The position numbers and the translations under genes were made by a program. Shown piece after piece: positions 1 through 64,000 of a stretch of DNA of 64,000 nucleotides. Positions within the stretch are counted from its first letter, which is position 1. Each line of letters starts with the position of its first letter. This DNA is from Methanobacteriota archaeon (GTDB taxonomy: Archaea > Thermoplasmatota > Poseidoniia > Poseidoniales > Thalassarchaeaceae). Where the stretch lies: contig JABIGF010000020.1 in NCBI GenBank assembly GCA_018650285.1, positions 124,001-188,000 on the forward strand, in the 5' to 3' direction. Below the pieces are notes generated by a model. It saw only the letters and a program-made list of their open reading frames with translations, did not search any database and was not told the origin of the DNA.

Positions 1-733
1 AATCAGGTGCTGTGTGATTATCTCCTGCCCAGAAAAAAATGTTAGCATTAAATCCGTCTTCATTGATTGAGTATGAATCTAGACTGAGTGCAGGTTGACC
101 CGAATTTTCAACACGGGCGATGGAATTTTCAAAATCACCGCAGTAACCACGATATGGATTACTTAAGTCAAAGCGGTAGTCATTATCTCCGATAACAAAC
201 TTGTAGCAATACATTCCTTCTTGAAGAGAAAGGCTGGTGGACCAAGTTCCTGAACCACTATCAAAGATAAGGTCTGTGTGAGTGTCCCAATCCCATTCAC
301 CGATAATGCTCACATTACTCGGTTGCGCTTCACTTGGCAGGGGTTGCCAAGTATAGGTGGTTTGAGTTTCTCTAACTCTTACTGCAGGATTTTCCACAGT
401 CACTGTTCCAGTCATTGATGAGTGGAATGAGCATTCATAGTTGTAGGTGCCTAGGGCCGTAAATGTGTAGGTATGACTACTTCCTGTGGATAGAGTACTA
501 GAATCAAATGAATCCGGTCCACTAGTGCTAGTAGCAGTATGAGAACTTGAATCTTGATTTGTCCATGTAATTGAATCTCCAACATCTATTGTGATGGTTT
601 GGGGGCTGAATGCAAAATTTTGGATGTTGATATTGTGTGTTACGGACTTGGAATCAATTGCATTAACACTAGCTAATGGGATAATTGCTAGCATCAGCAA
701 GGACGCGAGAAACCAAGACTTACCACTTTTCAC
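1..733 (-). CDS. Secreted cupredoxin-domain protein, probable alpha-amylase N-terminus (partial)
   Basis: The gene runs off the left edge; only the first ~244 residues are visible and it is absent from the ORF track. It starts at a GTG four bases after a GGTGA Shine-Dalgarno that also contains the stop codon of the MalK gene, so the two are translationally close. A signal peptide (hydrophobic core about residues 7-24) is followed by a blue-copper-like domain (about 30-115) with a histidine in 'SSSHTATS' and the Cys-His-Met ligand set in 'ECSFHSSM'. After that comes a carbohydrate-enzyme-type Ig-like module ('GEWDWDTHTDL', 'GMYCYKFVIGDNDYRFD'), as commonly seen before alpha-amylase barrels. 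Position downstream of a maltodextrin importer supports an extracellular amylase. The catalytic barrel itself is not in the window, so the enzyme class is inference. Confidence 0.65.
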   Translation of the reverse strand, partial: MKSGKSWFLASLLMLAIIPLASVNAIDSKSVTHNINIQNFAFSPQTITIDVGDSITWTNQDSSSHTATSTSGPDSFDSSTLSTGSSHTYTFTALGTYNYECSFHSSMTGTVTVENPAVRVRETQTTYTWQPLPSEAQPSNVSIIGEWDWDTHTDLIFDSGSGTWSTSLSLQEGMYCYKFVIGDNDYRFDLSNPYRGYCGDFENSIARVENSGQPALSLDSYSINEDGFNANIFFWAGDNHTAPD

Positions 734-737
734 ATTA

Positions 738-1511
738 TCACCTTGAATCTAAGATAGAGTTCGCAGTATCAACTATTTCGTCTATATGCTTACACAAGAA
801 TCCCTTGACAAACTCGTTTGCTGGCTCATTGTAAGCAGTTAGCGGTGGGGCATGTTGTTGTAATTCACCGTTATCCATTATTGCAATTCTATCGGCTAAT
901 GTCATCGCTTCAATTTGGTCATGAGTGACATATACTGTTGTCGTCCCTAATTCATCATGCAGGCGTCGTATTTCAGTACGCATTTGATTTCTCAAATCAG
1001 CATCAAGATTTGATAATGGTTCGTCCATTAGCAGAACTTTCGGCCGACGAACCAAGGCCCTACCTAGTGCGACTCGTTGGCGTTGACCTCCAGACAATTC
1101 CTTCGGTTTCTTATCGAGTTGCTCAGTTAATCCAAGTAGATTTGCAGCGTCAATTATTCTCTCTTTGATTTCTTCATTTGGTAGACGTGCCTCTCCTTTA
1201 GCCATCCTTAATCCAAATGAGAGGTTTTCTGAAACAGTCATGTGTGGATAGAGAGCGTATCCTTGGAATACCATGCCGACATCTCTCGCTCCTGGTGCTA
1301 GATTGTTGACCACATTACCATCTATCGTGATTTGTCCATCTGAGATATCTTCTAGGCCTGCAAGCATCCTCAAACTGGTTGATTTCCCACAACCACTAGG
1401 TCCTACAAGCACTAAGAATTCACCATCGTGTACAGTCAAATTCAGATTATTGACTGCAATAGTACCATCATCATATTTCTTCATTACATTTTCGAATTTC
1501 ACTTCGACCAT
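738..1511 (-). CDS. Sugar ABC transporter ATPase, MalK-type without C-terminal regulatory domain
   Basis: This is the ATP-hydrolysing subunit for the adjacent MalEF and MalG proteins, acting on the cytoplasmic face. Visible motifs are the Walker A 'GPSGCGKS' (residues 37-44), Q-loop 'VFQGYALYP', signature 'LSGGQ' (139-143), Walker B 'VLLMDEP' and H-loop 'THD' (~196). The nucleotide-binding domain matches the MalK/UgpC/MsmK family closely. The protein is 257 residues, while family members are usually about 360-380 because of a C-terminal OB/TOBE domain used for regulation and sugar-specific contacts; that domain is absent here. The ATG follows GGGGTGA with good spacing, just downstream of the MalG stop. 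The substrate (maltodextrin) is inferred from the gene context. Confidence 0.9.
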
Positions 1512-1515
1512 TATT

Positions 1516-2757
1516 TCACCCCTTTACTCCTCCAGCAGAAAGACCCTCTATGAGGAATCGTTGGAAAATAATGAACAGTAATACTACAGGGATACTGACT
1601 AAAATCGATGCGGCAGCGAAGTCTCCCCAAGCTTGTCCCGTTGCTGAAATCATTGAAGCAAGCCCTACAGGTAGGGTGTACATATCGTTAGATGTGTTGA
1701 AAGTTAGAGCGAGTAAAAATTCATTCCATGCTGCTAAAAAGGAGAATAGTGCAGTGACAGCAACTGCTGGGAGAGAAAGCGGTAGGATGACTTTTCGGAA
1801 TACTTGAGGTTGAGTACAACCATCTAGTAGAGCCGCCTCTTCTAATTCACGTGGGACTGTATCAAAGAATCCTTTGAGCATCCATACACAAAGTGGCAGT
1901 GCTGTGACGGAATATGCTAAGACAAGGCCGAGCCAAGAGTTGAGAAGGCCAAGAGATTTCATGACAAGGAAATACGGTACTAGAATAATAATCCCAGGGA
2001 ACATTTGTACGAGTAAAAATGAGAACATAGCTGGTTCTCTGCCCTTGAATTTGAAACGGCTAAAGGCGTAACCAGCGGGTACTGCAAGCAAGAGGCCTAG
2101 AAGAGTTGTACCGATGCTGACAATGATTGAATTACGAAGCCAAATCCAAAACGCTTCGCCTCCAAGAACTTTGGTGAAGTGTTCACTTGAAAATTGGTCA
2201 AAGACATCACCACCAAGGATGTTACCTGGCGAGATAGCAACATCTAGAATCCAGATGACAGGAATAAGCACAATTGTAACTGCATGTAGCAATATGATGT
2301 GGACTCCTAGTGCGGAAAGTTTTGGTTTTAGTTTACTGTTGCGGGCCAATCCACGCTCTGAACCCTCAGTAGTCATAGTCCCTGATATCCATGCTGAAAC
2401 ATGTGGTGATGAAATCCACCAAAGTGCTAAGGCGGCTGGGATGAACAACCATGCTCTAGCCCAATAGTCAAAGACAACTAGTTTTGAAGTTGCAAGACGT
2501 AAAATTGCAGAGATCATTGCAATGCCAGCCACAAGGATAGAGAAATCACGTTTCGCTTTCGCTTCTTTTTCGGGCAGCATCATCAACAGGAATACGAGGA
2601 TTGCCACATCAAGAATTGAAAGCATTGCTCCATCTCCTGACCGTAACCATTCAAGAGGAATTATTGCCATATTTACACAAATAGCAGCAATAATCCAGGC
2701 TCTAAGTGTTGAGAGTTCTACTGGTAGGTAGTGCTTTTTGGCCAAATCCTCACTCAT
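1516..2757 (-). CDS. Sugar ABC transporter permease, MalG-type
   Basis: Membrane permease subunit of the importer. I place the start at the ATG at 2757 ([10 protein letters not shown]), not at the upstream start in the ORF track: this ATG overlaps the TGA of the MalEF gene (ATGA) and is preceded by GGAGG. The resulting 413 residues exceed the usual ~280-300 for MalG. The surplus is an N-terminal ~165-residue part with four or so extra hydrophobic segments before the canonical core. The core has the EAA loop '[20 protein letters not shown]' that docks onto the ATPase. Coupled translation with the neighbours indicates one operon: malEF, malG, malK, then the amylase-like gene. Confidence 0.9.
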
Positions 2758-5426
2758 GAAACTGCCTCCGTTGCATTGGTTTGCTTCATATACATCCAAG
2801 AGAATGCCAACAGCATCATGAAAATTACAACAGACCAAGCCGCTGCGACTCCATACGCTCCATCTCTGAAAGCGATATCATAGACATAGGTGATGAGGAT
2901 ATCAGTTGAGCCGGGTTCGCCAAAATAGAGGTCAGGTCCGCCATCAGTCATCAGATAAATCACATTGAACATATTGAATGTCCAGATGAAACCAAGGAGC
3001 GAAAGGGGGACCATTGCGGATTTGAGGTTCGGTAAAGTGAGGTGGCGGAATTGTTGCCAACTGTTGACGCCATCCAAATCAGCCGCCTCATACATCTCTT
3101 GAGGTAGCGCTTGCAACGCCCCACTAAGTGACATCATCATGAAGGGTATTCCAAGCCAGATGTTGACAAGAATTACAAGAGCCTTAGCACCAGTTGGGTC
3201 GGCTAATAGATTTAGGTCAGTGCCAAGCAAGTCATTGATGAGCCCTGCAGGTTCAAGCATACCACGCCAAACTAGGACAGAAATGTATGAGGGGATTGCC
3301 CAAGGGAGTAAAAGTGCAGTACGGTAAGCAACTCTTCCTCTGAGGTGTTTGTTGTTCAGTAGAATTGCAAGTAACAAACCAAATCCAAGATGTGCTACTA
3401 CATTTACAATAGTCCAGACAAGTGTGAAGAGGGTGACGCGAAGGAAACCAGCAGCAGTAAATACATCAATGAAATTAGCAAATCCAATCCATACTTGTTC
3501 TCCCAAGTGGGTTTGATCCGCATCTGTGAAAGATAGCCAAATCCCGTAAAATACGGGATAAAATGTCAATACTGCTAGAGCCAATAATGCCGGTGCGATG
3601 TAGATGTGAGCAAGTTTTGAGCGGGCTTTCCCTGCTCTAGCATCTTGCCATCTCAAAAATGACAGCAAGGCAATAAGTGAGACGACAATTGCGCCGACAG
3701 CAAAAAGAATTGGAGATGTATTGGCTGCCGGCGGGACCACATCTGCAACATTTGATGAGAGATTAATCATCAGAAGCGTTGTTGAATCGTTGCTGCCATT
3801 CAATCCCAATCCAACAATCATTACTTGATGATTGAAGTTTGGAATCATGCCCGTCAGATTACAAGTCCATTCACTACCATCTGCAGAGCAATCTGCATTT
3901 TCAGGATAGGATGAGTGAGCAACCATGTCGATAAAAATTTGATATTCATCGTACCCATCTTCATCTATGAATGAAACTGTACTTGTTCGATATCCTTCAA
4001 CAAGTTCTGGCTCGGCAGCCTGTTGTGATTCAGAAAGTAGCGTTGCTAATTGTGTGTTTGCAGCACTCAATGCGGCCTCAGAAGTAGAAGTATCTGTGTA
4101 AACTTGTTCAAAGGCGGTCCCTAATGGCCCATAGACAAGAGCCATCCCTTGTGTGGTTTTTGCAGGTGTGCCCATTTGTGCTTGCTCTAGGAAACCTGAA
4201 ACTACCTTATCATCTGTGATTTGCAAGTTGGTGTATAGTTCTACAGATGTTGGCATTGTATAGGTGTCAAGTGCGAAATCACGTTGTACTGATGAAGAAG
4301 TTAGCCAAAGTGCCAAATCAGTCGCAGCTATTTTCTGGCTGCTTTGTTTTGTCACTGACCACCCTTTGTAGGTGACTAAAGGGGCTGCTCTGAGTCCTGT
4401 TTCATCAACGATTGGCAATAATTCCTGGCCGATATTCAATCTACTTGCTTCGTAAGTTGCCCAATTCCATGGCCCATCAACAATCATTGCTGCTTTGGAA
4501 GTAATGAATTGTGATTTCATTGACTCAATTTGAGTTCCAGTTGCTACAACCCCGTGTTCTTTTTCAAGGGAAAACAACCAATCAAGAGCGGCAGCAGAGC
4601 CATTTGAGTCTAATGTTGGTACACCGTTTTCATCAAACAGGTTGCCACCATAACCTTCCTGGAAAGGAAACCACCAGTATGCTACTTTGACAGGTAATGC
4701 AAGTCCTTGGATATCACCTTGCGTCAAATTTTCAGCGGCGAATAGCAGGTCAGAAGTCGTCCAATTTTCATTTGGATAATCCACGCCTTCGGCATCAAAT
4801 AGCGCTTTATTGTAAATCAAAGAGAGGCAATCTTGACTGGCAGGGAGGCCGAGTAGCGTATCTTTGTAATGCATAGCATTGAACGCCCGTGAGTCGTAAA
4901 CATCCTTTTGATTAGGCGTGAGATGGGGTGAAAGGTCCTCTAGTAGTGGGTATCCATCTACTCTGACTTCGCCAATCTTTCCAAGTTGGTCACTTGATAG
5001 ACGAACTAGATCAGGTGCTTCTCCGCCCTGTGCTGCAGTCATGAAAAGTTGGTCAGCATTGCCATAAGGAACCATTGTTGATACAACAGAGATGTGTGGG
5101 TTTGCAGCCTCAAAGTCAGAGATGGCATTGAGATACGTTTCCTCTTCTTTACTTTCAGATGCAAAAGTGTACCAGATTTCAAGAGTGATTTGTGTATCAC
5201 TTCTAGCAGTTGTTGGCAAAGGTTCAGTAATATTTCCTAGGTCTACAGTTGTTGATGATTCGTAAACTAGGTTGGAGGAAATAGCGGCAAGGCTTGCTAT
5301 AAGCAAGCCAATTGCAAATAATAGTGTCAAGCCGCGTTGCCTTTTCACAAATTGAGCATGTATGGGCATGGCATATTGCCATTGCTGAAAATCAACTGAT
5401 AGGACTTTGTTTGCGGTGGGCGGCAA
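2754..5426 (-). CDS. Fused sugar-binding protein and permease (MalE-MalF-type) of ABC importer
   Basis: One 890-residue chain combines an extracellular substrate-binding domain with a MalF-type permease. An N-terminal membrane segment (about 30-50, 'LTLLFAIGLLIASLAAI') is followed by an extracellular-solute-binding family 1 domain (about 75-480; 'LEIWYTFASESKEEETYL', 'GEAPDLVRL', 'DGPWNWATYE'). A short extra domain and a second membrane segment (~567-588) come next, then the permease core (~600-885) with EAA loop 'YEAADLDGVNSWQQFRHLTL'. Such an arrangement tethers the receptor permanently to the transporter. The start is uncertain: the ORF track uses TTG at 5426; an in-frame ATG lies at 5369. 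Neither has a clear Shine-Dalgarno, so a leaderless message is possible. Confidence 0.88.
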   Translation of the reverse strand: MPPTANKVLSVDFQQWQYAMPIHAQFVKRQRGLTLLFAIGLLIASLAAISSNLVYESSTTVDLGNITEPLPTTARSDTQITLEIWYTFASESKEEETYLNAISDFEAANPHISVVSTMVPYGNADQLFMTAAQGGEAPDLVRLSSDQLGKIGEVRVDGYPLLEDLSPHLTPNQKDVYDSRAFNAMHYKDTLLGLPASQDCLSLIYNKALFDAEGVDYPNENWTTSDLLFAAENLTQGDIQGLALPVKVAYWWFPFQEGYGGNLFDENGVPTLDSNGSAAALDWLFSLEKEHGVVATGTQIESMKSQFITSKAAMIVDGPWNWATYEASRLNIGQELLPIVDETGLRAAPLVTYKGWSVTKQSSQKIAATDLALWLTSSSVQRDFALDTYTMPTSVELYTNLQITDDKVVSGFLEQAQMGTPAKTTQGMALVYGPLGTAFEQVYTDTSTSEAALSAANTQLATLLSESQQAAEPELVEGYRTSTVSFIDEDGYDEYQIFIDMVAHSSYPENADCSADGSEWTCNLTGMIPNFNHQVMIVGLGLNGSNDSTTLLMINLSSNVADVVPPAANTSPILFAVGAIVVSLIALLSFLRWQDARAGKARSKLAHIYIAPALLALAVLTFYPVFYGIWLSFTDADQTHLGEQVWIGFANFIDVFTAAGFLRVTLFTLVWTIVNVVAHLGFGLLLAILLNNKHLRGRVAYRTALLLPWAIPSYISVLVWRGMLEPAGLINDLLGTDLNLLADPTGAKALVILVNIWLGIPFMMMSLSGALQALPQEMYEAADLDGVNSWQQFRHLTLPNLKSAMVPLSLLGFIWTFNMFNVIYLMTDGGPDLYFGEPGSTDILITYVYDIAFRDGAYGVAAAWSVVIFMMLLAFSWMYMKQTNATEAVS

Positions 5427-5548
5427 AACATCAATTATTTCCCATTACTTAATCTACAATAATTGCACAATTTTGCCGGTGTTTCAGCAGTTAGTTAATA
5501 ATTTAAAACGACCTAAAACAACCTCTTGGTGTTGCGTTTATGGCTAGG

Positions 5549-5623
5549 TGCTCGCGCCGGGATTCGAACCCGGGTAGACGGGATGAAAACCCGCAATGAT
5601 GGGCCGGACTACACCACGCGAGC
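5549..5623 (-). tRNA. tRNA-Glu (UUC)
   Basis: The minus strand folds into a cloverleaf: acceptor arm GCTCGCG/CGCGAGC with discriminator A, D-arm 'GGTGTAGTCCGGCC', anticodon stem GCGGG/CCCGT with loop TTTTCAT (anticodon TTC), and T-arm 'CCGGGTTCGAATCCCGG'. No intron and no encoded 3' CCA (the next bases are CCT), so CCA must be added after transcription. It lies upstream of the sugar importer operon on the same strand. Confidence 0.96.
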
Positions 5624-5667
5624 CATGCCCCTGCGGCGAGGGTTTAGTGAATAACTAAATCGGTTGC

Positions 5668-6294
5668 TCAATCCTCTATTGGACTCTCTTCCAACCCTTC
5701 CCACCAGCGCCATACCGGATAGAGTAATATGGCGCCTCCAAGGGATGCAAAAATGAATCCCCAACCAGTTAGGAAATCAATGAATTGCTCACCATAAACG
5801 CCGATGACAAGTACTTCTAAGCCAAATCTCATTGAGCGGCCAATAAAACCGGCCAGGACAAATGTGTGACGTTCCATTCGCCCAATTCCAGCACACCATC
5901 CAAGTACCTTGTAAGGAATTGGAGTAAAGGCAGCAATGAAAATTCCAAAACTACCAAACCTCTCAACTAGCATGTTGAACTTTCTTACAGCACTTTCACT
6001 AGCAAACCTGTCTAAGAGTGGTTGCCCCCATTTGTCGCCCATCCACCAGGCGACTAGTGAGCCAAGAACACTTGAAATCGTTACAACGAGGAAAATAGAA
6101 ATGAGGCGTAATGGATCTGATGCGTTTGCTGCCATTGGAATTACTAGCGCATCAGGCGGAATTGGTTGGATGAAGGCTTCAGTGAATGCCATCAAACCTA
6201 GCCCGAAAAGTCCAATTCCGTCGAACCATTGTACCACCTCTTGGGCGACACCAGTCAAAACACTCACATTTTGTTCGCTCACACCTTTTGCCAT
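5668..6294 (-). CDS. DedA/YqaA-family membrane protein
   Basis: About 208 residues, with four to five hydrophobic segments. The family-typical stretch 'AFTPIPYKVLGWCAGIGRM' (about residues 120-138) and the early amphipathic 'FIQPIPPDALVIPMA' identify a DedA/YqaA (SNARE-associated, VTT) protein. Members of this superfamily are linked to lipid scrambling, undecaprenyl-phosphate translocation or membrane homeostasis; the archaeal substrate is unknown. The ORF track starts with a TTG directly before an ATG; I chose the ATG at 6294. It is divergent from nob1, with only ~60 bases between them for both promoters. Confidence 0.85.
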   Translation of the reverse strand: MAKGVSEQNVSVLTGVAQEVVQWFDGIGLFGLGLMAFTEAFIQPIPPDALVIPMAANASDPLRLISIFLVVTISSVLGSLVAWWMGDKWGQPLLDRFASESAVRKFNMLVERFGSFGIFIAAFTPIPYKVLGWCAGIGRMERHTFVLAGFIGRSMRFGLEVLVIGVYGEQFIDFLTGWGFIFASLGGAILLYPVWRWWEGLEESPIED

Positions 6295-6353
6295 CAACCT
6301 TCGCCTTGGGTTGTGACCGGTATGCTCATTGCAGGGCGACTAGACCAATAGCC

Positions 6354-6836
6354 ATGCGTGTCTTAGACACCGCGGCACTTCTGCACTATCCTCTAGCCCA
6401 ATTGACAGGATATGTGGTCCCTAGTCAAAGAGAGGAGTTATCCCGCCTATCTCAAGATAGAGAACTATTGCTTGATGGTGCTAAATTAGTTTGGCGCTCC
6501 CCTCTTTCAGAATCAATTGATGGGGCGGTATTGGTGGCAACAAAAAGCGGAGACCTTGCTGGATTGTCTCCAGTGGATCTTGAATTGTTAGCGCTAGCCA
6601 TTGAATTGCAAGCTACGTTGGTAACCGATGATTACCGCTTGCAAAATTGCTGCGAGGTTGCCAAACTTCAGTTTGAAACAGTTGTCAATGATGGTATTTC
6701 AGAGCGTTGGGTGTGGGAACTTGTTTGCACTGGTTGTGGTTCAATCAATCAAAACCAATCAATTTCGTCAAAAAAGGGTGAACACGGCAATTGTGAAGAT
6801 TGTGGTTCACCCTATCGCGTCAGGAAAAAACGGTAA
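6354..6836 (+). CDS. nob1: Nob1-type rRNA maturation endonuclease (PIN domain plus zinc ribbon)
   Basis: About 160 residues: an N-terminal PIN nuclease domain and a C-terminal zinc ribbon, the architecture of archaeal Nob1, which cleaves the 3' end of pre-16S rRNA in the small ribosomal subunit. Acidic metal-binding residues are seen in 'MRVLDTAAL' (Asp5) and 'LVTDDYRLQN'. The ribbon has two CxxC pairs ('CTGCGS' and 'CEDCGSPY') after the conserved 'WVWELVC' segment. The start is the ATG at 6354; the ORF-track start at 6186 is an upstream read-through overlapping the divergent DedA gene. Confidence 0.92.
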   Translation: MRVLDTAALLHYPLAQLTGYVVPSQREELSRLSQDRELLLDGAKLVWRSPLSESIDGAVLVATKSGDLAGLSPVDLELLALAIELQATLVTDDYRLQNCCEVAKLQFETVVNDGISERWVWELVCTGCGSINQNQSISSKKGEHGNCEDCGSPYRVRKKR

Positions 6837-6861
6837 TTGAAAACAAACTCTAGTTTGCGTT

Positions 6862-7134
6862 TCATTCGTCTTCAAGTTCTTCTTTTATCTCGTCAGCACT
6901 CTTGCCTTCGATTTCAACACCAGCATCTTCTGCCTTCTCTACAATTTCAGCTGATTCAGTTTTGCCACCACGGTCAAGGTCATCTTCAGTCATTGTTCGT
7001 GAATCGGAAATACCTTTCTGAAACTCGCCTTTTGCCATGCCCAATGAGCGAGCCAATTTTGGCAATCTTTCAATTCCAAAGAAAAGGACAAACAGTGCGA
7101 GAATAAACAGCATTTCTGAACTTGATGGCATCAT
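6862..7134 (-). CDS. tatA: Twin-arginine translocase TatA-like protein
   Basis: About 90 residues: one N-terminal membrane helix ('MLFILALFVLFFGIERLP') followed by an amphipathic helix ('LARSLGMAKGEFQKGI') and a long acidic tail. This is the TatA/Hcf106 layout, forming the variable pore element of the Tat system that exports folded proteins. The 'FG' hinge between helices is present. The start is taken at the MMPSSSE methionines (7134), with AGAGGTCG upstream, rather than the 12-residue longer track start. No tatC is present in the window. The tail, rich in Glu and Asp, ends in 'EELEDE'. Confidence 0.88.
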   Translation of the reverse strand: MMPSSSEMLFILALFVLFFGIERLPKLARSLGMAKGEFQKGISDSRTMTEDDLDRGGKTESAEIVEKAEDAGVEIEGKSADEIKEELEDE

Positions 7135-7184
7135 GGGTAACGACCTCTGACCTGTGGGGTTGTGTTTCATCCATTGAATGATTC

Positions 7185-7207
7185 GGCGGTAAATACCCTA
7201 TACCGCC
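7185..7207. repeat. Inverted repeat upstream of tatA
   Basis: GGCGGTA and TACCGCC form a perfect 7-base inverted repeat separated by 9 A/T-rich bases, between the MoaD-like gene and tatA. It could be a weak terminator for the minus-strand MoaD-like gene or a regulator site in the tatA promoter. There is no U-run, so the function is open. Confidence 0.4.
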
Positions 7208-7281
7208 GTAAATTGAAAGTTAATGCAGATGCCGATGATAACGGATTTTGTGAAGAAGAAGCCAAGTAATTCTAATTGCAG

Positions 7282-7542
7282 TTATCCGCCAGATACTGGC
7301 GGCAAAAACGCAACTTCAGCAGCATCTGGAATTGGCACATCGGGCGAACAAAATTCTCCATTCAAAGCAACTTTTGTTCCTTGCTCAAGCATATCAGAAA
7401 TCCCCATTCGTTCTGCCAACTCTTGAATGGTGGCTCCTCTAAAAAGTGGGAACTCTAGTGTTCTAGTGCCAAATTTTTCAGACAGTGGCCCAAATAAACG
7501 CACGGTGAATTTGACGGCCTTCTGTCCCTCACCTCCGCTCAT
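7282..7542 (-). CDS. MoaD/ThiS-type ubiquitin-like sulfur carrier
   Basis: About 86 residues ending in Gly-Gly ('FLPPVSGG'), the tail that E1-like enzymes adenylate and thiocarboxylate. The beta-grasp pattern 'KFTVRLFGPLSEKFG', 'GATIQELAERMG', 'VALNGEF' fits MoaD (molybdopterin synthase small subunit) better than ThiS. In archaea such proteins also act as SAMP modifiers or in tRNA thiolation, so the role is not fixed by sequence. I chose the ATG at 7542 (MSGGEGQKA); the longer track ORF runs into the divergent ABC gene promoter. Confidence 0.85.
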   Translation of the reverse strand: MSGGEGQKAVKFTVRLFGPLSEKFGTRTLEFPLFRGATIQELAERMGISDMLEQGTKVALNGEFCSPDVPIPDAAEVAFLPPVSGG

Positions 7543-7565
7543 GAGGCCCCACGCGTGAGACTGAG

Positions 7566-7572
7566 TATTATA
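7566..7572 (+). promoter_or_regulatory. Candidate TATA box of the ABC transporter operon
   Basis: TATTATA lies about 27 bases before the ATG at 7597. That is the distance expected from TATA box to transcription start in archaea, and no Shine-Dalgarno precedes the ATG, so the mRNA is probably leaderless. Confidence 0.5.
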
Positions 7573-7596
7573 GGTGTGCAACCTTCCCCCTCGTCT

Positions 7597-8307
7597 ATGG
7601 CAGTCGTACTTCAAGCAGAGCAATTGTGGAAAGTGTATGATACTGGTTCGGTAAAAGTCAAGGCTCTAAAAGGGGTCGACTTGACAATCGAAAAAGGAGA
7701 AATGGTTGCCATAATGGGGCCTTCAGGTTGTGGTAAAACCACCTTCTTGAATTGCGTATCTAGTTTAGATGAATTTTCTGCGGGAGAAGTCTTAGTTGAT
7801 GGTACTCCAATATCTCAAATGTCTGATAAAATACGAACTGAAATGCGGGCTAATCGGCTTGGTTTCGTGTTTCAATCTTTCAATTTGATACCGGTTCTCT
7901 CGGCGGTTGAAAATGTTGAATTACCACTTATTATGCAAGGTTTTTCGGGGAAATCAGTCCGCCAAAAAGCGCTTGATGCCCTTGATTCGGTTGGATTGAA
8001 AGAGTGGGCAGGCCATCTTCCCGCAGAGTTGTCAGGCGGACAGCAGCAGCGAGTGACCATCGCTCGTGCTTTTGTTCATGAGCCTGCATTAATTCTTGCC
8101 GATGAACCCACTGGTAATCTTGATACTACCACATCTGAATCCGTCATGGAACTCCTTGTCAACCTAAACCGTGAGAAGGGAATAACATTCATTCTTGTTA
8201 CTCATGAAGATAGTATTGCTCGGCAATGTACCCGATTGGTGACTATGCAAGATGGGTTGATAACAGAAGATGAGACATTATCTGCTAAATCAAATGAAGA
8301 AGAGTGA
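7597..8307 (+). CDS. ABC transporter ATPase, LolD/MacB family
   Basis: Cytoplasmic ATPase of 236 residues. Motifs: Walker A 'GPSGCGKT', Q-loop 'FVFQSFNLIP', signature 'LSGGQQQR', Walker B 'ALILADEPTGNLD' and H-loop 'VTHE'. The 'TGNLD' D-loop and 'QSFNLIPVLSAVENVELPL' region are hallmarks of the LolD/MacB/FtsE-like branch that powers mechanotransmission-type permeases rather than import pores. The start is the ATG at 7597 (MAVVLQAEQLW); the GTG at 7555 in the track adds 14 unlikely residues. The last codons overlap the permease start by GTGA, so the two proteins are made together. Confidence 0.93.
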   Translation: MAVVLQAEQLWKVYDTGSVKVKALKGVDLTIEKGEMVAIMGPSGCGKTTFLNCVSSLDEFSAGEVLVDGTPISQMSDKIRTEMRANRLGFVFQSFNLIPVLSAVENVELPLIMQGFSGKSVRQKALDALDSVGLKEWAGHLPAELSGGQQQRVTIARAFVHEPALILADEPTGNLDTTTSESVMELLVNLNREKGITFILVTHEDSIARQCTRLVTMQDGLITEDETLSAKSNEEE

Positions 8308-11300
8308 CAGAGGTGATTCACTTGTCATCAACTGAAATAGAAGTTCCTTCATCTAGCAAAAGTACGCCTTTTAGAGTTGGAATGAGTATTCTAAAAGTTG
8401 TTAGTTTTATTCTTTTGACTTATGTCACTTATTCCATTTCAATCGCAATAGCAAAAAGTTCCAGTTACGATGGTATTGGATTTGGTTGGTATGCAACAGC
8501 ACTCAGCCTAGGCCTTGTGGTCGCTATTTCTGGTATTCAGTTAGTTGACTTATTCTTTAGTGCGCGTAAGAAAATGTTGGGGCAGATGGCAATTCGTAAT
8601 TTGCGCCGAAGAAAGCGAAATACAGCTTTAGTGGTTGTTGGTCTGCTTGTTGGCTCAGCAATTATCACGAGCAGTTTAGTCGTTGGAGATAGTTTGGATG
8701 CTACTCTGCGAGCCGAATTTGCTGAATCGTTAGATGAAGTTGATATTGTCATAGGTGGTTCAGATCCTTTTGGTCAGCCGACCTGGATGAACCAAACTAG
8801 AATGGAAAATTATGTAGATACACTATACAACCATTCAGACATTGATGCCGTATCTATTGGAATTAGTATGTCAGTTGGTTTGAAATCTGAATTGCATGAA
8901 ACCGTTGAAGCCAATAATGCTCACTGGTTAGCGATGGATGTAGATTATCAAATTCAAGGTGCTTGGAATCCATTCGGCGATGAGGCCGGTTCACTTTATT
9001 CAGAAATTGAAGAAGGCAATGCTTTCATCAGTGAAAAAGCATCAGTCAAATTGGAATTAGTTGTAGGGGATAGTGTTGAGGCTAGTTGGTCAGAAACATC
9101 TCCCGATGGACGTACTAGTCGAAAAACTACCAATTTAACAGTACAGAGAATTGTTCCTACTTCGGTTTCAGGATACGAGTATGGGAACGCTGCAACAATA
9201 TACACGACTTTAGAACAAGCCCAAGAATTACTTGGGCGAAATGGTGAAATTAACCGAATTGCCATATCTGCACAGGGGGGCGTATTAGACGCTCAAGATG
9301 CCGAAGAACGTGCGTTGCCATTCATCAATTCAACCCTTGACGATTTCATTGTTAGCCAAGATGTTGGATTAGAAATCGCCTCTGTGCCAGAGGATTTATC
9401 CCTTGCAGTACAGCGAACATCTGGTGACGGCTTGCTTTCTGGAGAAGAAGTAACAAGCCTTCGCGAGAACATCACCACGCTTTCTCCAGAGGTTGCAGTA
9501 GGTGAACTACTGATGGCACCAATTCTTCGAATTTCATACGAGGGAGAAAACCTCACTGGGTTAGTATCTGCTGAAATCACCTCTATTGATTCTGATAATG
9601 ATGCTGATTGGTATGCGACGCCTTCTGGATTATCTGTGCAGATGAAGAACAGCAGCCAATGGTTTCAGTGGATACCAAAGGGAGATGATACTGCTATCAG
9701 CGAAGTGATTTCAATTGCCGATGGTACCGCTCTTTCACTACACGCATCAGGAATTAGATTGTCTGCTCTAAGTGAAGATGTACCTTCACACGATATTGAG
9801 ATGCCAACTGGAGCAGGTTCACTTGTTGATTTAGTTGTCACAGAAGACGGCCAAGGTATCGCTCTTCGTATTGGCGAAAACGGGGTAGAATTAATCTTCG
9901 GGCCAGCAAATGCTAACTCTAGTGTAGCGTGGGAAAATGCCCACCTAAATCTATCTCATTTCAGCAGTGGTATTGAGGATGGTTCACTCGCATTAGAAGG
10001 CGATAATTTATTCGTTCAATTAGAGGGTGCCTTTACCAGTTTTACGTGCGAAATCGCCTTAGAAGAAATCAATATAGAATTTAATTCTTGCAATTGGAAT
10101 GTTGACCCTGTTGCAAGCCGTTCATTGGCTAACATTGGTGGCGTTGCTTGGGACCTATATGGTCACGATTTACAACTACTTTCATCACGTCTTTCTGGTA
10201 GTAATACATCTGCTCACGATCTCGGGCTAGCAACAGGTGAAATTCTCTCTGTTTCAGATACAGCAATCATTGTTGATGGCGGCGGACTATTTCTTTGGGA
10301 TGGAAGTAATTTTACTCTAGCAAATACACAACCTGCGAATGGTTCTGATGGACGTGCAGCGTGGAGCAGTGGAGAGCGAACAATCACAACTTCTCCATAC
10401 GGGGTATTGGTAGTTGATGGATTGAATGTAAGTGGTAGATTGCCATACCAGATTTCTGTTGACGGCTTCTCAAATTTGCCTTTAGTTGCAATTGCGTTAA
10501 CAGGCGGCATCGGTATTCCTGAGCCGGAAATAGACTCAGTATACCTGACTTCATGGTCTGCTAGTGGGCTTGCATTAACCCCTCCTCAAACTCTACAAGT
10601 AGTCGGTTTGATGGCTGCAGCGCGTGGCATATATGAGCCATTACCGCTTAATTTTACAGTAATTGTGCCAGAATTGCCCGCCCCGCCAGGGCAACCAGGC
10701 CTTGATGATATTTCAGTAGCAGTTGTCAACATCACAGATGCTCAAACACTACTCAATCGAGATGACGAAGTTCGAAGCATGATAATGATGTCAGGGCTCA
10801 TTCTTTTAGAAAATGACAATTTAACAAGATTAGAATCCAATCTATCCAACTGGGCAGATGAGGTTGCAAATGCGGAGGCCTTTGGAATACAAACAACTCC
10901 AATCAAGAGTGATATCCGCAAGGAGACAGGAGACGCTGGCGCTAATTTCTCCACACTTTTCCTAATTTTTGGCACATTTGTGATTTTTGCAGGCATCCTA
11001 CTAGTGATGAATCTCTTCGTGATGCTTGCTGATGAAAGGAAATCAGAGATGGGGATGTTACGTGCATTGGGGATGCAGAGGGGCGAATTGCGCTCAATGT
11101 TTGTCATGGAGGGTATTCTTGTAGGACTGATTTCAAGCGCCGTCGGCTCAATATTGGGGATTGGAGTTGCCAAGTTATTGATGGTCGCTCTTGATGCCGT
11201 AGTTTCATCAACATTCCAAGGCTCAATCCTCTTCGCATGGGAATGGCATAGCGTTTTGTCAGGTTTTGCGATTGGATTTTTAGTGACTTATTCTACTCTA

Positions 11301-13061
11301 ATGGCCACATCGTTATACATCTCACGGCTCAATGTGGTGGCAGCAATGCGTGATATTCCAACTCGCCTCAAAGGCACTTTACCGTGGTGGACAATTCTTG
11401 TCACACTCTTCTTGATTGGCGCTAGTTTGGTTAGTGCAATTCTAGCATTTGCTATTGGAGATGCGGAAAGTGGTAGCCGCTACGCATGGTGGCTCACAGC
11501 AGGTTTCCTCCTTATTTTTAGTCTCGTACCACCTATTTTCTTTATCTTTTCAAAGATTCTTCCTGAATCAATATCCTTTGGCGATTCACGAATATCTCGT
11601 ACTGCCCTTACTCCAAGATTGACGATGATTATTTTGGGGGTTTTGATGTTTGTTTGGGGTGCTTGGACAGACCCTCTGCGTGCAGATTGGGAGCCAGGAG
11701 ACGCTTCATTCATCATTTTGGGCGTATTCTTAGTTGGTGCAGGAGTTGTATTGCTGACTAGTTTGGCGCCAATGATTGCACGTTCATTGGCACGTGGCGG
11801 CTCATTTTTCTCCGCAAAACTCTCTTCTGTATTGCCTACTGCTCTAGCTTATCCTCTTGCCACTCCTTTCAGAACTGCAATGACAATGGGAATGTTCAGC
11901 CTTGTCGTCTTCGCAGTTGTTGTGTTATCAGGATATTCTGCACTAGTCGGTAATTGGCTAGGGGATCTTGGTGATGATGCAAGTGGCGATTGGGAAATCG
12001 TCGCTTTTGGAGATTTAGATTTAGGTGATAACTCAAGTGAATGGGACCTTGGTGGCATGGAATACTCTGATTTTGATGCAATTGCTACAATGAATACTGC
12101 GACAGTACAAGTATATGCGAAAGGCGAAAGTGATCTGGAAAACAAATCAACATACACTAATATTCGCGGTTTTGATTCTAATTTCACCGATTTAGGCGGG
12201 CTTCCTTTACATTCGTGGGAAGAGAGTTTAGGCGATAATGCCCAAGAGGTATGGGCAAATATTCTCGCTGATGACACTCTAGTTGTAATAGATTTCAGCA
12301 TGGCTATGGAATCCTATCAAGGTGAAAGAGGGGAAGTTATTGAAGGAATGGGCCTTAATCTTGGAGATGCGATAGTAGTCGCCGATCCTTTGCATCCTGG
12401 TGTTAATGAAACATTTTTCATTGGAGCAGTAATGAGTGAAGAAAGTGGTTGGTTCGCTAGAGGGGTTAGCGTTGCAAAACCGATGGCAACGGAGCGTTTT
12501 GATGCATTACCGACATCAATTTGGTTTTCTTTACCTTCTGGGTCCACTTTGGAGGAGCAAGAAGATGTTGCAAATACATTGCAATATGAATTAGTTGAAG
12601 AAGGCGCGATTGTTTTTGCAATCGAAGTGCGATTCAAAGAGTTACAATCATTTATTTTCTCAATGTTTAATCTGCTCAAAGCCTTCTTGGCACTTGGCTT
12701 GGTTGTTGGCATTGCTGGGCTTGGTGTTATTACTATTAGAAACGTCTCAGAAAGAGCACATCAAACAGGTATTCTCCGAGCACTCGGATTCCAACGCAGT
12801 ATGGTGGTTGCAGGTTATCTCACAGAGTTGACTTGGGTCAGTTTATTGGGGATACTGAATGGAGCTATCGTGGGTGTTGGATTCCACTATCAATTGTATG
12901 TTAAATTCCTAAAGGATGAAGGCGCTGAATTTGTGCTCCCATGGGGTCAAATTTCATTGATTGTTTTCGGTGCGTATTTGTTGACAATTTTGGCTACTGT
13001 TTGGCCGGTTCGTAAAGCCGCATCCATCCACCCCGCGGAGGCTTTGCGCGACATTGAATGA
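8304..13061 (+). CDS. Very large FtsX/MacB-type ABC permease
   Basis: 1585 residues, starting at a GTG that overlaps the ATPase stop. Two extra N-terminal membrane helices (about 25-90) precede the first canonical one after 'RNLRRRKRNTALVVVGLLVG'. Next come ~700 residues of extracytoplasmic beta-rich sequence. A first FtsX core lies at about 885-1000 ('LADERKSEMGMLRALGMQRG'). Further membrane helices and a second extracytoplasmic region follow (~1225-1445), then a second FtsX core ('NVSERAHQTGILRALGFQRS'). The duplicated core resembles LolC/E-type permeases with both halves in one chain. Substrate unknown; surface protein or lipid extraction, or peptide export, are all possible. The following gene encodes an anchored surface protein. 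Confidence 0.85.
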   Translation: MTEVIHLSSTEIEVPSSSKSTPFRVGMSILKVVSFILLTYVTYSISIAIAKSSSYDGIGFGWYATALSLGLVVAISGIQLVDLFFSARKKMLGQMAIRNLRRRKRNTALVVVGLLVGSAIITSSLVVGDSLDATLRAEFAESLDEVDIVIGGSDPFGQPTWMNQTRMENYVDTLYNHSDIDAVSIGISMSVGLKSELHETVEANNAHWLAMDVDYQIQGAWNPFGDEAGSLYSEIEEGNAFISEKASVKLELVVGDSVEASWSETSPDGRTSRKTTNLTVQRIVPTSVSGYEYGNAATIYTTLEQAQELLGRNGEINRIAISAQGGVLDAQDAEERALPFINSTLDDFIVSQDVGLEIASVPEDLSLAVQRTSGDGLLSGEEVTSLRENITTLSPEVAVGELLMAPILRISYEGENLTGLVSAEITSIDSDNDADWYATPSGLSVQMKNSSQWFQWIPKGDDTAISEVISIADGTALSLHASGIRLSALSEDVPSHDIEMPTGAGSLVDLVVTEDGQGIALRIGENGVELIFGPANANSSVAWENAHLNLSHFSSGIEDGSLALEGDNLFVQLEGAFTSFTCEIALEEINIEFNSCNWNVDPVASRSLANIGGVAWDLYGHDLQLLSSRLSGSNTSAHDLGLATGEILSVSDTAIIVDGGGLFLWDGSNFTLANTQPANGSDGRAAWSSGERTITTSPYGVLVVDGLNVSGRLPYQISVDGFSNLPLVAIALTGGIGIPEPEIDSVYLTSWSASGLALTPPQTLQVVGLMAAARGIYEPLPLNFTVIVPELPAPPGQPGLDDISVAVVNITDAQTLLNRDDEVRSMIMMSGLILLENDNLTRLESNLSNWADEVANAEAFGIQTTPIKSDIRKETGDAGANFSTLFLIFGTFVIFAGILLVMNLFVMLADERKSEMGMLRALGMQRGELRSMFVMEGILVGLISSAVGSILGIGVAKLLMVALDAVVSSTFQGSILFAWEWHSVLSGFAIGFLVTYSTLMATSLYISRLNVVAAMRDIPTRLKGTLPWWTILVTLFLIGASLVSAILAFAIGDAESGSRYAWWLTAGFLLIFSLVPPIFFIFSKILPESISFGDSRISRTALTPRLTMIILGVLMFVWGAWTDPLRADWEPGDASFIILGVFLVGAGVVLLTSLAPMIARSLARGGSFFSAKLSSVLPTALAYPLATPFRTAMTMGMFSLVVFAVVVLSGYSALVGNWLGDLGDDASGDWEIVAFGDLDLGDNSSEWDLGGMEYSDFDAIATMNTATVQVYAKGESDLENKSTYTNIRGFDSNFTDLGGLPLHSWEESLGDNAQEVWANILADDTLVVIDFSMAMESYQGERGEVIEGMGLNLGDAIVVADPLHPGVNETFFIGAVMSEESGWFARGVSVAKPMATERFDALPTSIWFSLPSGSTLEEQEDVANTLQYELVEEGAIVFAIEVRFKELQSFIFSMFNLLKAFLALGLVVGIAGLGVITIRNVSERAHQTGILRALGFQRSMVVAGYLTELTWVSLLGILNGAIVGVGFHYQLYVKFLKDEGAEFVLPWGQISLIVFGAYLLTILATVWPVRKAASIHPAEALRDIE

Positions 13062-13135
13062 TACAAAATGATTGTACTATTATCCATACAATTGTGCATT
13101 TAGAGCGATAGAACCTAACAGAACCCCGCGCATAG

Positions 13136-13143
13136 TATAAATA
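13136..13143 (+). promoter_or_regulatory. TATA box for the 1084-residue surface protein
   Basis: TATAAATA is a near-consensus archaeal TATA box, preceded by a purine/GC-rich BRE-like stretch. Transcription would start near 13165, giving a short leader that carries the Shine-Dalgarno GGGAGGA (13174-13180) seven bases before the ATG at 13188. An ATTGTA...TACAAT inverted repeat lies upstream around 13072-13093. Confidence 0.75.
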
Positions 13144-13187
13144 CGGATTGAAGGGGTGGGGCAATCCCCTAGCGGGAGGACTGTGAC

Positions 13188-16100
13188 ATGAAGAGAGCAA
13201 CAAGTTTGGTTTTGGCGTTACTGATGTTAATGAGCATCGTAGCCAGTATGAACCCAATTGAAATGAATGAGAGTGAGCCGGTGGAAGACGCTAACGGCCG
13301 AGCGGATTACGAAGTTTGGCTGATGGGTGCGAATTCACCGCGTGAATCGACGACTGATATGACAGGAACGGTAAGAAATGCCGTAGATGTTGGTGATGAG
13401 ATCCTATTTGATCTTGTTATCAAGAATCTTGGCGACAACGATGTGTCTGAAATGACCATTACCGTAACTGTTGATGATGGTGTGGCTGCTACGCCACTAT
13501 TCATCGACGCTGAGGACAGCGCTGTGTGCGATGACACACTAGCCTGTGGAATCCAGACATTTACTTCTGGTGATTACTTGGCAAACGGCCACTATGTGGT
13601 CCGTGACTCAACTGGTGGAAATCTAGTTTGGACTCCTGCAGCACCTGGTGTTTACACTGTAAGCATCCTAATTGATGCATTGGACCAAGATACTGATTTG
13701 ACAAACAATGAGTTGACTTACAATGTTAATGTTGTTGATTGGTATGATATATCCACTGCACTACATTGGGAAACCGATGATGGAATGGGTAACACCGTTT
13801 ACTCCGATGAACCGCAGACAGGAGATGATTTGAAACAGTTCCGTATGACTGCATTTGTCAACGGTAGTGCAGAATGGCAGCCACGTAATGCTGAGATGCT
13901 TGTTACCTTTGCTGGTGCTTTCCAAGGATATGGAGACGATGGTATGGGCGGCACAGCAGCGGTATCTATGTTTGATTCAGATGGTGATGGAAGCCTAGAA
14001 GATTGTCCTGATGGACCAGGAGCAGCAACTTGCTCATGGACTGTAACCTTTGGAGAGTTGTTGGGTCTTGGCCAAACTGAAGACATTGAAGTCTACAGTA
14101 ACTTGTCTTTGGACCCTCCATCCATTGAGAATGCTAGCGATAGAAGCGAGACCCGTCTTGTTCCTGCATTCCAGACAGCATACTACTTCGAGGGTGCTAT
14201 CAAGGCAGATACAAACAATGCAAATGGAGTTGGCGTCTACACAGTCGAGTCATCTCTATCCAACTATCTCACCTATGAATTAGTTCAGACCGATTACGGC
14301 TCTGGTCTTGGTGGAAACCACACAGCGGATGTTGTGATGGAAATGATGGAAACCAATCAGTCTTTGGATGACAAGAATGGAAACAACGATGCATTGTTGG
14401 AAGCAAGTTTCGCTTCCTACCATGACGTCCGTGTAGTTAGTGTTGAAGCTGGTCCAACTTACCAAGATAGTGGCCGTTTGGATGCTGGCATGACAAACTT
14501 GTATGCGATAGTAGAGCATAGTGGTAGTGACCGTCTAATCAATTACGATTGGGCTGTAACATTCAATATCAAGGACTCAGATGGTCTTGACATAATGGGT
14601 TCACCAATGATTGGGACAGAATGCCCAGAACACCCTGACCCGCTACAGACATATGGACACGAATTGCTTGGTGAAATGATTCCAGCAAAAATGGAAGGTA
14701 CGGCTTGTATTAATATGATGCTTAACCCAGGAATTTACTCTGTAACTGCATCGATTGAATTGCTTGATGCAACTTTGACCGATTCAGACTCAGGCAACGA
14801 CTGCACAGCAGGCGTTGACTGCAAGGTTGACATGAGTTCAGCAAACAACATTCGCACCTCGCACTATGAAGTCCTAAACATGGGTCCATCGGCTTACTTG
14901 ACTATGGATGAGATTGATGGTGCAATCCTTGATGGTACATTCATCACCTTTGGGGCACGTGCAGAACACTTGAATCAGCCAGACATTGATTTTGATGGTA
15001 GCCCAGAGCCATTTGGCTACACATGGTCAATGGTTGGCGCAGTAGAATCTGACCCAAGTCTTGAGTTGTGTAGTGGTATGGAAGATCCAGTTACTGGCGC
15101 AGTCATGGGCGGAAGTATGGATTGTGATGTTACAATCAACCCAATGTGGTTCGGACAGCCTACAATTATGGTTACCGTGCACGACTACTGGGGCGACACA
15201 GATAGTGCTGAGTTGTCATTTACAGTTTGGAACAACTATTCTAATGCCGCTAGTGGCGACTGCTGGGATGCTAGTTACGATATCGCGTATGCAGGTATGA
15301 TGGTCCACTGGGCTAACTTCTCTGATGCAGATGATGCAACAGGTCAGACCCTTGATGGAAGCGATGGTTGGGATTCAGTTTGCACATTCAACATTGATGT
15401 AGCAAATGTCAAAGATCCAACTGACGTTAACAGCGAATCACTTACTGTAACAGTTGATGCAGACCCAAGCCAAGGTCACTCACTTTGGTATGAAGGTGCA
15501 TTAGGATGGGTAGAGATGGCAGGAACAACACAGAACCAAGTTGATACAGACACAATCAATTTGACTTGGACAAACGATGGCACCATGTCATCACGTTCCT
15601 CGTCACGCTACGCTGTGTTTGCTTCAGCAACACTTGGTCAACCACCTCAGATTGGCATTGATTCACTCACTGCTACTCTAGGTGCAGCTGGTGTTATTGA
15701 TTTGTCATGGGCAATCAACAACTCACAGTTAACCGGTGAAAACGACTTCGGTGTTATCTACATCAACAATGATGGAGCAGCACTAGACGGAGACCGCCAC
15801 ACATTTGGATTGAGTCAGACCACATGGACAATCTCAGGTACACACGGTTCAACCTACGAGTTCCTCGTGCGCGTGGAGAACGGAGAGACAGGCACCGATG
15901 GTAGTTCACTATACGGTACACCTGTAGACTCAGGAAGCGCAACTGCAGACGGTCAAGTTGACCCAACAGCAGGTGCTTCAGACCTAGACGCTGTTAGCGT
16001 AGGCAATGATATCCAGTTCACATGGACTGCATCTGATGCGTCAGATGTTGACCACTGGATGATTTGCTGGTCGCCGGCTCAGCACGATGCTCTAGAAGTC

Positions 16101-16442
16101 AGCAGTTTGGTTGGTGCGGGCAGTTGTCACATGACAGCTGATTCGAGCACATCTGCGACCATGAACAGGCACTCAGGTGCAGGTATCTTCTACTACTCAG
16201 TCAATGCAATGGACTCAGTTGGTAACATGGAAACCGCAGCATCTAGTGACGGATTGAATTTCGTCAATTCAGATGACCCTGGTGTTGACCCAGACGCAAT
16301 CGGTGATACAGGCGCAGAAGGAGAAATCCCTACTCAAGCCTGGGTCGCAATTGGCGTCCTTGTGTTGGTAGCAGTAATCGCTGGAGCATTCATCTTAACC
16401 CGCGGTGGCGGCGAAGATGGCGACGACGAATTCGACTACTGA
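13188..16442 (+). CDS. Membrane-anchored surface protein with CARDB-like and FN3-like domains
   Basis: 1084 residues. Signal peptide at 1-20 ('LVLALLMLMSIVAS'), a C-terminal membrane helix ('AWVAIGVLVLVAVIAGAFIL') and an acidic cytoplasmic tail ending 'DGDDEFDY'. Between them are beta-sandwich modules: early ones show the CARDB-like pattern 'GDEILFDLVIKNLGDNDVSEM', and late ones look like fibronectin type III ('DIQFTWTASDASDVDHWMIC'). Several cysteine pairs suggest extracellular disulfides. A strong promoter, Shine-Dalgarno and double hairpin terminator point to a highly expressed single-gene unit, so an S-layer or other abundant envelope role is plausible. Not assignable to a named family. 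Confidence 0.8.
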   Translation: MKRATSLVLALLMLMSIVASMNPIEMNESEPVEDANGRADYEVWLMGANSPRESTTDMTGTVRNAVDVGDEILFDLVIKNLGDNDVSEMTITVTVDDGVAATPLFIDAEDSAVCDDTLACGIQTFTSGDYLANGHYVVRDSTGGNLVWTPAAPGVYTVSILIDALDQDTDLTNNELTYNVNVVDWYDISTALHWETDDGMGNTVYSDEPQTGDDLKQFRMTAFVNGSAEWQPRNAEMLVTFAGAFQGYGDDGMGGTAAVSMFDSDGDGSLEDCPDGPGAATCSWTVTFGELLGLGQTEDIEVYSNLSLDPPSIENASDRSETRLVPAFQTAYYFEGAIKADTNNANGVGVYTVESSLSNYLTYELVQTDYGSGLGGNHTADVVMEMMETNQSLDDKNGNNDALLEASFASYHDVRVVSVEAGPTYQDSGRLDAGMTNLYAIVEHSGSDRLINYDWAVTFNIKDSDGLDIMGSPMIGTECPEHPDPLQTYGHELLGEMIPAKMEGTACINMMLNPGIYSVTASIELLDATLTDSDSGNDCTAGVDCKVDMSSANNIRTSHYEVLNMGPSAYLTMDEIDGAILDGTFITFGARAEHLNQPDIDFDGSPEPFGYTWSMVGAVESDPSLELCSGMEDPVTGAVMGGSMDCDVTINPMWFGQPTIMVTVHDYWGDTDSAELSFTVWNNYSNAASGDCWDASYDIAYAGMMVHWANFSDADDATGQTLDGSDGWDSVCTFNIDVANVKDPTDVNSESLTVTVDADPSQGHSLWYEGALGWVEMAGTTQNQVDTDTINLTWTNDGTMSSRSSSRYAVFASATLGQPPQIGIDSLTATLGAAGVIDLSWAINNSQLTGENDFGVIYINNDGAALDGDRHTFGLSQTTWTISGTHGSTYEFLVRVENGETGTDGSSLYGTPVDSGSATADGQVDPTAGASDLDAVSVGNDIQFTWTASDASDVDHWMICWSPAQHDALEVSSLVGAGSCHMTADSSTSATMNRHSGAGIFYYSVNAMDSVGNMETAASSDGLNFVNSDDPGVDPDAIGDTGAEGEIPTQAWVAIGVLVLVAVIAGAFILTRGGGEDGDDEFDY

Positions 16443-16478
16443 TAGAAGAAGACGTTTGTAACTAGACAAAACACAAAA

Positions 16479-16535
16479 CCCGCTTAGCGGGATTCCCTCG
16501 GCGGGGGGCCCTTAGGGCCACCCGCCTTTTTTTTT
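16479..16535 (+). terminator. Tandem hairpin terminator
   Basis: CCCGC-TTA-GCGGG (16479-16491) is followed by a long GC hairpin with arms GGCGGG..GGCCC and GGGCC.CCCGCC around a TTA loop (16500-16526), then a run of nine T. This is a textbook strong termination signal after the surface protein gene. Confidence 0.85.
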
Positions 16536-16904
16536 ATTTTCTTTTTTTTCAAGCCTTAGGTTTTATCTCAAGGCATATCAGAACTCACAGGAATTGCAAA
16601 AAGAATTGCGTGTAATCTCACGTCATAGCCGAAAACCAAGGGAAATACAAGTATTCTGATCTATTGAGAAGGTGGAAAAATCAAGAAATATTGATACTTT
16701 AAAGAGGCGAAAATATACATTTCTTGGCCATTGATTTTGATGTTACAAAAAGTTTGTACTACATTTTTTCGGGGCAAAAATTTACATTCAATATGGTGAT
16801 TGTCCAGTATCTCAAATGAGGGCATCAAAGGATACGCACCCATATCGTTATATGCTCAACAAAGCGTGCGAAAAAGTGCCATACGACAGTTTGGGGTATG
16901 AACA
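16536..16904 (+). promoter_or_regulatory. A+T-rich upstream region and promoter of the giant surface protein gene
   Basis: No gene is visible in this stretch. It is A+T-rich, and the only convincing signal is TTATATG at 16848-16854, a TATA box that would start transcription near 16880, about 25 bases before the ATG at 16905. The long spacer may hold regulator sites; I see no clear palindromes. Confidence 0.55.
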
Positions 16905-19900
16905 ATGGTGACAAACAAGAATAAAGTGACCCTCGGGGGCAGCTGGCTTTTGCTGACGCTCCTGATGATTGGAATGAGTTGGAGCGCTGCGGTTTCGCCG
17001 GTAACGGAGAATTTGCAGACTTCTGAGAACGATGGGGCAGAGTCTAATGATGACCTGCTGGCTCTACCGGATGAGACAATTAATCCGGCAGATAATGATG
17101 AATTTGGATATGATGAGGGCGCCGAGTTAATCGGTGCTCGTACCGAAACCGCCAAGACTTTCTTGAAGGAAGAGGGCGGATTTGAGGCAGTCATCTCTCC
17201 AGTGCCAGTCCACTACATGAAGGACGGAGCATGGGAAGAGATCGATTTGACGATTCAGTCAAACGAGGAAGGTTGGGGAGTTACAGCAAACACCTATGAG
17301 ACCTATTTCTCAAATGACGCTCGTCAAGGTGTCCAAATGGTAGTCGATGGACAGACTATCCGCTACGGTATTATGCCACAAGTAGTAGTTCTAGATGCAA
17401 ACACGCTATCTCCAGAACCTTACATGGCTAAGCCTAGCAGTGAGCCCATCGATGTCGGTGCCAATGTAATTCGGTATCCGATGATGACAGGTCTCTCGCT
17501 AGACTACAAGGTCACTCCGACCCAGTTGAAGCAGAACCTTGTTGTCCGTGAGGCACCTAACCTGCTGGACCACCAGAAGGAATCAGGATACTTCGGCATA
17601 TCAGAGACAATGTTTCTGCCAGTCGGATATGCTCTATTCCTAGGTGAGACACCAATTGCAGATGGTGAATTGGTTAAGACCAACCAATCACTGAGTATTC
17701 GCAATTTGGAGACAGGTGATGAATTGGTAGCTATTCCGCAACCACTCGTTAATAGCGTTGAGCCTACAGCAGAAGGCACACACATTGGTGAATATGTTAT
17801 ACGAGTTCAGGGTGAGCAAGTTACTTTGATCACAGTTGTTGAGAATACATGGTTGATGGATAGTGATAACCGAACTTTCCCTCTCGTGATTGACCCAACT
17901 TTGGACAAAGGCGCTCAGCGTGCAGGATATGCGTACTATTACCGCATCACTCGATGGGGTTGGTACACATCTACCTACGAGTATGCATATGCAACTACTT
18001 CGATAGTATACACCTGTAAGGGCTCTGGTTCATCTTACAACACCTGCACATCAGGTTCCTATAGCTGGTATTACCGATATGCATGGTACCGTTTTGACTT
18101 TAACAGTGCAATCCCTTCAGGAGCAACTGTTCAGAGTACGGATTTCAAATCTAGTGTTGGCAGATATTATGCTGGCGGAGCTAGAACATATGAAGTGGCA
18201 GTTTTGAAGTCAGGTAGCAGTCAGTCAAGTAATACGATTGATCCGAGCAGTTATCTGTATTCTAGTGGCCGAAATTTGAATCGCTACATTAGAAACAGTG
18301 CGGATTCGTCTAACACTGTTACATTGAGTGACCCTGGTTACTATTGGAATAACAATCCAGTCCATTCTATTGGAATGAACACCAATGGAGTTAGTGACGT
18401 GCAGGACGCTATTGATGGAAACGGAGCAGGAAGTTCTGGTTACATCCTTGGTCTAGGTCTGAGAAATGTTGGAAACTCGCCATACTGGTATTGGTGTGGT
18501 ACAAACTACTACAGTTACTATGGATGTACAAGTTCCGCAAAGTATCCACACTTGCATGTGGATTACACCGGTGGTTCAGATACAGATGCTCCAGAAGATA
18601 CTTTTGTACCATATACTGGATTGACCACTCACCGTTCTGAGCAGAGAACTTTCTGGCTCTCTTTGAAGGACGTAACTGGTGTAGATACTACATCAAGCGG
18701 TGGCCCATCAATGAATTATCGTGTTGACAACGGTTCTTGGACTAATGTTCATGCAACTACCTTGGGCACATGTATCGCAGGATACTGGTGCAACTTCCGT
18801 GCTGTAATACCCGCAGTACAAGAAGGAGAATATGTTCAGTATTTCTGGGCATTCCAAGATTTAGTTGGCACAGTAGCTGGTACAACCGGTAATCCGAATT
18901 TCAAAACGTTGCCTGTAGGCGGAACTGGAACCCCAAGCAGTATTACATCTGCTCCGAGTTCGCCATACAATTACTTCGTACAACCTGCAGAGGAGGCTGA
19001 CGCATTCAATAGCGACGGCACGAAGAATAACAAGTGGCAACTAAAGATTGACCAATTGACCAATTTCCGATACTATTCGGTTTATCGATACTTCGATGAG
19101 CAAATAACATACTATGAAGATAGCCAAGAATGGATTTGGGAGTATGATACTTCTACATGTGGAACAGGAAATAACCAGTGTTTCAACACTGGTGCTTCTT
19201 ATGAAATGAGATACAGTCCAACTGTATCTGGATACTCATACACCAACTGTGCTCAAGTTGCAACATGTGTTGTAACAGAGCCTACTGGAATGAGCATGTC
19301 TGGCCAGCACGGCCCTGGCATGTCCACAATTTGGTGGTACAATGCTGCAGAAGGAGCTTTCACAGTAGTTGGTTTAGATGATGAAACTGGAATCGATCAG
19401 CGTGTTTCAGGACAATCAGTAGGTACACAAGGCGGTGGTCGTAATTGCGATGACTGTTACTCTGCAGTACCAATTCCTGGTGACATCACCATGAAGTTCG
19501 GTACATTGAGTGTTAACGCAACTTACACATCAAGTCGCAACACAAGAAACTATTTCTGTGTTAACAGTAACAACCACCCACTGTACTTCGCAACCACCTC
19601 TAGCAGTAACCCATACTGTCTCTACTCATACACAACATACCGCTATGACCGTCAATTTAACGGCTGGATGGCACCTGGTTTTGATGGACGTTGGTCCGCA
19701 AATACTGACATTACTCAGAAGGTGAGCATGGTTAGGCCGACGCCTGATATTTACCCTGTGGAAATTGACATGACAGGATTGATGGATACTCACAGTGAGG
19801 ATGACCGTACTGTTTCTGTTAAATTGATGGATGCAGGAGACCCTCCAACAGGTGTTAACTCATCAAGTGGTACTGATGCAAATGGTGTCCTTGAAGGACC

Positions 19901-22900
19901 ACAGATACTTTACCGTGTGTATAACGCAACGACTTCTTCGTGGAGTTCATGGACTACAAACGCAATGACCCAACAATCTGGCAAGACTCGAACACAGTGT
20001 GAGTTAATCAATTGTGAATGGTCTGCAACCATCCCTGGTCAAGACCGTGACAACTCTGTTGAATACAGCATTCACGTACAGGATAACAACAATAATTGGA
20101 ACAACACTACTGCTAGCAGTTATCAAATTGCAACACCAACAAAGGTATTCACCATTGAATGGCATGATATGAATTGTGGTTTTGGTCAACAATACAAGTG
20201 TTCGTATCAAGTAAAGATGTACGATGTAACAAACGAAATTGAGTATCATTACGATACTGGTTCATCAGCATACTATGATTACGAGAACATTGGTTACCAG
20301 AAGGGTGGCTCAACAGCAATTGGTGCAACTCTGAGAGAGAGAGGTCCAGGATATATTGCTGGAGCAAACCCATATGATTACAACTATCGTTTCTCAACAG
20401 ATGGTAACAGTCACGCAAACGAAAGAATGGATGCTGGTATGACTGAATTGTACAATTATGATGAGGTCTTCACTGGAAACAGCAATGGTAACCCATACAC
20501 ATACTACTGTACTCGTTACTGGTATGCGTATAAACACCAGTGTGCTGAAGTCATTGACTTGCCTGTTGGATTCGACTTTGAGTACTTTGGTACCACATAC
20601 AGTGGTAACAATAGTCACAAGATACACGCAATCCGTCACGGAGGCGCGTCGTTTAGTCAATCTACATCTAACACACCAATGCAGATGTCATACTACGGAT
20701 GGGGTGGATACTGGGAGACTCTCCCAAGTACTGCTTCATACGTACGCAACGCACAACTTGCACCATGGTTTGGTTACTACAGTTCATACTACTGCTACAA
20801 CAGTGGTAACAATGAGTGTAGTATCCGCACAAAGACAGTCCCATTCGATGGAGCTGGTATGGATGTCTATGCAGATATCACTACGCCAACCATATGGGAT
20901 AACGAAATGAGTCCAATACGCATTGTGCCTAGTGGAGATTATATCCGCGTTACAGCTGACTTGACTATCGAGCCAGGTGTAGAGGTACAATTTGCAGCTG
21001 GTAAGGGTATTGACATGGCAGGTACTTGTGCTAAGTTGGTCGCTTCAAGCAATTCAACAGCCCCAACAGGATTTACCAACCTTGGTAATGGAAATGGTAA
21101 GGGAATTGCATTCACAAATGGTGGATGCACAACTGCAAATACTGATGACAGACACACCTTTGATGGCGTGTATTTCTCTAACCTTGATGTCGCAATAAGT
21201 GCTGGTAGTCGCCACGGCAACTCACCTCACTTCAATGGTAATGTTGGTAACTTCACATTCAATGATGTTACCTTCACAGATGTTGGTACTGCAATCAAGC
21301 ACGGTTCAGGAACAGGTACTGGTTTTGATCTCTCAGGAGTTTCAATTACTAATGCAACCAACTCTTGTATTGATTTGCCTGATAACGCAGTGTTGAACTG
21401 GCTAGAAGGTTCGGCAACGAACTGTAACATGGGTAGTTCATCTACTGAAGGTGCAATCAAGACTGGCAGCGGAAGCGCAGTCACTCTTGAGAACTTGACC
21501 ATTGCTGATTCAGCATACAATGGTATCATGGGTTCAGCAGCAACAATTTGGGCAAGCAACGTCTCAATGAGCACAAGCGGTCTAATGAGTTCAGAACTTA
21601 GTGGAACAGCAATTGAACAACTTTCAACAGCAACAAGTGGAACAGAATTGTACGCTAACAATATTGACTCAGGATATGCTAACGCAGTTGTGTCATATGC
21701 AACGGATGCTATGACGCTGACAGACATTACAGGTGGTACAATTTCATTGACTCCTGCAGGTCCTTCAGGAACTGTTCTTGGAGCCTCTGGATGGAGTGCT
21801 ACAGATATTACAAGTACAGGTAATATGTTGTTAACAAGAACATCACCGAGTTCAATGGATAATGTAGACTTAGATGGTTACCTCCGCATGGACGGAACAG
21901 CATCTACAAGTGACACGGTTACAATTAACAATTTGGCAGCAGATGGAATTTCAGTCGCAGGTTGCGGTTGGAATGTACGTGCTAACAATGTCGACCTTGG
22001 TGATTCAACCAACGGTGTTTGGGCCACAGCTTCTTGCGGTTCAGGTAGTGCTTCGAGCACACTGACTGTAGTTGATGGTACAATGGACGGTAGTAGTTCA
22101 AATGGAAACATTGCCTACGCACGTAACGCTAAGGTTACTATTGTAGGAATTGACCTTACTGGGCAAACAGCAATGGGAAGTTACGTTGCAGTAGCAAGTA
22201 CCAATGGTGAAGTACGACTGATTGATGTATCATGGAGAACTAACGATTGTTCTGATGCAAACGGATGGACAGGAATGTCCAACTGCTGGGTTGATGTTTC
22301 TTCATCATCCGGTTCAATATATATCGGCGGAACTGCTCAAGTTGCAGCATATCGTATGATGAGTGGAGTGCCAGTCTTTGTGGCAGACCACTCAGTCACA
22401 ACCACAGCCGTTACAACATCGGGTACATGCCCAGGTACGGCTTGTGTGGTTACTGATGTGACCACAGTTGGTACATCTTACACTGATGGTTCTGGAAACG
22501 CAACCGCATGGTTGCTTCAGGACAAGTTAGAGAGAGTTAGTGGATCAACCTCTGTTACCGAGTCTTACACAGAACACCGCATTGCCGTCGCTGGTGGTGC
22601 AGGTCAAAACGAGACAGGCCCAGCAGATCTATGGTATACTGACCCTTGTACGATAAACAGTTTTGATTGTTCTATGCCAATAGGTGTGGGCGACCAAGCT
22701 TACTTGAAGTTGGAAGCATTCCCTCAAGATTGGAAAGGTGCTACAAAGGATTGTGCATGGTTGGCTACAAACACATCCACATCAAATGGATACTACTTGT
22801 ACACAATGCAGATTATCACATTGTCAACGGACTTAGTTCTAGATGGATGTAAAGTCCACTTTAACGGAACTAAGATTTCAGTGAACACTACTGCAACACA

Positions 22901-25900
22901 TGCACCAAAAATCATCCTCAAGAACGGAGGCGAATTGTTGATCTCCGAAGGTGGCGGTGAATCTGGTAACATGAAGGCAGTAACCAGCACTTATGGCTGG
23001 GAGATGGATATTCAGGATGGCGGAACATTTGTCCTAGATAACGCGTACATACGCGACATCAAGCAGAACTCCAATACCGGAGGAGCGCTGATGGTTGGAG
23101 ATGGAGCGACGTTGGAATTGAAGAATGGCGCCATAGTATATGGAAGTCAAACTGTTTCCTCGAGAATGTCTACTATCAAGGTTGATGGTGGAACATTGTC
23201 AGTTAACGACGCAAATGTCTACAACGCTCAGCAGACTGGTGTTGGTGTTTGGATTCAAGATTCCGGAACCACTGCCATTCAGAACATCGGTGTCACAGGA
23301 GCAGATACTGGTATTGTAATCAAGGATGCAGCCCCAGCAATTGACGGCTTCACTCTGAATGATAACACAGTTGGTGTAGAAATTGATGGCGGAATGACGC
23401 TACCAAGTATCTACCGTTCAACTCTACTTTCAGGACAGAGTCGTGGTTGGGAAACCTATGAGATGGATTTGACCGGATTGGCAAGTAATTACAATTACAT
23501 CCAGTTTGGTTTCAACAGTGTCTACGAGGGTGGAAACGTTCACCCACAATACAACTACTACACAAGTCGTTACTTCTCTGTGCACGACCGAATGCGTATT
23601 GCACTTAATGATGGAATTGACGATGACAATAACGGTAATGGAGATGAGTTGGAGAACTTCACAACGAATGCTGCTGGTAAGCAGATGACTGGGTACTATG
23701 ACTCAGGTGAAACATCTAACTTGGGTGACAGACTCAACCCTAACCACCCATCAAGAAACGATGGATATGCTCGTTGGGATTGTAACTTATACGGTTACCA
23801 ATACAGCCCAGGTGGATCTTACCAATACGGTTACTACTACTACCTCCTAAACTATGGACAAGGTGCTTACACTAATTCTGGTAATTACTACGGAGCAAAC
23901 GCATACCCAACAGAAATGGGTTTCACAACTGATATTGTTGACGGTTTGACGGGTGCACAGAACTACTACCCGTACGAGTACTGGGGCTATTACTGGCCAA
24001 CATGGTACTTCGGCCCACAATACCAAGGTGGAATCTTTACACCTCCAGAGGGCTTCAACGGTCTTTGGGGTAACTACAACGTATGTCTTTCATACGCATA
24101 CCGATATCAGACACCAACACCAAACGGCTGGAGATTATCATGGCCGATTGTTGATGTCAGCAGCAGCAGTGTAACAGAAGTATCAGCATTTATTGATATT
24201 CTACACAACTACGCTGATTATTATGGAGACCGCTACGACTTTGTCTTCCGCGGTGGAAGTGATATTAACAGTTTGATGGATGCAGATTGGGGCCGTGAAT
24301 TTGGAAAGGCTTCACTCGATAACGGTGTGATAGATGGTTCAGACACAGGTCTTCTCCTATCTGGTAACTTTGCAGCTGGCGACATTAGTGGCGTCACAAT
24401 AAACTCACCAGTCAACGAAGGTGTTCTAGTGTCAGGCAGTTCAGCGGCATCAATGGACGGTATTACTGTTAACGATGGTCGTTACGGTATTCGTACAACT
24501 ACAAATGCTGGCGGTTCTTTGAAAGCAATTAACACAGTTCTAGACAATCAGTCACAAGATGGTGTTGTTCTAGGATCTAGTTTCAAGTTGGATCTTGGTG
24601 GCTCAATCAGTAATGCAAGCAATGCTGCAGTGAATGTTCTAAGAACCAGTAGCAAGGATTGGAGCTTCGATAGCCTATCAATGGTTAACAATAACATCGG
24701 TCTATCCCATGCTGGAACAGGTGTAACCACCTGTACCGACTGTACAACTGGTGGCAACACAATGGATGTGATGACATCAGGTACTGTCAAGTGGGTTGAA
24801 GGAGATATTGATTTAGCCACGGTGGTAGCCACGGGTAATGGTGTATTAGAAAGAGCAAGATTACTAGATGTTACGATAAACGCTGATGGCAGCGGGGTCG
24901 CTGGTACTGGTGTATCAATGCTTGATGCTAATGACAAACGAGTAGGTGGAGGTGCGACGGATTCAAACGGCCAATTGCTCGACATGATATTCTATACCAA
25001 TTATGTTCGTGCAAGCGGATTAGAAGTGGTGAATTTAGCCGGATATCATATCATGACTGTTGCTAAAGTCCGATACGATACATCTGGCTCAATGAGTTCT
25101 CGTGTCGCAGATTTCAGATATGCAGATAAATCAGTATCTTTGGTCGATGGACCAGGTAACGCCGATACAGTCGCACTGACGGATCGGTTTGATGCACGTG
25201 TTTGTTATAGTTGGGAATCAACTTCGTATAACGTGTTACAATCGTGTTCTGGTGCCAACAATATTGGTACTGGAAGTTCAAGAACCAAATTGAATGGTGA
25301 TGGAGCCGGAGGTACGATTAAGGAATATGGTTACTTTGCAGCGATACCGACAGATATGAAAAATAAGGCGATTCTAATTGACTCGCCTTGGCTCTACACT
25401 AGAACTACTGGAGCGTCATTCAACGGTTCAACTGTTATTGTGAGTGGATTCTACAACAATGAGTGGTCTGATTTGTATGTGCAAAATTATGCCGGCGATG
25501 TCTACTTAGATGATACGCTGTGGGCAGGAATTAGTCCAAAGGATACAGCGTTCTTCAACCTAGGATATTACGGTGGATACAGTTATGGTAATTTCTTCGT
25601 GAATGATTCCACGCTGATTAATGTCGGTGCAGTTGGAAGTGGTGCAGGTTATTACAACCGTAATCCTGAGATGCATGTCACTAACAGTACTTTAGTGTCG
25701 TACTCTCAGTTGGAAGATGTGCAATCGGTATATCCTGAAGAGATTTGTATCCAGTCCGCTGGAACAGATGCTGGTGACTGGATTGTTGATAACAACACAT
25801 TGTACGACTGTACTGTTGGTGTGATGATTTACATTAACTACTATGCAACCAGCCCTGCCTATGGTGGATCTGGTACAGATGGTGCTCGATGGAGTAACAA

Positions 25901-28900
25901 CACATTGTATGATAGCACATATCTACCATTCTGGATTTACCTCCAGTCGGATGCTGATGATCTGCTTGTTGACAATAACACTGTAACAGGTTCAAAGAGA
26001 GTCCAATACGGTGTTTATGCACAAGACAATCGTCTGAACAGTGTAGAGATTCGTAGTAATACTCTAATTACAACTGACGAACCTATCTACTTGCGTAATG
26101 CTAAGCAGTGGGATATTAACAACAACACCATCTTTGGTGATGCTAATTCAGCACACTCTGGAATTTATGTCCGTAATGGTCATGGTTCTATTACAGATAA
26201 CACTTTGATTGATTCCGATGGAGGAATAAACGTCTATGGTGTCCGTTCTGGATATGATGTTGATATCAGTGGAAACACAATTGGTGCATCTGGAGGAAGA
26301 GTTTCACCAACTGCAACAGGTATCTACCTAGAGAACTGTGGACTTGCAGAAGTTACAATGTCTGGAAACCATATCAGCACAACATCTAACGCTCTATTGT
26401 CAGATGGTTGTGATGTATCTGACGTTGGCAGTGTATTTGCTAGCGCAGGTGGTTCAGCTTCACAGATTCACTCAGTGAACATTGAAGCATCTCAATTCAA
26501 CCCAGCGATCAAGAATATCAGTACAGGTGACACAGTCCGATGGATTTTGACACAGTACAACAGTGATCCAAACAACTACCAGCATACAACAACCAGTAAC
26601 ACAACTGGTCTGTGGGACAGCACTGCAATGAATTTGGGCAGCACTTTTGCCTACACATTCAACACAGCGGGTACATACGAGTACCACTGCAGTATCCACA
26701 GTTGGATGTCTGGAGTAGTCAATGTAGCAAACAGCACTGGTAACAGCAACCTGCAAACCTACGGAATTGACATCCTTGACGGAAGCGAAGAAGTCTCCTT
26801 AGATGGTACATCCATCGGCGGATTCAGTCTAGCATACCGCCAAGATGGTGGAGATTTGTCAGTAAGTGGCGGTACAGTAGTTACTGGTGACAACGGATTT
26901 GACTTGACCAATGTTGATGTAACAATCGACGGTCTAAGTGTTTCATCATCTGTTGGTGGCGGAATTGGTATTGATGCATCTTCCGACAACGGTCGACATA
27001 CACTTGACATCGCAAATTTCGATGCAACAGGTTCAATCGGTCTATTGACAGATGGTCACAATGATTTCCGCTGGAACGGTGGAGACTCAACAGCTGAAAC
27101 CACTTTGAAGACTCTTGGTGGTGCATCAGGAACAATTGAGAACATGACCGTAACAACAGATGGTCCATGGAGAACTGGCGGTAGTTCAACACAAATTAAC
27201 GCAGGTGCTTACTCAACCGTTACTAGTGTTGGAAACACACTCAACCAGAGTATGTTGACCATTGGAACAAGTGCAGTCATCCACGAGGGTAACCTCCTTG
27301 ACCTCACTGTTCTACACATGGGAAGCGCATCAACTGATGTTGGTTTGATGATTAAGTCAACTGACCTAGGTCGTTCTGAATATGTCAGCCCATCATGGCG
27401 CTCTAACATAATCTCAGTAGGTGAAGGTCCAAGTGGAGCAGCAGCAATTGGAGATTGGTTTGTAAGTCATCCACTTGGTGTATCCAACATTGCTGACGAC
27501 GCAATGCCTGGTGCAGTAGCGGTCAACCCTGACCCAACTAGCCAAGCAATGGGTTACATGACATGGGATAATTCAAACCTCAACATCATGCTAACTGGTG
27601 TGACATTCACACTAACTGATGGTATGTGGTACTTGGATACCCAGCAAGGCGGTTCAACAGTTGGTGACAACTGGTACGTCAGTCACAACCTGCCATTCGA
27701 GGCAGATTACATGCTATGGGCGGAAGACCTGAACAACTGGGGAATCCGCAAGGTTATGCCTGGTGGAAACTGGGTTGACGTCACAGCATCATGTAATGGT
27801 ATGCAGGCGGCTCCAGGATTCGGAATCCCAGGAGTAACAGCAACATTCAGTGGAATCAGCGAATTCTCAATCCCATGGGGTTGTATCGGAAATCCAACAG
27901 GTCGTGTGAAGACTCTAGCAATCATCCAGAATGAAAACACTGGACACGTGCTTGGTGTCTACCCACCACAATACTTCAACCAAACATGTGGTTGTGCACA
28001 GTCTTTCCAAGACTTCGGCACACTACAGTTGGAAGGTGGCGACTTAGCTGATGGAACATTAGATGATTATCTATTGATCCACCGAACTTTCACAGCAACT
28101 GGTGCAACAACACCACGCGCATATGATGTGACAGTAAAGGTGCGAGATGCAGACAACATTTACTGGGACTGGGGTACACACAGCAATTTGTCAATGGATG
28201 AAAACAGAGATATCACAATTGATATCATGCGTGCAAAGCCAGTTATTGCTGACCTTGTTGACGTCTCCTATGATGAAGACACAGGTGCACACACAATATC
28301 ACTGACAGACAAGGCTCAGGATTACCAACAGGCATCCAGTGCACTATCATGGACTGTGACAAATGATGCAACTAACCCAAGCAACGCATCGTCACCAATG
28401 GCCTATGATTTGACTGGCCAGACAATGACCATTACACCTGACGCAGATGAGTTCGGTAACCACCGTCTCTACTTGACCGTCATGGATGGGCATGGTTTGT
28501 ACAGCAGTCAGTCAATCCTAGTTGGTGTTGAGAACGTCAATGACGCTCCGTCAATCTTCAATGACCGCCATTCAACTGGTATGCCAGTCTTCTCGGAGAC
28601 AATGGATTCCTTAGGAAACGCAGTCTACAATGTAGTCGACGAACCACAACGCCGCCACCCAATTACTGGTGAGGAAATGACCTGGGACTTGATTACCAAG
28701 AACCTAGGTAGTTCCAATGGTGAAGCGTTTGTTGTTGATTTGGCAAACGAGCAAGACGGAACTGCAGATAACAACAGCGAGCAGGCACCTCAGACCTACA
28801 CATGGTCTGCAGTGACTGACCCAGCAGTTTGTGTGCCATTCAGTGTCAGCGTACAGAGTAACACATTGGTAATTGACCTCAACGAGGACAATGAAGCAGG

Positions 28901-30779
28901 TGGAACTTGTGATATCGTGTTAGACCTAACTGACGGTGCATCAGTCAACGATGCAGCAACCACTGTGAGTGTTCCATTCACAGTCAATCCAGTTAACGAC
29001 CAGCCACGTATCCTACCATGGAATGTGAGTCAAGGTGCATACATTACCACAGATTATCTTGACGCAAACGGCGACAAGGTATCAGGTAAGATCACTGACA
29101 CAACCGCAACCCATGATGCATGGTACTGGCAGGTTGATGAGGATACAGAGGACGCAGACCTCTTGACTGTTGATTTGACCGCAATGATGAGTGATAACGA
29201 CCATACAATCGAGCAACTAACTTGGGAAGTAGATGATACCCAGGCTTCGCTTGACCAGTGTCCGTATCAGAATTACTTCGCAGTAACGATTGATAACAAC
29301 GCACACACATTGGAGATTGACCTCATCCCTGACGCAACCACCGACGCAGATAGCAGCGAGTGGGATATGCTACAGGATGCAGATGGCGATGGTACACCAG
29401 ACGATGGTATCCACCAGATGAGTCCACGAAGTGGTACATACTGTGCTCTAAACCTATGGATGAATGATACAGCAACGCCTCCTGGACAATACAATTACGG
29501 GCAGTCAACAACTGGCACATACAACCAAGGTAGCAGCCAAGAAACACTATACATCCGTGTTCACAATGCAGTAGAGGCACGACCTGACTTCAACTTCGAC
29601 GAAGTCCGTGTTTCACCACCTCCAATGGACTTCAAGGGAATTGACGGTGTTCTACGTGAGACCATGGTCCCTGTATCAGTAAGTCTAGAGATGGAAGGCG
29701 ATGAGCCAATCAACTCTGATGGTACGTACAAGTATCTGTACGATTTGAGAGTCTCATACTATGTGTCAGACTGTTCAGGTTGCGCAGGACTCTACCAAGG
29801 TAGTGTACGTCTAGGAAGCAATGGACCTGGAAACGGTGACATGGCTCTACCAGACTGGAATGGAGAAACTGAAGTTGGAAGCTTTGTTCGATTGAACAAG
29901 ACTTCTGAGGACGTACGAGTGTTCGTAGATGTTCTAACAGTGAACCCATTCACTGGACAATACACTGACAACAGCAAGTACGAGAAGCCAGCATTGGAAG
30001 AGAAGAACTGGGCAGACAACAACATGACTGCTTCAGGAACCAACAGTGAGTTACCAATGATTGTCGAGACAAGGGCTGCATCAAGCGTTGCTTCGTTTGC
30101 ACCAAGTCTGATGGCAGTTGGTCTAGTCGGCATCTTTGTCGGCGCTCTCCTAAGCCGCTCCCGTTCGGAAGAGGATGAGGAAGAGTTCGAAGAGGAATCA
30201 ATGGTTGATGATGACCGTGCAGTAAGCCCAGTTATCGCGACCATCCTCTTGGTAGCAATCACAGTCGTCTTGGCTGGTGTAATCTACGTGTGGGCAGGCT
30301 CACTCGCAGACACCAGCACAAAGGGTGTTCCAAGACTGACCTTCACTGCAGAGTCAAGAACTGTGCAGGAAGTCACTGGACTACCTCAAGACCAGTGGCA
30401 CTGGAGGATCACCACATCATACGCAGCAACTGACTTAGCTACTCAAGCGGTCACTGTTTCGGTATTGTGGAATAATGCTAGTGGACAACAAGTGTACAAA
30501 ACTGCACTCGCACCATCGGGTGGAGATGTAGAACATGTGTATGGTTTCGCACCTCGTAACAGCGAAGCGATGGTCACCTTCTGGGATGACATATCGCATT
30601 GTGAGCGCGGCGGATCTGCTTGTATCACCGAATTCGGAGCTGGAGACAGAATCTATGTGCGAATGACCGACAATGACGGACTCATCGACAACGCAGAGAT
30701 TAGCATCCAGTACGAGTTGCCAGGTGGAGCAGCATACATCCTAAAGCAGTACACTGCTACACCAACCAGCATCCGTTGA
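16905..30779 (+). CDS. Giant beta-helix surface protein with cupredoxin domain and C-terminal type IV pilin
   Basis: 4624 residues. Signal peptide at ~12-30 ('GGSWLLLTLLMIGMSWSAA'). Residues ~60-330 resemble the N-terminal region of YD/RHS-type surface proteins ('DNRTFPLVIDPTL'). A Tyr/Ser/Asn-rich stretch and Ig-like modules follow, then right-handed parallel beta-helix sequence for much of ~1320-3180 ('DNNTLYDC', 'NNNTIFGD'). A blue-copper-like domain lies at ~3185-3280 (His in 'YQHTTTS', Cys-His-Met in 'HCSIHSWM'). Cadherin-like repeats ('VENVNDAPSI', 'VNPVNDQPRI') come next. A membrane helix (~4392-4415) and acidic tail look like a normal protein end, yet the frame continues into an archaeal pilin signal and body (4433-4624). 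Probable adhesin or polysaccharide-interacting protein; function not demonstrated. Confidence 0.85.
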   Translation: MVTNKNKVTLGGSWLLLTLLMIGMSWSAAVSPVTENLQTSENDGAESNDDLLALPDETINPADNDEFGYDEGAELIGARTETAKTFLKEEGGFEAVISPVPVHYMKDGAWEEIDLTIQSNEEGWGVTANTYETYFSNDARQGVQMVVDGQTIRYGIMPQVVVLDANTLSPEPYMAKPSSEPIDVGANVIRYPMMTGLSLDYKVTPTQLKQNLVVREAPNLLDHQKESGYFGISETMFLPVGYALFLGETPIADGELVKTNQSLSIRNLETGDELVAIPQPLVNSVEPTAEGTHIGEYVIRVQGEQVTLITVVENTWLMDSDNRTFPLVIDPTLDKGAQRAGYAYYYRITRWGWYTSTYEYAYATTSIVYTCKGSGSSYNTCTSGSYSWYYRYAWYRFDFNSAIPSGATVQSTDFKSSVGRYYAGGARTYEVAVLKSGSSQSSNTIDPSSYLYSSGRNLNRYIRNSADSSNTVTLSDPGYYWNNNPVHSIGMNTNGVSDVQDAIDGNGAGSSGYILGLGLRNVGNSPYWYWCGTNYYSYYGCTSSAKYPHLHVDYTGGSDTDAPEDTFVPYTGLTTHRSEQRTFWLSLKDVTGVDTTSSGGPSMNYRVDNGSWTNVHATTLGTCIAGYWCNFRAVIPAVQEGEYVQYFWAFQDLVGTVAGTTGNPNFKTLPVGGTGTPSSITSAPSSPYNYFVQPAEEADAFNSDGTKNNKWQLKIDQLTNFRYYSVYRYFDEQITYYEDSQEWIWEYDTSTCGTGNNQCFNTGASYEMRYSPTVSGYSYTNCAQVATCVVTEPTGMSMSGQHGPGMSTIWWYNAAEGAFTVVGLDDETGIDQRVSGQSVGTQGGGRNCDDCYSAVPIPGDITMKFGTLSVNATYTSSRNTRNYFCVNSNNHPLYFATTSSSNPYCLYSYTTYRYDRQFNGWMAPGFDGRWSANTDITQKVSMVRPTPDIYPVEIDMTGLMDTHSEDDRTVSVKLMDAGDPPTGVNSSSGTDANGVLEGPQILYRVYNATTSSWSSWTTNAMTQQSGKTRTQCELINCEWSATIPGQDRDNSVEYSIHVQDNNNNWNNTTASSYQIATPTKVFTIEWHDMNCGFGQQYKCSYQVKMYDVTNEIEYHYDTGSSAYYDYENIGYQKGGSTAIGATLRERGPGYIAGANPYDYNYRFSTDGNSHANERMDAGMTELYNYDEVFTGNSNGNPYTYYCTRYWYAYKHQCAEVIDLPVGFDFEYFGTTYSGNNSHKIHAIRHGGASFSQSTSNTPMQMSYYGWGGYWETLPSTASYVRNAQLAPWFGYYSSYYCYNSGNNECSIRTKTVPFDGAGMDVYADITTPTIWDNEMSPIRIVPSGDYIRVTADLTIEPGVEVQFAAGKGIDMAGTCAKLVASSNSTAPTGFTNLGNGNGKGIAFTNGGCTTANTDDRHTFDGVYFSNLDVAISAGSRHGNSPHFNGNVGNFTFNDVTFTDVGTAIKHGSGTGTGFDLSGVSITNATNSCIDLPDNAVLNWLEGSATNCNMGSSSTEGAIKTGSGSAVTLENLTIADSAYNGIMGSAATIWASNVSMSTSGLMSSELSGTAIEQLSTATSGTELYANNIDSGYANAVVSYATDAMTLTDITGGTISLTPAGPSGTVLGASGWSATDITSTGNMLLTRTSPSSMDNVDLDGYLRMDGTASTSDTVTINNLAADGISVAGCGWNVRANNVDLGDSTNGVWATASCGSGSASSTLTVVDGTMDGSSSNGNIAYARNAKVTIVGIDLTGQTAMGSYVAVASTNGEVRLIDVSWRTNDCSDANGWTGMSNCWVDVSSSSGSIYIGGTAQVAAYRMMSGVPVFVADHSVTTTAVTTSGTCPGTACVVTDVTTVGTSYTDGSGNATAWLLQDKLERVSGSTSVTESYTEHRIAVAGGAGQNETGPADLWYTDPCTINSFDCSMPIGVGDQAYLKLEAFPQDWKGATKDCAWLATNTSTSNGYYLYTMQIITLSTDLVLDGCKVHFNGTKISVNTTATHAPKIILKNGGELLISEGGGESGNMKAVTSTYGWEMDIQDGGTFVLDNAYIRDIKQNSNTGGALMVGDGATLELKNGAIVYGSQTVSSRMSTIKVDGGTLSVNDANVYNAQQTGVGVWIQDSGTTAIQNIGVTGADTGIVIKDAAPAIDGFTLNDNTVGVEIDGGMTLPSIYRSTLLSGQSRGWETYEMDLTGLASNYNYIQFGFNSVYEGGNVHPQYNYYTSRYFSVHDRMRIALNDGIDDDNNGNGDELENFTTNAAGKQMTGYYDSGETSNLGDRLNPNHPSRNDGYARWDCNLYGYQYSPGGSYQYGYYYYLLNYGQGAYTNSGNYYGANAYPTEMGFTTDIVDGLTGAQNYYPYEYWGYYWPTWYFGPQYQGGIFTPPEGFNGLWGNYNVCLSYAYRYQTPTPNGWRLSWPIVDVSSSSVTEVSAFIDILHNYADYYGDRYDFVFRGGSDINSLMDADWGREFGKASLDNGVIDGSDTGLLLSGNFAAGDISGVTINSPVNEGVLVSGSSAASMDGITVNDGRYGIRTTTNAGGSLKAINTVLDNQSQDGVVLGSSFKLDLGGSISNASNAAVNVLRTSSKDWSFDSLSMVNNNIGLSHAGTGVTTCTDCTTGGNTMDVMTSGTVKWVEGDIDLATVVATGNGVLERARLLDVTINADGSGVAGTGVSMLDANDKRVGGGATDSNGQLLDMIFYTNYVRASGLEVVNLAGYHIMTVAKVRYDTSGSMSSRVADFRYADKSVSLVDGPGNADTVALTDRFDARVCYSWESTSYNVLQSCSGANNIGTGSSRTKLNGDGAGGTIKEYGYFAAIPTDMKNKAILIDSPWLYTRTTGASFNGSTVIVSGFYNNEWSDLYVQNYAGDVYLDDTLWAGISPKDTAFFNLGYYGGYSYGNFFVNDSTLINVGAVGSGAGYYNRNPEMHVTNSTLVSYSQLEDVQSVYPEEICIQSAGTDAGDWIVDNNTLYDCTVGVMIYINYYATSPAYGGSGTDGARWSNNTLYDSTYLPFWIYLQSDADDLLVDNNTVTGSKRVQYGVYAQDNRLNSVEIRSNTLITTDEPIYLRNAKQWDINNNTIFGDANSAHSGIYVRNGHGSITDNTLIDSDGGINVYGVRSGYDVDISGNTIGASGGRVSPTATGIYLENCGLAEVTMSGNHISTTSNALLSDGCDVSDVGSVFASAGGSASQIHSVNIEASQFNPAIKNISTGDTVRWILTQYNSDPNNYQHTTTSNTTGLWDSTAMNLGSTFAYTFNTAGTYEYHCSIHSWMSGVVNVANSTGNSNLQTYGIDILDGSEEVSLDGTSIGGFSLAYRQDGGDLSVSGGTVVTGDNGFDLTNVDVTIDGLSVSSSVGGGIGIDASSDNGRHTLDIANFDATGSIGLLTDGHNDFRWNGGDSTAETTLKTLGGASGTIENMTVTTDGPWRTGGSSTQINAGAYSTVTSVGNTLNQSMLTIGTSAVIHEGNLLDLTVLHMGSASTDVGLMIKSTDLGRSEYVSPSWRSNIISVGEGPSGAAAIGDWFVSHPLGVSNIADDAMPGAVAVNPDPTSQAMGYMTWDNSNLNIMLTGVTFTLTDGMWYLDTQQGGSTVGDNWYVSHNLPFEADYMLWAEDLNNWGIRKVMPGGNWVDVTASCNGMQAAPGFGIPGVTATFSGISEFSIPWGCIGNPTGRVKTLAIIQNENTGHVLGVYPPQYFNQTCGCAQSFQDFGTLQLEGGDLADGTLDDYLLIHRTFTATGATTPRAYDVTVKVRDADNIYWDWGTHSNLSMDENRDITIDIMRAKPVIADLVDVSYDEDTGAHTISLTDKAQDYQQASSALSWTVTNDATNPSNASSPMAYDLTGQTMTITPDADEFGNHRLYLTVMDGHGLYSSQSILVGVENVNDAPSIFNDRHSTGMPVFSETMDSLGNAVYNVVDEPQRRHPITGEEMTWDLITKNLGSSNGEAFVVDLANEQDGTADNNSEQAPQTYTWSAVTDPAVCVPFSVSVQSNTLVIDLNEDNEAGGTCDIVLDLTDGASVNDAATTVSVPFTVNPVNDQPRILPWNVSQGAYITTDYLDANGDKVSGKITDTTATHDAWYWQVDEDTEDADLLTVDLTAMMSDNDHTIEQLTWEVDDTQASLDQCPYQNYFAVTIDNNAHTLEIDLIPDATTDADSSEWDMLQDADGDGTPDDGIHQMSPRSGTYCALNLWMNDTATPPGQYNYGQSTTGTYNQGSSQETLYIRVHNAVEARPDFNFDEVRVSPPPMDFKGIDGVLRETMVPVSVSLEMEGDEPINSDGTYKYLYDLRVSYYVSDCSGCAGLYQGSVRLGSNGPGNGDMALPDWNGETEVGSFVRLNKTSEDVRVFVDVLTVNPFTGQYTDNSKYEKPALEEKNWADNNMTASGTNSELPMIVETRAASSVASFAPSLMAVGLVGIFVGALLSRSRSEEDEEEFEEESMVDDDRAVSPVIATILLVAITVVLAGVIYVWAGSLADTSTKGVPRLTFTAESRTVQEVTGLPQDQWHWRITTSYAATDLATQAVTVSVLWNNASGQQVYKTALAPSGGDVEHVYGFAPRNSEAMVTFWDDISHCERGGSACITEFGAGDRIYVRMTDNDGLIDNAEISIQYELPGGAAYILKQYTATPTSIR
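30201..30779 (+). other. In-frame archaeal type IV pilin domain with possible internal start
   Basis: The last 192 residues form a complete pilin-like protein in the same frame as the giant gene: 'MVDDDRAVSPVIATILLVAI' is a class III (archaeal pilin/DUF1628-type) signal followed by a globular beta-rich body. The ATG at 30201 is preceded by GAGG five bases upstream, so it may also be translated on its own. Prepilin peptidase would be expected to cleave near the Arg-Ala before 'VSPVIATILL'. Whether the cell makes a fusion, a separate pilin, or both cannot be told from sequence alone. Confidence 0.75.
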
Positions 30780-30792
30780 ATAGGAAATAGAA

Positions 30793-30871
30793 GCGCCTTC
30801 GGGCGTGGAAAGCAGGGATGCTTGGGGGCTTAGGCCCCCGAGCACCCGAACCTCTGAGGGGCGCAAGCCCT
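30793..30871 (+). other. Structured 3' region with three tetraloop hairpins
   Basis: Three successive stem-loops: GCGCC-TTCG-GGCGT (30793-30806); a 14-base-pair stem with one bulge capped by TTAG (30815-30847); and GGGGC-GCAA-GCCCT (30858-30871). UUCG and GNRA loops are typical of stable structured RNA. The stretch may be a 3' UTR element of the giant transcript or a small RNA. Confidence 0.5.
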
Positions 30872-30886
30872 GATTGAGGCTGATTT

Positions 30887-30940
30887 GGCCCCACCGTAGT
30901 CCGGTTTATTCCGGAAGACGGTGGGGCCTTTTCTTATTTT
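30887..30940 (+). terminator. Hairpin terminator after the giant gene
   Basis: GGCCCCACCGT pairs perfectly with ACGGTGGGGCC across an inner CCGG..CCGG hairpin and is followed by TTTTCTTATTTT. This is a strong intrinsic-type terminator. Confidence 0.85.
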
Positions 30941-31042
30941 GAACTCTAAATGCCGTTTGTGCATATTATTGCCATTTTCATTGTTTTTATTATCCATCAA
31001 GCCATTGATAAAAGGGTAGGTGAACCGGTAGGTTGGAGCCAC

Positions 31043-31720
31043 ATGTCTAAGTTACGCTCAGTTGTCTTTGATTGCGATGGTGTCTTGATAGATACTATTT
31101 CTTCATGGCGTATAATTCATGATTACTTTGGTACAAGCAGTGGAGAGATGTTAGACAAATTTCTTGCCGGAGGAATTTCTGATGAGGAATTCATGGCTGA
31201 TGATATTAGCCATTGGAAGCAGGTTAAACCAGAAATACATCGTGATGAATTGATGCGTTGTTATCAAGGTGTTAAATTAAATCCAGGAGCAAGAGAACTT
31301 GTTGAAGCCTTACAAGAACGAGGTATACATGTGGCTATTGTTAGCGCAGGTGTTGATTTGTTAATCGGCTCCATTGCGAAGATGCTGAATGTGGATGATT
31401 GGGTTTCAAACGGCTTCCAGTACAGCGATGACGGATTTCTTGAAGATGAAGGGGTAGTTCGTGTTCCAGCGCATGACAAAGCGATAATGGTCAATAAATT
31501 GTGCCGCATCAACGGTTTTGACTCAAGTGAAATATGTTCTGTTGGTGACAACCATACTGATCTTTCAATGATGATTCCAGGGAGCATGTTCATCGGATTT
31601 AACCCGAGTAAAGAGATGGCTTACCAAGGATTTCGAGATGCCGGTGTACCGATAGTTGAAGGACACGATTGTAGAGACCTTTGGCCGCATCTGTTTTCTG
31701 GTGATGATTTCCCAAATTGA
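31043..31720 (+). CDS. HAD-superfamily phosphatase, phosphoserine-phosphatase-like
   Basis: 225 residues from the ATG at 31043, preceded by GGAG; the track ORF begins far upstream in non-coding sequence. HAD motif I 'VFDCDGVLID' carries the nucleophile and acid/base Asp, motif II is the Ser in 'VAIVSAGVD', motif III the Lys in 'AHDKAIM', and motif IV 'VGDNHTDLSMM'. The layout is closest to SerB/HAD-IB enzymes, so phosphoserine is a candidate substrate, but HAD specificity cannot be read reliably from motifs. It lies directly before the transaldolase gene, with overlapping or adjacent ends, and may share its transcript. Confidence 0.8.
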   Translation: MSKLRSVVFDCDGVLIDTISSWRIIHDYFGTSSGEMLDKFLAGGISDEEFMADDISHWKQVKPEIHRDELMRCYQGVKLNPGARELVEALQERGIHVAIVSAGVDLLIGSIAKMLNVDDWVSNGFQYSDDGFLEDEGVVRVPAHDKAIMVNKLCRINGFDSSEICSVGDNHTDLSMMIPGSMFIGFNPSKEMAYQGFRDAGVPIVEGHDCRDLWPHLFSGDDFPN

Positions 31721-31788
31721 TTCACTTCGGCCACAAGGGAGCAGATTCACGCGATACATTCATGTTGAAGTGGGCTGGTAAGAGTTGC

Positions 31789-32451
31789 ATGGAACTCTTT
31801 CTTGATAGTGCGGTGATTGCTGAAGTTGAGGAGATATCCTCTGGGGGTGTATTGGGCGGAGTTACAACAAATCCCACACTAATTCGTCGTTCTGGCGGCG
31901 ATTTCAAGAAAACGATACAGCGGATTGCAGAACTTTGTCCTGGCCCCATCAGTGCTGAGGTAAACAGCATGGATTGCGATGGGATGGTTAGCGAAGCACG
32001 AGAATTAAAGGAATTGTTACCTGATAATGTAATTATCAAAATTCCTTGCACTGCTGAAGGCCTAGCGGCAACAACTATCCTGTCTAAAGAAGGAATAGAT
32101 GTTAACATGACATTGGTTTTCAGCGTCTCTCAGGCGCTCCTTTCAGCAAAGGCAGGCGCTTGCTATGTTTCTCCTTTTATTGGTAGAATTGATGATAAAG
32201 GAGAAGATGGAATGAAACTAATAGCCGAAATCATGCAAGCTTGGAATAATGATTCAAGTATTACATGTAAGGTTCTTGCCGCTTCTATCAGATCATTAGC
32301 CCATGTTGAGTTATCTGCTAGATTAGGTGCTCATGCAGCAACAATACCAACTACTATTTTCCATCAAATGATTAAACATGAGTTGACTGATGTAGGGATT
32401 GAAAAGTTCCTTGCAGATTGGGATGCGGTAGAATCCGAAGGACGCGCATAG
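31789..32451 (+). CDS. tal: Transaldolase / fructose-6-phosphate aldolase family
   Basis: 220 residues from the ATG at 31789 (MELFLDSAVIAEV), matching the short TalC/FSA-type family of about 215-220 residues. Conserved elements: 'FLDSA', 'GVTTNPTL', the Schiff-base lysine in 'VIIKIPCT', and 'ASIRS' near the C-terminus. These enzymes transfer a dihydroxyacetone unit in the non-oxidative pentose phosphate pathway, or cleave fructose-6-phosphate. The catalytic preference is undecided here. Upstream in-frame starts at 31717 and 31762 exist but add residues outside the fold; GGTAAGAG precedes the chosen start. Confidence 0.87.
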   Translation: MELFLDSAVIAEVEEISSGGVLGGVTTNPTLIRRSGGDFKKTIQRIAELCPGPISAEVNSMDCDGMVSEARELKELLPDNVIIKIPCTAEGLAATTILSKEGIDVNMTLVFSVSQALLSAKAGACYVSPFIGRIDDKGEDGMKLIAEIMQAWNNDSSITCKVLAASIRSLAHVELSARLGAHAATIPTTIFHQMIKHELTDVGIEKFLADWDAVESEGRA

Positions 32452-32468
32452 AGTAGATGTTGTCATCC

Positions 32469-34175
32469 TCAAGCAAAAGGAATTGTTGCAGTCTTGTGTG
32501 AATGCAAATTTACTACAGTCAAAATACACGGTTTAGGTTGGAATCCAAGCATACGCATGTAGCCGGTTTGGTCTTGCCATGTGCTGCTTTGAATCAAAGT
32601 AGTACCCTTGTAATCTCCACAATGGTGGCTATGAACGTGGCCAGTGACAAAGATGTCTGGAATCTCCTCAATGACCATGTGGTCTTCTGGTTCGGGTGAT
32701 AGAGGGGTTTTCCCACCCCATGAAGGTGCTAAGTGCCGCCTTTCTAGCATTTGTTCCATTGCTTTTTCTGGTTCCGAAAATGTGACGTGCCGAATGGATG
32801 AGACGAAATCCATGATACTAACGCCGTGGTAAGCAAGAGTTCTCACCCCATGAAGGCTGAAATCGCATGGATTACCCACAAACGTTGCGCTGTTGAAGTA
32901 TTGCTGAATCAACTTGTCTAGAGATGGTTGAGGTTCTGCAGGGCGAACGGCGTCGTGGTTGCCTGGGAGAATAATAGTCTCAACCCATTCGGGTAGTATT
33001 TCTGTTAGACGTGCCATTTCTTCGTACTGTTTGTAGAGGTCAACAATTTCCAATTCCTTGTCTTGGTCTTTGTAAATACCAACTCCATCAACTATGTCTC
33101 CAGAGAGAATAAGATACTTGATAGTCTTAGCAAGTGGGTCTTCGTGAAACCATTTGACCATCTTTTCCCATTGGGCGTGCAAAAATGTGTTGGAGCCAAC
33201 GTGGATGTCAGAAAGAAAGGCAACTGAAACCGCTTGATTGTCAGGTGCAACACGCTTTTCGTGGCGTGTCATTGGCGGCAGATGGATATCTTCGACGATG
33301 AATCTATCACCACCACCTGGCAGAACAAAACCAGTTATTCCAACAACATCATCCTCCATCAGTCCTGCAACAGCGATAGTATTTCTTCTCTTGGCTGATG
33401 GCAAATTATCCATGGCGCGTGGTGGGCTGAGAATACAATGAATATCACCTGTTTTGTCTTCTAATTTGAATCTGAGTTTCTCTCCACTTAGTCTGACATC
33501 GTTGACTAATCCAACTATGGTTGCAGTGTTGCTGTTACTGGAATATCGAGATTTATCTCGGTGTAATTGGATCACATCAATTGGTCGATTAGGAAGGCGT
33601 CCTGAAGCCACTAACATCTTTTTGAGTTTGTCAAGACGATTGTTAAAACAAGAGAGAATATCTGCAAATTTGCCTTCAGTAGTGCTTTTTCCTGTGATAT
33701 CAAAATGAATATCTAATTCAACATCAGTGTCTGATGCCGCCATTGAAAATCCATCAATTGAGAAATGTGGTAGGTCGTGTGGCCGAGATGCTGGCTTGAT
33801 TTCTGGTGGGTCTATTGGTGCAATCACTCTTCCAATATTGTCATCATTTTCTGTTGTTTGAATTGTTCCATCTAATATTGGGACGATGTTTGCTTTTACT
33901 TCTTCGGATTTTTCTTCAACAGATAATTCAGTCACTTCAATAGATGTAGATTCGATATCATCACTTTGAGGTGTTTCTTCTACAGGGCGAGATAACACAT
34001 CAAGTTGTTCAAGAATATCTTCACTAAGTAATCCTTTGATTCCGTGAGATATTGCGGTATCTATCAAGAGGTCTGGGTTGCTATGTGAAAGCAATTTTTC
34101 TTGCACGCCAGCGATTGGAATCAAGCACGCTTTACTCAGTTTTACTGAGATGGTACGCCAACGCCCGTCCTCCAT
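32469..34175 (-). CDS. polB: DNA polymerase D small subunit (DP1), 3'-5' exonuclease
   Basis: 568 residues from the ATG at 34175 (MEDGRWRTISVKL), preceded by GAGGG. The C-terminal half is a calcineurin-like phosphoesterase with metal ligands in 'LSDIHVGS', 'LSGDIVDGVG', 'LPGNHDAV' and 'VTGHVHSHH', preceded by an OB-fold ('TIVGLVNDVRLSGEKLRFKL'). This is the proofreading subunit of the replicative polymerase D found only in archaea. The N-terminal ~190 residues are acidic and low-complexity, apart from a small helical head ('SNPDLLIDTAISHGIKGLLS'). It is a firm archaeal marker for the window. The large subunit DP2 is not nearby. Confidence 0.95.
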   Translation of the reverse strand: MEDGRWRTISVKLSKACLIPIAGVQEKLLSHSNPDLLIDTAISHGIKGLLSEDILEQLDVLSRPVEETPQSDDIESTSIEVTELSVEEKSEEVKANIVPILDGTIQTTENDDNIGRVIAPIDPPEIKPASRPHDLPHFSIDGFSMAASDTDVELDIHFDITGKSTTEGKFADILSCFNNRLDKLKKMLVASGRLPNRPIDVIQLHRDKSRYSSNSNTATIVGLVNDVRLSGEKLRFKLEDKTGDIHCILSPPRAMDNLPSAKRRNTIAVAGLMEDDVVGITGFVLPGGGDRFIVEDIHLPPMTRHEKRVAPDNQAVSVAFLSDIHVGSNTFLHAQWEKMVKWFHEDPLAKTIKYLILSGDIVDGVGIYKDQDKELEIVDLYKQYEEMARLTEILPEWVETIILPGNHDAVRPAEPQPSLDKLIQQYFNSATFVGNPCDFSLHGVRTLAYHGVSIMDFVSSIRHVTFSEPEKAMEQMLERRHLAPSWGGKTPLSPEPEDHMVIEEIPDIFVTGHVHSHHCGDYKGTTLIQSSTWQDQTGYMRMLGFQPKPCILTVVNLHSHKTATIPFA

Positions 34176-34261
34176 ACCCTCACACGCAGACGTGGACGTT
34201 CTAAGCAATTGCGATAGGCACCACGGAAATTGGGGGGTCTATTCTGAGAAATAGAAGAAAT

Positions 34262-34981
34262 CTATTCATCTCCCCAAGATATTGCAGAGTCAAGAATATT
34301 TTCAGACTCGTTTTTTGGTTCTTCAGGTTCTTCTTCACCATTTGACCAAGCAACATCACCTTGCCAATCTTCTGATTTAGGGCCATCATTTAGGATTTCA
34401 AGTGCTTGTGGGATATCAGGTGAACTTGAGACAATCTCCTCTTCAACCTCTTCTTCCGAGTTCTCTTCTTCCGTTTCAAAGTGGTCACCCCACACTTCTA
34501 GGGCGACTCGTAGAGCAAATGTGGCAAAGGCTTCTTTGTTGCTATGGCGGTCTCCATGACCAAATTCTGCACTTTTAGTGGTTACTTCTCCATTGATTGA
34601 AATGCCAACCCATACTAAGCCAACTTCTTTGGTTTCAGTTGCTCCAGTTGGTCCAGCAATTCCAGTAACTGAAATACTCATTTCAGCACCAGATATCTTT
34701 GCTGCCCCAACTGCCATTGCAGCAGCCATTTCGGAGCTGACAGCCCCTGCAGCCCCCTCTTCTAAGGCGAAAAGTGATTCATCAACACCGAGTTGTGTCA
34801 TCTTTGCTTCGTTTGAGTATGTGACCCAGCCTTGGTTGAACCAGCGGCTTGCTCCTTGAATGTCTGTTAGGGCGGATGATACCATCCCTCCTGTGCAGGA
34901 TTCAGCAGTAGAAATATGAATTTTTGACTGCTTTAGTCGGCGGGCGAGGAGCCCTGCCAAAACAGAGGCGTCTTGTGCCAT
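34262..34981 (-). CDS. CinA C-terminal-type nicotinamide-nucleotide amidase with acidic tail
   Basis: 239 residues from the ATG at 34981. The first ~160 match the CinA/PncC amidase domain: 'ISTAESCTGGMVSSALTDI', 'GWVTYSNEAK', 'ISVTGIAGPTGATETKEVG'. The enzyme hydrolyses NMN to nicotinate mononucleotide for pyridine-nucleotide recycling. The N-terminal CinA domain found in longer bacterial proteins is absent. The C-terminal ~75 residues are an unusual Glu/Asp-rich tail with repeated short hydrophobic patches; its function is unknown. ATATAG about 30 bases before the ATG and the absence of a Shine-Dalgarno suggest a leaderless mRNA. Confidence 0.88.
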   Translation of the reverse strand: MAQDASVLAGLLARRLKQSKIHISTAESCTGGMVSSALTDIQGASRWFNQGWVTYSNEAKMTQLGVDESLFALEEGAAGAVSSEMAAAMAVGAAKISGAEMSISVTGIAGPTGATETKEVGLVWVGISINGEVTTKSAEFGHGDRHSNKEAFATFALRVALEVWGDHFETEEENSEEEVEEEIVSSSPDIPQALEILNDGPKSEDWQGDVAWSNGEEEPEEPKNESENILDSAISWGDE

Positions 34982-35184
34982 AATTTGCCCGCGTAGCGGC
35001 CCCTTTTGACTATATGGGAGGGTGCTGGGTATCATTTTATTGCGATTTCAGCCCTGTGGCGCAGATTATGCCAAATTATTCTTAGATTTCTATTATTTTT
35101 CTAAGCACACCATTATTGAGCCAATTTTCGATTTATTCTCTTGAAATCGCTTGAAACTACGTGACAATATTTAGGATTTTAATA

Positions 35185-35257
35185 TGGGCCCGGGCGGATT
35201 TGAACCGCCGATATTCGCCTTGTAAAGGCGACGTCATAACCGCTAGACCACGAGCCC
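35185..35257 (-). tRNA. tRNA-Val (UAC)
   Basis: Cloverleaf on the minus strand: acceptor GGGCTCG/CGGGCCC with discriminator A, D-arm 'TGGTCTAGCGGTTATGA', anticodon stem TCGCC/GGCGA with loop TTTACAA (anticodon TAC), and T-arm 'GGCGGTTCAAATCCGCC'. Intronless; 3' CCA not encoded. Confidence 0.96.
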
Positions 35258-35339
35258 GACAAAGAGGCCGAGGAACCTCTCCATTATGAACGGCGCGACC
35301 CCGTAGCCTTTTGGAGGGTGAGTGATGTGGTAGTGGCAC

Positions 35340-36404
35340 GTGAGCGAGATATCGGACTTGTTGGCGCGGTTAGAAGCCGCAGATGTGCCTATTAATTCGG
35401 CTATCAGAGATGCGATGCTATCAGTTGATGTTGCTGATTTCACTGATTACGACCCCACTCCGTTCTTCCATGACCGCCCATTAGTTTTCACTGAGACTGA
35501 TGGAGGCGGGGTCAAGACAATATCTGCACCACACATGATTTGCACTCTTTTACATCACCTCGAGTTAGAAGAGGGAGATGAAGTTCTGTTACTCGGCGCC
35601 AAGGGTGGTTATTTGGCTGCATTAATTGGCCATATTGTTGGGCCTGAGGGCGGAGTTACGATAGTAGACCCAAACAGGCAAGTCATTGAACATGTGAGAG
35701 AACATTTGCGTAATTACCCTAGTGAGGCTACATTTCATACACGTAAGATGAGGCAAATCAACCACACACCACCAAATCTACCTCAGCCCCTGAATAGGGT
35801 TCTAGTTACTGGTTCACTCTCTGAATTACCAAGTTGGCTAGAAAATCGTGTTGCTGATGGAGGGTTTGTGATAGTGCCGATTGGTGGAAGGATTGCCCAA
35901 CGCCTTGTCAAATTGGAGAAGCAGGGCGAATGGTTTGAAACAGATCTTGGTGGAGTTTTGTTTGGCCCAGTTGATATTTGTGAAACAGAAGCAGAGCCAA
36001 CAGATTCTAGAGAATTAGCAGGCCTCTTTGAAGACGCACTTGAAATTGGTATGGAATTAGGTGTCTTTAATGAGAATGAGGGAGAACAATTGAGATTGTT
36101 CGCTCAACAATTGCGTGGGTTGCCTGATAATTTGCCACCAGTTCTTTTCACACCAGATGATGATGTTGATGATGTATGGGTCGATGATAATGAGCCCGAT
36201 GACATCATAATAAAATTTGATAATATGGGTGAAGAATTAGTTGACCATCCGTTATTTGACCTGCTTGAAACAGCATCAGATTGGTTGATGCCATTATGGC
36301 CGACAGTATTGGCATTACTTGAGACTAAGATGCAACATCCTGGCGCTCCTGATGCGTCGTTTGAAGACTTGGGTTTTGGTAATCATGAGGACTTAGTGCC
36401 CTGA
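35340..36404 (+). CDS. pcm: Protein-L-isoaspartate O-methyltransferase-like protein
   Basis: 354 residues, beginning with GTG. The first ~215 match the PCMT repair methyltransferase that methylates isoaspartyl residues: 'FHDRPLVFTETDGGGVKTIS', 'SAPHMICTLLHHLEL', the SAM-binding 'VLLLGAKGGYLAALIG', and 'DGGFVIVPIGG'. The usual 'GSGYxTA' SAM loop is altered to 'GAKGGYLAA'. The C-terminal ~140 residues are an acidic extension not typical of Pcm (family ~210-220 residues). No good Shine-Dalgarno lies at normal distance; GGAGGGTGA sits ~10 bases further upstream than usual, so the start is less certain. Confidence 0.87.
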   Translation: MSEISDLLARLEAADVPINSAIRDAMLSVDVADFTDYDPTPFFHDRPLVFTETDGGGVKTISAPHMICTLLHHLELEEGDEVLLLGAKGGYLAALIGHIVGPEGGVTIVDPNRQVIEHVREHLRNYPSEATFHTRKMRQINHTPPNLPQPLNRVLVTGSLSELPSWLENRVADGGFVIVPIGGRIAQRLVKLEKQGEWFETDLGGVLFGPVDICETEAEPTDSRELAGLFEDALEIGMELGVFNENEGEQLRLFAQQLRGLPDNLPPVLFTPDDDVDDVWVDDNEPDDIIIKFDNMGEELVDHPLFDLLETASDWLMPLWPTVLALLETKMQHPGAPDASFEDLGFGNHEDLVP

Positions 36405-36426
36405 TGATTGTCATTTCATCAGTTGA

Positions 36427-36900
36427 TTACAAGCTATCTTCTGACTCAGCAAGTGTTTCGAGTGAAATATGGATTGGAGGTGTATTCCATTCTGTCGTAT
36501 GGCGGCTTGTTTTTGGCGGGTAGAGTTGGTCAGAAGCAGCCATATCAATGATCTCTTGTTTGCTTAGAAATTCTAATCCACAATTCGGCCAAGCCTCAAC
36601 TACTATGGAATCATCATTTAGGTAATCAAAAAGTACAACAGGAAGTCGTTTTAGATTTAATTGAAAACCAACTTGATGGCGATGGTGTCCATCAAGGATT
36701 GTGCCAGTTTCACTATCAACGAGAAGTGGTTTTGTATAACAGCCCCATTTTTTTGTGATACTTGCTAATTCATCCACTTTTTTGGGCTTAATTTCCTCGT
36801 GTGGTTTAAGCCACTCAATAGGTACAAGTTCTATCTCCACGGCTGCGGCTCGCCGTTGCCCTTGAAAGCAGTTGCCGTTGTGGGTTGTCTGTGGGACCAT
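36427..36900 (-). CDS. ParB-like protein resembling archaeal serine kinase SerK
   Basis: Up to 157 residues. A ParB N-terminal-like fold is indicated by 'VPIEWLKPHEEIKPKKVDEL' and 'ILDGHHRHQVGFQLNLKRLP', and the C-terminal 'LYPPKTSRH' is reminiscent of the ADP-dependent free-serine kinase SerK of Thermococcales. If so, it would make O-phosphoserine for cysteine synthesis or serine breakdown. It lacks the DNA-binding helix-turn-helix of true ParB partition proteins, so a partition role is unlikely. The start is uncertain: ATG at 36900 gives a ~20-residue unconserved leader; GTG at 36840 would begin at 'VEIELVPIEWL'. It is divergent from the CCA enzyme gene. Confidence 0.65.
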   Translation of the reverse strand: MVPQTTHNGNCFQGQRRAAAVEIELVPIEWLKPHEEIKPKKVDELASITKKWGCYTKPLLVDSETGTILDGHHRHQVGFQLNLKRLPVVLFDYLNDDSIVVEAWPNCGLEFLSKQEIIDMAASDQLYPPKTSRHTTEWNTPPIHISLETLAESEDSL

Positions 36901-36968
36901 TCACTAGACTAGCCGCGCTGCCTGAAGGTAGGCTTGCTGATGTACCTAGTAGAGCCTTGCCTATAGAG

Positions 36969-38216
36969 ATGGAATCATGGGTTGAATCGTTGCCTGAAGA
37001 CCTTCTTGAAATCGTTTCAAGAGTGGCTCAAGCAGGTGGTGGAATTTGGCTTGTCGGCGGTAGTGTTCGTGAAGGATTAGCTGGCTTGATTCCGAAGGAT
37101 TACGATTTGGCAACCGATTTGGAGCCAGATAATGTGATGGAGATATTTCCCAATTCAATAGATACAGGTTCCCAATATGGGACTGTTAGCGTTAGAATAG
37201 AGGGTAAAATGGAACTTTTTGAAGTAACTACATTGAGGTGCGATCAAGAATACCGTGATGGTAGAAGGCCGGATTCAGTTGATTTTGGCACTTCACTATT
37301 AGTTGACCTTGAGAGAAGAGATTTGACGATTAATGCGATGGCGGTTGACCTTGCAAGAGGCCAATTGTATGACCAATTTGGCGGATTTGATGACCTTCAA
37401 AAAAAGATTCTTCGAGCGGTCGGAGATGCTTCACTTAGGTTGGCGGAAGATGGTTTGCGCTTGATGCGTGTATACCGGTTCATGGATCAAAGTGGCGCCG
37501 GATTATGGTTGCCTGATGCTGAGTTAGAAGCGGCTCTTCGCGAATGTCAACAGATGTTGGCAAATGTTAGTGCAGAGAGAATTTGGCAGGAATTGAAACG
37601 AATTTTGGCAGGCCAACATGCTGCTGAGGTGTTGCAAAAAATGAGCAATGATGGCATTTTGTCCCTTATTTTTTCAAATTATGTGTACGATTTGACAGGT
37701 CAAAGCGAGTTGAATATTTCTGATTCTGAAGCAATTATTTCAGCACGTTTAGCAATGTTATTTGGTGGTGAGTCTCCAACCCAATTAATGCGTGAATTGA
37801 AGATGGAAAAATCGGTGATGAAAGAGGTAATGGCTTTGAGGGAGAGAATGAATCATCTTCCTGATGCCGATGACATCCCTCAATTGAGACTTTACAGAGC
37901 AGTGGTTGATGAAAGGTTGACGACTCAACTTTCTTGCGATATTGCTCGCGGCAGTAAGGGTGCAAAACAGGTAGCGTCAGCATTGGAGAATTTGGCTCCA
38001 AACATTGCTGGTAATGCTCCTCTTGCAGATGGTAATTGGATTGTTGAACAAACTGGATTGACGCCAGGCATCAAACTAGGAAGATTGAAGTCTTGGCTTC
38101 ATCGAATTCAGGTTGTCAACGACATTAGTTCTCTAGACGAGTTGAGTAACGAGTTGGGACAATTTAATTGGCAAGATAGTGAGCATAATGAATGGCCCAG
38201 TTTTTGCTGGCCGTGA
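36969..38216 (+). CDS. cca: Class II (bacterial-type) CCA tRNA nucleotidyltransferase / poly(A) polymerase family
   Basis: 415 residues from the ATG at 36969. Class II motifs appear in order: motif A 'LVGGSVREGLAG' with 'DYDLAT' metal-binding Asp residues, motif B 'RRDLTINAMAVD', motif C 'DQFGGFDDLQ', and motif D 'LAEDGLRLMRVYRF', the amino-acid template for CTP and ATP recognition. The second-shell Asp usually found in 'VRD' is Glu. The enzyme adds CCA to tRNA 3' ends; both tRNA genes in this window lack encoded CCA. Archaea normally use the unrelated class I enzyme, so this gene appears to have come from bacteria. The C-terminal part is less conserved. Confidence 0.88.
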   Translation: MESWVESLPEDLLEIVSRVAQAGGGIWLVGGSVREGLAGLIPKDYDLATDLEPDNVMEIFPNSIDTGSQYGTVSVRIEGKMELFEVTTLRCDQEYRDGRRPDSVDFGTSLLVDLERRDLTINAMAVDLARGQLYDQFGGFDDLQKKILRAVGDASLRLAEDGLRLMRVYRFMDQSGAGLWLPDAELEAALRECQQMLANVSAERIWQELKRILAGQHAAEVLQKMSNDGILSLIFSNYVYDLTGQSELNISDSEAIISARLAMLFGGESPTQLMRELKMEKSVMKEVMALRERMNHLPDADDIPQLRLYRAVVDERLTTQLSCDIARGSKGAKQVASALENLAPNIAGNAPLADGNWIVEQTGLTPGIKLGRLKSWLHRIQVVNDISSLDELSNELGQFNWQDSEHNEWPSFCWP

Positions 38217-38217
38217 C

Positions 38218-39393
38218 TCAAAGTTTGAGATTACGCGCAATCACTAATCGTTGTACTTCTTGTGTCCCTTCGTAGATTTGGGTTATTTTTGCATCTCTGA
38301 AGAACCTCTCAACAGGGAATTCAGTGACATATCCATATCCACCATGAATCTGAACTGCTCGTTCAGCAACCCACATGGCAGTGTCTCCTGCATACAATTT
38401 TGCCATACTTGCTTCAGTTGTGTGTCTAGGTGCCCCTTCTTCGTAGTGCAACTGTTTTGCCTTGGCGGCACGGTAGACCAAAAGACGGGCAGCATCTACT
38501 CTAGTTGCCATGTCTGAAAGGTACGATGTTATCATTTGGTGGGCGGCAAGAGGTTTGCCGAAAGTCTCTCTCTCTTGTGAGTATTTGAGTGCGGCTTCAA
38601 ATGCTCCTTGAGCGATGCCTAGTGCTTGGGCTGCGATACCAATTCGTGAATTGTCAAGTGCATTCATAGCGATTGAGAATCCTTTTCCAACTTCTCCTAG
38701 GACATTTTCAACAGGCACAATACAATCTTCAAGAACGAGTGTGCATGTGTCACTACTGCGGATTCCGAGTTTGTCTTCTTTCTTGCCTACTGTAAATCCA
38801 TCAAATGTTTTTTCAACGATGAAAGCAGTTGTGCCTCCATGTTTTTTCACACCATATTCTGGATGGTCAACAACTTTGGCAAAGAGGACATAAATATCTG
38901 CTGATGCCCCATTTGTAACCCACATTTTCATGCCGTTTAGGATGTAATGCGAACCGTCTTCAGAAAGTTTTGCTTTGCAAGATAAAGCCGCTGCGTCAGT
39001 ACCCGCACCGGCTTCTGAAAGTGAGTATGCGCCAATTTTGTCATTTGCTAATTGAGGTAGATATTGCTGTTTCTGCTCATCAGTCCCATGAAGAGTAATG
39101 GTCTTGCAACAAAGCCCAACATGAACTCCATAAAACACAGAGAATGAAGCGTCCACTCTAGCTAATTCTTCGATGATAATTGCTTCGCTGATGTCATCAA
39201 CTGGCATACCATTGTATTCTTCGGCGATGGTAATCCCCTGAAGTCCGGTTTCTGCACAAAATTGCTTCCATTCTTCAGTAGGTGCGATTTGTCCTTTATC
39301 TCTCACTTCAATAGTGGGGGGTAATACTGACTCTGCAAAATCTCTAACCATTTCTCTAATCATGGTCTGTTCGTCGGTCTCTTGGAAGTCCAT
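38218..39393 (-). CDS. Acyl-CoA dehydrogenase
   Basis: 391 residues from the ATG at 39393, with GGTGA five bases upstream. FAD enzyme for alpha,beta-dehydrogenation of acyl-CoA. Motifs: 'SLSEAGAGTDAAAL' (first family signature), 'MWVTNGASADIYVLFAK', 'RETFGKPLAAHQM', 'QIHGGYGYVTEFPVERFFRD', and the catalytic base Glu in 'QIYEGTQEVQRLVIAR'. The position of that Glu is as in short- and medium-chain enzymes. Electrons would pass to the ETF encoded at ~50 kb. It converges with the cca gene, with one base between. Confidence 0.94.
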   Translation of the reverse strand: MDFQETDEQTMIREMVRDFAESVLPPTIEVRDKGQIAPTEEWKQFCAETGLQGITIAEEYNGMPVDDISEAIIIEELARVDASFSVFYGVHVGLCCKTITLHGTDEQKQQYLPQLANDKIGAYSLSEAGAGTDAAALSCKAKLSEDGSHYILNGMKMWVTNGASADIYVLFAKVVDHPEYGVKKHGGTTAFIVEKTFDGFTVGKKEDKLGIRSSDTCTLVLEDCIVPVENVLGEVGKGFSIAMNALDNSRIGIAAQALGIAQGAFEAALKYSQERETFGKPLAAHQMITSYLSDMATRVDAARLLVYRAAKAKQLHYEEGAPRHTTEASMAKLYAGDTAMWVAERAVQIHGGYGYVTEFPVERFFRDAKITQIYEGTQEVQRLVIARNLKL

Positions 39394-39486
39394 ACATCTC
39401 ACCGCAAGTAGGGCGATTAGTCACTTGTTCATAACGGGTTCCTTGATGGGCTTGATTATTCAATTTCAGGGATGTCAACTTAAATT

Positions 39487-39498
39487 TTTAAATATAAA
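39487..39498 (+). promoter_or_regulatory. TATA box of the GcvH-like gene
   Basis: TTTAAATATAAA about 40 bases before the GTG start; transcription would begin near 39520, close to AGGGGT that acts as Shine-Dalgarno. Confidence 0.6.
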
Positions 39499-39531
39499 GC
39501 GAAAGTCGCCGCGCTAAAAGGGGTATTTTTA

Positions 39532-40041
39532 GTGTCGGATGAGGAAGATTATATTGAATTCAAAATTATTGATGATCGCAAGTATTCAAAGGCTCACCTC
39601 TGGTTCTCAAAATTAGAATCAGATGAAGAAACAGGTGACTTGTTCAAAATAGGTATTACAGATTTTTTACAGGCTGAATTAGGAGATATGATATCTGTAG
39701 TACTTTCTCAATCACAAGATGATGATGAATATGATGAATTTTCCGAAGAGAAAGATTCTGACCAAGTTGGAACTGGCGCTCGCGAAGCAGGTGCTAGTGG
39801 TCATGAAGTTCTCGCAGATGAAACTCTTGCAACCCTACGAAGTACTTCTGGCACGCACGTTGTCGACGCACCGGTTGCTTGTCATGTGATTGAACTTAAT
39901 GGGGAAGTTGAAGATAGCCCTGAATTAGTTAATGATGACCCATACGGGCATGGATGGTTGATGAACATTAGGCCAGATGATCTAGATGAGGAAGAACTAC
40001 TAACTCCTGAAGAGTATCTTGATTACTTATACGATGTTTGA
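39532..40041 (+). CDS. GcvH-like protein lacking the lipoyl lysine
   Basis: 169 residues from a GTG start. Fold clues for glycine-cleavage H protein are 'YSKAHLWFSKLE', 'FKIGITDFLQAELGDMISVV', 'DAPVACHVIELNGEVEDSPE', 'LVNDDPYGHGWLMNIRPDDL', and the C-terminal 'LLTPEEYLDYL'. In true H proteins a lysine in 'ESVKA..' just before the 'P.sG.v.e.N' strand carries lipoate. Here that position falls in 'STSGTHVVDAP' with no lysine, and an acidic Asp/Glu-rich insertion of about 40 residues precedes it. It therefore probably does not carry lipoate in the usual way and may have a structural or regulatory role. It converges with the HMG-CoA synthase gene. Confidence 0.72.
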   Translation: MSDEEDYIEFKIIDDRKYSKAHLWFSKLESDEETGDLFKIGITDFLQAELGDMISVVLSQSQDDDEYDEFSEEKDSDQVGTGAREAGASGHEVLADETLATLRSTSGTHVVDAPVACHVIELNGEVEDSPELVNDDPYGHGWLMNIRPDDLDEEELLTPEEYLDYLYDV

Positions 40042-40058
40042 GTTACAAATTAGTTGCA

Positions 40059-41615
40059 TTAAGCAACCCAGCGGTAAGTTCTAGCGCCTTCATAGACACC
40101 TTCTGATTCAATTTCAACAAGTGCAAATTCGCCTTTTGGCTCAACAACGCTTTCTTCTCGGAGGCCTTTGTGAAGCGCTTCGTATGTTGTCTGGTCAATA
40201 GCAACTCTTCCTGCCATTCTCTCAAACAGATTCCAGCGTGAGACCACTTCTCTCCAGCGTGGTGAAACTAGTCCTTCGAACACTTTGGCTTTTGCACCAG
40301 AGCCATAACCACACATTCCAAAGTAATTTTCTTCAATGTTCTCGTTATCTTCGTAATCAGATTCAAAGGTTGACATGATTGCAAGGAAGATGGAGCCAGT
40401 ATATTGGTTGCCAATTAAACTGGACGCACGCTGTCCCTTCTCAATTCGTTGTTCATGGAATTCTTGATATTGCTCAGTTTTTGAAATTGCTCTTCGATAA
40501 ACATCTTGAGATTTTTCCCATTCAATTTCACCCTCAGGTGTATCTTCAAAGTTTTCTCGTTCTGGCTCTGAGCCAATATTTGCAACAATTTCAGCCCATA
40601 CCGGTTCATCTCGGCGGTCGTGGCGGAAAACATCGGGAAACATTCTTTTTGCTTGGAAAGCATACGGGAGATGCATGATGATACGAATCCATTGTGAAGT
40701 CAGAATTTCATCTTCCTTGGAATTGTAACGCTTGTCTTTGATAGCTTTGCGCTGGAAATCAAGAAAAGCAGTCTTTACTGCCTCTTGGTAACAGCGGTTT
40801 GAAAATTGTCCATCAAAAATAGGTTCGTCGCGGTGGACCTGGACCATCTCTTCACCATGAGCGAAGATTCCTAGGCGGCGAACGGTGGATTCTGGAAGGT
40901 GTTTTACCATTCTTTCAGCCAAACCGTCTTTGAGAGTAGCGCCGGCTTCTTTTGCTAGTTGTAGAACATGAGTGATGACTGATGTGAGTGAGACCTCTCT
41001 GCGTGGCTTGAAGAAATCGTGAACAGGAGTAGTGGAAATTCCCCAACGGTCTGGAATAGAAATCAAACGAGGATTGTGGCGAACAAGTATTGCTCCTCCG
41101 CCGGCACCTTGAGTATATTCACCACTTGACTCTAGGTCATACTTGGCGTTGTCCGAGAATACTACGATTCCAACACGCTTGTCCTCTTCGCCACCTCTTG
41201 CAACCCAATCAAGTGTGTTGTGAAGAGCGTCTACAGCGCCGATGCAGGCAAAGGTCATATCAACAACATCGCAGTTTCTGAAACAATCTTCGCCATACTG
41301 GTGAGAGTATCTTTGCGTGAGCATATCAAGGATGTATGTTGCAGTTGGCTTTGCACCATCAAGTGCTGATTCAGTTCCGAGATACATTCGACCTATTGTG
41401 CGTGGGTCTAGACCATTTCTGTCAATTAAGCGAGTAACAGCGTTTGCACCCATTGTCGCGGTATCTTCATGAATGTCTGGCACAGACATTGCAGCGAGTC
41501 CAAGTCCACGGTTTAATTTACCATAATCCGCACCTCTCATTTCGGCGAAATCCTTCATATCGAAGTAAATCTTGGGGAAATGGATGGCGATGTCATCAAT
41601 ACCAACTTCACCCAT
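40059..41615 (-). CDS. Hydroxymethylglutaryl-CoA synthase, long form
   Basis: 518 residues. Condenses acetyl-CoA with acetoacetyl-CoA in the mevalonate pathway that feeds archaeal isoprenoid lipids. Catalytic triad candidates: Glu82 in 'YLGTESALDGAKPT', the nucleophile Cys124 in 'DMTFACIGAVDAL', and a His at about 315 in 'IIMHLPYAFQAKRM'. The family sequence 'PIFDGQFSNRCYQEA' is also present. Most archaeal enzymes are ~350 residues; here an insertion of about 55 residues follows 'HDFFKPRR' and the C-terminal half is longer. AGGA precedes the ATG at 41615. Confidence 0.9.
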   Translation of the reverse strand: MGEVGIDDIAIHFPKIYFDMKDFAEMRGADYGKLNRGLGLAAMSVPDIHEDTATMGANAVTRLIDRNGLDPRTIGRMYLGTESALDGAKPTATYILDMLTQRYSHQYGEDCFRNCDVVDMTFACIGAVDALHNTLDWVARGGEEDKRVGIVVFSDNAKYDLESSGEYTQGAGGGAILVRHNPRLISIPDRWGISTTPVHDFFKPRREVSLTSVITHVLQLAKEAGATLKDGLAERMVKHLPESTVRRLGIFAHGEEMVQVHRDEPIFDGQFSNRCYQEAVKTAFLDFQRKAIKDKRYNSKEDEILTSQWIRIIMHLPYAFQAKRMFPDVFRHDRRDEPVWAEIVANIGSEPERENFEDTPEGEIEWEKSQDVYRRAISKTEQYQEFHEQRIEKGQRASSLIGNQYTGSIFLAIMSTFESDYEDNENIEENYFGMCGYGSGAKAKVFEGLVSPRWREVVSRWNLFERMAGRVAIDQTTYEALHKGLREESVVEPKGEFALVEIESEGVYEGARTYRWVA

Positions 41616-41780
41616 GCTAATTCCTATTTTTTGTCTGCGCGCGAGTTGCTTTAGAACCCTCTCCCAACATCAAAGCACAATATCACTATTAATGTAAGAA
41701 AATAGAATATTCAGGATATTATTATTATTTGCGAATGGTAGTTGTTTCATTCAAGTGAAAAAGTGGCAACAAGTTTGATT

Positions 41781-42890
41781 TTAGGTAGTAATCTCGTTGA
41801 CTTTTTCAAGCAGACTTGGATTTTTCTCAAAATGGGTTGCGAGAGGCGCAAGAATCTCAACCAAAGCATCAGCGACACCAAATTTTAGGTCAATGGGATG
41901 CATCTCTCCACTAGATATTGCGGTTTTGATAGCGTCTAGGTTATCCCACGTGCTAGGCTCTCCGTACTCCGGTTTCGGAGTTATTGTTAAGGTACCTAAT
42001 TCTGGCAAAATAATGTATTCAACTAATTCATACACAGGAGAATTATCTTCTTGTGGGTCAAGGAATGCTTTGCGCATTTTTTTGCGTAGTTTATTTCCCT
42101 CGTCATGGAGTAAAATTGCACCCGACGGGTCGGATTTACTCATCTTGTGGTCAAATGATTCCATGCGGCCGCCAACAGCGCGCAATCCCGATAGAATAGG
42201 GGTGTGAACGCAAGTTGCTTTTGTCCACTTGTAGTGGTCAGCAACTTGTCGCATGTACATGTGGGCTTTGCGCTGATCCATCCCTCCAAGAGCGATGTCA
42301 ATATTTAGTTCAAAGATATCAGCGGCTTGCATTGCAGGATAGAAGAATTTTGACAAATCTCCATCTGCAGAATCTTCGGCACGACCCATGATGCTGAAAG
42401 TGCGCCTAACTCGTTTTAGGCTCATATTTTTTGAGCAGCGTAGGACTGTTGCCCAGTAATCCCCAGAATCCATTAATTCACTGGCGTATAGGAATCGTAA
42501 TTGTCCAGCACCATCTCCTTCTTCGGGATGATTTAGTAGGGCACGAAATACCTCTTCCATGTAGGCTCCTGTGAGTTTTATTTTCTCCATATCGCCGCCG
42601 AACTTGTCATTGACCCAAGCGTGCCAGTCGGCTAAGAAAATTAGAACATTGACATTTGCATCAAGTAGGCGTCGCAATGTTTGAGCGATTATCTTCCAGC
42701 CGATGTGTGCCTTTCCTGACGGCTCAAATCCTACATAGGCTCGTAAAATGCCATCGCTAGCATGCGAGGTAGAATTTGTTAAGCAGTTGACAAGATGGTC
42801 AACTCCTACTACTTCATCAACACCAGAGAACATAGCCTCAACCAATTGTCGCTGCTCTTCGGAGAGCGATGCAAGGTCTTCTGCTTCCAT
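41781..42890 (-). CDS. tyrS: Tyrosyl-tRNA synthetase, archaeal type
   Basis: 369 residues. Class I synthetase with the HIGH-equivalent in 'PSGKAHIGW' (58-66) and 'KMSKSDPSGAI' near residue 220. 'GFEPSGKAHIGW' and 'LADWHAWVNDKFGGD' are typical of archaeal/eukaryotic TyrRS rather than the bacterial form, which has an S4-like C-terminal domain; none is present. The length matches that type. GGTGG lies just before the ATG at 42890. The upstream minus-strand gene ends 10 bases away, so the pair is probably co-transcribed. Confidence 0.95.
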   Translation of the reverse strand: MEAEDLASLSEEQRQLVEAMFSGVDEVVGVDHLVNCLTNSTSHASDGILRAYVGFEPSGKAHIGWKIIAQTLRRLLDANVNVLIFLADWHAWVNDKFGGDMEKIKLTGAYMEEVFRALLNHPEEGDGAGQLRFLYASELMDSGDYWATVLRCSKNMSLKRVRRTFSIMGRAEDSADGDLSKFFYPAMQAADIFELNIDIALGGMDQRKAHMYMRQVADHYKWTKATCVHTPILSGLRAVGGRMESFDHKMSKSDPSGAILLHDEGNKLRKKMRKAFLDPQEDNSPVYELVEYIILPELGTLTITPKPEYGEPSTWDNLDAIKTAISSGEMHPIDLKFGVADALVEILAPLATHFEKNPSLLEKVNEITT

Positions 42891-42900
42891 GTTTCCACCT

Positions 42901-43446
42901 TCAGAATATTTTTCCTAATTTCTCGCCGCGGCTTGCAGCGCGAGTGACATCTCCTCTGTTGAGGCATTCTTCAATTTCAGTAATTAGTTCTTCAGCCTGC
43001 GAAGCAATTTCCGAATCAACATCACTCATTTTCATGAAGTGTCGCGCTTGTGATATCGCAGATTTTGCTTTGGAAGCCTTCTTGGTCGCTTCTTTGGCTT
43101 TGTCACCACGTTGTTTCGCACTGTATCCAGTTGCGGCATCAAGGAATCCAGACCAGCGGCGGCGAGATTCCATCGCTTGTTCTCTGCCGCCATCTGATGA
43201 AAGAAATTCTTCCAAATCTGAACCTTTCATTTGTTCAACATCAGTGGATAGTTTTCCCTTTTCGTCATAATGAGCGTGAACTTTGACTAAAATACCAAAA
43301 TGACCAGAAAATGAATCATCTCCTGATGCCTCTACACTCTCAAAATATTGCTTTCCTAGGGCAGTAAGCCCTCCTTCAGCACCCACACTTTTCACAACTC
43401 CTCGCTTAACCTCAAAGGTCTCCATGTATGGGGCGGAGATGCTCAT
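42901..43446 (-). CDS. Conserved hypothetical cytosolic protein
   Basis: About 181 residues (start at the ATG at 43446; an alternative ATG at 43425 gives METFEVKRG). Residues ~10-75 look like a compact alpha/beta domain ('METFEVKRGVVKSVGAEGG', 'GHFGILVKVHAHYDEKG'). Then comes a Lys/Ala/Arg-rich helical region (~105-140) and a C-terminal pair of acidic helices ('ELITEIEECLNRGD'), with likely coiled coil. I do not recognise the family with certainty. It lies directly upstream of tyrS on the same strand and is divergent from the propeller gene with almost no gap. Confidence 0.75.
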   Translation of the reverse strand: MSISAPYMETFEVKRGVVKSVGAEGGLTALGKQYFESVEASGDDSFSGHFGILVKVHAHYDEKGKLSTDVEQMKGSDLEEFLSSDGGREQAMESRRRWSGFLDAATGYSAKQRGDKAKEATKKASKAKSAISQARHFMKMSDVDSEIASQAEELITEIEECLNRGDVTRAASRGEKLGKIF

Positions 43447-43524
43447 GTGGTTCAAACTTATTCTTCTAGAAGGGGTTGTTTGCTATCCGTGAAGGATAAA
43501 TCATTGAGGCCGGTGGCGTGTTTC

Positions 43525-44772
43525 ATGCGAAGGGCCATTATCCCGCTCATGTTGCTCCTGATGCTCATTCCTACTACCTTAGCACAAGAGATGGATTCTG
43601 TAGTTGATGTAACGACTGTCTTAGTTATTGGTGATGCGGATATTGGAATAGAAGAGATAGCAATTTCTCCTGATGGAGAAGATGTATTGTTGGTTGGTAT
43701 TTTTGGTTATGCACACCTTATTTCTTCAAGCGAACCAATTGTACAAGTAGAACTCAATACTAATGATGACGATGACCTAAAAGATGTTGATTGGCACCCT
43801 CAAGGTTTGACGGCTCTGATAGCGGGAAATGATGGCACATTGTTGCGCTATACTCGTAACGACCACTCAGTAGGCCATGTTGCTGGTTCAACAGCCAGCC
43901 TCATGGGTAGTCAATTGACTGCAGTAACTTGGGACTCCTCAGGAAACTGGGCTTACATTGGTGATGACAATGGTCTCTTGACGAGATTCAGAGAAGATGC
44001 TAATGGATATTCTGAATATTTCCCAATTAACGGAACAAAGAATTCCGAAATACTTGATATTAGTTGCCTTCACAAAATGCATTCAGTTTGTGTGGTTGCA
44101 ACACAAGATGATGGCCTTGCTCTCATTGATCAAGAACATGAATTACATTGGCTAACCGGTAGCGAGGGGAATCGTTGGTTTTCAGTTGAATGCCCTCATC
44201 CTGAAAGAGAACGCTGTTATGCTGTTGGGAAAAGTCAATCAGTAGGTGTAGTCGAACTCAACTCAAACAGTCCATCTTCTTCTTATGTATTGGTCAAAAA
44301 AGTTGAAATTTCTGGCGAATTTGTCGGAATACATGCTAGAGATAACGAACACCTGTTGCTACAAACAGCACCATTTGGTTGGGTTGATTGGGAGATAATG
44401 GCTGGCGAGGATAAGATGGGCGTTGCCTTCCCTTGGTTGGGCAATTCAGATGTTCAAAATACCGACCCTGCAATGGCAGGCGAATCACTTGTTGGCAGTT
44501 GGTCAGAAAGTTCAGAGGTTGGTTTTGGGATTACCTCGTATGGTAGAGTTGTGAAGTATTACCCTCCTTCAAATACGATTAGTGAGAATCTAGTTTCTGC
44601 ACTAGCTCCGATGTTTGTGATTATCACAGTACCCGGTGTAGTGTTAGGGTTGATTTACATTAGTTCCCCTAAGTTGCAGAAGAAGTACCTTGCATGGTCA
44701 AATGCGCGTCGAGTAGCCAAGAGAGAAGCGAGAAAGCAAGCATCACCTTCTACTCGTCGAAGAAAGAAATAA
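43525..44772 (+). CDS. Membrane-anchored beta-propeller-like surface protein
   Basis: 415 residues from the ATG at 43525, which follows GGTGGCGTG; the track ORF starts inside the divergent gene region. Signal peptide 'AIIPLMLLLMLIPTTLAQ', then repeated propeller-type strands ('DVDWHPQGLTALIAGNDGTL', 'AVTWDSSGNWAYIGDDNG'), each resembling a WD40/YVTN blade. Near the end a membrane helix ('MFVIITVPGVVLGLIYI') and a strongly basic tail place the propeller outside the cell. Basic tail and upstream signal fit a type I membrane protein. Ligand unknown. Confidence 0.8.
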   Translation: MRRAIIPLMLLLMLIPTTLAQEMDSVVDVTTVLVIGDADIGIEEIAISPDGEDVLLVGIFGYAHLISSSEPIVQVELNTNDDDDLKDVDWHPQGLTALIAGNDGTLLRYTRNDHSVGHVAGSTASLMGSQLTAVTWDSSGNWAYIGDDNGLLTRFREDANGYSEYFPINGTKNSEILDISCLHKMHSVCVVATQDDGLALIDQEHELHWLTGSEGNRWFSVECPHPERERCYAVGKSQSVGVVELNSNSPSSSYVLVKKVEISGEFVGIHARDNEHLLLQTAPFGWVDWEIMAGEDKMGVAFPWLGNSDVQNTDPAMAGESLVGSWSESSEVGFGITSYGRVVKYYPPSNTISENLVSALAPMFVIITVPGVVLGLIYISSPKLQKKYLAWSNARRVAKREARKQASPSTRRRKK

Positions 44773-44837
44773 TCGAATTCCCTCCTACGGAGGGTTGATG
44801 AGCCATTCACTACCGGACAATCACCAAGGGTGTTGAC

Positions 44838-46010
44838 TTGGTATACGAGGCTCTTGATTTCTATGATGTTGATTCTCGACTGACTGAAGAGGAAATAATG
44901 GTGCGCGATATGGTGCGCGATTGGGTCGAAGAAGAAGTTCTTCCAAAGATAGAAGATGCGTGCCATAAAGGCGTTTTTCTTGACGAATGGCGTATTGCTC
45001 TTGGGGAAATGGGTGTATTAGGCGCTCCGTTAGAAGGATACGGTTGCCCTGGTTTGTCATATACTGCATACGGTGTGATTTGCCGTGAATTAGAACGAGG
45101 CGACTCAGGTCTGCGTTCTTTTGCTAGCGTTCAAGGTTCTCTAGCAATGTATCCAATTTGGGACTTTGGAAGTGAAGAACAGAAGAACAAATATTTGCCA
45201 AAAATGGCTACAGGTGAACTCATCGGTTGTTTTGGATTAACGGAACCTGATTATGGTTCAAATCCAGGCGACATGATAACCAAGGCTGAAGATAAGGGAG
45301 ACCACTTCTTGCTGAATGGCGCAAAAATGTGGATTACTAATGGTACAATTTCCGACTTAGCAGTTGTTTGGGCGAAATTGGATGGCGTCATTCGTGGTTT
45401 CATTGTTGAAACCGGTGATGAAGGATATTCAGCACCTGAAATGAAAGGGAAGCACTCATTGAAAGCGAGTGTTACTAGTGAATTAGTATTCCAAGATTGC
45501 AAGATTCCAAAGGATAGAATTTTGCCGGGCGTAAAGGGTCTGCGCGGACCCTTCTCTTGTTTGAACAATGCACGCTATGGGATTTCTTGGGGGGCTCTTG
45601 GGGCTGCTCAAGCTTGCTTTGATTCTGCCAAAGAGTATGCTCTTTCACGTATTCAATTTGACCATCCTATTGCTGCATACCAACTTGTTCAAAACAAGTT
45701 GGCATGGATGCTTCGTGAAATTACTAAGGGCCAGTTGCTCGCTTCGGAATTAGGTCGAAAGAAGGATACAGGGGATTGGATCCCTGAGCACATCTCTCTT
45801 GCTAAAATGAACAATGTAGATATTGCGCTGGAAATTGCTCGAATGGCTAGAGATATGCACGGCGCAAATGGAATATTGGATGAGTATTGTATCATGCGCC
45901 ACATGGCCAATCTGGAGTCGGTTAAGACCTACGAAGGCACTCATGATATTCACAATTTGATTCTTGGACGCCATATTACGGGCATTCAAAGTTTCACTCG
46001 TTCACTTTGA
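44838..46010 (+). CDS. Acyl-CoA dehydrogenase, glutaryl-CoA-dehydrogenase-like
   Basis: 390 residues from a TTG start with AGGGTG five bases upstream. Closest by motif to glutaryl-CoA dehydrogenase: 'CFGLTEPDYGSNPGDM', 'WITNGTISDLAVVWAK', 'IQFDHPIAAYQLVQNKLA', 'DMHGANGILDEYCIMRHMAN', and the catalytic Glu in 'KTYEGTHDIHNLILGRHITG'. That enzyme oxidises and decarboxylates glutaryl-CoA to crotonyl-CoA in lysine and tryptophan breakdown. Specificity within the ACAD family remains inference. Electron acceptor would be the ETF pair ~4 kb downstream. Confidence 0.92.
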   Translation: MVYEALDFYDVDSRLTEEEIMVRDMVRDWVEEEVLPKIEDACHKGVFLDEWRIALGEMGVLGAPLEGYGCPGLSYTAYGVICRELERGDSGLRSFASVQGSLAMYPIWDFGSEEQKNKYLPKMATGELIGCFGLTEPDYGSNPGDMITKAEDKGDHFLLNGAKMWITNGTISDLAVVWAKLDGVIRGFIVETGDEGYSAPEMKGKHSLKASVTSELVFQDCKIPKDRILPGVKGLRGPFSCLNNARYGISWGALGAAQACFDSAKEYALSRIQFDHPIAAYQLVQNKLAWMLREITKGQLLASELGRKKDTGDWIPEHISLAKMNNVDIALEIARMARDMHGANGILDEYCIMRHMANLESVKTYEGTHDIHNLILGRHITGIQSFTRSL

Positions 46011-46096
46011 TTATTAATGAAAAGAGTATTAGTTTCACTCTTAATTTTCCTTCGTTAATAGGGCTGATGTTGCATTTTCTATTCAATAATTGCTAG

Positions 46097-46102
46097 TATA
46101 TG
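46097..46102 (+). promoter_or_regulatory. TATA box of the arylsulfotransferase-like gene
   Basis: TATATG lies 28 bases before the GTG at 46126, which fits a leaderless start at that GTG. Confidence 0.5.
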
Positions 46103-46125
46103 TACTTATGAATTGGTAATTGTAA

Positions 46126-49100
46126 GTGGCATTCATTAATAGATACACAACACCACCCAAAAACATGAGTCGTGCATTAGTTGTCGTAGTTGTAGCATTG
46201 TTTATGTTGCCCACATTAATATTGACAGCCTCAACAACGGTTGTAGCAAGTGAGAATAATGTTATTGTTGAACCCATTTGCAATGCCAATCGAAATACTA
46301 CATGGACAGTCGGGCTCATTTATTGTGACAATGGTGCAAACGAAGATTATACGCTTTTTTCACCAATGTCATCTTCAAGCACATATTTGATTGACACACA
46401 TGGACGTGAAATACATTCTTGGAATTCACCTAGTGGTTTGCGTCCAGGACTTTCAGCCTACATACTAGATGATGGTGATTTACTCAGGACAGAAAATCTT
46501 GGCGCTAGTGGTAGTTCAACCTTTAATGGCGGTGGAGTCGCAGGAAAAGTTGAGAGATTGTCTTGGGATAGTCAAATTGAATGGGAGTGGAATTACGATG
46601 GAGAAACAATGCGCAGCCATCACGATATTGAGCCAATGCCCAATGGCAACGTCCTGATGATTGCTTGGGAATTGAAAAGTGAAACGGAATCAGAAGATGC
46701 GGGTCGTGATCCAAGCAAGATGACTCAAAATTCTCTTTGGCCCGACCACATAATAGAGATTCAACCACTTGGTTCTAATCAGGCAAATATTGTTTGGGAA
46801 TGGCACATTTGGGACCATTTAATTCAGGATTATGATGTTACAAAGGACAATTATGGAGTTGTTGCAAACCATCCAGAATTACTTGACATTAATTTTGCTG
46901 ATGGGAGTAATCAGAACACCAAATATGGTTCTGATTGGATGCATTGTAATGGGATTGATTACAATCCTGCGTTAGACCAGATAGTACTTTCTTGCAAGAA
47001 TACGAACGAATTCTATGTCATTGACCATAGCACGACGACTTTGGAAGCAGCATCACATTCAGGTGGAGACTCAGGTAAAGGTGGAGATATTCTGTATCGT
47101 TGGGGTAATCCAGAAGCCTATGGCGCCGGCACTTCACAAGACCAACAGTTGTTTGGACAACATGATATTCAATGGATACAGGATGGTAGAACTGGTGCTG
47201 GTGATTTTATTGTTTTCAACAATGGCGCAGGGCGCATTAGTAGTTATTCGTCGGTAGATACCATCTCTCCACCATTGGTGAATGGAGAATACGCCCTTCA
47301 ATCAGGTAGTTCTTGGGGGCCTGCAGCACCATATTGGACATGGGACCAAGGTGCCAATATGTTCGGTAATTCTTTGGGAGGGGTTGAAAGACTAGAAAAT
47401 GGAAATACGTTGGTGACTTCAGGTGTTGAAGGGATATTCTATGAGATAGACTCGTCAGGTGATATTGTTTGGAAATATATCAATCCTGTAGTCAATAGTG
47501 GGCCGTTGACTCAAGGTGACTCTATACCTCAAGGGCAAAACCCTAATTCTTTGCAGAATGTCGTATTCAAGGCTAATCGTTACAATAGTTCATTTCCGGG
47601 TTTCGCAGGCAAAAGTATGACACCTGGAGATTATATTGAATCATGGACAGATAACTGTGGCAATGAAGAATCAATTCCTTGGGATTCAGATGGGGATGGT
47701 TGTATTGATGATTCTGATGGCGATGGCGTCAAGGATAATGCAGATATTTGCAATGGATTTGATGATAATATCGATGTAGATGCTGATGGAATTCCTGATG
47801 GTTGTGATCCGTTGATTGATTCAGATGGTGACGGAATCGCGGATGATTGGGATATTGATGAATCACAATTAGACTACACAATAGTTGATACAGGACAGTA
47901 TGAATGTTATGGTGAATTAACCATAATCACTTGTCCTACTGTTGGTGATTTTGTTGGTCAAGATGCTCAGCATGATGGAGTTCAGCCATCGTACCTTGAC
48001 AATGAAGATGGGACCATCACTGACCTTGTTACTGGATTAATGTGGCAAGAGAATCCGAATGGTTTTGTAAAAGCGAAATGGGATGATGCCATTGCAGATG
48101 CAAGTACAATTAATACAGGGGGGTTCAGTGATTGGCGAGTGCCTACAATCAAAGAACTCTATTCATTAATAGATTTCAGAGGCGAGGACCCAAGTAGTTA
48201 CCAAGGTTCTGATACTAGTACATTGACACCTTTTATTGATACAAATTATTTCGGATTTGAGTATGGAGATGAATCTCAGAATGAAAGAATCATCGACTCC
48301 CAATATTGGTCGAGCACCGAGTATGTTTCTACGACAATGAATAGTGATGACACGGTCTTTGGTGTGAACTTTGCAGACGGGCGTATCAAAGGGTATCCAA
48401 AGGTCAAAGGAAATGGTGAAATTAAACTAATGTTCATTCAATATGTTCGTGATGTGGAGACTTATGGTGTCAATGATTTTGTTGATAATGGGGATGGAAC
48501 AATCACTGACCGTAATACAGGACTAATGTGGCAGAGAGATGATAGTGGTTCGGGAATGAATTGGAATGATGCTCTTATTCATGCTGAGCAACTTAATTTT
48601 GCTGGCCATGATGATTGGCGACTTCCAAATGTAAAGGAACTTCAAAGTATTCTTGATTATTCTCGTTCGCCACAAACAACAAATTCTCCAGCTATTGACC
48701 CCGTATTCAATTCAACACAGATTATTGATGAAGGGAACAATGTAAACTGGGCTTTCTATTGGTCTAGCACTACCCATGCAACTCACCAAGACGGAAATGA
48801 CGGTAGAACTGCATCTTATGTCGCATTTGGTGAGGCGTTAGGTTGGATGCAACAGCCTCCAAATAGTGGGACTTATGTATTGCTGGACGTCCATGGCGCA
48901 GGTGCTCAAAGGAGCGACCCAAAAGATGGTGATCCCGCAGATTACCCCAATGGTCACGGGCCACAAGGTGATGTAATTCGAATCAATAATTTTGTTAGGG
49001 CTGTGAGGAATGTTCCACTCCCAGTTCAAGGATGTATGAATTCCACAGCCACCAATTTTGATGCAAATGCTACTGTTGATGATGGCTCTTGTGAATATCC

Positions 49101-49710
49101 TCCACCCCCTGTAGAAGGTTGTATGAATTCCACAGCCACCAATTTTGATGCAAATGCCACGGTTGATGATGGCTCTTGTGAGTATCCTCCACCCCCTGTG
49201 GATGGCTGTATGAATTCCACAGCCACGAATTTTGATGCTAATGCCACTGTTGATAATGGCTCTTGCGAATATCCGCCACCTCCTGTGGAAGGCTGTATGA
49301 ATTCTACAGCTACCAATTTTGATGTGAATGCTACTGTTGATAATGGCTCTTGCGAATATCCTCCGCCACCACCACCGCCAGTTCTAGTGTTGGGTTGTAT
49401 GAATTCCACCGCCACCAATTTTGATGCTAATGCAACGGATGACGACGGCTCTTGCTCATATTCTGAACCGCCTTTGGAGAGTGTGATTGGTTGTACTTAC
49501 CCAAGTGCAATGAATTACAATCCCGATGCAACAGTTGATTCGGGTGATTGTACCTTTTCAGATGATGGTGGCGATAGTTCTTCAGTGGATGATAAAGGAT
49601 TAGGGACAGTTGTTTCTGGGTCGATTATTATGATTTCAGCATTCATAATTATAGGTTTATTTTGTGTTGTAATAATCGGTTTGCTCTTAAAGTCAAATAA
49701 AAATGACTAA
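46126..49710 (+). CDS. Mosaic surface protein: arylsulfotransferase-like, calcium repeats, two DUF1566 domains, Cys repeats
   Basis: 1194 residues. Signal segment 'ALVVVVVALFMLPTLILTA'; an alternative ATG start is at 46165. Residues ~60-500 resemble arylsulfotransferase/ASST propellers ('SHHDIEPMPNGNVLM', 'DWMHCNGIDYNP', 'FGQHDIQWIQDG'). Thrombospondin-type-3-like Asp repeats follow ('DSDGDGCIDDSDGDGVKDN', ~520-580), probably calcium-binding. Two DUF1566/Lcl-type domains come next ('GTITDLVTGLMWQ', 'WRVPTIKELYSL'; 'GTITDRNTGLMWQ', 'WRLPNVKELQSI'). Then six Cys-containing repeats with proline linkers and a C-terminal membrane helix. The mixture suggests assembly from bacterial-type modules. 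Sulfotransferase activity is not proven. Confidence 0.83.
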   Translation: MAFINRYTTPPKNMSRALVVVVVALFMLPTLILTASTTVVASENNVIVEPICNANRNTTWTVGLIYCDNGANEDYTLFSPMSSSSTYLIDTHGREIHSWNSPSGLRPGLSAYILDDGDLLRTENLGASGSSTFNGGGVAGKVERLSWDSQIEWEWNYDGETMRSHHDIEPMPNGNVLMIAWELKSETESEDAGRDPSKMTQNSLWPDHIIEIQPLGSNQANIVWEWHIWDHLIQDYDVTKDNYGVVANHPELLDINFADGSNQNTKYGSDWMHCNGIDYNPALDQIVLSCKNTNEFYVIDHSTTTLEAASHSGGDSGKGGDILYRWGNPEAYGAGTSQDQQLFGQHDIQWIQDGRTGAGDFIVFNNGAGRISSYSSVDTISPPLVNGEYALQSGSSWGPAAPYWTWDQGANMFGNSLGGVERLENGNTLVTSGVEGIFYEIDSSGDIVWKYINPVVNSGPLTQGDSIPQGQNPNSLQNVVFKANRYNSSFPGFAGKSMTPGDYIESWTDNCGNEESIPWDSDGDGCIDDSDGDGVKDNADICNGFDDNIDVDADGIPDGCDPLIDSDGDGIADDWDIDESQLDYTIVDTGQYECYGELTIITCPTVGDFVGQDAQHDGVQPSYLDNEDGTITDLVTGLMWQENPNGFVKAKWDDAIADASTINTGGFSDWRVPTIKELYSLIDFRGEDPSSYQGSDTSTLTPFIDTNYFGFEYGDESQNERIIDSQYWSSTEYVSTTMNSDDTVFGVNFADGRIKGYPKVKGNGEIKLMFIQYVRDVETYGVNDFVDNGDGTITDRNTGLMWQRDDSGSGMNWNDALIHAEQLNFAGHDDWRLPNVKELQSILDYSRSPQTTNSPAIDPVFNSTQIIDEGNNVNWAFYWSSTTHATHQDGNDGRTASYVAFGEALGWMQQPPNSGTYVLLDVHGAGAQRSDPKDGDPADYPNGHGPQGDVIRINNFVRAVRNVPLPVQGCMNSTATNFDANATVDDGSCEYPPPPVEGCMNSTATNFDANATVDDGSCEYPPPPVDGCMNSTATNFDANATVDNGSCEYPPPPVEGCMNSTATNFDVNATVDNGSCEYPPPPPPPVLVLGCMNSTATNFDANATDDDGSCSYSEPPLESVIGCTYPSAMNYNPDATVDSGDCTFSDDGGDSSSVDDKGLGTVVSGSIIMISAFIIIGLFCVVIIGLLLKSNKND
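49030..49560 (+). repeat. Six tandem 29-residue Cys-Pro repeats within the surface protein gene
   Basis: Units begin at about 49030, 49117, 49204, 49291, 49393 and 49489. The first four are spaced exactly 87 bases and nearly identical ('GCMNSTATNFDANATVDDGS' then Cys and a proline linker); unit 5 follows a longer proline stretch and unit 6 is divergent ('GCTYPSAMNYNPDATVDSGD'). Similar 'GC..x.A.Ny...AT.DDGSC' units are common in surface proteins of marine bacteria. Confidence 0.95.
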
Positions 49711-49909
49711 TTCATCAATGATTCTCAATTAATGTTGAGGGTGCGATACTTGCGAATTAAGTAATTCCCTCAAAAGATATTGTTTGGAATTTTGTAGTTG
49801 TTACATCTATACTGAAGAGATTTTCATTTATTATTATTGAATATTCACCCTACGGGTGACAGTTGACGGGTGGCTAATGTTCATAGAGGGGTCTTAAGTC
49901 GCCCAATTC

Positions 49910-50653
49910 ATGGTAGAAATTGCCGTGTTGTTGAAGCAGGTCCCCGACACAAATGCGAAAATCGTAGTTGTAGGTGGTAGAGTTGATGAATCCGCAGTTA
50001 CAAGTTGGGTCACAAGTCCATACGATGAGTACGCTTTGGAGGCTGCATTGCAGCATACTGAGGCAGCAGGTGGTTCAATCACTGCAATCACATTGGGTCC
50101 TGCAAGAGCAGACAAGGTTCTGAAGGATGCTGCGGCTCTTGGTGTTACCAAGTTGGTCCGTATTTGGGATGACAGTTGGCAGGATTTAGATTCAAAGCAA
50201 GTTCAATCTGCATTGGCCAATGCAGTTCAGGCAGCAGGTGCAGAACTGGTCTATTGCGGAAAGCAGTCAGCAGACCGAAATCAAGGCTCAACAGGTCCAG
50301 GCGTTGCTGAACTTCTTGGTGCTGGTTGTGTTGTTGAAGTCAGCGAGTTTGATGCTGCTGGCACAACCTATCTGCGTCCAGCTGCTAGCGGCAGTGAAAA
50401 GGTCACAGTCGCAGCACCAGCCGTAGTCACTTTTACCAAAACAGCATCTGACTTACGCCGTCCAAATGTCCGTGGAATCATGATGGCAAAGAGGGCACAA
50501 ATCGATGTCGTAGCCGGAGATGTAGGTTCATCAACTGTCAATTTCAATGGTCACTCTTCGCCGGCGGAAAAGCCACCAGGGAAGACCTACGAAGGTTCAG
50601 GTAGTGTTCCAGAAGTAGTTGGACTGTTGCGTGACGAAGCGAAGGTATTGTAG
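49910..50653 (+). CDS. etfB: Electron transfer flavoprotein beta subunit
   Basis: 247 residues. ETF accepts electrons from acyl-CoA dehydrogenases; the beta subunit holds AMP and contacts the dehydrogenase. Motifs: 'VLLKQVPDTNAKIVVVGGRV', 'SPYDEYALEAAL', 'YCGKQSADRNQGSTGPGVAE' and the 'PAVVTFTK..SDLRRPNVRGI' segment with the recognition-loop region. The start is the ATG at 49910. An A+T-rich TTTATTATTATT at ~49827 may be its TATA box. etfA follows after 11 bases. ETF is more typical of bacteria than of most euryarchaea. Confidence 0.95.
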   Translation: MVEIAVLLKQVPDTNAKIVVVGGRVDESAVTSWVTSPYDEYALEAALQHTEAAGGSITAITLGPARADKVLKDAAALGVTKLVRIWDDSWQDLDSKQVQSALANAVQAAGAELVYCGKQSADRNQGSTGPGVAELLGAGCVVEVSEFDAAGTTYLRPAASGSEKVTVAAPAVVTFTKTASDLRRPNVRGIMMAKRAQIDVVAGDVGSSTVNFNGHSSPAEKPPGKTYEGSGSVPEVVGLLRDEAKVL

Positions 50654-50664
50654 GAGGGGTAAAT

Positions 50665-51588
50665 ATGGATATTACAATCATTGCAGAAACTCAAGGAAAT
50701 GGACTTCACGCTGTAACAAACCAATTGGTCGGTGCGGCATCTTCACTCGGTGCTTCTCCAACCGTTCTTTGCGGCGGAGGGGTTGGTGCTGATGAGGCAG
50801 CAGGAATCGCAGGTGTCGGCAAGGTACTTTCAGTCACTGGAGATTGCTTCTCAACTTTTGATGGCGGCGCTTGGGCTGCAGCATTTGATGCTGCGGCTGG
50901 TAGCGGAGTTATCGTTGGAGCAGCAACTGCTCAAGGAAGAGATGTTGTGGCAAGAATTGCTGCACGTCGTGGAATTCCTGTTGTGCAAGATGTTGTCTCA
51001 ATGAGTCCCGGTCTCAACATGACTCATCCAATTTATTCTGGCAAAGCGATGCAAGAAGTTACTGTTTCAGGTGACTGCGGTGTGACATTGCGAGCCAACA
51101 CATTTGCTCCTGCTGGAGGCGGTGGAAGTGCAGAAACAGCCACTGTTCAACAGAGTGGTGATGTCAAGATTGCAGTACAGGAAGCGATTGCAAAAGCCAG
51201 TGAAAGGCTAGATGTTGCTGATGCAGATATCATTATTTCTGGAGGTCGCGGTATGGGTGGTCCTGAGAATTTTGACAAACTCTACGCTTTGGCTGACGAG
51301 ATGGGTGGTGCAGTAGGTGCAAGCCGAGCAGCAGTCGATGCATGGGACGGGATACCACATACTATGCAAGTCGGTCAAACCGGCAAGACGGTAAATCCAA
51401 GTCTCTACATTGCTGTAGGAATTAGCGGTGCAATCCAGCATCTTGCCGGAATGCGCACTAGCAAATACATCGTTGCAATCAACAAAGATCCTGAAGCACC
51501 AATCTTCAAGGTTGCTGATTATGGAATAGTTGCAACATGGGAAGAGGCGATGCCTGTTCTTGCTGCTGAAATTGCCAAAATTCTCTGA
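50665..51588 (+). CDS. etfA: Electron transfer flavoprotein alpha subunit
   Basis: 307 residues, with GGAGGGG just upstream of the ATG. The C-terminal FAD-binding signature is intact: '[14 protein letters not shown]', '[20 protein letters not shown]', '[20 protein letters not shown]', '[19 protein letters not shown]'. The N-terminal part is the less conserved alpha/beta domain that packs against EtfB. Together they form the carrier for the two acyl-CoA dehydrogenases in this window. The stop codon abuts the ATG of the next gene. Confidence 0.96.
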
Positions 51589-52839
51589 ATGAGTGATTCA
51601 TCACCATTTGCTAATTGCGGCGGAACCCAAAAAGGGTGGCTCCGTTTCAAAGATACGATGGCGAGGGATATTCCGTGGATGCGAGAGCGTTTTGACGACC
51701 TAAAATCTCAGAATTTGCAGTGGGAACCGCCCACTCTTGAATCTGCTAGCACACCTAGTTGTACAGTTGATGGACAAGATATGATAATGCTCTCAGCAAA
51801 CAATTATCTCAACTTGACAACTCATCCCAAAGTGGTGGCTGCAGCAGTTGCTGCAACCCAAAAATATGGTGCGGGCAGCGGTTCAGTGCGAGCAATTAGC
51901 GGCACCATGGATATCCATTTGGAGGCTGAGAGAAAAGTTGCAGAATTCAAAGGCGTAGAAGCATCTCTCATCTATTCAGCGGGATATACAGCCAATGTTG
52001 GTCTCATTCCAACACTTGTTACTGGCAAGCAGGATGTCATCATCTCTGACGAGTTGAATCACGGTTCTATCATTGATGGTGTGAGATTGACTAAGGCAAG
52101 CAGGGCAGTCTATCCGCACAATGATGTTGCGGCACTTGAGCAAGTTCTCAAGCAACATTCTGATAGCGAGAGAAAACTAATCATTACAGATGGCGTCTTT
52201 TCAATGGACGGTGATGTTGCTCCATTAGACGAGATAACTGAATTGGCCGAGGAGCATGGCGCGATGGTCTTTGTTGACGATTGTCACGGAGAGGGCGTTT
52301 TGGGTGACAGAGGCGCAGGGATTGTTGACCACTTCAAGTTACAAGGAAGAGTTGATTTTGAGATAGGTTCATTCTCCAAGGCTCTAGGTGTTCAAGGGGG
52401 AATAGTTGCTGGTAGTGAACAGGTTCGTACACACGCTCTCAACCACTCAAGGTCTTGGTTGCTTTCGGGTAGCCAGCCGCCAGGTGTCGCAGCAGCACAG
52501 AAAGCTGCTGTTGAAGTTTTGATGGAAGAGCCTGAACATCATGCGCGACTTTGGGCGAATACCGACCACTTCCGTAAGGAGATGGAATCTCTTGGTTTTG
52601 ATTTGGGAATGTCAACCACACCAATTATTCCGGTGATGTGTGGTGAATCTGCTGTTGCAAAGCAGTTGTCAGCAGAAATGCGTCAACTCGGAGTAGTTGT
52701 AGGCGCTATCGTATTCCCGATGGTAGCGCGAGATAAAGCCCGTGTTAGGAACCAATTGTCAGCAGGATTGAGTGATGGGCAACTGAATGAAATTCTAGTT
52801 GCATATGAGAAAGCAGGCAAAATTGTGGGCCTAATCTGA
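51589..52839 (+). CDS. Alpha-oxoamine synthase (2-amino-3-ketobutyrate CoA ligase-like)
   Basis: 416 residues beginning immediately after the etfA stop. PLP enzyme of the glycine C-acetyltransferase / 8-amino-7-oxononanoate synthase family: 'NNYLNLTTHPKVVAAA', 'GAGSGSVRAISGTMDIH', 'DELNHGSIIDG', 'FVDDCHGEGVLGDRGAG', and the PLP lysine Lys264 in 'GSFSKALGVQGG'. Glycine C-acetyltransferase (threonine catabolism, giving glycine and acetyl-CoA) is most likely by overall pattern. Biotin or serine-palmitoyl-type activities cannot be excluded. Co-transcription with ETF is suggested by the spacing. Confidence 0.9.
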   Translation: MSDSSPFANCGGTQKGWLRFKDTMARDIPWMRERFDDLKSQNLQWEPPTLESASTPSCTVDGQDMIMLSANNYLNLTTHPKVVAAAVAATQKYGAGSGSVRAISGTMDIHLEAERKVAEFKGVEASLIYSAGYTANVGLIPTLVTGKQDVIISDELNHGSIIDGVRLTKASRAVYPHNDVAALEQVLKQHSDSERKLIITDGVFSMDGDVAPLDEITELAEEHGAMVFVDDCHGEGVLGDRGAGIVDHFKLQGRVDFEIGSFSKALGVQGGIVAGSEQVRTHALNHSRSWLLSGSQPPGVAAAQKAAVEVLMEEPEHHARLWANTDHFRKEMESLGFDLGMSTTPIIPVMCGESAVAKQLSAEMRQLGVVVGAIVFPMVARDKARVRNQLSAGLSDGQLNEILVAYEKAGKIVGLI

Positions 52840-52841
52840 AG

Positions 52842-53426
52842 TTATTCGTCAAGAGCATTGACAGCATCTTCTAGTTCTTGTTCCATCTCTATTTGTTCGA
52901 TTTGAAAGTTTGCTGGGCCAAACGGGTCCCTTCCATCTTCAAGCATTGTTAGCATTCGGTGGCGTGGGGCCCATGAAAGATGAACATATATTGGGCCAGA
53001 TGCAAGCATCAATATCCATGCCAACATTTCTGGAATGGCAACAGCAATCCCCATCCAATTCCCAAGTAGTATGGCAAATCCAACGAATGGCATGGTATAG
53101 ATCAGCACTCTTGGTGGTGCTATTGGTGGGCGAGGCAAAATCTTGGCTACAATTGCAGAAAATTGGCCTGCGATAGCAAGGCCAAGCGCCACACTCAAAC
53201 CTCTGAAAGATGCTTCATTGAACCACGCTTCAAGATTCCATTCATTGTGATATCCAATTGGTAAAATTAGGGCGATGGTGACTAGGCACCCATAGAATGC
53301 ACCAACTATTGCTGGTTGGCTAATAATTAACGGCCACGCTGCAAATCTTTGAGAGAGTGAAGAGCCAAGAAGCATCTCTTGTTGCGAGTCATCAAGCGAC
53401 GTCAAACGCTCTCGCCACGCTTCCAT
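52842..53426 (-). CDS. Small multi-pass membrane protein of unknown function
   Basis: 194 residues. I moved the start to the ATG at 53426 (MEAWRERLTSLDD), five to six bases after GGAGAG. Four hydrophobic helices occupy about residues 35-155, with 'LPRPPIAPPRVLIYTMPFVG' in the middle. Both ends are cytoplasmic-looking, and the acidic C-terminus 'QIEQIEMEQELEDAVNALDE' may form a short coiled coil. No family recognised. It converges with the oxoamine synthase gene, with a two-base gap. Confidence 0.75.
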   Translation of the reverse strand: MEAWRERLTSLDDSQQEMLLGSSLSQRFAAWPLIISQPAIVGAFYGCLVTIALILPIGYHNEWNLEAWFNEASFRGLSVALGLAIAGQFSAIVAKILPRPPIAPPRVLIYTMPFVGFAILLGNWMGIAVAIPEMLAWILMLASGPIYVHLSWAPRHRMLTMLEDGRDPFGPANFQIEQIEMEQELEDAVNALDE

Positions 53427-53485
53427 AACGTTCTCTCCGTTCAATAAGACGCATTAACATTGACCAATGAATCGAGGTCAATGTC

Positions 53486-54211
53486 CTAATATTCCTCTTC
53501 TTTCAAGTTGCCTGCAGTAATATCTCGCGTCGAATCTATTTCCGCTCTACGCATCTTTCTGAGCAGCGCACCTGGTTGTGGGCTCATTGCCCCTGAGACA
53601 GAAGTATCTTGCCAAACTCTCTTGGTAGGATAGAACTCTTCATCTTCACGGATGCGTGCATCTTCAATTGGGTCTTCAAATCCATCATCACGTTCTTGTG
53701 CGTCACGAAATGTTAGTGCTTGATTAATGTGTGAAATCACTTTTCTAATATTTTGGTTAAGTGGGTAATTCCAGTACAATATTATCTTCCCATTCATGTT
53801 ATCTTTTTTGATAAGAGTGCGTGCAAGAATAGGGTCGCCGACTGCAAATAAGCGGGCTTTTTGTGGTATTTCGTGCCATTTCGTGCCATCGCTGACCCAC
53901 ACTGAAGTGTCATCAATACTTTCCCCAGGGTGCCAAGGGTGCCCTGTTCCAATTGCTACAAGAGCCAATATTTCGTTTCTTTTTACATTCTTCAAAAGCC
54001 GTTCCCATAGTATTGCTGAGGCAATTGCAACTACAATAATTTGTAATAATATATTGGAAAAGTTGACGAGTGTTAGTATCTTAAAGCAGAAGAAAATAGC
54101 AAAAATTCCGATGATTATTGTGAATACTGCATTGATGATATTTTGTCGTTGAATGCCGGCAATATCACTGTTGACCGACCAGAGGCTGGCGTTGTCAGGT
54201 AGGTCGGCCAT
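53486..54211 (-). CDS. Membrane protein of unknown function with cytoplasmic domain
   Basis: 241 residues from the ATG at 54211 (MADLPDNASLW). Two adjacent hydrophobic helices near the N-terminus ('IINAVFTIIIGIFAIFFCF', 'NILLQIIVVAIASAILWERL'), then a ~150-residue soluble part containing a small beta-rich stretch ('SVWVSDGTKWHEIPQKARLF', 'KIILYWNYPLN') and a charged, disordered C-terminus. No family recognised. It is divergent from the rhomboid-like gene. Confidence 0.7.
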   Translation of the reverse strand: MADLPDNASLWSVNSDIAGIQRQNIINAVFTIIIGIFAIFFCFKILTLVNFSNILLQIIVVAIASAILWERLLKNVKRNEILALVAIGTGHPWHPGESIDDTSVWVSDGTKWHEIPQKARLFAVGDPILARTLIKKDNMNGKIILYWNYPLNQNIRKVISHINQALTFRDAQERDDGFEDPIEDARIREDEEFYPTKRVWQDTSVSGAMSPQPGALLRKMRRAEIDSTRDITAGNLKEEEY

Positions 54212-54325
54212 GCTACCCGTTAGAGGTAGACATACATTCAATTTGCGACCGAGTTGTTCAAGTCAGATGGCAATTCTCGACAAAGTGATGTTGCCGCACA
54301 TCTTTCTCTTCAAGAGGGTGAATTG

Positions 54326-55051
54326 ATGAGTCGTGAGGTTAAACCAATTTTGCCTATTCTCCTTCCATGGCGTGATTATCAGGGTAATGTTTTGAATATT
54401 GAAAACTTTCTTAGAACAAGGAAATTCACTCTAATATATGCAATTACCATTGTTGGTGTGTGGAATTATATTGGTTCCACGCCACATTGGAGCGATTGTT
54501 ACAGCGTTGATTTTCAGATTACTTGTGCGACTACAATTTGGGCCGGTGAAATGTTTACTTCTCCCATTAATTTTCTAATTTCATTTTTCACTGCACCTTG
54601 GTTTCACAACAGCTACCAACATATTTTCTTCGTGACTTTTTGCACACTAATTTTCACTCAATCATTTGAAGGAATAAACGGGACAAAAGCAACAATTTTT
54701 CTCTTCTTTGGAATTATTGCGATTGTTTCAATTATCTGCGGACTTAGTATGCATATTGGCCATTACTTATTTCCAGAATATGCACTTTTTTCTGATGGGT
54801 TACAAAGAATCTGGAGCGGCGGTTCAGTAGGTTTCATGGGGCTAATAGGCGCACTAGCAAATCACTCAAGATACAAATGGTTAATGCCAGCAATGCTGTT
54901 TACTTTTGAATTTTGGAATAGGTATTTCAACGGTATTTCAACGTACATTACGCTAGCCCATTTGATGGCGGCAACCATTGGATTTTTCTTTTGGGGATGG
55001 TATATTCGTGAGCAACAGATATTGGCTGAGAATTCAGGAGTAATTCTTTGA
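54326..55051 (+). CDS. Rhomboid-like intramembrane serine protease (candidate)
   Basis: 241 residues from the ATG at 54326, preceded by GAGGGTGA; the longer track start lacks support. About six membrane helices. A Ser in 'WSGGSVGFMGLIGAL' (Ser167) and a His in 'TLAHLMAATIGFFFWGW' (His212) sit where rhomboid proteases have the GxSx serine and the helix-6 histidine. 'FHNSYQHIFFVTF' resembles the helix-2 His-containing region. The usual GxSG is GGSVG, so activity is not assured. If active it would cut membrane-anchored proteins. Neighbours give no further clue. Confidence 0.62.
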   Translation: MSREVKPILPILLPWRDYQGNVLNIENFLRTRKFTLIYAITIVGVWNYIGSTPHWSDCYSVDFQITCATTIWAGEMFTSPINFLISFFTAPWFHNSYQHIFFVTFCTLIFTQSFEGINGTKATIFLFFGIIAIVSIICGLSMHIGHYLFPEYALFSDGLQRIWSGGSVGFMGLIGALANHSRYKWLMPAMLFTFEFWNRYFNGISTYITLAHLMAATIGFFFWGWYIREQQILAENSGVIL

Positions 55052-55181
55052 AATTGATAGTTTCATCGCCTCAATTCGCTTCTTTCTGGTGTTTTTGATT
55101 GGGTCGTGTAATCGCGCGCAGGCGGTGTGCGCGAGGGCCACGTTCAAGAGGGGGTCAAGTAAGACGGGGGTGAGGATAGGT

Positions 55182-57590
55182 ATGGCCGAACTACCCAAGG
55201 GCGTTACCAAAGAGGTTCGCAGAGGCGGGTCTGGGGTGCTTGAGTTACTCCTCATTGACTTTGATAGAGAAGGTGGAGACGGCTACATTCGTATCGAGCA
55301 AGCAACTGAACCCGCAACCGTCGCTCAATTGGTCATCATAGGTGGCTCACCAGCAATGGCACTCTTTGAATTCCAAACTTTGTTGATGGGTCAAGCAGCG
55401 CTAGATGAATTGCGAACAAGCGCTAGGGCAGAAGATTCTAGAATTTCAGTTCACACAGAAGTTGATTTTAGTTTGATTGCAGATTTACATCCTGAGGCTA
55501 AATTGCATTTCACCGATGAAGATGTGATAACAGGGCAGAAAATTGAGGGTTGGATAATCAACACAAAAAATGATTCTGATTGGTGGCGCTCTAAACAAAA
55601 GCGTGAGTGGACGATGAGCGAATTATCTTCTGATGAGGAGATTGAAGAAACAGTTGCCCCTTCTGTGATAATTGACTACCATTCTGGTGAAGAATTAGAG
55701 GCGGGTTGTAGTTACCTAATTGATGACCAGACGCCAGATTCAGTGATGAAGATTGCAACTCATCTTGCGACAATCGGCCACCCACTATTGGTGATATCAA
55801 GGAATTCTCCACAGCGCCTGTCTGATGATTTTGGTTTACCCGCGTCGCTTTGTTACTGGCTAACTGAAAGAGAAGTAGAGGGTGTTCAAACAATTACTCC
55901 TGGTTTGGAAGCAGTACGACGTGTTTGCGATGAGTTTCTTTGGGCTTCAACTCGTTCTGTAATAATTATTGATGGCGTGGAATACCTTAGTGGAATCCAT
56001 GGTTTTGGTCCATTATTGGGGATGTTGAGGGATCTGTTTGATGGCATTCAGACATCTGATGACATCGTTTTGATACCTGCTGATTTGGATGTATGGGATG
56101 AAAGGGAACGCACAATGCTAGGGCGCGAATGTGACCTCATCTCAGCAGGTCTTGCTGCAGAATGGGCTGAGCGCCCAGCAGTTGTTGAGGGGCATTCATT
56201 TTGTCAAGAGGTTGCAGGGGCAACCATTCCTGAGCCAATACAAATTGATGTTTTGACAGTGGCTGAGGACGATTTCAAAGCAGCGGCTCACCGATTATTG
56301 TCTCCAACTGAACAAATATCTGTAAAAGAGGAAAGTCAACCAGTTAGTGCAAATGGTACAACTGCTGCTCATTTTTCTCAGCCAGTAACTGATTTTTCAG
56401 CTAGAAGTTTGATTGATGAGATGAAGAATGAAGATGATGGTGTAATTATTGCTGAAAAGGAAACGCCGCCGATAGAAAGCGAAGGCGTAATTTCCAATGA
56501 AAGTGATGATGGTAGCGATGAATTCAAACTTCCAGAATGGGCAACTGCTCCATCTGCAAATATGGGAGATGAGCCAATACCAACTCAGCCTGTAGTTGTT
56601 GAATCTGTTGAGCAAAGTCCTACACCTAATCAAACTCCTGAATGGTTTGAATCGGCAAGAAAGGAGGCTCTTGGAGAATCTACAAGTTTCTTGGAAGATA
56701 ACGATTCTCAGATTGAGCCAATAGAGGAGACACTTTCAGTAGAAATTGATGAGCCTAGTGGACCAAAACAACCAACGGTCAACTATCGCTCAAAGAGAGA
56801 ACGAAAGATTTCAGTTCCACACAAACCGGATATATTGCAACTTGAAAAAAGTTCAATGCATTATGCCGCATCAAATAGTAAAGCGGTTGAAACTGAGTTA
56901 GATGAGCCGGGTTTTGAGGCGATTGACCGCACAGTCACAGCACTTAATTCCAAGAGAGACCAGTTCCGCGAAATTGGTGAATGGCAAACAAATGAAGAGC
57001 GCGATTGGCAAGTTCTTGCTACTGATGAGATGGGGGCGGCAGTGGATAATTCACGTCCAGTTAGGCATCATGTGAAGAAAGAGGAGTCATCTTCGGTTTC
57101 ACGATTGCATGTTCGCCAATGGGGTGCTGCATCCAATAGTGCTTCTACAAATACGGCCTATGGTTCCACTCCAGAAGATATTGAAAATCCAAAAATGAGA
57201 GAATTTGCAACAAGAGCCCAGAAGTCAAAGACATTGATTCAGAAACTTGTTGGTTCAGAGTTAGAAGCACTTTATGCTGACCGTAAACAGATGGTTAGTG
57301 CATCATCAATAGATTTGGAAATATTAGAGCGAATTGATGCCTTGGGTAAGAAAGGCCATCCAATTCGTGAATTGGTTGAGAGGATTGAAGCAAATTCCAA
57401 AGAGGGTACAAAATTTTTGTCGGTACTGGAGAAAAGGTCAGTCCAAGTTGATGATTTAATCAAACGATTGAATGTTCAAGAAGAGCGTTCTGTAATTGAT
57501 TCAAAGGTGGCGGCAAAATATAGGAAGAATCTCATTAATTTTGAACAAATAAAGGAAGTAGAATCATTACTTTCAGATTTTGAAGGTTGA
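55182..57590 (+). CDS. DUF835-domain protein with long disordered linker and C-terminal coiled coil
   Basis: 802 residues from the ATG at 55182, which follows GGTGAGG. Residues ~15-110 form an archaeal accessory domain ('DGYIRIEQATEP', 'VIIGGSPAMALFEFQTLLMG') that recalls DUF2226. Residues ~177-320 are DUF835, a RecA/KaiC-like fold without a P-loop that is common in archaea ('PLLVISRNSPQRLSDDFG', 'YWLTEREVEG', 'SVIIIDGVEYLSGIHGFGPL'). A ~330-residue acidic, Ser/Pro-rich linker follows, then helices at ~650-800 with coiled-coil character ('LIQKLVGSELEALYADRKQM'). It heads an apparent three-gene unit with the DnaA-like ATPase and a cysteine-cluster protein. DUF835 functions are largely unknown. 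Confidence 0.82.
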   Translation: MAELPKGVTKEVRRGGSGVLELLLIDFDREGGDGYIRIEQATEPATVAQLVIIGGSPAMALFEFQTLLMGQAALDELRTSARAEDSRISVHTEVDFSLIADLHPEAKLHFTDEDVITGQKIEGWIINTKNDSDWWRSKQKREWTMSELSSDEEIEETVAPSVIIDYHSGEELEAGCSYLIDDQTPDSVMKIATHLATIGHPLLVISRNSPQRLSDDFGLPASLCYWLTEREVEGVQTITPGLEAVRRVCDEFLWASTRSVIIIDGVEYLSGIHGFGPLLGMLRDLFDGIQTSDDIVLIPADLDVWDERERTMLGRECDLISAGLAAEWAERPAVVEGHSFCQEVAGATIPEPIQIDVLTVAEDDFKAAAHRLLSPTEQISVKEESQPVSANGTTAAHFSQPVTDFSARSLIDEMKNEDDGVIIAEKETPPIESEGVISNESDDGSDEFKLPEWATAPSANMGDEPIPTQPVVVESVEQSPTPNQTPEWFESARKEALGESTSFLEDNDSQIEPIEETLSVEIDEPSGPKQPTVNYRSKRERKISVPHKPDILQLEKSSMHYAASNSKAVETELDEPGFEAIDRTVTALNSKRDQFREIGEWQTNEERDWQVLATDEMGAAVDNSRPVRHHVKKEESSSVSRLHVRQWGAASNSASTNTAYGSTPEDIENPKMREFATRAQKSKTLIQKLVGSELEALYADRKQMVSASSIDLEILERIDALGKKGHPIRELVERIEANSKEGTKFLSVLEKRSVQVDDLIKRLNVQEERSVIDSKVAAKYRKNLINFEQIKEVESLLSDFEG

Positions 57591-57636
57591 ATAAGTTAGG
57601 TATTGTTGATAATCCGAATTAGATAGGGAGAAACTG

Positions 57637-59580
57637 GTGAAAGAGATGAGTCAGCGAACCCAACTCCAACAACAATTGGAGAAGAGCCGCCGTCTTCTTG
57701 CTGAGAGAAAGTCAGAAAGAGATTCAAAAGAAGGTGCAGAACAAGTTGTACATTCTTCACTTGGCCGTTTGATACGGGAAAGAAATATGCCAGCAGATAC
57801 GAATCCATTTGATGGCCCATTCCTTGCATCTACATCGGATGCGGTGCAGAAGAAAACAGGGACATTCGGGTCTATTGCTGCTGAAAGGATTCAGCGAATG
57901 AGGCAAGGTGCAGAAGCAACGGCTCCTATGATTGACCGTGATCAGGCAGGTGTCCCAATTTCTTTGGATACGCCCGCTTGGATATATTCAGAGGTTGTTG
58001 ACCCAGAGTCTAGCGATAGTGCGACCCCAGTTTGGAGAGATGTGCTTTCAAAACAGAGAGGTCATTCTCGGCCGAGCACTAGTGCTAGGGATGCGCATGC
58101 AGAACTAACCGATTCAACCCAGTCAAACGATTCATCCCAAATGGTGGCACTGGCTGAAGAAATTGCATTAGGGCGGCCAAAGTGGCCTAGTATTTTCATG
58201 CCAAACCCTCTTTATTCTTGGGGTAATTGGCAAGTTGGCCCAAATAACAGGATGGCTAGTACTGCGGCTAGAGAGATAATCACTTATCCAGCGGAGAGAG
58301 CAAATCCGCTCCTTATTTTGGGCAGTGATGGAGTTGGTAAGAGCCACTTGCTTCAAGCGTTAGGTTCCTCACTTTACACAAGATTGCCTGATAGAGAGAT
58401 TCGCATTATTGCGGGTGGTGATATCCCTGCTCAACTGCCAGATGATTGGGTGGATGCAATACAGGGATGCAGTGCGTTACTTGTGGAGGACATCCACCAG
58501 ATGGAGGGGGCGACTCAAGATGACCTTGGCAAGGTTGTAGATTATTGTTTAAATCTCGGCGTTCAAGTGGTACTAACATCTGATGGTGACTCAAATTTCT
58601 CCACTATTCTAAACAGTGCAATTAGTGGTGCTGTAGAGGTTAATATTTCCAATCCTGATGCGATGACAATTGTGTTATTTTTGCGCAATCGTGCATTAAT
58701 TCGTGGCATTTCACTCTCTGATGGACAATTGGGCGCCATTGCTGCCGCGGCTAGTGATTGGCGCAAGGCAGCATCTGGTTTTGAGCAGGTAGCTATAGCC
58801 ATTGAGGCTGGTGCTGAACCATTAGGTGTTTCAGATATTGAAACAATTCTTGGTGGTGAAGAATTACCGATGAGAGGCGATGATACTTTGGTTGCTTGGG
58901 ATAGCGAACAGACCGGTCAAAAAATTGTTCGAGAGGTGCTTGATGATGTATTACCCCGTGGCGCAATGCCAAATATTGACTTGGTTACTGAATTGGAATC
59001 AAAGGTAGATGACTATGTGGCACCTAATTTGATGCCTGAGTCTAGTCGAGATGCAGTGGATGCATTAATTGATAGACACCTTGGTAGAGAAAAGAGTGCC
59101 TTAGAAGAGGCAAGGTCTCGATTAGAAGATGAAGCAGCACCAACGAATTTAGAGGTGCCTAGAGCCGATTTACCTCATATTGACTTGATGAGTGACGGCT
59201 TCCTTGATAGGTTAGAATCAAGATTACAACGTCATCAAGATGAATTATTTTCATTACATAATGAAATGGAAACCATTGCAGGACAATTAGATGATGCCGA
59301 GCCTAAAGAATTGGTCGCAATGGCCGACAGAATGCTTGAAATTGAGCGCGAATTATCCCGCATTTCAAGATTAGATGCCGGTGAAGCACTCAAATCAAGA
59401 AAGAAGCCATCTCGTCCATACGAACCAGAAATTATTGAGGAATATGTCCCAGAAGGCGAGTGGGATATTGACGAGGAATCAATATCTGCTGATGACCTCC
59501 TTGAACCAAAAGCAGTTCTCCGTCCAATAAAGGTCTTGAAACCAATATTTTTGGATGACCGAGAAGGCGAAGAAGAATGA
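57637..59580 (+). CDS. DnaA-like AAA+ ATPase with flanking coiled coils
   Basis: 647 residues (GTG start; an ATG at 57646 is also well placed behind GGTGA). Residues ~193-390 match the bacterial initiator DnaA AAA+ core: 'YSWGNWQVGPNNRMASTAAR', Walker A 'GSDGVGKS' (229-236), Walker B 'LLVEDIHQM' (281-289), sensor 1 'VVLTSD' (311-316), and a sensor-2-like Arg376 in 'SDWRKAASGF'. The box-VII arginine finger (Arg in the 'SRF' segment of DnaA) is replaced by 'SAI'. The C-terminal DnaA-box-binding helix-turn-helix is absent; instead there is an acidic linker and a coiled coil (~535-600). The N-terminal ~180 residues begin with another coiled coil. The protein is probably cytosolic. A replication-initiation role is not implied: archaea use Orc1/Cdc6. 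Confidence 0.8.
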   Translation: MKEMSQRTQLQQQLEKSRRLLAERKSERDSKEGAEQVVHSSLGRLIRERNMPADTNPFDGPFLASTSDAVQKKTGTFGSIAAERIQRMRQGAEATAPMIDRDQAGVPISLDTPAWIYSEVVDPESSDSATPVWRDVLSKQRGHSRPSTSARDAHAELTDSTQSNDSSQMVALAEEIALGRPKWPSIFMPNPLYSWGNWQVGPNNRMASTAAREIITYPAERANPLLILGSDGVGKSHLLQALGSSLYTRLPDREIRIIAGGDIPAQLPDDWVDAIQGCSALLVEDIHQMEGATQDDLGKVVDYCLNLGVQVVLTSDGDSNFSTILNSAISGAVEVNISNPDAMTIVLFLRNRALIRGISLSDGQLGAIAAAASDWRKAASGFEQVAIAIEAGAEPLGVSDIETILGGEELPMRGDDTLVAWDSEQTGQKIVREVLDDVLPRGAMPNIDLVTELESKVDDYVAPNLMPESSRDAVDALIDRHLGREKSALEEARSRLEDEAAPTNLEVPRADLPHIDLMSDGFLDRLESRLQRHQDELFSLHNEMETIAGQLDDAEPKELVAMADRMLEIERELSRISRLDAGEALKSRKKPSRPYEPEIIEEYVPEGEWDIDEESISADDLLEPKAVLRPIKVLKPIFLDDREGEEE

Positions 59581-60056
59581 CGAAATGGAATAATCGATTT
59601 CGTCCACCTAAGGATGAGTGGTGGAGTAAGGGTATTGATTTCACCTGTCTTCCTGAATGTGGACGCTGTTGTGACGAACCTGGAGGGATTGTCTATCTTT
59701 CACGACAAGATGCCGAGAGAATTGCAGAACATCAAGAGATGAGTTTAGTCTCATGGCTCGAAAAATTTTGTCGGACTACTTACGACGGGAGATTTGTCTT
59801 AGAATCAAAACCTAGTGATGGGAGATGCATCTATCTAACTAGTGAGAAAGTTTGTACGATTTACGAAGTTAAGCCCGCTCAGTGTTCGGCCTTTCCTTTT
59901 TGGGGGGAGAATTTAGTCACAGACCGCGCATGGCAGAAAACCAAAACGATATGTCCCGGAATTGATCACCCTGATGCAATTATGATTGATGGTGATATGA
60001 TAAAACTGAAACTTGAGGCAGACAAAGCGGCTGAGAAAGGTTTCCGAATGGTGTGA
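59577..60056 (+). CDS. YkgJ-type cysteine-cluster protein
   Basis: 159 residues, overlapping the ATPase stop by ATGA, so translation is coupled. The CxxC..CC arrangement 'CLPECGRCCDEPGG' near residue 24 and later cysteines in 'RCIYLTSEKVCTIYEVKPAQ' and 'KTICPGI' define the zinc/iron-sulfur-binding YkgJ (CxxCxxCC) family. The biochemical role of the family is not established; a metal cluster is expected. Its linkage to the DUF835/DnaA-like pair suggests a shared process. Confidence 0.87.
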   Translation: MTKWNNRFRPPKDEWWSKGIDFTCLPECGRCCDEPGGIVYLSRQDAERIAEHQEMSLVSWLEKFCRTTYDGRFVLESKPSDGRCIYLTSEKVCTIYEVKPAQCSAFPFWGENLVTDRAWQKTKTICPGIDHPDAIMIDGDMIKLKLEADKAAEKGFRMV

Positions 60057-60090
60057 AAGCACTGTCTTCTTTGCTTTCCATGCTTTCACA
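60052..60090. repeat. 10-base inverted repeat after the YkgJ gene
   Basis: TGTGAAAGCA (60052-60061, containing the stop codon) and TGCTTTCACA (60081-60090) are perfect reverse complements with a 19-base loop. It may terminate the upstream operon or be a regulator-binding site in the citrate synthase upstream region. Confidence 0.55.
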
Positions 60091-60116
60091 AACCAGTTTG
60101 ATTTTGCAGATGTTTT

Positions 60117-60133
60117 GTGCGTCGCACTTATAC
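60117..60133 (+). promoter_or_regulatory. Palindrome plus TATA box of citrate synthase
   Basis: GTGCG-T-CGCAC (60117-60127) is a perfect palindrome directly abutting TTATAC (60128-60133), where the BRE would be. Transcription would start near 60155. A strong Shine-Dalgarno AAGGAGGT lies before the ATG at 60178. A repressor binding the palindrome would block TFB/TBP. Confidence 0.5.
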
Positions 60134-60177
60134 CACAGACTTGGCTGAGGTGAATCCCGGAAGGAGGTAAGGCAGAA

Positions 60178-61356
60178 ATGAGTGATTCCGAAGAAGAGCC
60201 AACAATCTTTGAAGTGAAGGCGGGTCATCTTGATACAGGACTTCGTGGAATACCTGTTGGAACTTGTCGAACATCATTCGTTGACCCGATGAAAGGAGTC
60301 CACTATGTTGGTTATCCTGTTGGCGATTTAGCAGATATGGACCCAGAAGACGTCATCTTTTTGTTGTTTGAGAAAAGATTGCCAAATCGTCATGAATCTC
60401 AAAATTTCCGCAAAGATTTGGCTGAGCGTGCTGAAGAAATGCCGGCAGGTGCACTACGTGTGCTTGAGGCATTGACTCCTGGTAGCGGCCATCCAATGGA
60501 TTGGTTGGCACTTGGTATCCAAGCGCTTGGAATAGCAGAAACTACTGGTGATTTCAAAGAAGACGGTCTTAATTTAATTGCTAGAATGCCAGAACTAATG
60601 GCAACAATATTCCTACTTCGTGGTGGCCATGGAATCCCTGAATCAGGTAGTAACCCCCGTTTAGGTTTAGTTGAGAATTTTGTTCATTTAATGGATCTAG
60701 AAGAAGACAAGGCAGCCAAGATGACCAAGGTGTTGCGAACTTTCCTTGTTCTTCACATGGACCACGGTGGGGGCAATTTGTCTACCTTTTCAGGTAAATG
60801 TGTAGCTAGTGGAAAAGCCAATCTATACGCCTCAATTGCTAGTGCGATGAACGCTCTATCAGGTCCTCTTCATGGTAGAGCAAATCAGGCTTGTCTTGAA
60901 TTTGTTCAACGAATCGGCTCAAGTGACCCAGATAAAGTGGAAAAATTTGTCCGCGGAGAATTGGCAGCAAAAAGGCCGGTTTATGGATTTGGCCATGCTG
61001 TCTTGAGGGCTGAAGATCCTCGTGCAGCAGCGCAGATAATTTTGGGCGAGGAGGTATGCCCCGATGATTCAAATTTCAAGATAGTTAAGACGTTGAGAAA
61101 AGTTGCCCCAAAGGTGTTGGGTGAGAATCCAAAGATCAGCAATCCTTTCGCAAATGTTGACGTGGCATCAGGGTCATTATTGCATGCAGTTGGGTTTAGA
61201 AAACCAGAGTATTACACTACCTTCTTTGGTTGGGCAAGAGTTGCGGGAATCAGTGCCCAAATAATTGATGAGAGAAAGGCTCGTGGTGGACGTGGTGTCC
61301 CAATTTACCGCCCAAAATACATTGGTAAAGACCAACCATTACAACGATTGAATTAA
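60178..61356 (+). CDS. gltA: Citrate synthase
   Basis: 392 residues. Condenses acetyl-CoA and oxaloacetate at the entry of the TCA cycle. Catalytic residues are clear: His232 in 'GPLHGRANQ', His273 in 'VYGFGHAVLR' and Asp328 in 'NPFANVDVASG'. The 'RGGRGVPIYRPKYIG' C-terminus is conserved. The segment usually reading 'DHe.NaSTFtaRvvaST' is 'DHGGGNLSTFSGKCVASG', a small deviation. Length suits the ~370-430 residue family. A palindrome, TATA box and strong Shine-Dalgarno sit upstream, so it is probably transcribed alone. 2-Methylcitrate synthase is an alternative within the family. Confidence 0.95.
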   Translation: MSDSEEEPTIFEVKAGHLDTGLRGIPVGTCRTSFVDPMKGVHYVGYPVGDLADMDPEDVIFLLFEKRLPNRHESQNFRKDLAERAEEMPAGALRVLEALTPGSGHPMDWLALGIQALGIAETTGDFKEDGLNLIARMPELMATIFLLRGGHGIPESGSNPRLGLVENFVHLMDLEEDKAAKMTKVLRTFLVLHMDHGGGNLSTFSGKCVASGKANLYASIASAMNALSGPLHGRANQACLEFVQRIGSSDPDKVEKFVRGELAAKRPVYGFGHAVLRAEDPRAAAQIILGEEVCPDDSNFKIVKTLRKVAPKVLGENPKISNPFANVDVASGSLLHAVGFRKPEYYTTFFGWARVAGISAQIIDERKARGGRGVPIYRPKYIGKDQPLQRLN

Positions 61357-61380
61357 TTGTTGAACCTTGATATTGTTTGC

Positions 61381-62439
61381 TCAATCAAAATCTAACTGGC
61401 TAGTTTTTCCAGTCCCTCGATGACCAATAATTCTTGGTACTTCCCAAGGGATTTGATTGTCATTGCTTGATGCCATCAATTCATCAATAGAGCGACGCCA
61501 CTTCCATTGTTTCCGTTGCATTGATAAGAAGTCTTTTCGATTTTCAATAGTCATTTCTCTCCAAGGAATCTGTTGACCTGCAACTATTGGTTCGCTAGCT
61601 GGCCGAGTATTACGTGGTGAACCATCTGGGAGGTGAGTAATTTCGGTTGAGGCATCATCTGTAAGTGCTGTCAAACCAGCATCAAGAACCAATCTCTCTT
61701 GAGATAGTTTGACCGGCCATACAAAGGCAGGAAAGCCCCTTCTGGTGTTTGTCAATTTTGTAAGCGCCTTTCCTTTTAATCCAACAGTTCTGCCTAGTGT
61801 CAGGTGTCTAGTATACCCTGTCAGATATTCTAGGGCACAAGGAATCATTGGCGCACCCCTATTTTGGTGAAATCTCATTGATCGTGGTAACGAATTAGCG
61901 ATAAAAGAAGGTGTAGCGACCACTTTCTTGAATTTTCCTTTACCCCATTCACGCAGATTGGGCATGAGACGAGCGCATGGGTGTTTACACCCATCTTGTT
62001 TAACAGCGGAAAGAAATTTTTTGTCAAATGCATATAGAACAGTAGTGCCATCAGGCAACTCAAATTCGGAAATAGATTCATCAACTTGACGTATCATTTT
62101 AGCCAAATATTTGACTCTTTCTTTTCCATCAGTCCAACCACCTCCTACACCACTACTCGGATGTGGAGACTTCAATTCAATACAGACTGTTTTTCCTGAT
62201 TCTTGCCAAGGGTTAACAAAATCAGGTTTTGAAAGTAGGTCATCAAATCTATCTGCACAAGTTGCTAATTCATCACTTGACAAATTTTCAACAAATTTAC
62301 CCTCTGGTGTAGTGTTGTCATGACGCAACATCAAGACATCATCGCTTGAAAGACGCAAATCAAATTCAACACCATCAAAATAGTTGATGCCTAAAGTTAG
62401 GGCTTCAAGTGAATTTTGTCTCGGTTGTATCCAACTCAA
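61381..62439 (-). CDS. Glycerophosphodiester phosphodiesterase with circularly permuted motif order
   Basis: 352 residues from a TTG start with GGAGGGG five bases upstream and an in-frame stop just before. The protein begins at the family's second motif: 'QPRQNSLEALTLGI' (normally 'PENT..A'), then 'YFDGVEFDLRL' (Glu25, Asp27), 'LRHD' (His40), 'CIELKSP' (Glu88, Lys90) and the late-barrel 'AFVWPVKLSQERLVLDAGLT'. The first-strand catalytic motif, normally at the N-terminus, occurs instead at the very end as 'PRIIGHRGTGKTSQ' (His340, Arg341). All active-site elements are therefore present but permuted. It would hydrolyse glycerophosphodiesters to glycerol phosphate. No signal peptide; probably cytosolic. 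Confidence 0.75.
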   Translation of the reverse strand: MSWIQPRQNSLEALTLGINYFDGVEFDLRLSSDDVLMLRHDNTTPEGKFVENLSSDELATCADRFDDLLSKPDFVNPWQESGKTVCIELKSPHPSSGVGGGWTDGKERVKYLAKMIRQVDESISEFELPDGTTVLYAFDKKFLSAVKQDGCKHPCARLMPNLREWGKGKFKKVVATPSFIANSLPRSMRFHQNRGAPMIPCALEYLTGYTRHLTLGRTVGLKGKALTKLTNTRRGFPAFVWPVKLSQERLVLDAGLTALTDDASTEITHLPDGSPRNTRPASEPIVAGQQIPWREMTIENRKDFLSMQRKQWKWRRSIDELMASSNDNQIPWEVPRIIGHRGTGKTSQLDFD

Positions 62440-62544
62440 GCCTTCCCCTCCTGTTCATCCGTTGTAGGCACTACACTTGAACCCAAAGGCAGGATATCTG
62501 ATGCAGGTGGAACACTCATAGCCCGTCTGTGGTTTCGGTAACAC

Positions 62545-64000
62545 ATGAGCGAGGGTGACACAGGTTCTGAAACTGGCCAAGAAGTAATAGAAAATATCGC
62601 GTCCGTTGAATTAAAAGGCAGCAAATCAAATGCTGAACAGGTACGCGGATACTGCATGTATGATTGGGCTAAATCAGCATTTGAGACAAGCGTTACAACC
62701 GCCATCCTTCCAGCATGGTTTGCTTATCTTTTCTTGGAAGCAAATGGAATTTCAATCAATACTATGTTTGGCGAAATGTCTTCTGATACATTCTGGGCAT
62801 GGGCTGTTACTGGCTCAGCGATGATGATTGCATTAGTTAGCCCTGGTTTTGGTGTCATTGCCGATAGAACTAGAATCAAGATGAAGATGTTAAAATATCT
62901 CACTTGGTTAGGCGCTGGTTCGACATTTTTGTTGGCATTAGCGCCACTATTTCCAATATCTATTCAATGGATTTGGTTGTTTATTCTATTCCTTACCGCA
63001 AATCTTGGATTGAACGGTGCTGGTGTATTCTACAATGCATTACTTCCTCATCAAGGACCTGATGACGAAATGGACAGCATTTCAAACAAAGCTTTCGCAT
63101 ACGGTTATCTCGGCGGCGGGCTCCTTCTCGTATTCCATTTGGCTCTTGTGATGGGTGTTTCAGGCACTTGGGTAATTCCCTTTGCAATGGCTTCATCTGG
63201 TGCTTGGTGGTATGGTTTTGCTCTTTGGACACTTGCTAAAGTGCCCGAACCTGATATTGAAAACGAAGTCAATGACCTTGACATTAAGAGTGCAATTAAA
63301 CTTGCAAAATCCGAATTAATCAAGACATTCAAAGAATGGCGCTCCTTCAGAACTCTTTTCTTCTATATGCTAGCATACTTCTTCTTTATTGATGGGATTA
63401 ATTCAGTTACAGCATTGGCTGGTGTATACGGAATTGCAGTTCTTGGTTTGTCAATTACAGATTTGATTATGACGATTGTTGTCATTCAGTTCGTTGCATT
63501 CCCTGCCGCATTCTTCTTCACTTGGTTGGCTAAAATGACTTCAACAAAGAAGGCGTTAACTGTTGCTTTGTCAGCATGGTGCCTAGTGATTGTTGGTGCG
63601 CTTTCATTTGCTCCACTTGAACTTGCAAACCACGAAGAATATGACTTCCAGTTTGATTGGGATGAAGACCACTATGAAGTAAGAATGCTTGATCACGAAG
63701 CGCTTGGAGATGGTGATGCTGACCGCGCTCTAGATGATTCATTCTCGCATATATTACCTACCGAAGAGGATGGTGTCGGTAATGCAACTTCTCAAGAGGT
63801 TTCACAATTCCTAGCTTTACTTGACGATTCGCGTTTTGCTGCATCTGTCAATGGAAGTAGCCTCAATGGTACAATAGCTCTTGGTATAGACCATCCAACA
63901 AATCTTGGAGATGGGAAATTAGATTCAATATCAATTGCTGCACGAGATAATGTATGGGCTCCTCTTGGACTTAGTGTGACTATGCAATTCCTTCTATTAG
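62545..64000 (+). CDS. MFS transporter, UMF1/Atg22-like (partial)
   Basis: The gene continues past the window edge, so it is not in the ORF track; 485 residues are visible from the ATG at 62545. After a charged N-terminus the UMF1-type signature 'RGYCMYDWAKSAFETSVTTA' leads into the first helices, and 'GFGVIADRTRIKMKMLKYL' is the MFS loop 2-3 motif. About eight to nine helices are seen. Between later helices is an Asp/Glu-rich soluble segment of more than 100 residues ('DFQFDWDEDHYEVRMLDHEA') not found in typical MFS proteins. Bacterial UMF1 relatives may export small molecules; substrate unknown. It is divergent from the GDPD gene. Confidence 0.82.
   Translation, partial: MSEGDTGSETGQEVIENIASVELKGSKSNAEQVRGYCMYDWAKSAFETSVTTAILPAWFAYLFLEANGISINTMFGEMSSDTFWAWAVTGSAMMIALVSPGFGVIADRTRIKMKMLKYLTWLGAGSTFLLALAPLFPISIQWIWLFILFLTANLGLNGAGVFYNALLPHQGPDDEMDSISNKAFAYGYLGGGLLLVFHLALVMGVSGTWVIPFAMASSGAWWYGFALWTLAKVPEPDIENEVNDLDIKSAIKLAKSELIKTFKEWRSFRTLFFYMLAYFFFIDGINSVTALAGVYGIAVLGLSITDLIMTIVVIQFVAFPAAFFFTWLAKMTSTKKALTVALSAWCLVIVGALSFAPLELANHEEYDFQFDWDEDHYEVRMLDHEALGDGDADRALDDSFSHILPTEEDGVGNATSQEVSQFLALLDDSRFAASVNGSSLNGTIALGIDHPTNLGDGKLDSISIAARDNVWAPLGLSVTMQFLLL

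Follow-up and report, generated by a model that had tools for sequence, protein, structure and literature searches.

Four genes of the order Poseidoniales (Marine Group II, MGII) form a conserved unit, and we infer, at about even chance, that they encode one protein complex, a membrane-linked scaffold or signalling assembly derived from a DnaA/KaiC-type switch. The window, the 64,000-nucleotide stretch of DNA that was analysed, belongs to a 2.1-Mb draft genome, whose placement in Poseidoniales follows from the two-family pattern and named Thermoplasmatota relatives, and the features of the unit are listed in Table 1. The three codirectional ORFs that an earlier reading of the sequence alone (the sequence-only reading) had described all lie where it placed them, and Pfam matches assign them to DUF835, DnaA-like and CxxCxxCC proteins. 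The spacing of 46 bases between genes 1 and 2 and the ATGA overlap between genes 2 and 3 are also as described. The same reading had proposed a unit of three genes; the unit is indeed conserved, but a fourth gene, transcribed divergently, has to be added to it.

The start of gene 1 is backed by its orthologs, in which the initial methionine is near-invariant. For gene 2, the true start may be the ATG at 57646, with GGTGA upstream, rather than the GTG at 57637. Between gene 4 and gene 1 the window contains a Rhomboid-like membrane ORF (54254-55051, plus strand), for which no relative was seen at the same position in the other genomes compared. Many genomes have a small-protein gene, DUF309-like by eye, between gene 4 and gene 1 (L105, L112, L067-L074).

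Table 1. Features of the four-gene unit, in positions of the window
Feature	Position	Strand	Description
Gene 4	53486..54241	-	251 aa; two TM helices predicted close to the N terminus and followed by a conserved soluble region
Gene 1	55182..57590	+	802 aa, NTD-DUF835-linker-helical C terminus
NTD of gene 1	55182..55571	+	residues 1-130
DUF835 domain of gene 1	55677..56189	+	residues 166-336, modelled KaiC/RecA-superfamily fold
C-terminal region of gene 1	57249..57587	+	residues 690-802, possible coiled coil
Gene 2	57637..59580	+	647 aa, GTG start, DnaA domain III-like
DnaA domain III of gene 2, including lid	58195..58860	+	residues 187-408
Walker A of gene 2, GSDGVGKSH	58321..58347	+	intact in the source genome
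Helical hairpin of gene 2	59176..59367	+	residues 514-577, conserved
Gene 3	59577..60056	+	159 aa, CxxCxxCC (YkgJ-type), putative metal-binding protein

Conservation and linkage in Poseidoniales

Our searches covered 292 genomes at the phylum level and 106 Poseidoniales genomes. Among those of the order that both searches sampled, genes 2 and 3 have an identical distribution (50/50 genomes). The orthologs of gene 1 adjoin gene 2, and the gene arrangement is maintained in more than 30 Poseidoniales genomes. At 25 out of 35 loci, genes 1 and 2 share a four-base overlap. The linkage of these genes is far beyond chance, and the survey of gene neighbourhoods found neither unlinked genes nor independent phyletic patterns, the outcome that the sequence-only reading had named as speaking against a unit.

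Fourteen Poseidoniales genomes lack the set. In them the flanking genes, KBL and citrate synthase, have stayed adjacent or nearly adjacent, and exactly genes 4, 1, 2 and 3 are absent from the space between. Gene 5 (52842-53444) remains in eight of the 14 and was for this reason rejected as a member of the unit. A genome-wide search with a single gene 4 sequence found the gene absent from the set-lacking genomes of the family among those listed; this search also missed the gene in 12 genomes that bear the set, although synteny maps show it in several of them, so that the protein is too divergent there for a search with one sequence. In G158 the set is absent together with citrate synthase, which is probably an assembly gap. 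The loss was observed among the small-genome members of one family and may go back to one streamlining event, in other words about one observation, so that co-loss alone is weak evidence for a shared function.

The gene 1 protein

Pfam finds DUF835 (Pfam: PF05763) at residues 185-316 of the gene 1 protein with an E-value of 7.6e-18 and 65 bits, above the cut-off of 33.1. FlaH is a KaiC-like archaellum protein, and its structure (4yds) is the closest to the model of this domain (Z 13.7, 3.6 Å, 157 aligned residues), tied with KaiC (Z 13.5). The structure compared was a two-domain model of the NTD and DUF835, which matched over DUF835 only. Going by this model, the domain is a KaiC/RecA-type fold, and no P-loop is apparent in its sequence. 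DUF835 has been described as an inactivated KaiC (iKaiC) family of archaeal signalling proteins, for which the architectures REC-DUF835 and REC-PAS-PAS-DUF835 are given (PMC5847659). The gene 1 protein resembles this family in its Pfam domain, its predicted fold and the lack of an apparent P-loop. It differs in that DUF835 occurs with the NTD and is paired or fused with a DnaA domain, and no REC or PAS domain was detected alongside DUF835 here.

The NTD is predicted to fold as b-a-b-b-b-a-b (b, strand; a, helix) with a pLDDT of about 90. A pattern-based assignment to DUF4388/PATAN was rejected as there was no Pfam match; two relatives instead show a weak link to DUF2226 (E 5e-4). The linker at residues 345-690 is mildly acidic with a net charge of -0.09 per residue, and a weak heptad pattern is the basis of the possible C-terminal coiled coil. 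MGII also has another conserved DUF835 paralog, about 300 aa long and lacking the NTD (L243, L244, L245 and others), in a separate syntenic neighbourhood of its own.

The DnaA module of gene 2

The Pfam family Bac_DnaA matches residues 192-318 of the gene 2 protein (E 5e-16). Its model aligns with DnaA (8btg) over 221 residues at 2.1 Å with Z 21.5, compared with Z 17.0 for Hda and about 14-15 for other AAA+ proteins; on this structural match, gene 2 carries a true DnaA domain III, the part whose fold and sequence are shared with bacterial DnaA. The similarity stops at the lid, and no family match to domain IV, the DnaA-box-binding helix-turn-helix, was found in the MGII or the fused proteins described below. 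Hda is a DnaA-related regulator without domain IV, and a DnaA-type AAA+ domain lacking domain IV is common to Hda and the gene 2 protein, but the match is weaker than that to DnaA itself and the partners differ. The equivalog cut-off of TIGR00362 (343.9) was reached neither by gene 2 (77.6 bits) nor by the fused protein of L078 (334.1).

The active site differs between MGII and other Thermoplasmatota. The arginine finger occurs in none of the 35 MGII orthologs compared with 18 of 22 proteins from other Thermoplasmatota, and the Walker-A lysine in 18/35 compared with 22/22. The source genome's own protein retains this lysine, which is lost in 17 of the 35. Sensor-2 arginine is present in 21 of the 35 MGII orthologs and we hence claim no loss of it. 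Most non-MGII forms retain the initiator-specific motif, the region of which is altered in MGII. Like bacterial DnaA, the non-MGII relatives possess Walker A and B, the initiator-specific motif and the arginine finger, with an E-value of 1e-76 to B. subtilis DnaA. Judged by these residues, the DnaA module is catalytically intact outside MGII. The archaeal proteins of this group differ from bacterial DnaA in the missing domain IV, in being joined to DUF835 and in having a host with Orc1/Cdc6, and the MGII form additionally in the missing arginine finger.

DnaA is regarded as the mark of bacterial replication initiation, whereas archaea use Orc1/Cdc6, and two Orc1/Cdc6 genes were found in each of the eight genomes tested. 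Because these are present and domain IV is absent, the DnaA module of gene 2 is unlikely to be a replication initiator. The DnaA tree puts MGII on a long branch and does not separate one transfer from several. DnaA-like proteins of archaea also occur on their own, with a length of about 426 aa (L084:9232-10509, L160, L093), and the one in L084 matches DnaA domains I to III without IV.

The sequence-only reading had given the first two proteins a common design of ATPase-like core, long acidic linker and terminal coiled coils. The first element has to be corrected, since no P-loop is apparent in the KaiC-type DUF835 domain and the DnaA module of MGII has lost its arginine finger and, in many orthologs, the Walker-A lysine. 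The long linker of protein 1 is only mildly acidic, and among the termini it is the helical hairpin of protein 2 that is well predicted (pLDDT about 90), the coil of protein 1 being no more than the heptad pattern mentioned above.

Single-chain relatives in other Thermoplasmatota

In other Thermoplasmatota, NTD, DnaA and DUF835 occur in this order on one polypeptide of about 650-980 aa. The N termini of these fused proteins are matched by the profile of the MGII gene 1 NTD (E 2e-17 to 2e-5) and their C termini by that of DUF835 (E about 1e-18 to 1e-30), with the DnaA domain between, and Pfam confirms both DnaA and DUF835 within one chain. The fused protein occurs in one record named as Methanomassiliicoccales and one named as Thermoplasmata. 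Variants are an NTD-DUF835 protein that lacks DnaA and, judging by gene order and size, occupies the same gyrA-gyrB-thiC locus; an NTD-DnaA-zinc ribbon protein; and a pair of neighbouring genes, one for DnaA and one for DUF835 (L081).

The fused loci had first been picked by DnaA or DUF835, hence we searched the 292 genomes with the NTD alone. All MGII matches stronger than 1e-11 were gene 1. Of the strong matches from outside MGII, about two thirds lie in the same ORF as DnaA and/or DUF835, and the remainder are mostly long proteins without Pfam domains. No relatives of gene 3 or gene 4 were found near the fused loci.

Since the same modules form one chain elsewhere, the gene 1 and gene 2 proteins of MGII likely form a complex by direct contact. 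A joint complex and a conserved unit, both claimed by the sequence-only reading, are strongly supported by the identical phyletic patterns, the loss as a block and the one-chain fusions.

The surroundings of the fused genes bear on another explanation, that the DnaA-derived protein is a DNA-transaction factor in replication, recombination or nucleoid structure. In L075, L077-L079 and L095 the fused gene is close to gyrA-gyrB; in two families fused genes adjoin a Rad51/RadB-like gene, and in one they are near PriL. These surroundings, together with the true DnaA domain III and the initiator-specific motif of most non-MGII forms, fit such a role. We nevertheless consider it unlikely: domain IV is missing and Orc1/Cdc6 present, the MGII forms lack the arginine finger and are changed in the motif region, their neighbours are metabolic genes, and the unit includes a predicted membrane protein. 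Near the fused gene of L078, the gyrase B gene (L078:3687-6965) contains an intein (Pfam: Intein_splicing, HNH).

Genes 3 and 4

Gene 3 matches CxxCxxCC (Pfam: PF03692) with an E-value of 7.1e-11 and passes the cut-off of 23 with 43.1 bits; based on the cysteine motif, it encodes a putative metal-binding protein. It differs from the CxxCxxCC/YkgJ family in its conserved link to the other genes of the unit. Gene 3 is codirectional with the others in the source genome and in the sister family, where a 4-base overlap is usual; eight relatives from its own family, two of them of the same genus as the source, have it inverted. The ATGA coupling noted earlier thus exists here and in the sister family but is not conserved within the family of the source genome, and inversion in much of one family makes the tie of gene 3 to genes 1 and 2 weaker.

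Gene 4 is retained and lost together with genes 1-3 and has no significant match in Pfam, NCBIfam or PADLOC. An anti-phage defence system was considered and rejected, as PADLOC gave only a marginal P-loop match (E 0.002).

Archaellum and pilus genes

Less probable still is that the unit is an archaellum or type IV pilus accessory, in which a pseudo-KaiC/DnaA platform would, by analogy with FlaH, position or regulate the motor; we regard this as improbable. Of the 50 genomes with the set, 45 also have archaellin, published archaellum distributions resemble that of the set and match it only in part (PMC6461757, PMC6336850), and the DUF835 model is nearest to FlaH, though tied with KaiC. A pilus-like operon with T2SSE and two T2SSF genes (L157:6470-13116, G000:C3) also has nearly the same pattern as the set in 14 genomes. 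However, the set-bearing genomes G000, G200, G270, G280 and G290 have no archaellin, three genomes of the source genus being among the set-bearers without it, and archaellin occurs in two genera that lack the set (G061, G098 and G191; G241). Most of the archaellated genomes tested possess a FlaI-like ATPase of 570-585 aa, which was found neither in the source genus nor in G280, and streamlining accounts for much of the correlation between archaellin and the set. An obligate tie to the archaellum is rejected by the archaellin distribution, and the archaellum explanation is largely refuted in the source genus.

Discussion

Synteny within the order extends over the whole neighbourhood, from KBL to GDPD, as it would if the genes merely hitch-hiked in a slowly rearranging region and their adjacency had no functional meaning, but this is very improbable given the fusion of the same modules elsewhere, the 4-base overlaps and the absence of exactly these genes while their neighbours stay.

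In the complex that we prefer, the gene 1 and gene 2 proteins would bind each other via their DnaA and pseudo-KaiC domains and self-associate via their helical C termini. The gene 4 protein would tether the complex to the membrane by its two predicted TM helices, the sole basis for this step, and the CxxCxxCC protein of gene 3 may act as a partner or modifier dependent on metal or redox state. Outside MGII, the one-chain form would work as an ATP-driven switch that couples an active DnaA-type AAA+ domain to an inactive KaiC domain. The MGII pair may have turned into a largely structural scaffold whose state would be set, at best, by the binding of ATP and not by its hydrolysis. The output of the complex might be cell organisation or signalling; the sequence-only reading had put forward nucleoid or envelope organisation or metal-dependent signalling as candidate roles.

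We tentatively suggest, as a possibility held with less confidence than the complex itself, that Thermoplasmatota took up the AAA+ part of bacterial DnaA, dropped the DNA-binding part and built from it and an inactive KaiC domain a novel type of cytoplasmic switch or scaffold that has no part in replication initiation, and which in MGII was divided over two proteins, became in part a pseudo-ATPase and was tied to a membrane protein.

All parts except the NTD and gene 4 belong to known families. We found no description of an archaeal DnaA-DUF835 protein in the open-access literature, subscription papers being outside the search, and neither the combination of modules nor the decay of the DnaA active site appears to have been reported before. 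If our explanation is true, a widespread archaeal family has a DnaA ATPase core without the DNA-binding domain and joined to a KaiC-type domain, which would be a case of DnaA put to a different use, and the fusions would name binding partners in an uncultured and very abundant marine group.

Follow-up and report, generated by a model that had tools for sequence, protein, structure and literature searches.

A DnaA-derived ATPase encoded beside a DUF835 protein in Poseidoniales archaea

The window analysed here, a stretch of 64,000 nucleotides from a Thalassarchaeaceae genome, encodes P0001, a protein built around a divergent DnaA domain III. That P0001 belongs to the DnaA clade of AAA+ ATPases and descends from DnaA is well supported. 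On balance, we believe that it is an anciently captured DnaA ATPase that serves as nucleotide switch or scaffold of a complex with a DUF835 protein, and that it is no replication initiator. In textbooks, DnaA versus Orc1/Cdc6 is what separates bacterial from archaeal replication. If our reading is true, the initiator engine is a portable module able to serve other pathways: the DnaA ATPase is widespread in an archaeal phylum and almost never comes with the DNA-binding domain.

The source genome (2.10 Mb in 28 contigs, 88.6% complete) contains one DnaA-like copy. Its order, Poseidoniales, belongs to the phylum Thermoplasmatota, and the named relatives of P0001 come from assemblies called "Candidatus Poseidoniales archaeon" and "Euryarchaeota archaeon". 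The features of the locus are listed in Table 1.

Table 1. Features of the DnaA-like locus, numbered by position in the window
Feature	Position	Strand	Remarks
Divergent neighbour c5, 251 aa	53486..54241	-	no Pfam match above cut-off
Upstream partner gene, 833 aa as called	55089..57590	+	likely start Met32 (55182)
Partner N-terminal DUF2226-like domain, residues 34-143	55185..55517	+	fused-protein HMM, E 3.9e-14
Partner DUF835 domain, residues 205-352	55701..56144	+	PF05763, 8.4e-18
DnaA-like AAA+ protein P0001	57637..59580	+	647 aa, GTG start
DnaA domain III with lid, residues 187-408	58195..58860	+	via alignment to B. subtilis DnaA
Walker A GSDGVGKS, residues 229-236	58321..58344	+	
Walker B LLVED, residues 281-285	58477..58491	+	
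Sensor 1 VVLTSD, residues 311-316	58567..58584	+	
Box VII Ser-Ala-Ile, residues 327-329	58615..58623	+	Ala328 at arginine-finger position
Arg376	58762..58764	+	sensor-2 position
C-terminal helical/coiled-coil part, residues 470-577	59044..59367	+	at the place of DnaA domain IV
CxxCxxCC protein (PF03692)	59577..60056	+	overlaps the DnaA-like stop codon

P0001 contains a divergent DnaA domain III

Residues 192-318 of P0001 matched the Pfam family Bac_DnaA (PF00308) with 59.8 bits (5e-16, cut-off 23). The match began at profile position 4, in the box I/II region, and the second-best family, AAA_16, reached 20.4 bits. Among the NCBIfam models, DnaA (TIGR00362) scored 77.6 bits and Hda (TIGR03420) 37.0 bits, far under the 343.9 and 194.8 bits required for these equivalogs, and IstB (NF038214) scored 16.7 bits, under its cut-off of 200. 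All five PDB sequence matches were DnaA. At E values up to 1, P0001 had no Pfam match to DnaA domain I (PF11638), DnaA domain IV (PF08299), the Cdc6 C-terminal winged helix (PF09079) or DnaC/IstB (PF01695).

We modeled P0001 with AlphaFold2 from 22 Poseidoniales sequences. Mean pLDDT was 85-92 per ten-residue block over residues 181-410, the linkers were poor, and the whole-chain pTM was 0.42. The best structural match of the model was DnaA (Z 24.4, rmsd 2.0, 221 residues), followed by Hda (18.4), RFC (16.7), RuvB (16.4), Orc1/Cdc6 (15.6) and DnaC (15.5), and a Foldseek search also placed DnaA and Hda at the top. An earlier note on this DNA had read the core as domain III of bacterial DnaA and proposed HMM and structure searches; in both, DnaA came first and no other AAA+ clade matched better in sequence or fold. 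Its broader label, DnaA/Hda-type, stands for DnaA, while Hda fits less well by score and by fold.

Alignment placed Walker A, Walker B, sensor 1 and the sensor-2 arginine where the earlier note had put them, and both Walker A and the acidic Walker B pair are intact. The sensor-2-like arginine is present in P0001 as Arg376, but it is not a conserved feature of the order (12 of 23 Poseidoniales domains). An acidic linker and a C-terminal coiled coil flank the ATPase, the latter modeled as helices at residues 470-498, 512-551 and 556-577, in agreement with the claim that these parts are there and that domain IV is missing. GGGAG precedes the GTG start codon.

P0001 thus resembles DnaA in its AAA+ core with lid, its Walker A, Walker B and sensor 1 motifs and its box I/II motif, at 22-24% identity. 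It differs in having neither domain I, domain IV nor the arginine finger, in a short ISM with the contact residues lost, and in a host that has Orc1/Cdc6. With Hda it shares a DnaA-type AAA+ fold without domain IV. Hda needs its arginine finger, whereas P0001 has lost it; long acidic and coiled-coil flanks and the Hda score below cut-off set the two further apart.

The upstream gene holds the remaining parts of a fused protein

The DUF835 domain of the upstream partner scored 64.9 bits against PF05763 (cut-off 33.1) and was found by a fused-protein HMM at E 1.4e-31. This family, described as inactivated KaiC (iKaiC), occurs in archaeal signalling proteins, where it is joined to receiver and PAS signalling domains in the architectures set out in Galperin et al. 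2018 (PMC5847659). The likeness to these known proteins lies in DUF835 itself, found in the partner and at the C-terminus of fused relatives; the difference is that DUF835 is here joined to a DnaA ATPase. The word "DnaA" occurs 0 times in the main text of PMC5847659, and a DnaA-DUF835 architecture is unmentioned there.

Of the 23 Poseidoniales loci, 22 had a partner ORF immediately upstream in the same orientation, the exception being L084. Two of these loci (L033 and L070) are one contig, so the pairing holds in 21 of 22 distinct loci. In 17 of the 22 paired loci the gap between the two genes was zero or the genes overlapped. Some partner genes were split or had internal stop codons.

For architecture, we read 30 loci and scanned ten proteins with Pfam, then six more fused or paired members. 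Most of the other Thermoplasmatota copies read were a single protein. The commonest fused form, of about 590-870 aa, consists of an N-domain, helical repeats, DnaA domain III plus lid, and DUF835 at the C-terminus. One such protein (L004) matched PF00308 at 5e-67 and DUF835 at 4.8e-25. Over residues 294-525, which span its complete ATPase and lid, it aligned with B. subtilis DnaA at 293 bits. The fused form at times carries a zinc ribbon.

An N-domain HMM built from fused proteins only matched 21 of 22 partner ORFs, one contig being counted twice, and the unmatched ORF (L069) is truncated. The same HMM matched none of ten stand-alone DUF835 paralogues. Profile-profile alignment of partners (22) with fused proteins (32) gave a probability of 99.9 (E 1.5e-34). 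The aligned stretches were residues 33-352 of the partner and 11-724 of the fused protein L030, with just the helical and DnaA part skipped. The C-terminal helices of the partner matched the helices of the fused proteins weakly (probability 10.7). DUF2226 matched six of the 24 members of the N-domain alignment (best E 0.00048), the window's copy not among them, and the N-domain of the fused proteins appears to be weakly related to it. We found no paper on DUF2226 in the open-licence literature.

In the partner, the parts run N-domain, DUF835, helices, an order that differs from that of the fused proteins. Therefore, plain fission does not explain the two-gene form of Poseidoniales. Simple fission of a fused gene was also unsupported by a tree of DUF835 alone, in which the partners formed their own group and did not nest in the fused proteins.

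The DnaA-like protein had earlier been suggested to form a unit with a DUF835 protein. Since the same parts make one polypeptide in related archaea, a gene-fusion (Rosetta-stone) link joins the two products at the level of sequence, and they probably form one complex.

The family is widespread in Thermoplasmatota and lacks domain IV

Of 389 genomes sampled from the phylum, 128 had PF00308 at E 1e-5. In 11 of the 128, the sole match started at profile position 33 or later and had a DnaC/IstB-type look; leaving out these and one further genome, G332, left 116 (both hand counts). In a second sample, of 150 genomes mainly around another class, 83 had it. The earlier description of a captured ATPase in an archaeal chromosome is thus right as to DnaA capture and wrong as to a single case.

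PF08299 rose above its cut-off in one of the 389 genomes, G332, and not in the source genome; at E 0.001 it was absent from all 203 genomes with a completeness of 90% or more and a contamination of 5% or less. Fused copies occurred in the closed genomes G489 and G494, each of a single contig, and a binning error is therefore excluded for both. Among 14 control genomes, PF00308 was also matched in M. jannaschii, but not in Haloferax, Sulfolobus or Methanosarcina.

Besides the fused form, three forms were without DUF835. One had an fn3/purple-acid-phosphatase-N-like part, a hydrophobic segment and the DnaA domain (L007, L011), another was short with an N-terminal coiled coil (L016, L017, L019, L021, L023), and the third was a coiled-coil protein of 840-963+ aa with C-terminal zinc ribbons (L002, L005, L006). 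We see an even chance that these proteins make up a phylum-wide class of DnaA-derived AAA+ ATPases, unrelated to origin recognition, in which the domain was fused to sensory, membrane-spanning, zinc-ribbon or coiled-coil modules as a general signal-transducing ATPase, and that the Poseidoniales form degenerated to a switch or scaffold with its DUF835 partner.

SSV-type "DnaA-like" ATPases and viral primase fusions (arCOG07960, arCOG07809) are described (PMC4158269) and are virus-associated mobile-element genes. They resemble the present family as archaeal AAA+ proteins under a "DnaA-like" label, but the Thermoplasmatota DnaA-DUF835 family is chromosomal and syntenic. A virus origin was rejected, as no viral contig matched the P0001 patterns in one scan. 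Two reviews of archaeal replication place DnaA in bacteria (PMC11880632, PMC5333045). We found no paper in the open-licence literature on this family in Thermoplasmatota, Marine Group II or Thermoplasma. What is new here is the host domain and the architecture of a known AAA+ clade, and probably its job.

The two genes are present or absent together in Poseidoniales

The DnaA-like gene was found in 115 and the partner in 114 of 193 Poseidoniales genomes: both in 111, neither in 75, the DnaA-like gene only in 4 and the partner only in 3. In all nine pair-less loci, the flanking KBL and citrate synthase genes were still neighbours or nearly so. The DUF835, DnaA-like, c5 and CxxCxxCC genes were absent from these loci, and c6 was retained in five of the nine.

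The PF03692 gene adjoins the pair in most Poseidoniales in variable orientation, and it occurred together with the DnaA-like gene in 112 of 193 genomes, with 3 and 3 exceptions. Because it tracks the DnaA-like gene equally, co-occurrence alone does not single out DUF835. Genomes are small in the lineages that lack the DnaA-DUF835 unit, and the co-loss may have happened just once, in a single lineage; it is therefore no proof of function. The divergent neighbour c5 stays beside the pair in most loci and is missing from the locus once the pair has gone. By eye, c5 probably has two membrane segments.

Archaellin (PF01917) was present in 124 of the 193 genomes, 101 of which also had the DnaA-like gene, and nearly all archaellin-bearing Poseidoniaceae had it. 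The archaellum was nevertheless rejected as a simple partner system: 14 genomes had the DnaA-like gene only, including all four sampled from the genus of the source organism, versus 23 with archaellin only.

Catalytic residues are mostly intact in fused proteins and eroded in Poseidoniales

We counted residues on 88 aligned domains, 10 from bacteria, 55 from other Thermoplasmatota and 23 from Poseidoniales. The arginine finger was kept in 9 of 10 bacterial, 49 of 55 other Thermoplasmatota and 0 of 23 Poseidoniales domains, so its loss in P0001, as the earlier note described it, is general in the order. This loss was confined to Poseidoniales and two other lineages, and in L097/L098 sensor 2 was lost as well. 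For the Walker A lysine the counts were 10/10, 55/55 and 17/23, with Arg in five and Cys in one of the six remaining Poseidoniales. The sensor-2 arginine was kept in 10/10, 50/55 and 12/23. The first Walker B acid was D or E in all 88 domains, and the second Walker B Asp was present in 20 of 23 Poseidoniales. Sensors 1 and 2 were both poorly conserved across the Poseidoniales sequences.

Whole-gene dN/dS among close relatives of the P0001 gene was 0.098, 0.152 and 0.141 in the three of five tested pairs with unsaturated dS, and 0.08 to 0.12 for the ATPase domain in unsaturated pairs; in both pairs with the P0001 gene itself dS was saturated. These close relatives are under purifying selection.

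The graded series, from intact in the fused proteins to finger lost to Walker A lost, offers a way to test the role of the DnaA ATPase without an origin. The earlier note had suggested polymer or partner remodelling as a possible task. Neither found direct support, and a DnaA-type polymer is unlikely for a protein that has lost the arginine finger.

Taking these points together, we propose the following course. An ancestor would have acquired a bacterial-type DnaA domain III with lid, either without domain IV or stripped of it later. Within Thermoplasmatota, this ATPase would have become the motor or switch of a protein with a DUF2226-like N-domain, helical repeats and DUF835. In Poseidoniales, it would have come to lie in its own gene downstream of the N-domain/DUF835 gene, the products most likely forming one complex. 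ATP binding by the DnaA domain may set the conformation of this complex, with the N-domain and DUF835 carrying the signal or the partner contact. Fused relatives with the arginine finger could hydrolyse ATP through self-assembly. The Poseidoniales protein would instead act as a nucleotide switch or scaffold, hydrolysing ATP slowly or not at all and forming no DnaA-type filament on DNA, because it has lost the finger, the ssDNA contacts and, in certain genera, also the lysine of Walker A. We infer nucleotide-gated signalling or scaffolding rather than initiation because a DnaA ATPase shares one unit with an inactive RecA-type domain and an N-domain that is a putative sensor, and because DnaA-domain relatives look membrane-anchored.

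The same residue counts bear on whether nucleotide matters at all. P0001 could be a pure pseudo-ATPase scaffold, its DnaA fold a mere docking surface for the DUF835 protein. A replaced Walker A lysine in 6 of 23 domains, the finger lost in 23 of 23, the poorly conserved sensors and the low dN/dS would all suit such a scaffold, but the lysine persists in 17 of 23 and the second Walker B Asp in 20 of 23, and in P0001 itself both Walker A and the acidic pair of Walker B are preserved. We regard this explanation as doubtful, though worth keeping in mind.

Evidence bearing on a role in replication

The fold that P0001 shares with DnaA and Hda, its nearest families, could also dock on the replication machinery, so that the protein regulates replication or the chromosome by Hda-like action on Orc1/Cdc6, the sliding clamp or gyrase. 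Two further observations fit such a regulator. In six fused-type loci the DnaA gene lies near clusters 13, 18 and 17 (thiC, gyrB-gyrA), identities that were established in L089 only. ISM-type basic residues also occur at both contacts in some proteins of other Thermoplasmatota. These contacts refer to E. coli V211, K243 and R245, which are ssDNA-contact positions. Both basic residues (K243/R245 type) were present in 8 of 51 other Thermoplasmatota (families f24 and f43 excluded, which had them in 0 of 4) and in 0 of 23 Poseidoniales, a soft mark given that the bacterial set has both in just 4 of 10.

On the other side, the Poseidoniales proteins have no DNA-binding domain, the basic pair is gone from 23 of 23, and the ISM (strand 2 to Walker B) is shortened to 23-28 residues versus 32 in bacteria. 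With the ssDNA-contact residues lost and the ISM shortened, a DnaA-like filament or stretching of ssDNA by P0001 seems unlikely from its sequence. No gyrase neighbourhood was found among the Poseidoniales loci, and the Hda score of P0001 is far from its cut-off.

Two Orc1/Cdc6-type genes were found in each of six genomes examined, the source genome included, where both have the winged helix PF09079 that P0001 lacks. In the closed genome G015, the DnaA-like gene lies at 1.52 Mb and the cdc6 genes at 1.83 and 0.70 Mb, a distance of about 308 kb or more. An origin link was rejected on this ground. The 75 of 193 Poseidoniales genomes without either gene of the pair also speak against a replication regulator, and we judge that role, the chief rival of a signalling or scaffold complex, unlikely.

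One capture or more

In a maximum-likelihood tree of the 88 domains, the 23 Poseidoniales sequences formed a single clade (UFBoot 100). This clade fell inside the DUF835-fused group beside L097/L098 (UFBoot 96), the branches of Poseidoniales and of L097/L098 all being long. AU tests rejected neither Poseidoniales outside the fused clade (p 0.111) nor a grouping of Poseidoniales with the bacterial DnaA sequences (p 0.207), the c1 constraint tree coming from a --fast search whose likelihood may be understated. The phylogeny that the earlier note had called for thus gives nesting within the fused archaeal family in the best tree, with neither alternative rejected by the test.

These AU results, and the DUF835 tree in which partners do not nest in fused proteins, leave some room for a separate capture, in which Poseidoniales took DnaA independently from bacteria and it came to lie beside DUF835 by chance or selection. 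Against this, the N-domain and DUF835 are common to partner and fused proteins, the N-domain is in none of the ten stand-alone paralogues, and the best tree nests Poseidoniales with L097/L098. That the same three domains should meet in one unit by coincidence is unlikely, and we consider a separate capture improbable. The simplest reading, which the shared N-domain and DUF835 favour, is a single ancestral capture with vertical descent thereafter.

It is scarcely credible that another AAA+ clade (Orc1/Cdc6, DnaC/IstB, RFC) or bacterial contamination was mistaken for archaeal DnaA: the motifs are common among AAA+ domains and some families give partial, DnaC/IstB-like PF00308 matches from position 33, but P0001 is matched from profile position 4, and DnaA is its best match by Pfam and NCBIfam, among PDB sequences and in fold. 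More than 20 assemblies share this locus and its archaeal synteny, and fused copies occur in the closed G489 and G494. Contamination, rejected for the P0001 locus, was accepted as likely for G332, whose bacterial dnaA is full-length, domains I and IV included, and most likely sits on a foreign contig. PF00308 matches in archaeal assemblies are more than mere bacterial contamination.

Conserved small genes around the DnaA-DUF835 pair

Two small genes, c5 and c6, are retained next to the pair formed by the DnaA-like AAA+ gene and its upstream DUF835 partner across Poseidoniales, in divergent orientation. Where the pair has been lost, c5 is also gone from the locus, and c6 often remains. Most unit-bearing Poseidoniales carry two PF03692 CxxCxxCC genes, and both are nearly always absent from Poseidoniales genomes without the unit.

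Small genes beside the pair in the window
Gene	Position	Orientation	Description
PF03692 CxxCxxCC gene	59577-60056		further copies elsewhere in genomes
c5	53486-54241	divergent to pair	small membrane-like protein, without Pfam family above cut-off
c6	52842-53444	divergent to pair	small membrane-like protein, without Pfam family above cut-off

Other DUF835 genes

Many Poseidoniales encode an additional DUF835 protein, about 290-350 aa long and lacking the DUF2226-like N-domain (e.g., G000:C20:71184-71483, locus L160); in L160, DUF835 is followed by a helical repeat of the same style. In L069/L032, the DUF835 partner is split in this assembly into two ORFs of 488 and 327 aa, which is a frameshift or assembly error.

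DnaA domains in other contexts

Near the fused DnaA-DUF835 gene, thiC and a divergent gyrB-gyrA pair were found at six loci (L089, L090, L091, L093, L094, and L100), these genes being identified in L089 only. Proximity of dnaA to gyrB is a classic arrangement in bacteria. Pfam placed an intein (PF14890) inside gyrB of L089.

DnaA-domain proteins of other architecture were also observed. At L002, L005, and L006, long SMC-like helical repeats precede the DnaA domain, followed by C-terminal zinc ribbons; these ORFs span 840-963 aa within the fetched piece and extend past its edge, the open frames reaching 1213-1419 aa. The proteins at L007:1255-2856 and L011:1255-2844 combine a signal-like start, a fn3/purple-acid-phosphatase-N-like part, and a hydrophobic segment with a DnaA domain at the far end, a layout that may represent a membrane-bound DnaA ATPase. 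Short DnaA-domain proteins (416-426 aa) occur at L016, L017, L019, L021, and L023; that of L023 starts with MGLFDWFKK, perhaps an amphipathic membrane anchor. At L104, a short-type gene adjoins genes for an RDD membrane protein and a TtuA-like PP-loop protein.

A full-length bacterial dnaA, with domains I, III, and IV, was found at L003 in the Poseidoniales assembly G332, on a contig that is most likely a contaminant. Outside the phylum, the control archaeon Methanocaldococcus jannaschii gave a PF00308 match above the cut-off.

Follow-up and report, generated by a model that had tools for sequence, protein, structure and literature searches.

The HRG motif of an archaeal GDPD is found at its C-terminus

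Can a glycerophosphodiester phosphodiesterase (GDPD) whose chain begins past the first barrel strand carry that strand elsewhere? This question is raised by the ORF 62439-61381 on the minus strand of the stretch of DNA that we analysed (64,000 nt, hereafter the window), which encodes 352 aa from a TTG start at 62439 to a stop at 61381. A profile search of the host genome (G000, ~2.1 Mb) matched PF03009 to this gene and to no other. Conventional PF03009 GDPDs, which include GlpQ, UgpQ and LpgD and the PDB structures 1o1z, 1v8e, 2otd and 3no3, usually build their active site from two histidines and a divalent metal, and carry the HRG motif at the end of strand b1, N-terminal to the PENT motif. 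In the window protein b1 is absent from the front, and the segment lacking there, RIIGHRGTGKT, forms its C-terminus. Read from N to C, the chain presents QPRQNS (5-10), E25-F-D27, H40-D41, E88-L-K90, W241, T260-D261 and HRG (340-342), the last within R336-I-I-G-H340-R341-G342-T-G-K345, and stops after residue 352 (Table 1). The initial annotation had placed IIGHRGTGK at residues 337-345 and had described the same order of motifs (PENT-like, ExD, HD, ExK, late W, HRG), and both readings hold along the chain; the linker of ~75 residues that it described does bridge to the strand, is 74 residues long and includes a helical element (298-323) predicted with confidence. Judged by this order, the protein is filed as a permuted rather than a conventional member of PF03009.

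Table 1. Features of the permuted GDPD gene (positions in the window)
Feature	Position	Strand	Basis and remarks
Permuted GDPD gene	61381..62439	minus	352 aa, TTG start; sole PF03009 match in genome
Shine-Dalgarno-like sequence AGGAGGGG	62445..62452 (62452-62445)	minus	Read directly from sequence; ends 5 nt before TTG
Residues 5-20, QPRQNS motif and helix a1 (normally after the HRG loop)	62380..62427	minus	Alignments; model helix 11-20
Residues 23-42, strand b2 with E25 and D27, then H40-D41	62314..62373	minus	Conservation in 52 sequences; model strand 23-30
Residues 84-90, strand b3 with E88-x-K90	62170..62190	minus	E88 and K90 invariant; model strand 84-89
Residues 238-261, b7 (W241) to b8 (T260-D261)	61657..61728	minus	Aligned to conventional WTVND...ITD; model strands 238-240 and 258-261
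Residues 262-335, linker with conserved R276, P284 and W293, predicted helices 298-312 and 318-323	61435..61656	minus	Alignment and model
Residues 336-345, RIIGHRGTGK, probable relocated first barrel strand with catalytic His-Arg	61405..61434	minus	Conservation, permuted queries, model, pN/pS

The C-terminal HRG segment is conserved and under purifying selection

A search of 59 related genomes recovered the protein in 54, with all 18 genera represented and orthologues at about 31-69% identity. Among 52 aligned sequences E25, D27, H40, E88 and K90 are invariant, as are N9, D22, G23, W241, D261, R276, P284 and W293, and D41 is present in 48. The catalytic and metal residues (E, D, H, E, K) follow the conventional order and align with the same residues of conventional GDPDs. 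At the other end of the chain, R336, H340, R341, G342 and G344 are present without exception in orthologues whose sequence extends to the C-terminus (two alignments, of 52 and 32 sequences, down to ~31% identity). HRGxG, with its histidine 8-18 residues from the stop codon, is present in 64 of 66 distinct sequences, and none of the 66 has an HRG in the 60 residues ahead of the ExD motif. One of the two exceptions is cut by a contig end; the other, L053 (in G013), is missing both the HRG strand and the last part of the linker and runs into the citrate synthase gene. Its congeners keep the tail, and the absence reflects either a real loss or an assembly error.

Comparison of the window gene with five congeners gave a pN/pS of 0.075 for residues 330-346 versus 0.235-0.365 elsewhere; since pS is near saturation (about 0.65-0.72), we use only the contrast between regions. 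No other part of the gene is as constrained as the HRG segment, which is under purifying selection.

Permuted queries recover the missing part of the GDPD profile

The Pfam GDPD profile finds each of the 32 sequences in the family alignment. It matches the native window protein with 25.9-26 bits (gathering score, 23.6) from profile position 11 onwards, the HRG part being missing N-terminally, and because profile annotation returns such a weak and partial match the protein could be mistaken for a truncated or inactive enzyme. We placed the 12-residue HRG segment in front of the chain in four orthologues from both families and, as a control, placed a shuffled 12-mer in front of the same protein. 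The permuted versus shuffled scores were 32.5 vs 26.1 bits for the window protein and 60.5 vs 54.8, 49.7 vs 42.8 and 40.7 vs 32.4 bits for the others, a gain of 6-8 bits in 4/4 cases, and the match then starts at profile position 1. Similarly, the hhalign score against conventional GDPDs of the same phylum rose by about 20, from 142.5 (native) to 162.0 (permuted), and was 142.6 when the columns of the segment were shuffled. The alignment with permuted queries that the initial annotation had called for was thus positive with both methods, with no gain in the shuffled controls. When the permuted profile is aligned globally, W241 falls on the tryptophan of WTVND (b7) and D261 at the ITD (b8). Sequence resemblance to conventional GDPDs is slight in the middle of the barrel (150-235), and residues 150-334 alone gave no significant similarity to them (half-profile E 0.09).

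The structure model contains an eighth strand at the C-terminus

An AF2 model from six close rows had a pLDDT of 46.9 and was discarded. For a second input of 24 rows we added 18 conventional GDPDs encoded on viral contigs, cut so as to begin at the PENT motif, and obtained a model of moderate quality (pLDDT 68.8, pTM 0.73). Its strands 23-30, 84-89, 133-137, 156-158, 199-201, 238-240 and 258-261 were read as b2-b8, an extra short strand is located at 36-38, and an eighth strand is formed by 336-339 (RIIG), immediately before His340. The top Foldseek matches in the PDB are the GDPDs 1o1z, 1v8e, 2otd, 3no3 and 2pz0 (TMt up to 0.64), and the model points with moderate confidence to a TIM-barrel fold of the GDPD type; because the barrel came from the added rows, the GDPD-like fold of residues 5-262 cannot be counted as independent support. 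As the same rows lack b1 and the tail, strand 336-339 was not templated by them.

Strand assignment by DSSP requires hydrogen-bonded partners, and in the model those of strand 336-339 would be b8 and b2. Model confidence is about 75-82 for the linker helices 298-312 and 318-323, ~62 for residues 331-340 and ~30 beyond. The initial annotation had proposed structure prediction as a check that the C-terminal strand inserts between the first and last visible strands: residues 336-339 are indeed predicted as a strand and not as disorder, and the HRG (340-342) lies below a confidence of 50. Because confidence stays below 50 from residue 340 on, we grade the docking as supported rather than shown. 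The broader claim, that the first strand was moved to the end and closes the barrel there, agrees in its first half with the motif order, the conservation, the score gain and the predicted strand; for its second half, closure, the model provides support rather than proof.

The permuted form extends across the Poseidoniales

The family profile matched 212 of 223 genomes of the order Poseidoniales, in two families (among 244 genomes of the class), and nearly all of the matches listed span almost the full profile and run through to its end with the HRG. Orthologues with the same order of motifs, which the initial annotation had asked to be sought, are present across both families. At least three members of the order (G014, G379 and G367) gave weak matches, that in G014 being a conventional GDPD, and weak matches were also obtained in the sister lineage (f3). 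Both sister-order sequences that were inspected, L133 and L134, have their HRG at residue 10 and are normal GDPDs, and genus g7 likewise has conventional GDPDs (L060 and L061). These four proteins belong to the same family and share the catalytic motifs of the permuted form, but have the normal order, with HRG near the N-terminus and no C-terminal HRG strand. Among the other members of the phylum that were inspected, most carry the HRG conventionally at the N-terminus; L129 has HKG instead. No permuted relative was found in viral contigs by the family-profile search, nor in plasmid or phage records.

As the GDPDs of the sister order are conventional, we place the permutation on the stem of the Poseidoniales. 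A single permutation on this stem followed by vertical inheritance is the parsimonious account within this phylum, and vertical inheritance is favoured because citrate synthase adjoins the permuted GDPD gene throughout the order. Independent cases may exist in other phyla.

In the window the citrate synthase gene (60178-61356) is convergent with the GDPD gene, and a gene for an ATG22-like MFS transporter (from 62545) is divergent from it. A tiny ORF on the minus strand, MSVPPASDILPLGSSVVPTTDEQEGKA (62436-62519), overlaps the TTG start of the GDPD gene. A PLGSSVxP-like string also occurs upstream of the GDPD gene in L005 and may reflect conservation of promoter DNA in the space between the divergent genes. 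Elsewhere in the window, a 647-aa archaeal protein is encoded by 57637-59580; its residues 192-318 form an ATPase domain of the bacterial DnaA type (PF00308), and the long regions on either side of this domain gave no match.

A barrel probably closed by its last strand, and the alternatives

We conclude that the window protein is very probably a GDPD (beta/alpha)8 barrel that has undergone natural circular permutation. Both new chain ends would then lie in the ancestral b1-a1 loop, just past the catalytic HRG, with Met1 just ahead of the PENT-like motif and the chain ending 8-18 residues past the HRG histidine. A partly helical linker, of 74 residues here, would connect the region after b8, formerly the C-terminal side, to b1, and the last strand would slot between b8 and b2 of the same chain. 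This would set H340-R341 opposite E25/D27/E88 and H40 and restore a two-histidine, divalent-metal active site that may split a glycerophosphodiester into glycerol phosphate and an alcohol, with H340 activating the 2-hydroxyl, H40 acting as general acid/base and E25, D27 and E88 holding the metal. By motif, H340 and H40 would correspond to His51 and His93 of Staphylococcus aureus LpgD, which has a Mn2+ centre and works in two steps through a cyclic phosphate (PMC10404611).

Given that TTG is a weak start codon, an ordinary N-terminal HRG might be hidden by a missed N-terminus, a frameshift or an assembly artefact. However, the stop-to-stop frame comprises 357 aa and therefore leaves just 5 codons between an in-frame stop and the TTG, which is preceded by a strong Shine-Dalgarno sequence. 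None of the frames in the 600 nt before the window gene contains an HRG, and the few upstream matches in other genomes (32 orthologues scanned in all frames) are 46-156 codons away. Together with the occurrence of the same order in ~200 separate genomes and the position of HRG in the 66 sequences, these results refute a missed start or artefact, which retains a negligible probability and which the initial annotation had already excluded on the basis of the stop codon and the Shine-Dalgarno sequence.

It is also conceivable that the protein forms a domain-swapped oligomer in which a barrel is completed by the HRG strand of a neighbouring subunit, so that the chains share an active site. The linker of 74 residues is long enough for this arrangement, and conservation and the gain of the permuted profile look alike for closure in cis and in trans. 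By contrast, in one sub-lineage (L043, L052 and L057) the linker has only ~56 residues and lacks both helices, with the HRG strand still present, consistent with a short route in a single chain; moreover, in the TIM-barrel fold the chain after b8 already sits beside b1. We therefore consider a swap unlikely. The low model confidence at residues 340-352 would be compatible with a seven-stranded, inactive or repurposed GDPD whose C-terminal HRG has an unrelated role, for example in binding a different ligand. Yet all canonical catalytic residues are conserved alongside the HRG, pN/pS is lowest in the HRG segment, and this segment is exactly the piece of the profile missing at the N-terminus, all of which makes such a protein very improbable.

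Relation to known systems and possible role

Conventional and permuted GDPDs have in common the motifs HRG, PENT-like, ExD, HD, ExK, late W and TD and a predicted barrel. They differ in that the HRG strand is N-terminal in the former and C-terminal in the latter, which also has an extra linker of roughly 56-100 residues and a break within the b1-a1 loop at the active site. Catalytic TIM barrels are seldom circularly permuted in nature. The GH70 glucansucrases, which are permuted relatives of the GH13 TIM barrels, likewise are natural catalytic TIM barrels with a rotated strand order and retained catalytic motifs (PMC11046441). They are an unrelated family, however, and start at a3, whereas in the permuted GDPD only b1 appears to have moved and the break falls in the catalytic loop. 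In the non-subscription papers searched we found no report of a permuted GDPD, and related terms led to unrelated papers; what is new here is the permuted GDPD, since conventional GDPDs are already known, as are permuted TIM barrels (GH70, for example). A single strand bearing the catalytic His-Arg has probably been moved and is strongly selected across a large marine archaeal order, with conventional sister-order relatives available for comparison. Such a clean one-strand permutation alongside conventional relatives would constitute a natural experiment on how well a barrel tolerates chain ends at its active site.

PF13685, our proxy for glycerol-1-phosphate dehydrogenase, matched none of 30 genomes of the order and did match four known archaea among the controls. 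This absence is in line with a published account in which Marine Group II, to which the host genome very probably belongs, seems to be without glycerol-1-phosphate dehydrogenase but can make G3P (PMC7852524). It is plausible but speculative that the permuted GDPD supplies G3P from scavenged glycerophosphodiesters. That this order-wide, stem-fixed and previously unreported permutation, with its ends in the active-site loop, is a main supplier of G3P for unusual membrane lipids in cells with no detectable glycerol-1-phosphate dehydrogenase is possible, if rather doubtful.

Other GDPD-like proteins

A second, short GDPD-like family occurs within the archaeal family to which the window belongs (L120-L126, from G013:C26, G018:C8, G015:C11, G011:C16, G010:C50, G022:C15 and G012:C26). 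Its members are mostly about 190-208 aa long, follow the conventional order with GHRLG in place of HRG, share the C-terminus (V/M)VGRH(R/K)...LF...K/PKW(L/F)FGF and seem too short for a full eight-stranded barrel. In addition, a viral contig encodes a GDPD-like protein (L163:938-1717) whose N-terminus, without an HRG motif, reads RNPQPRGNSREAI; it is possibly an inactive or altered GDPD.
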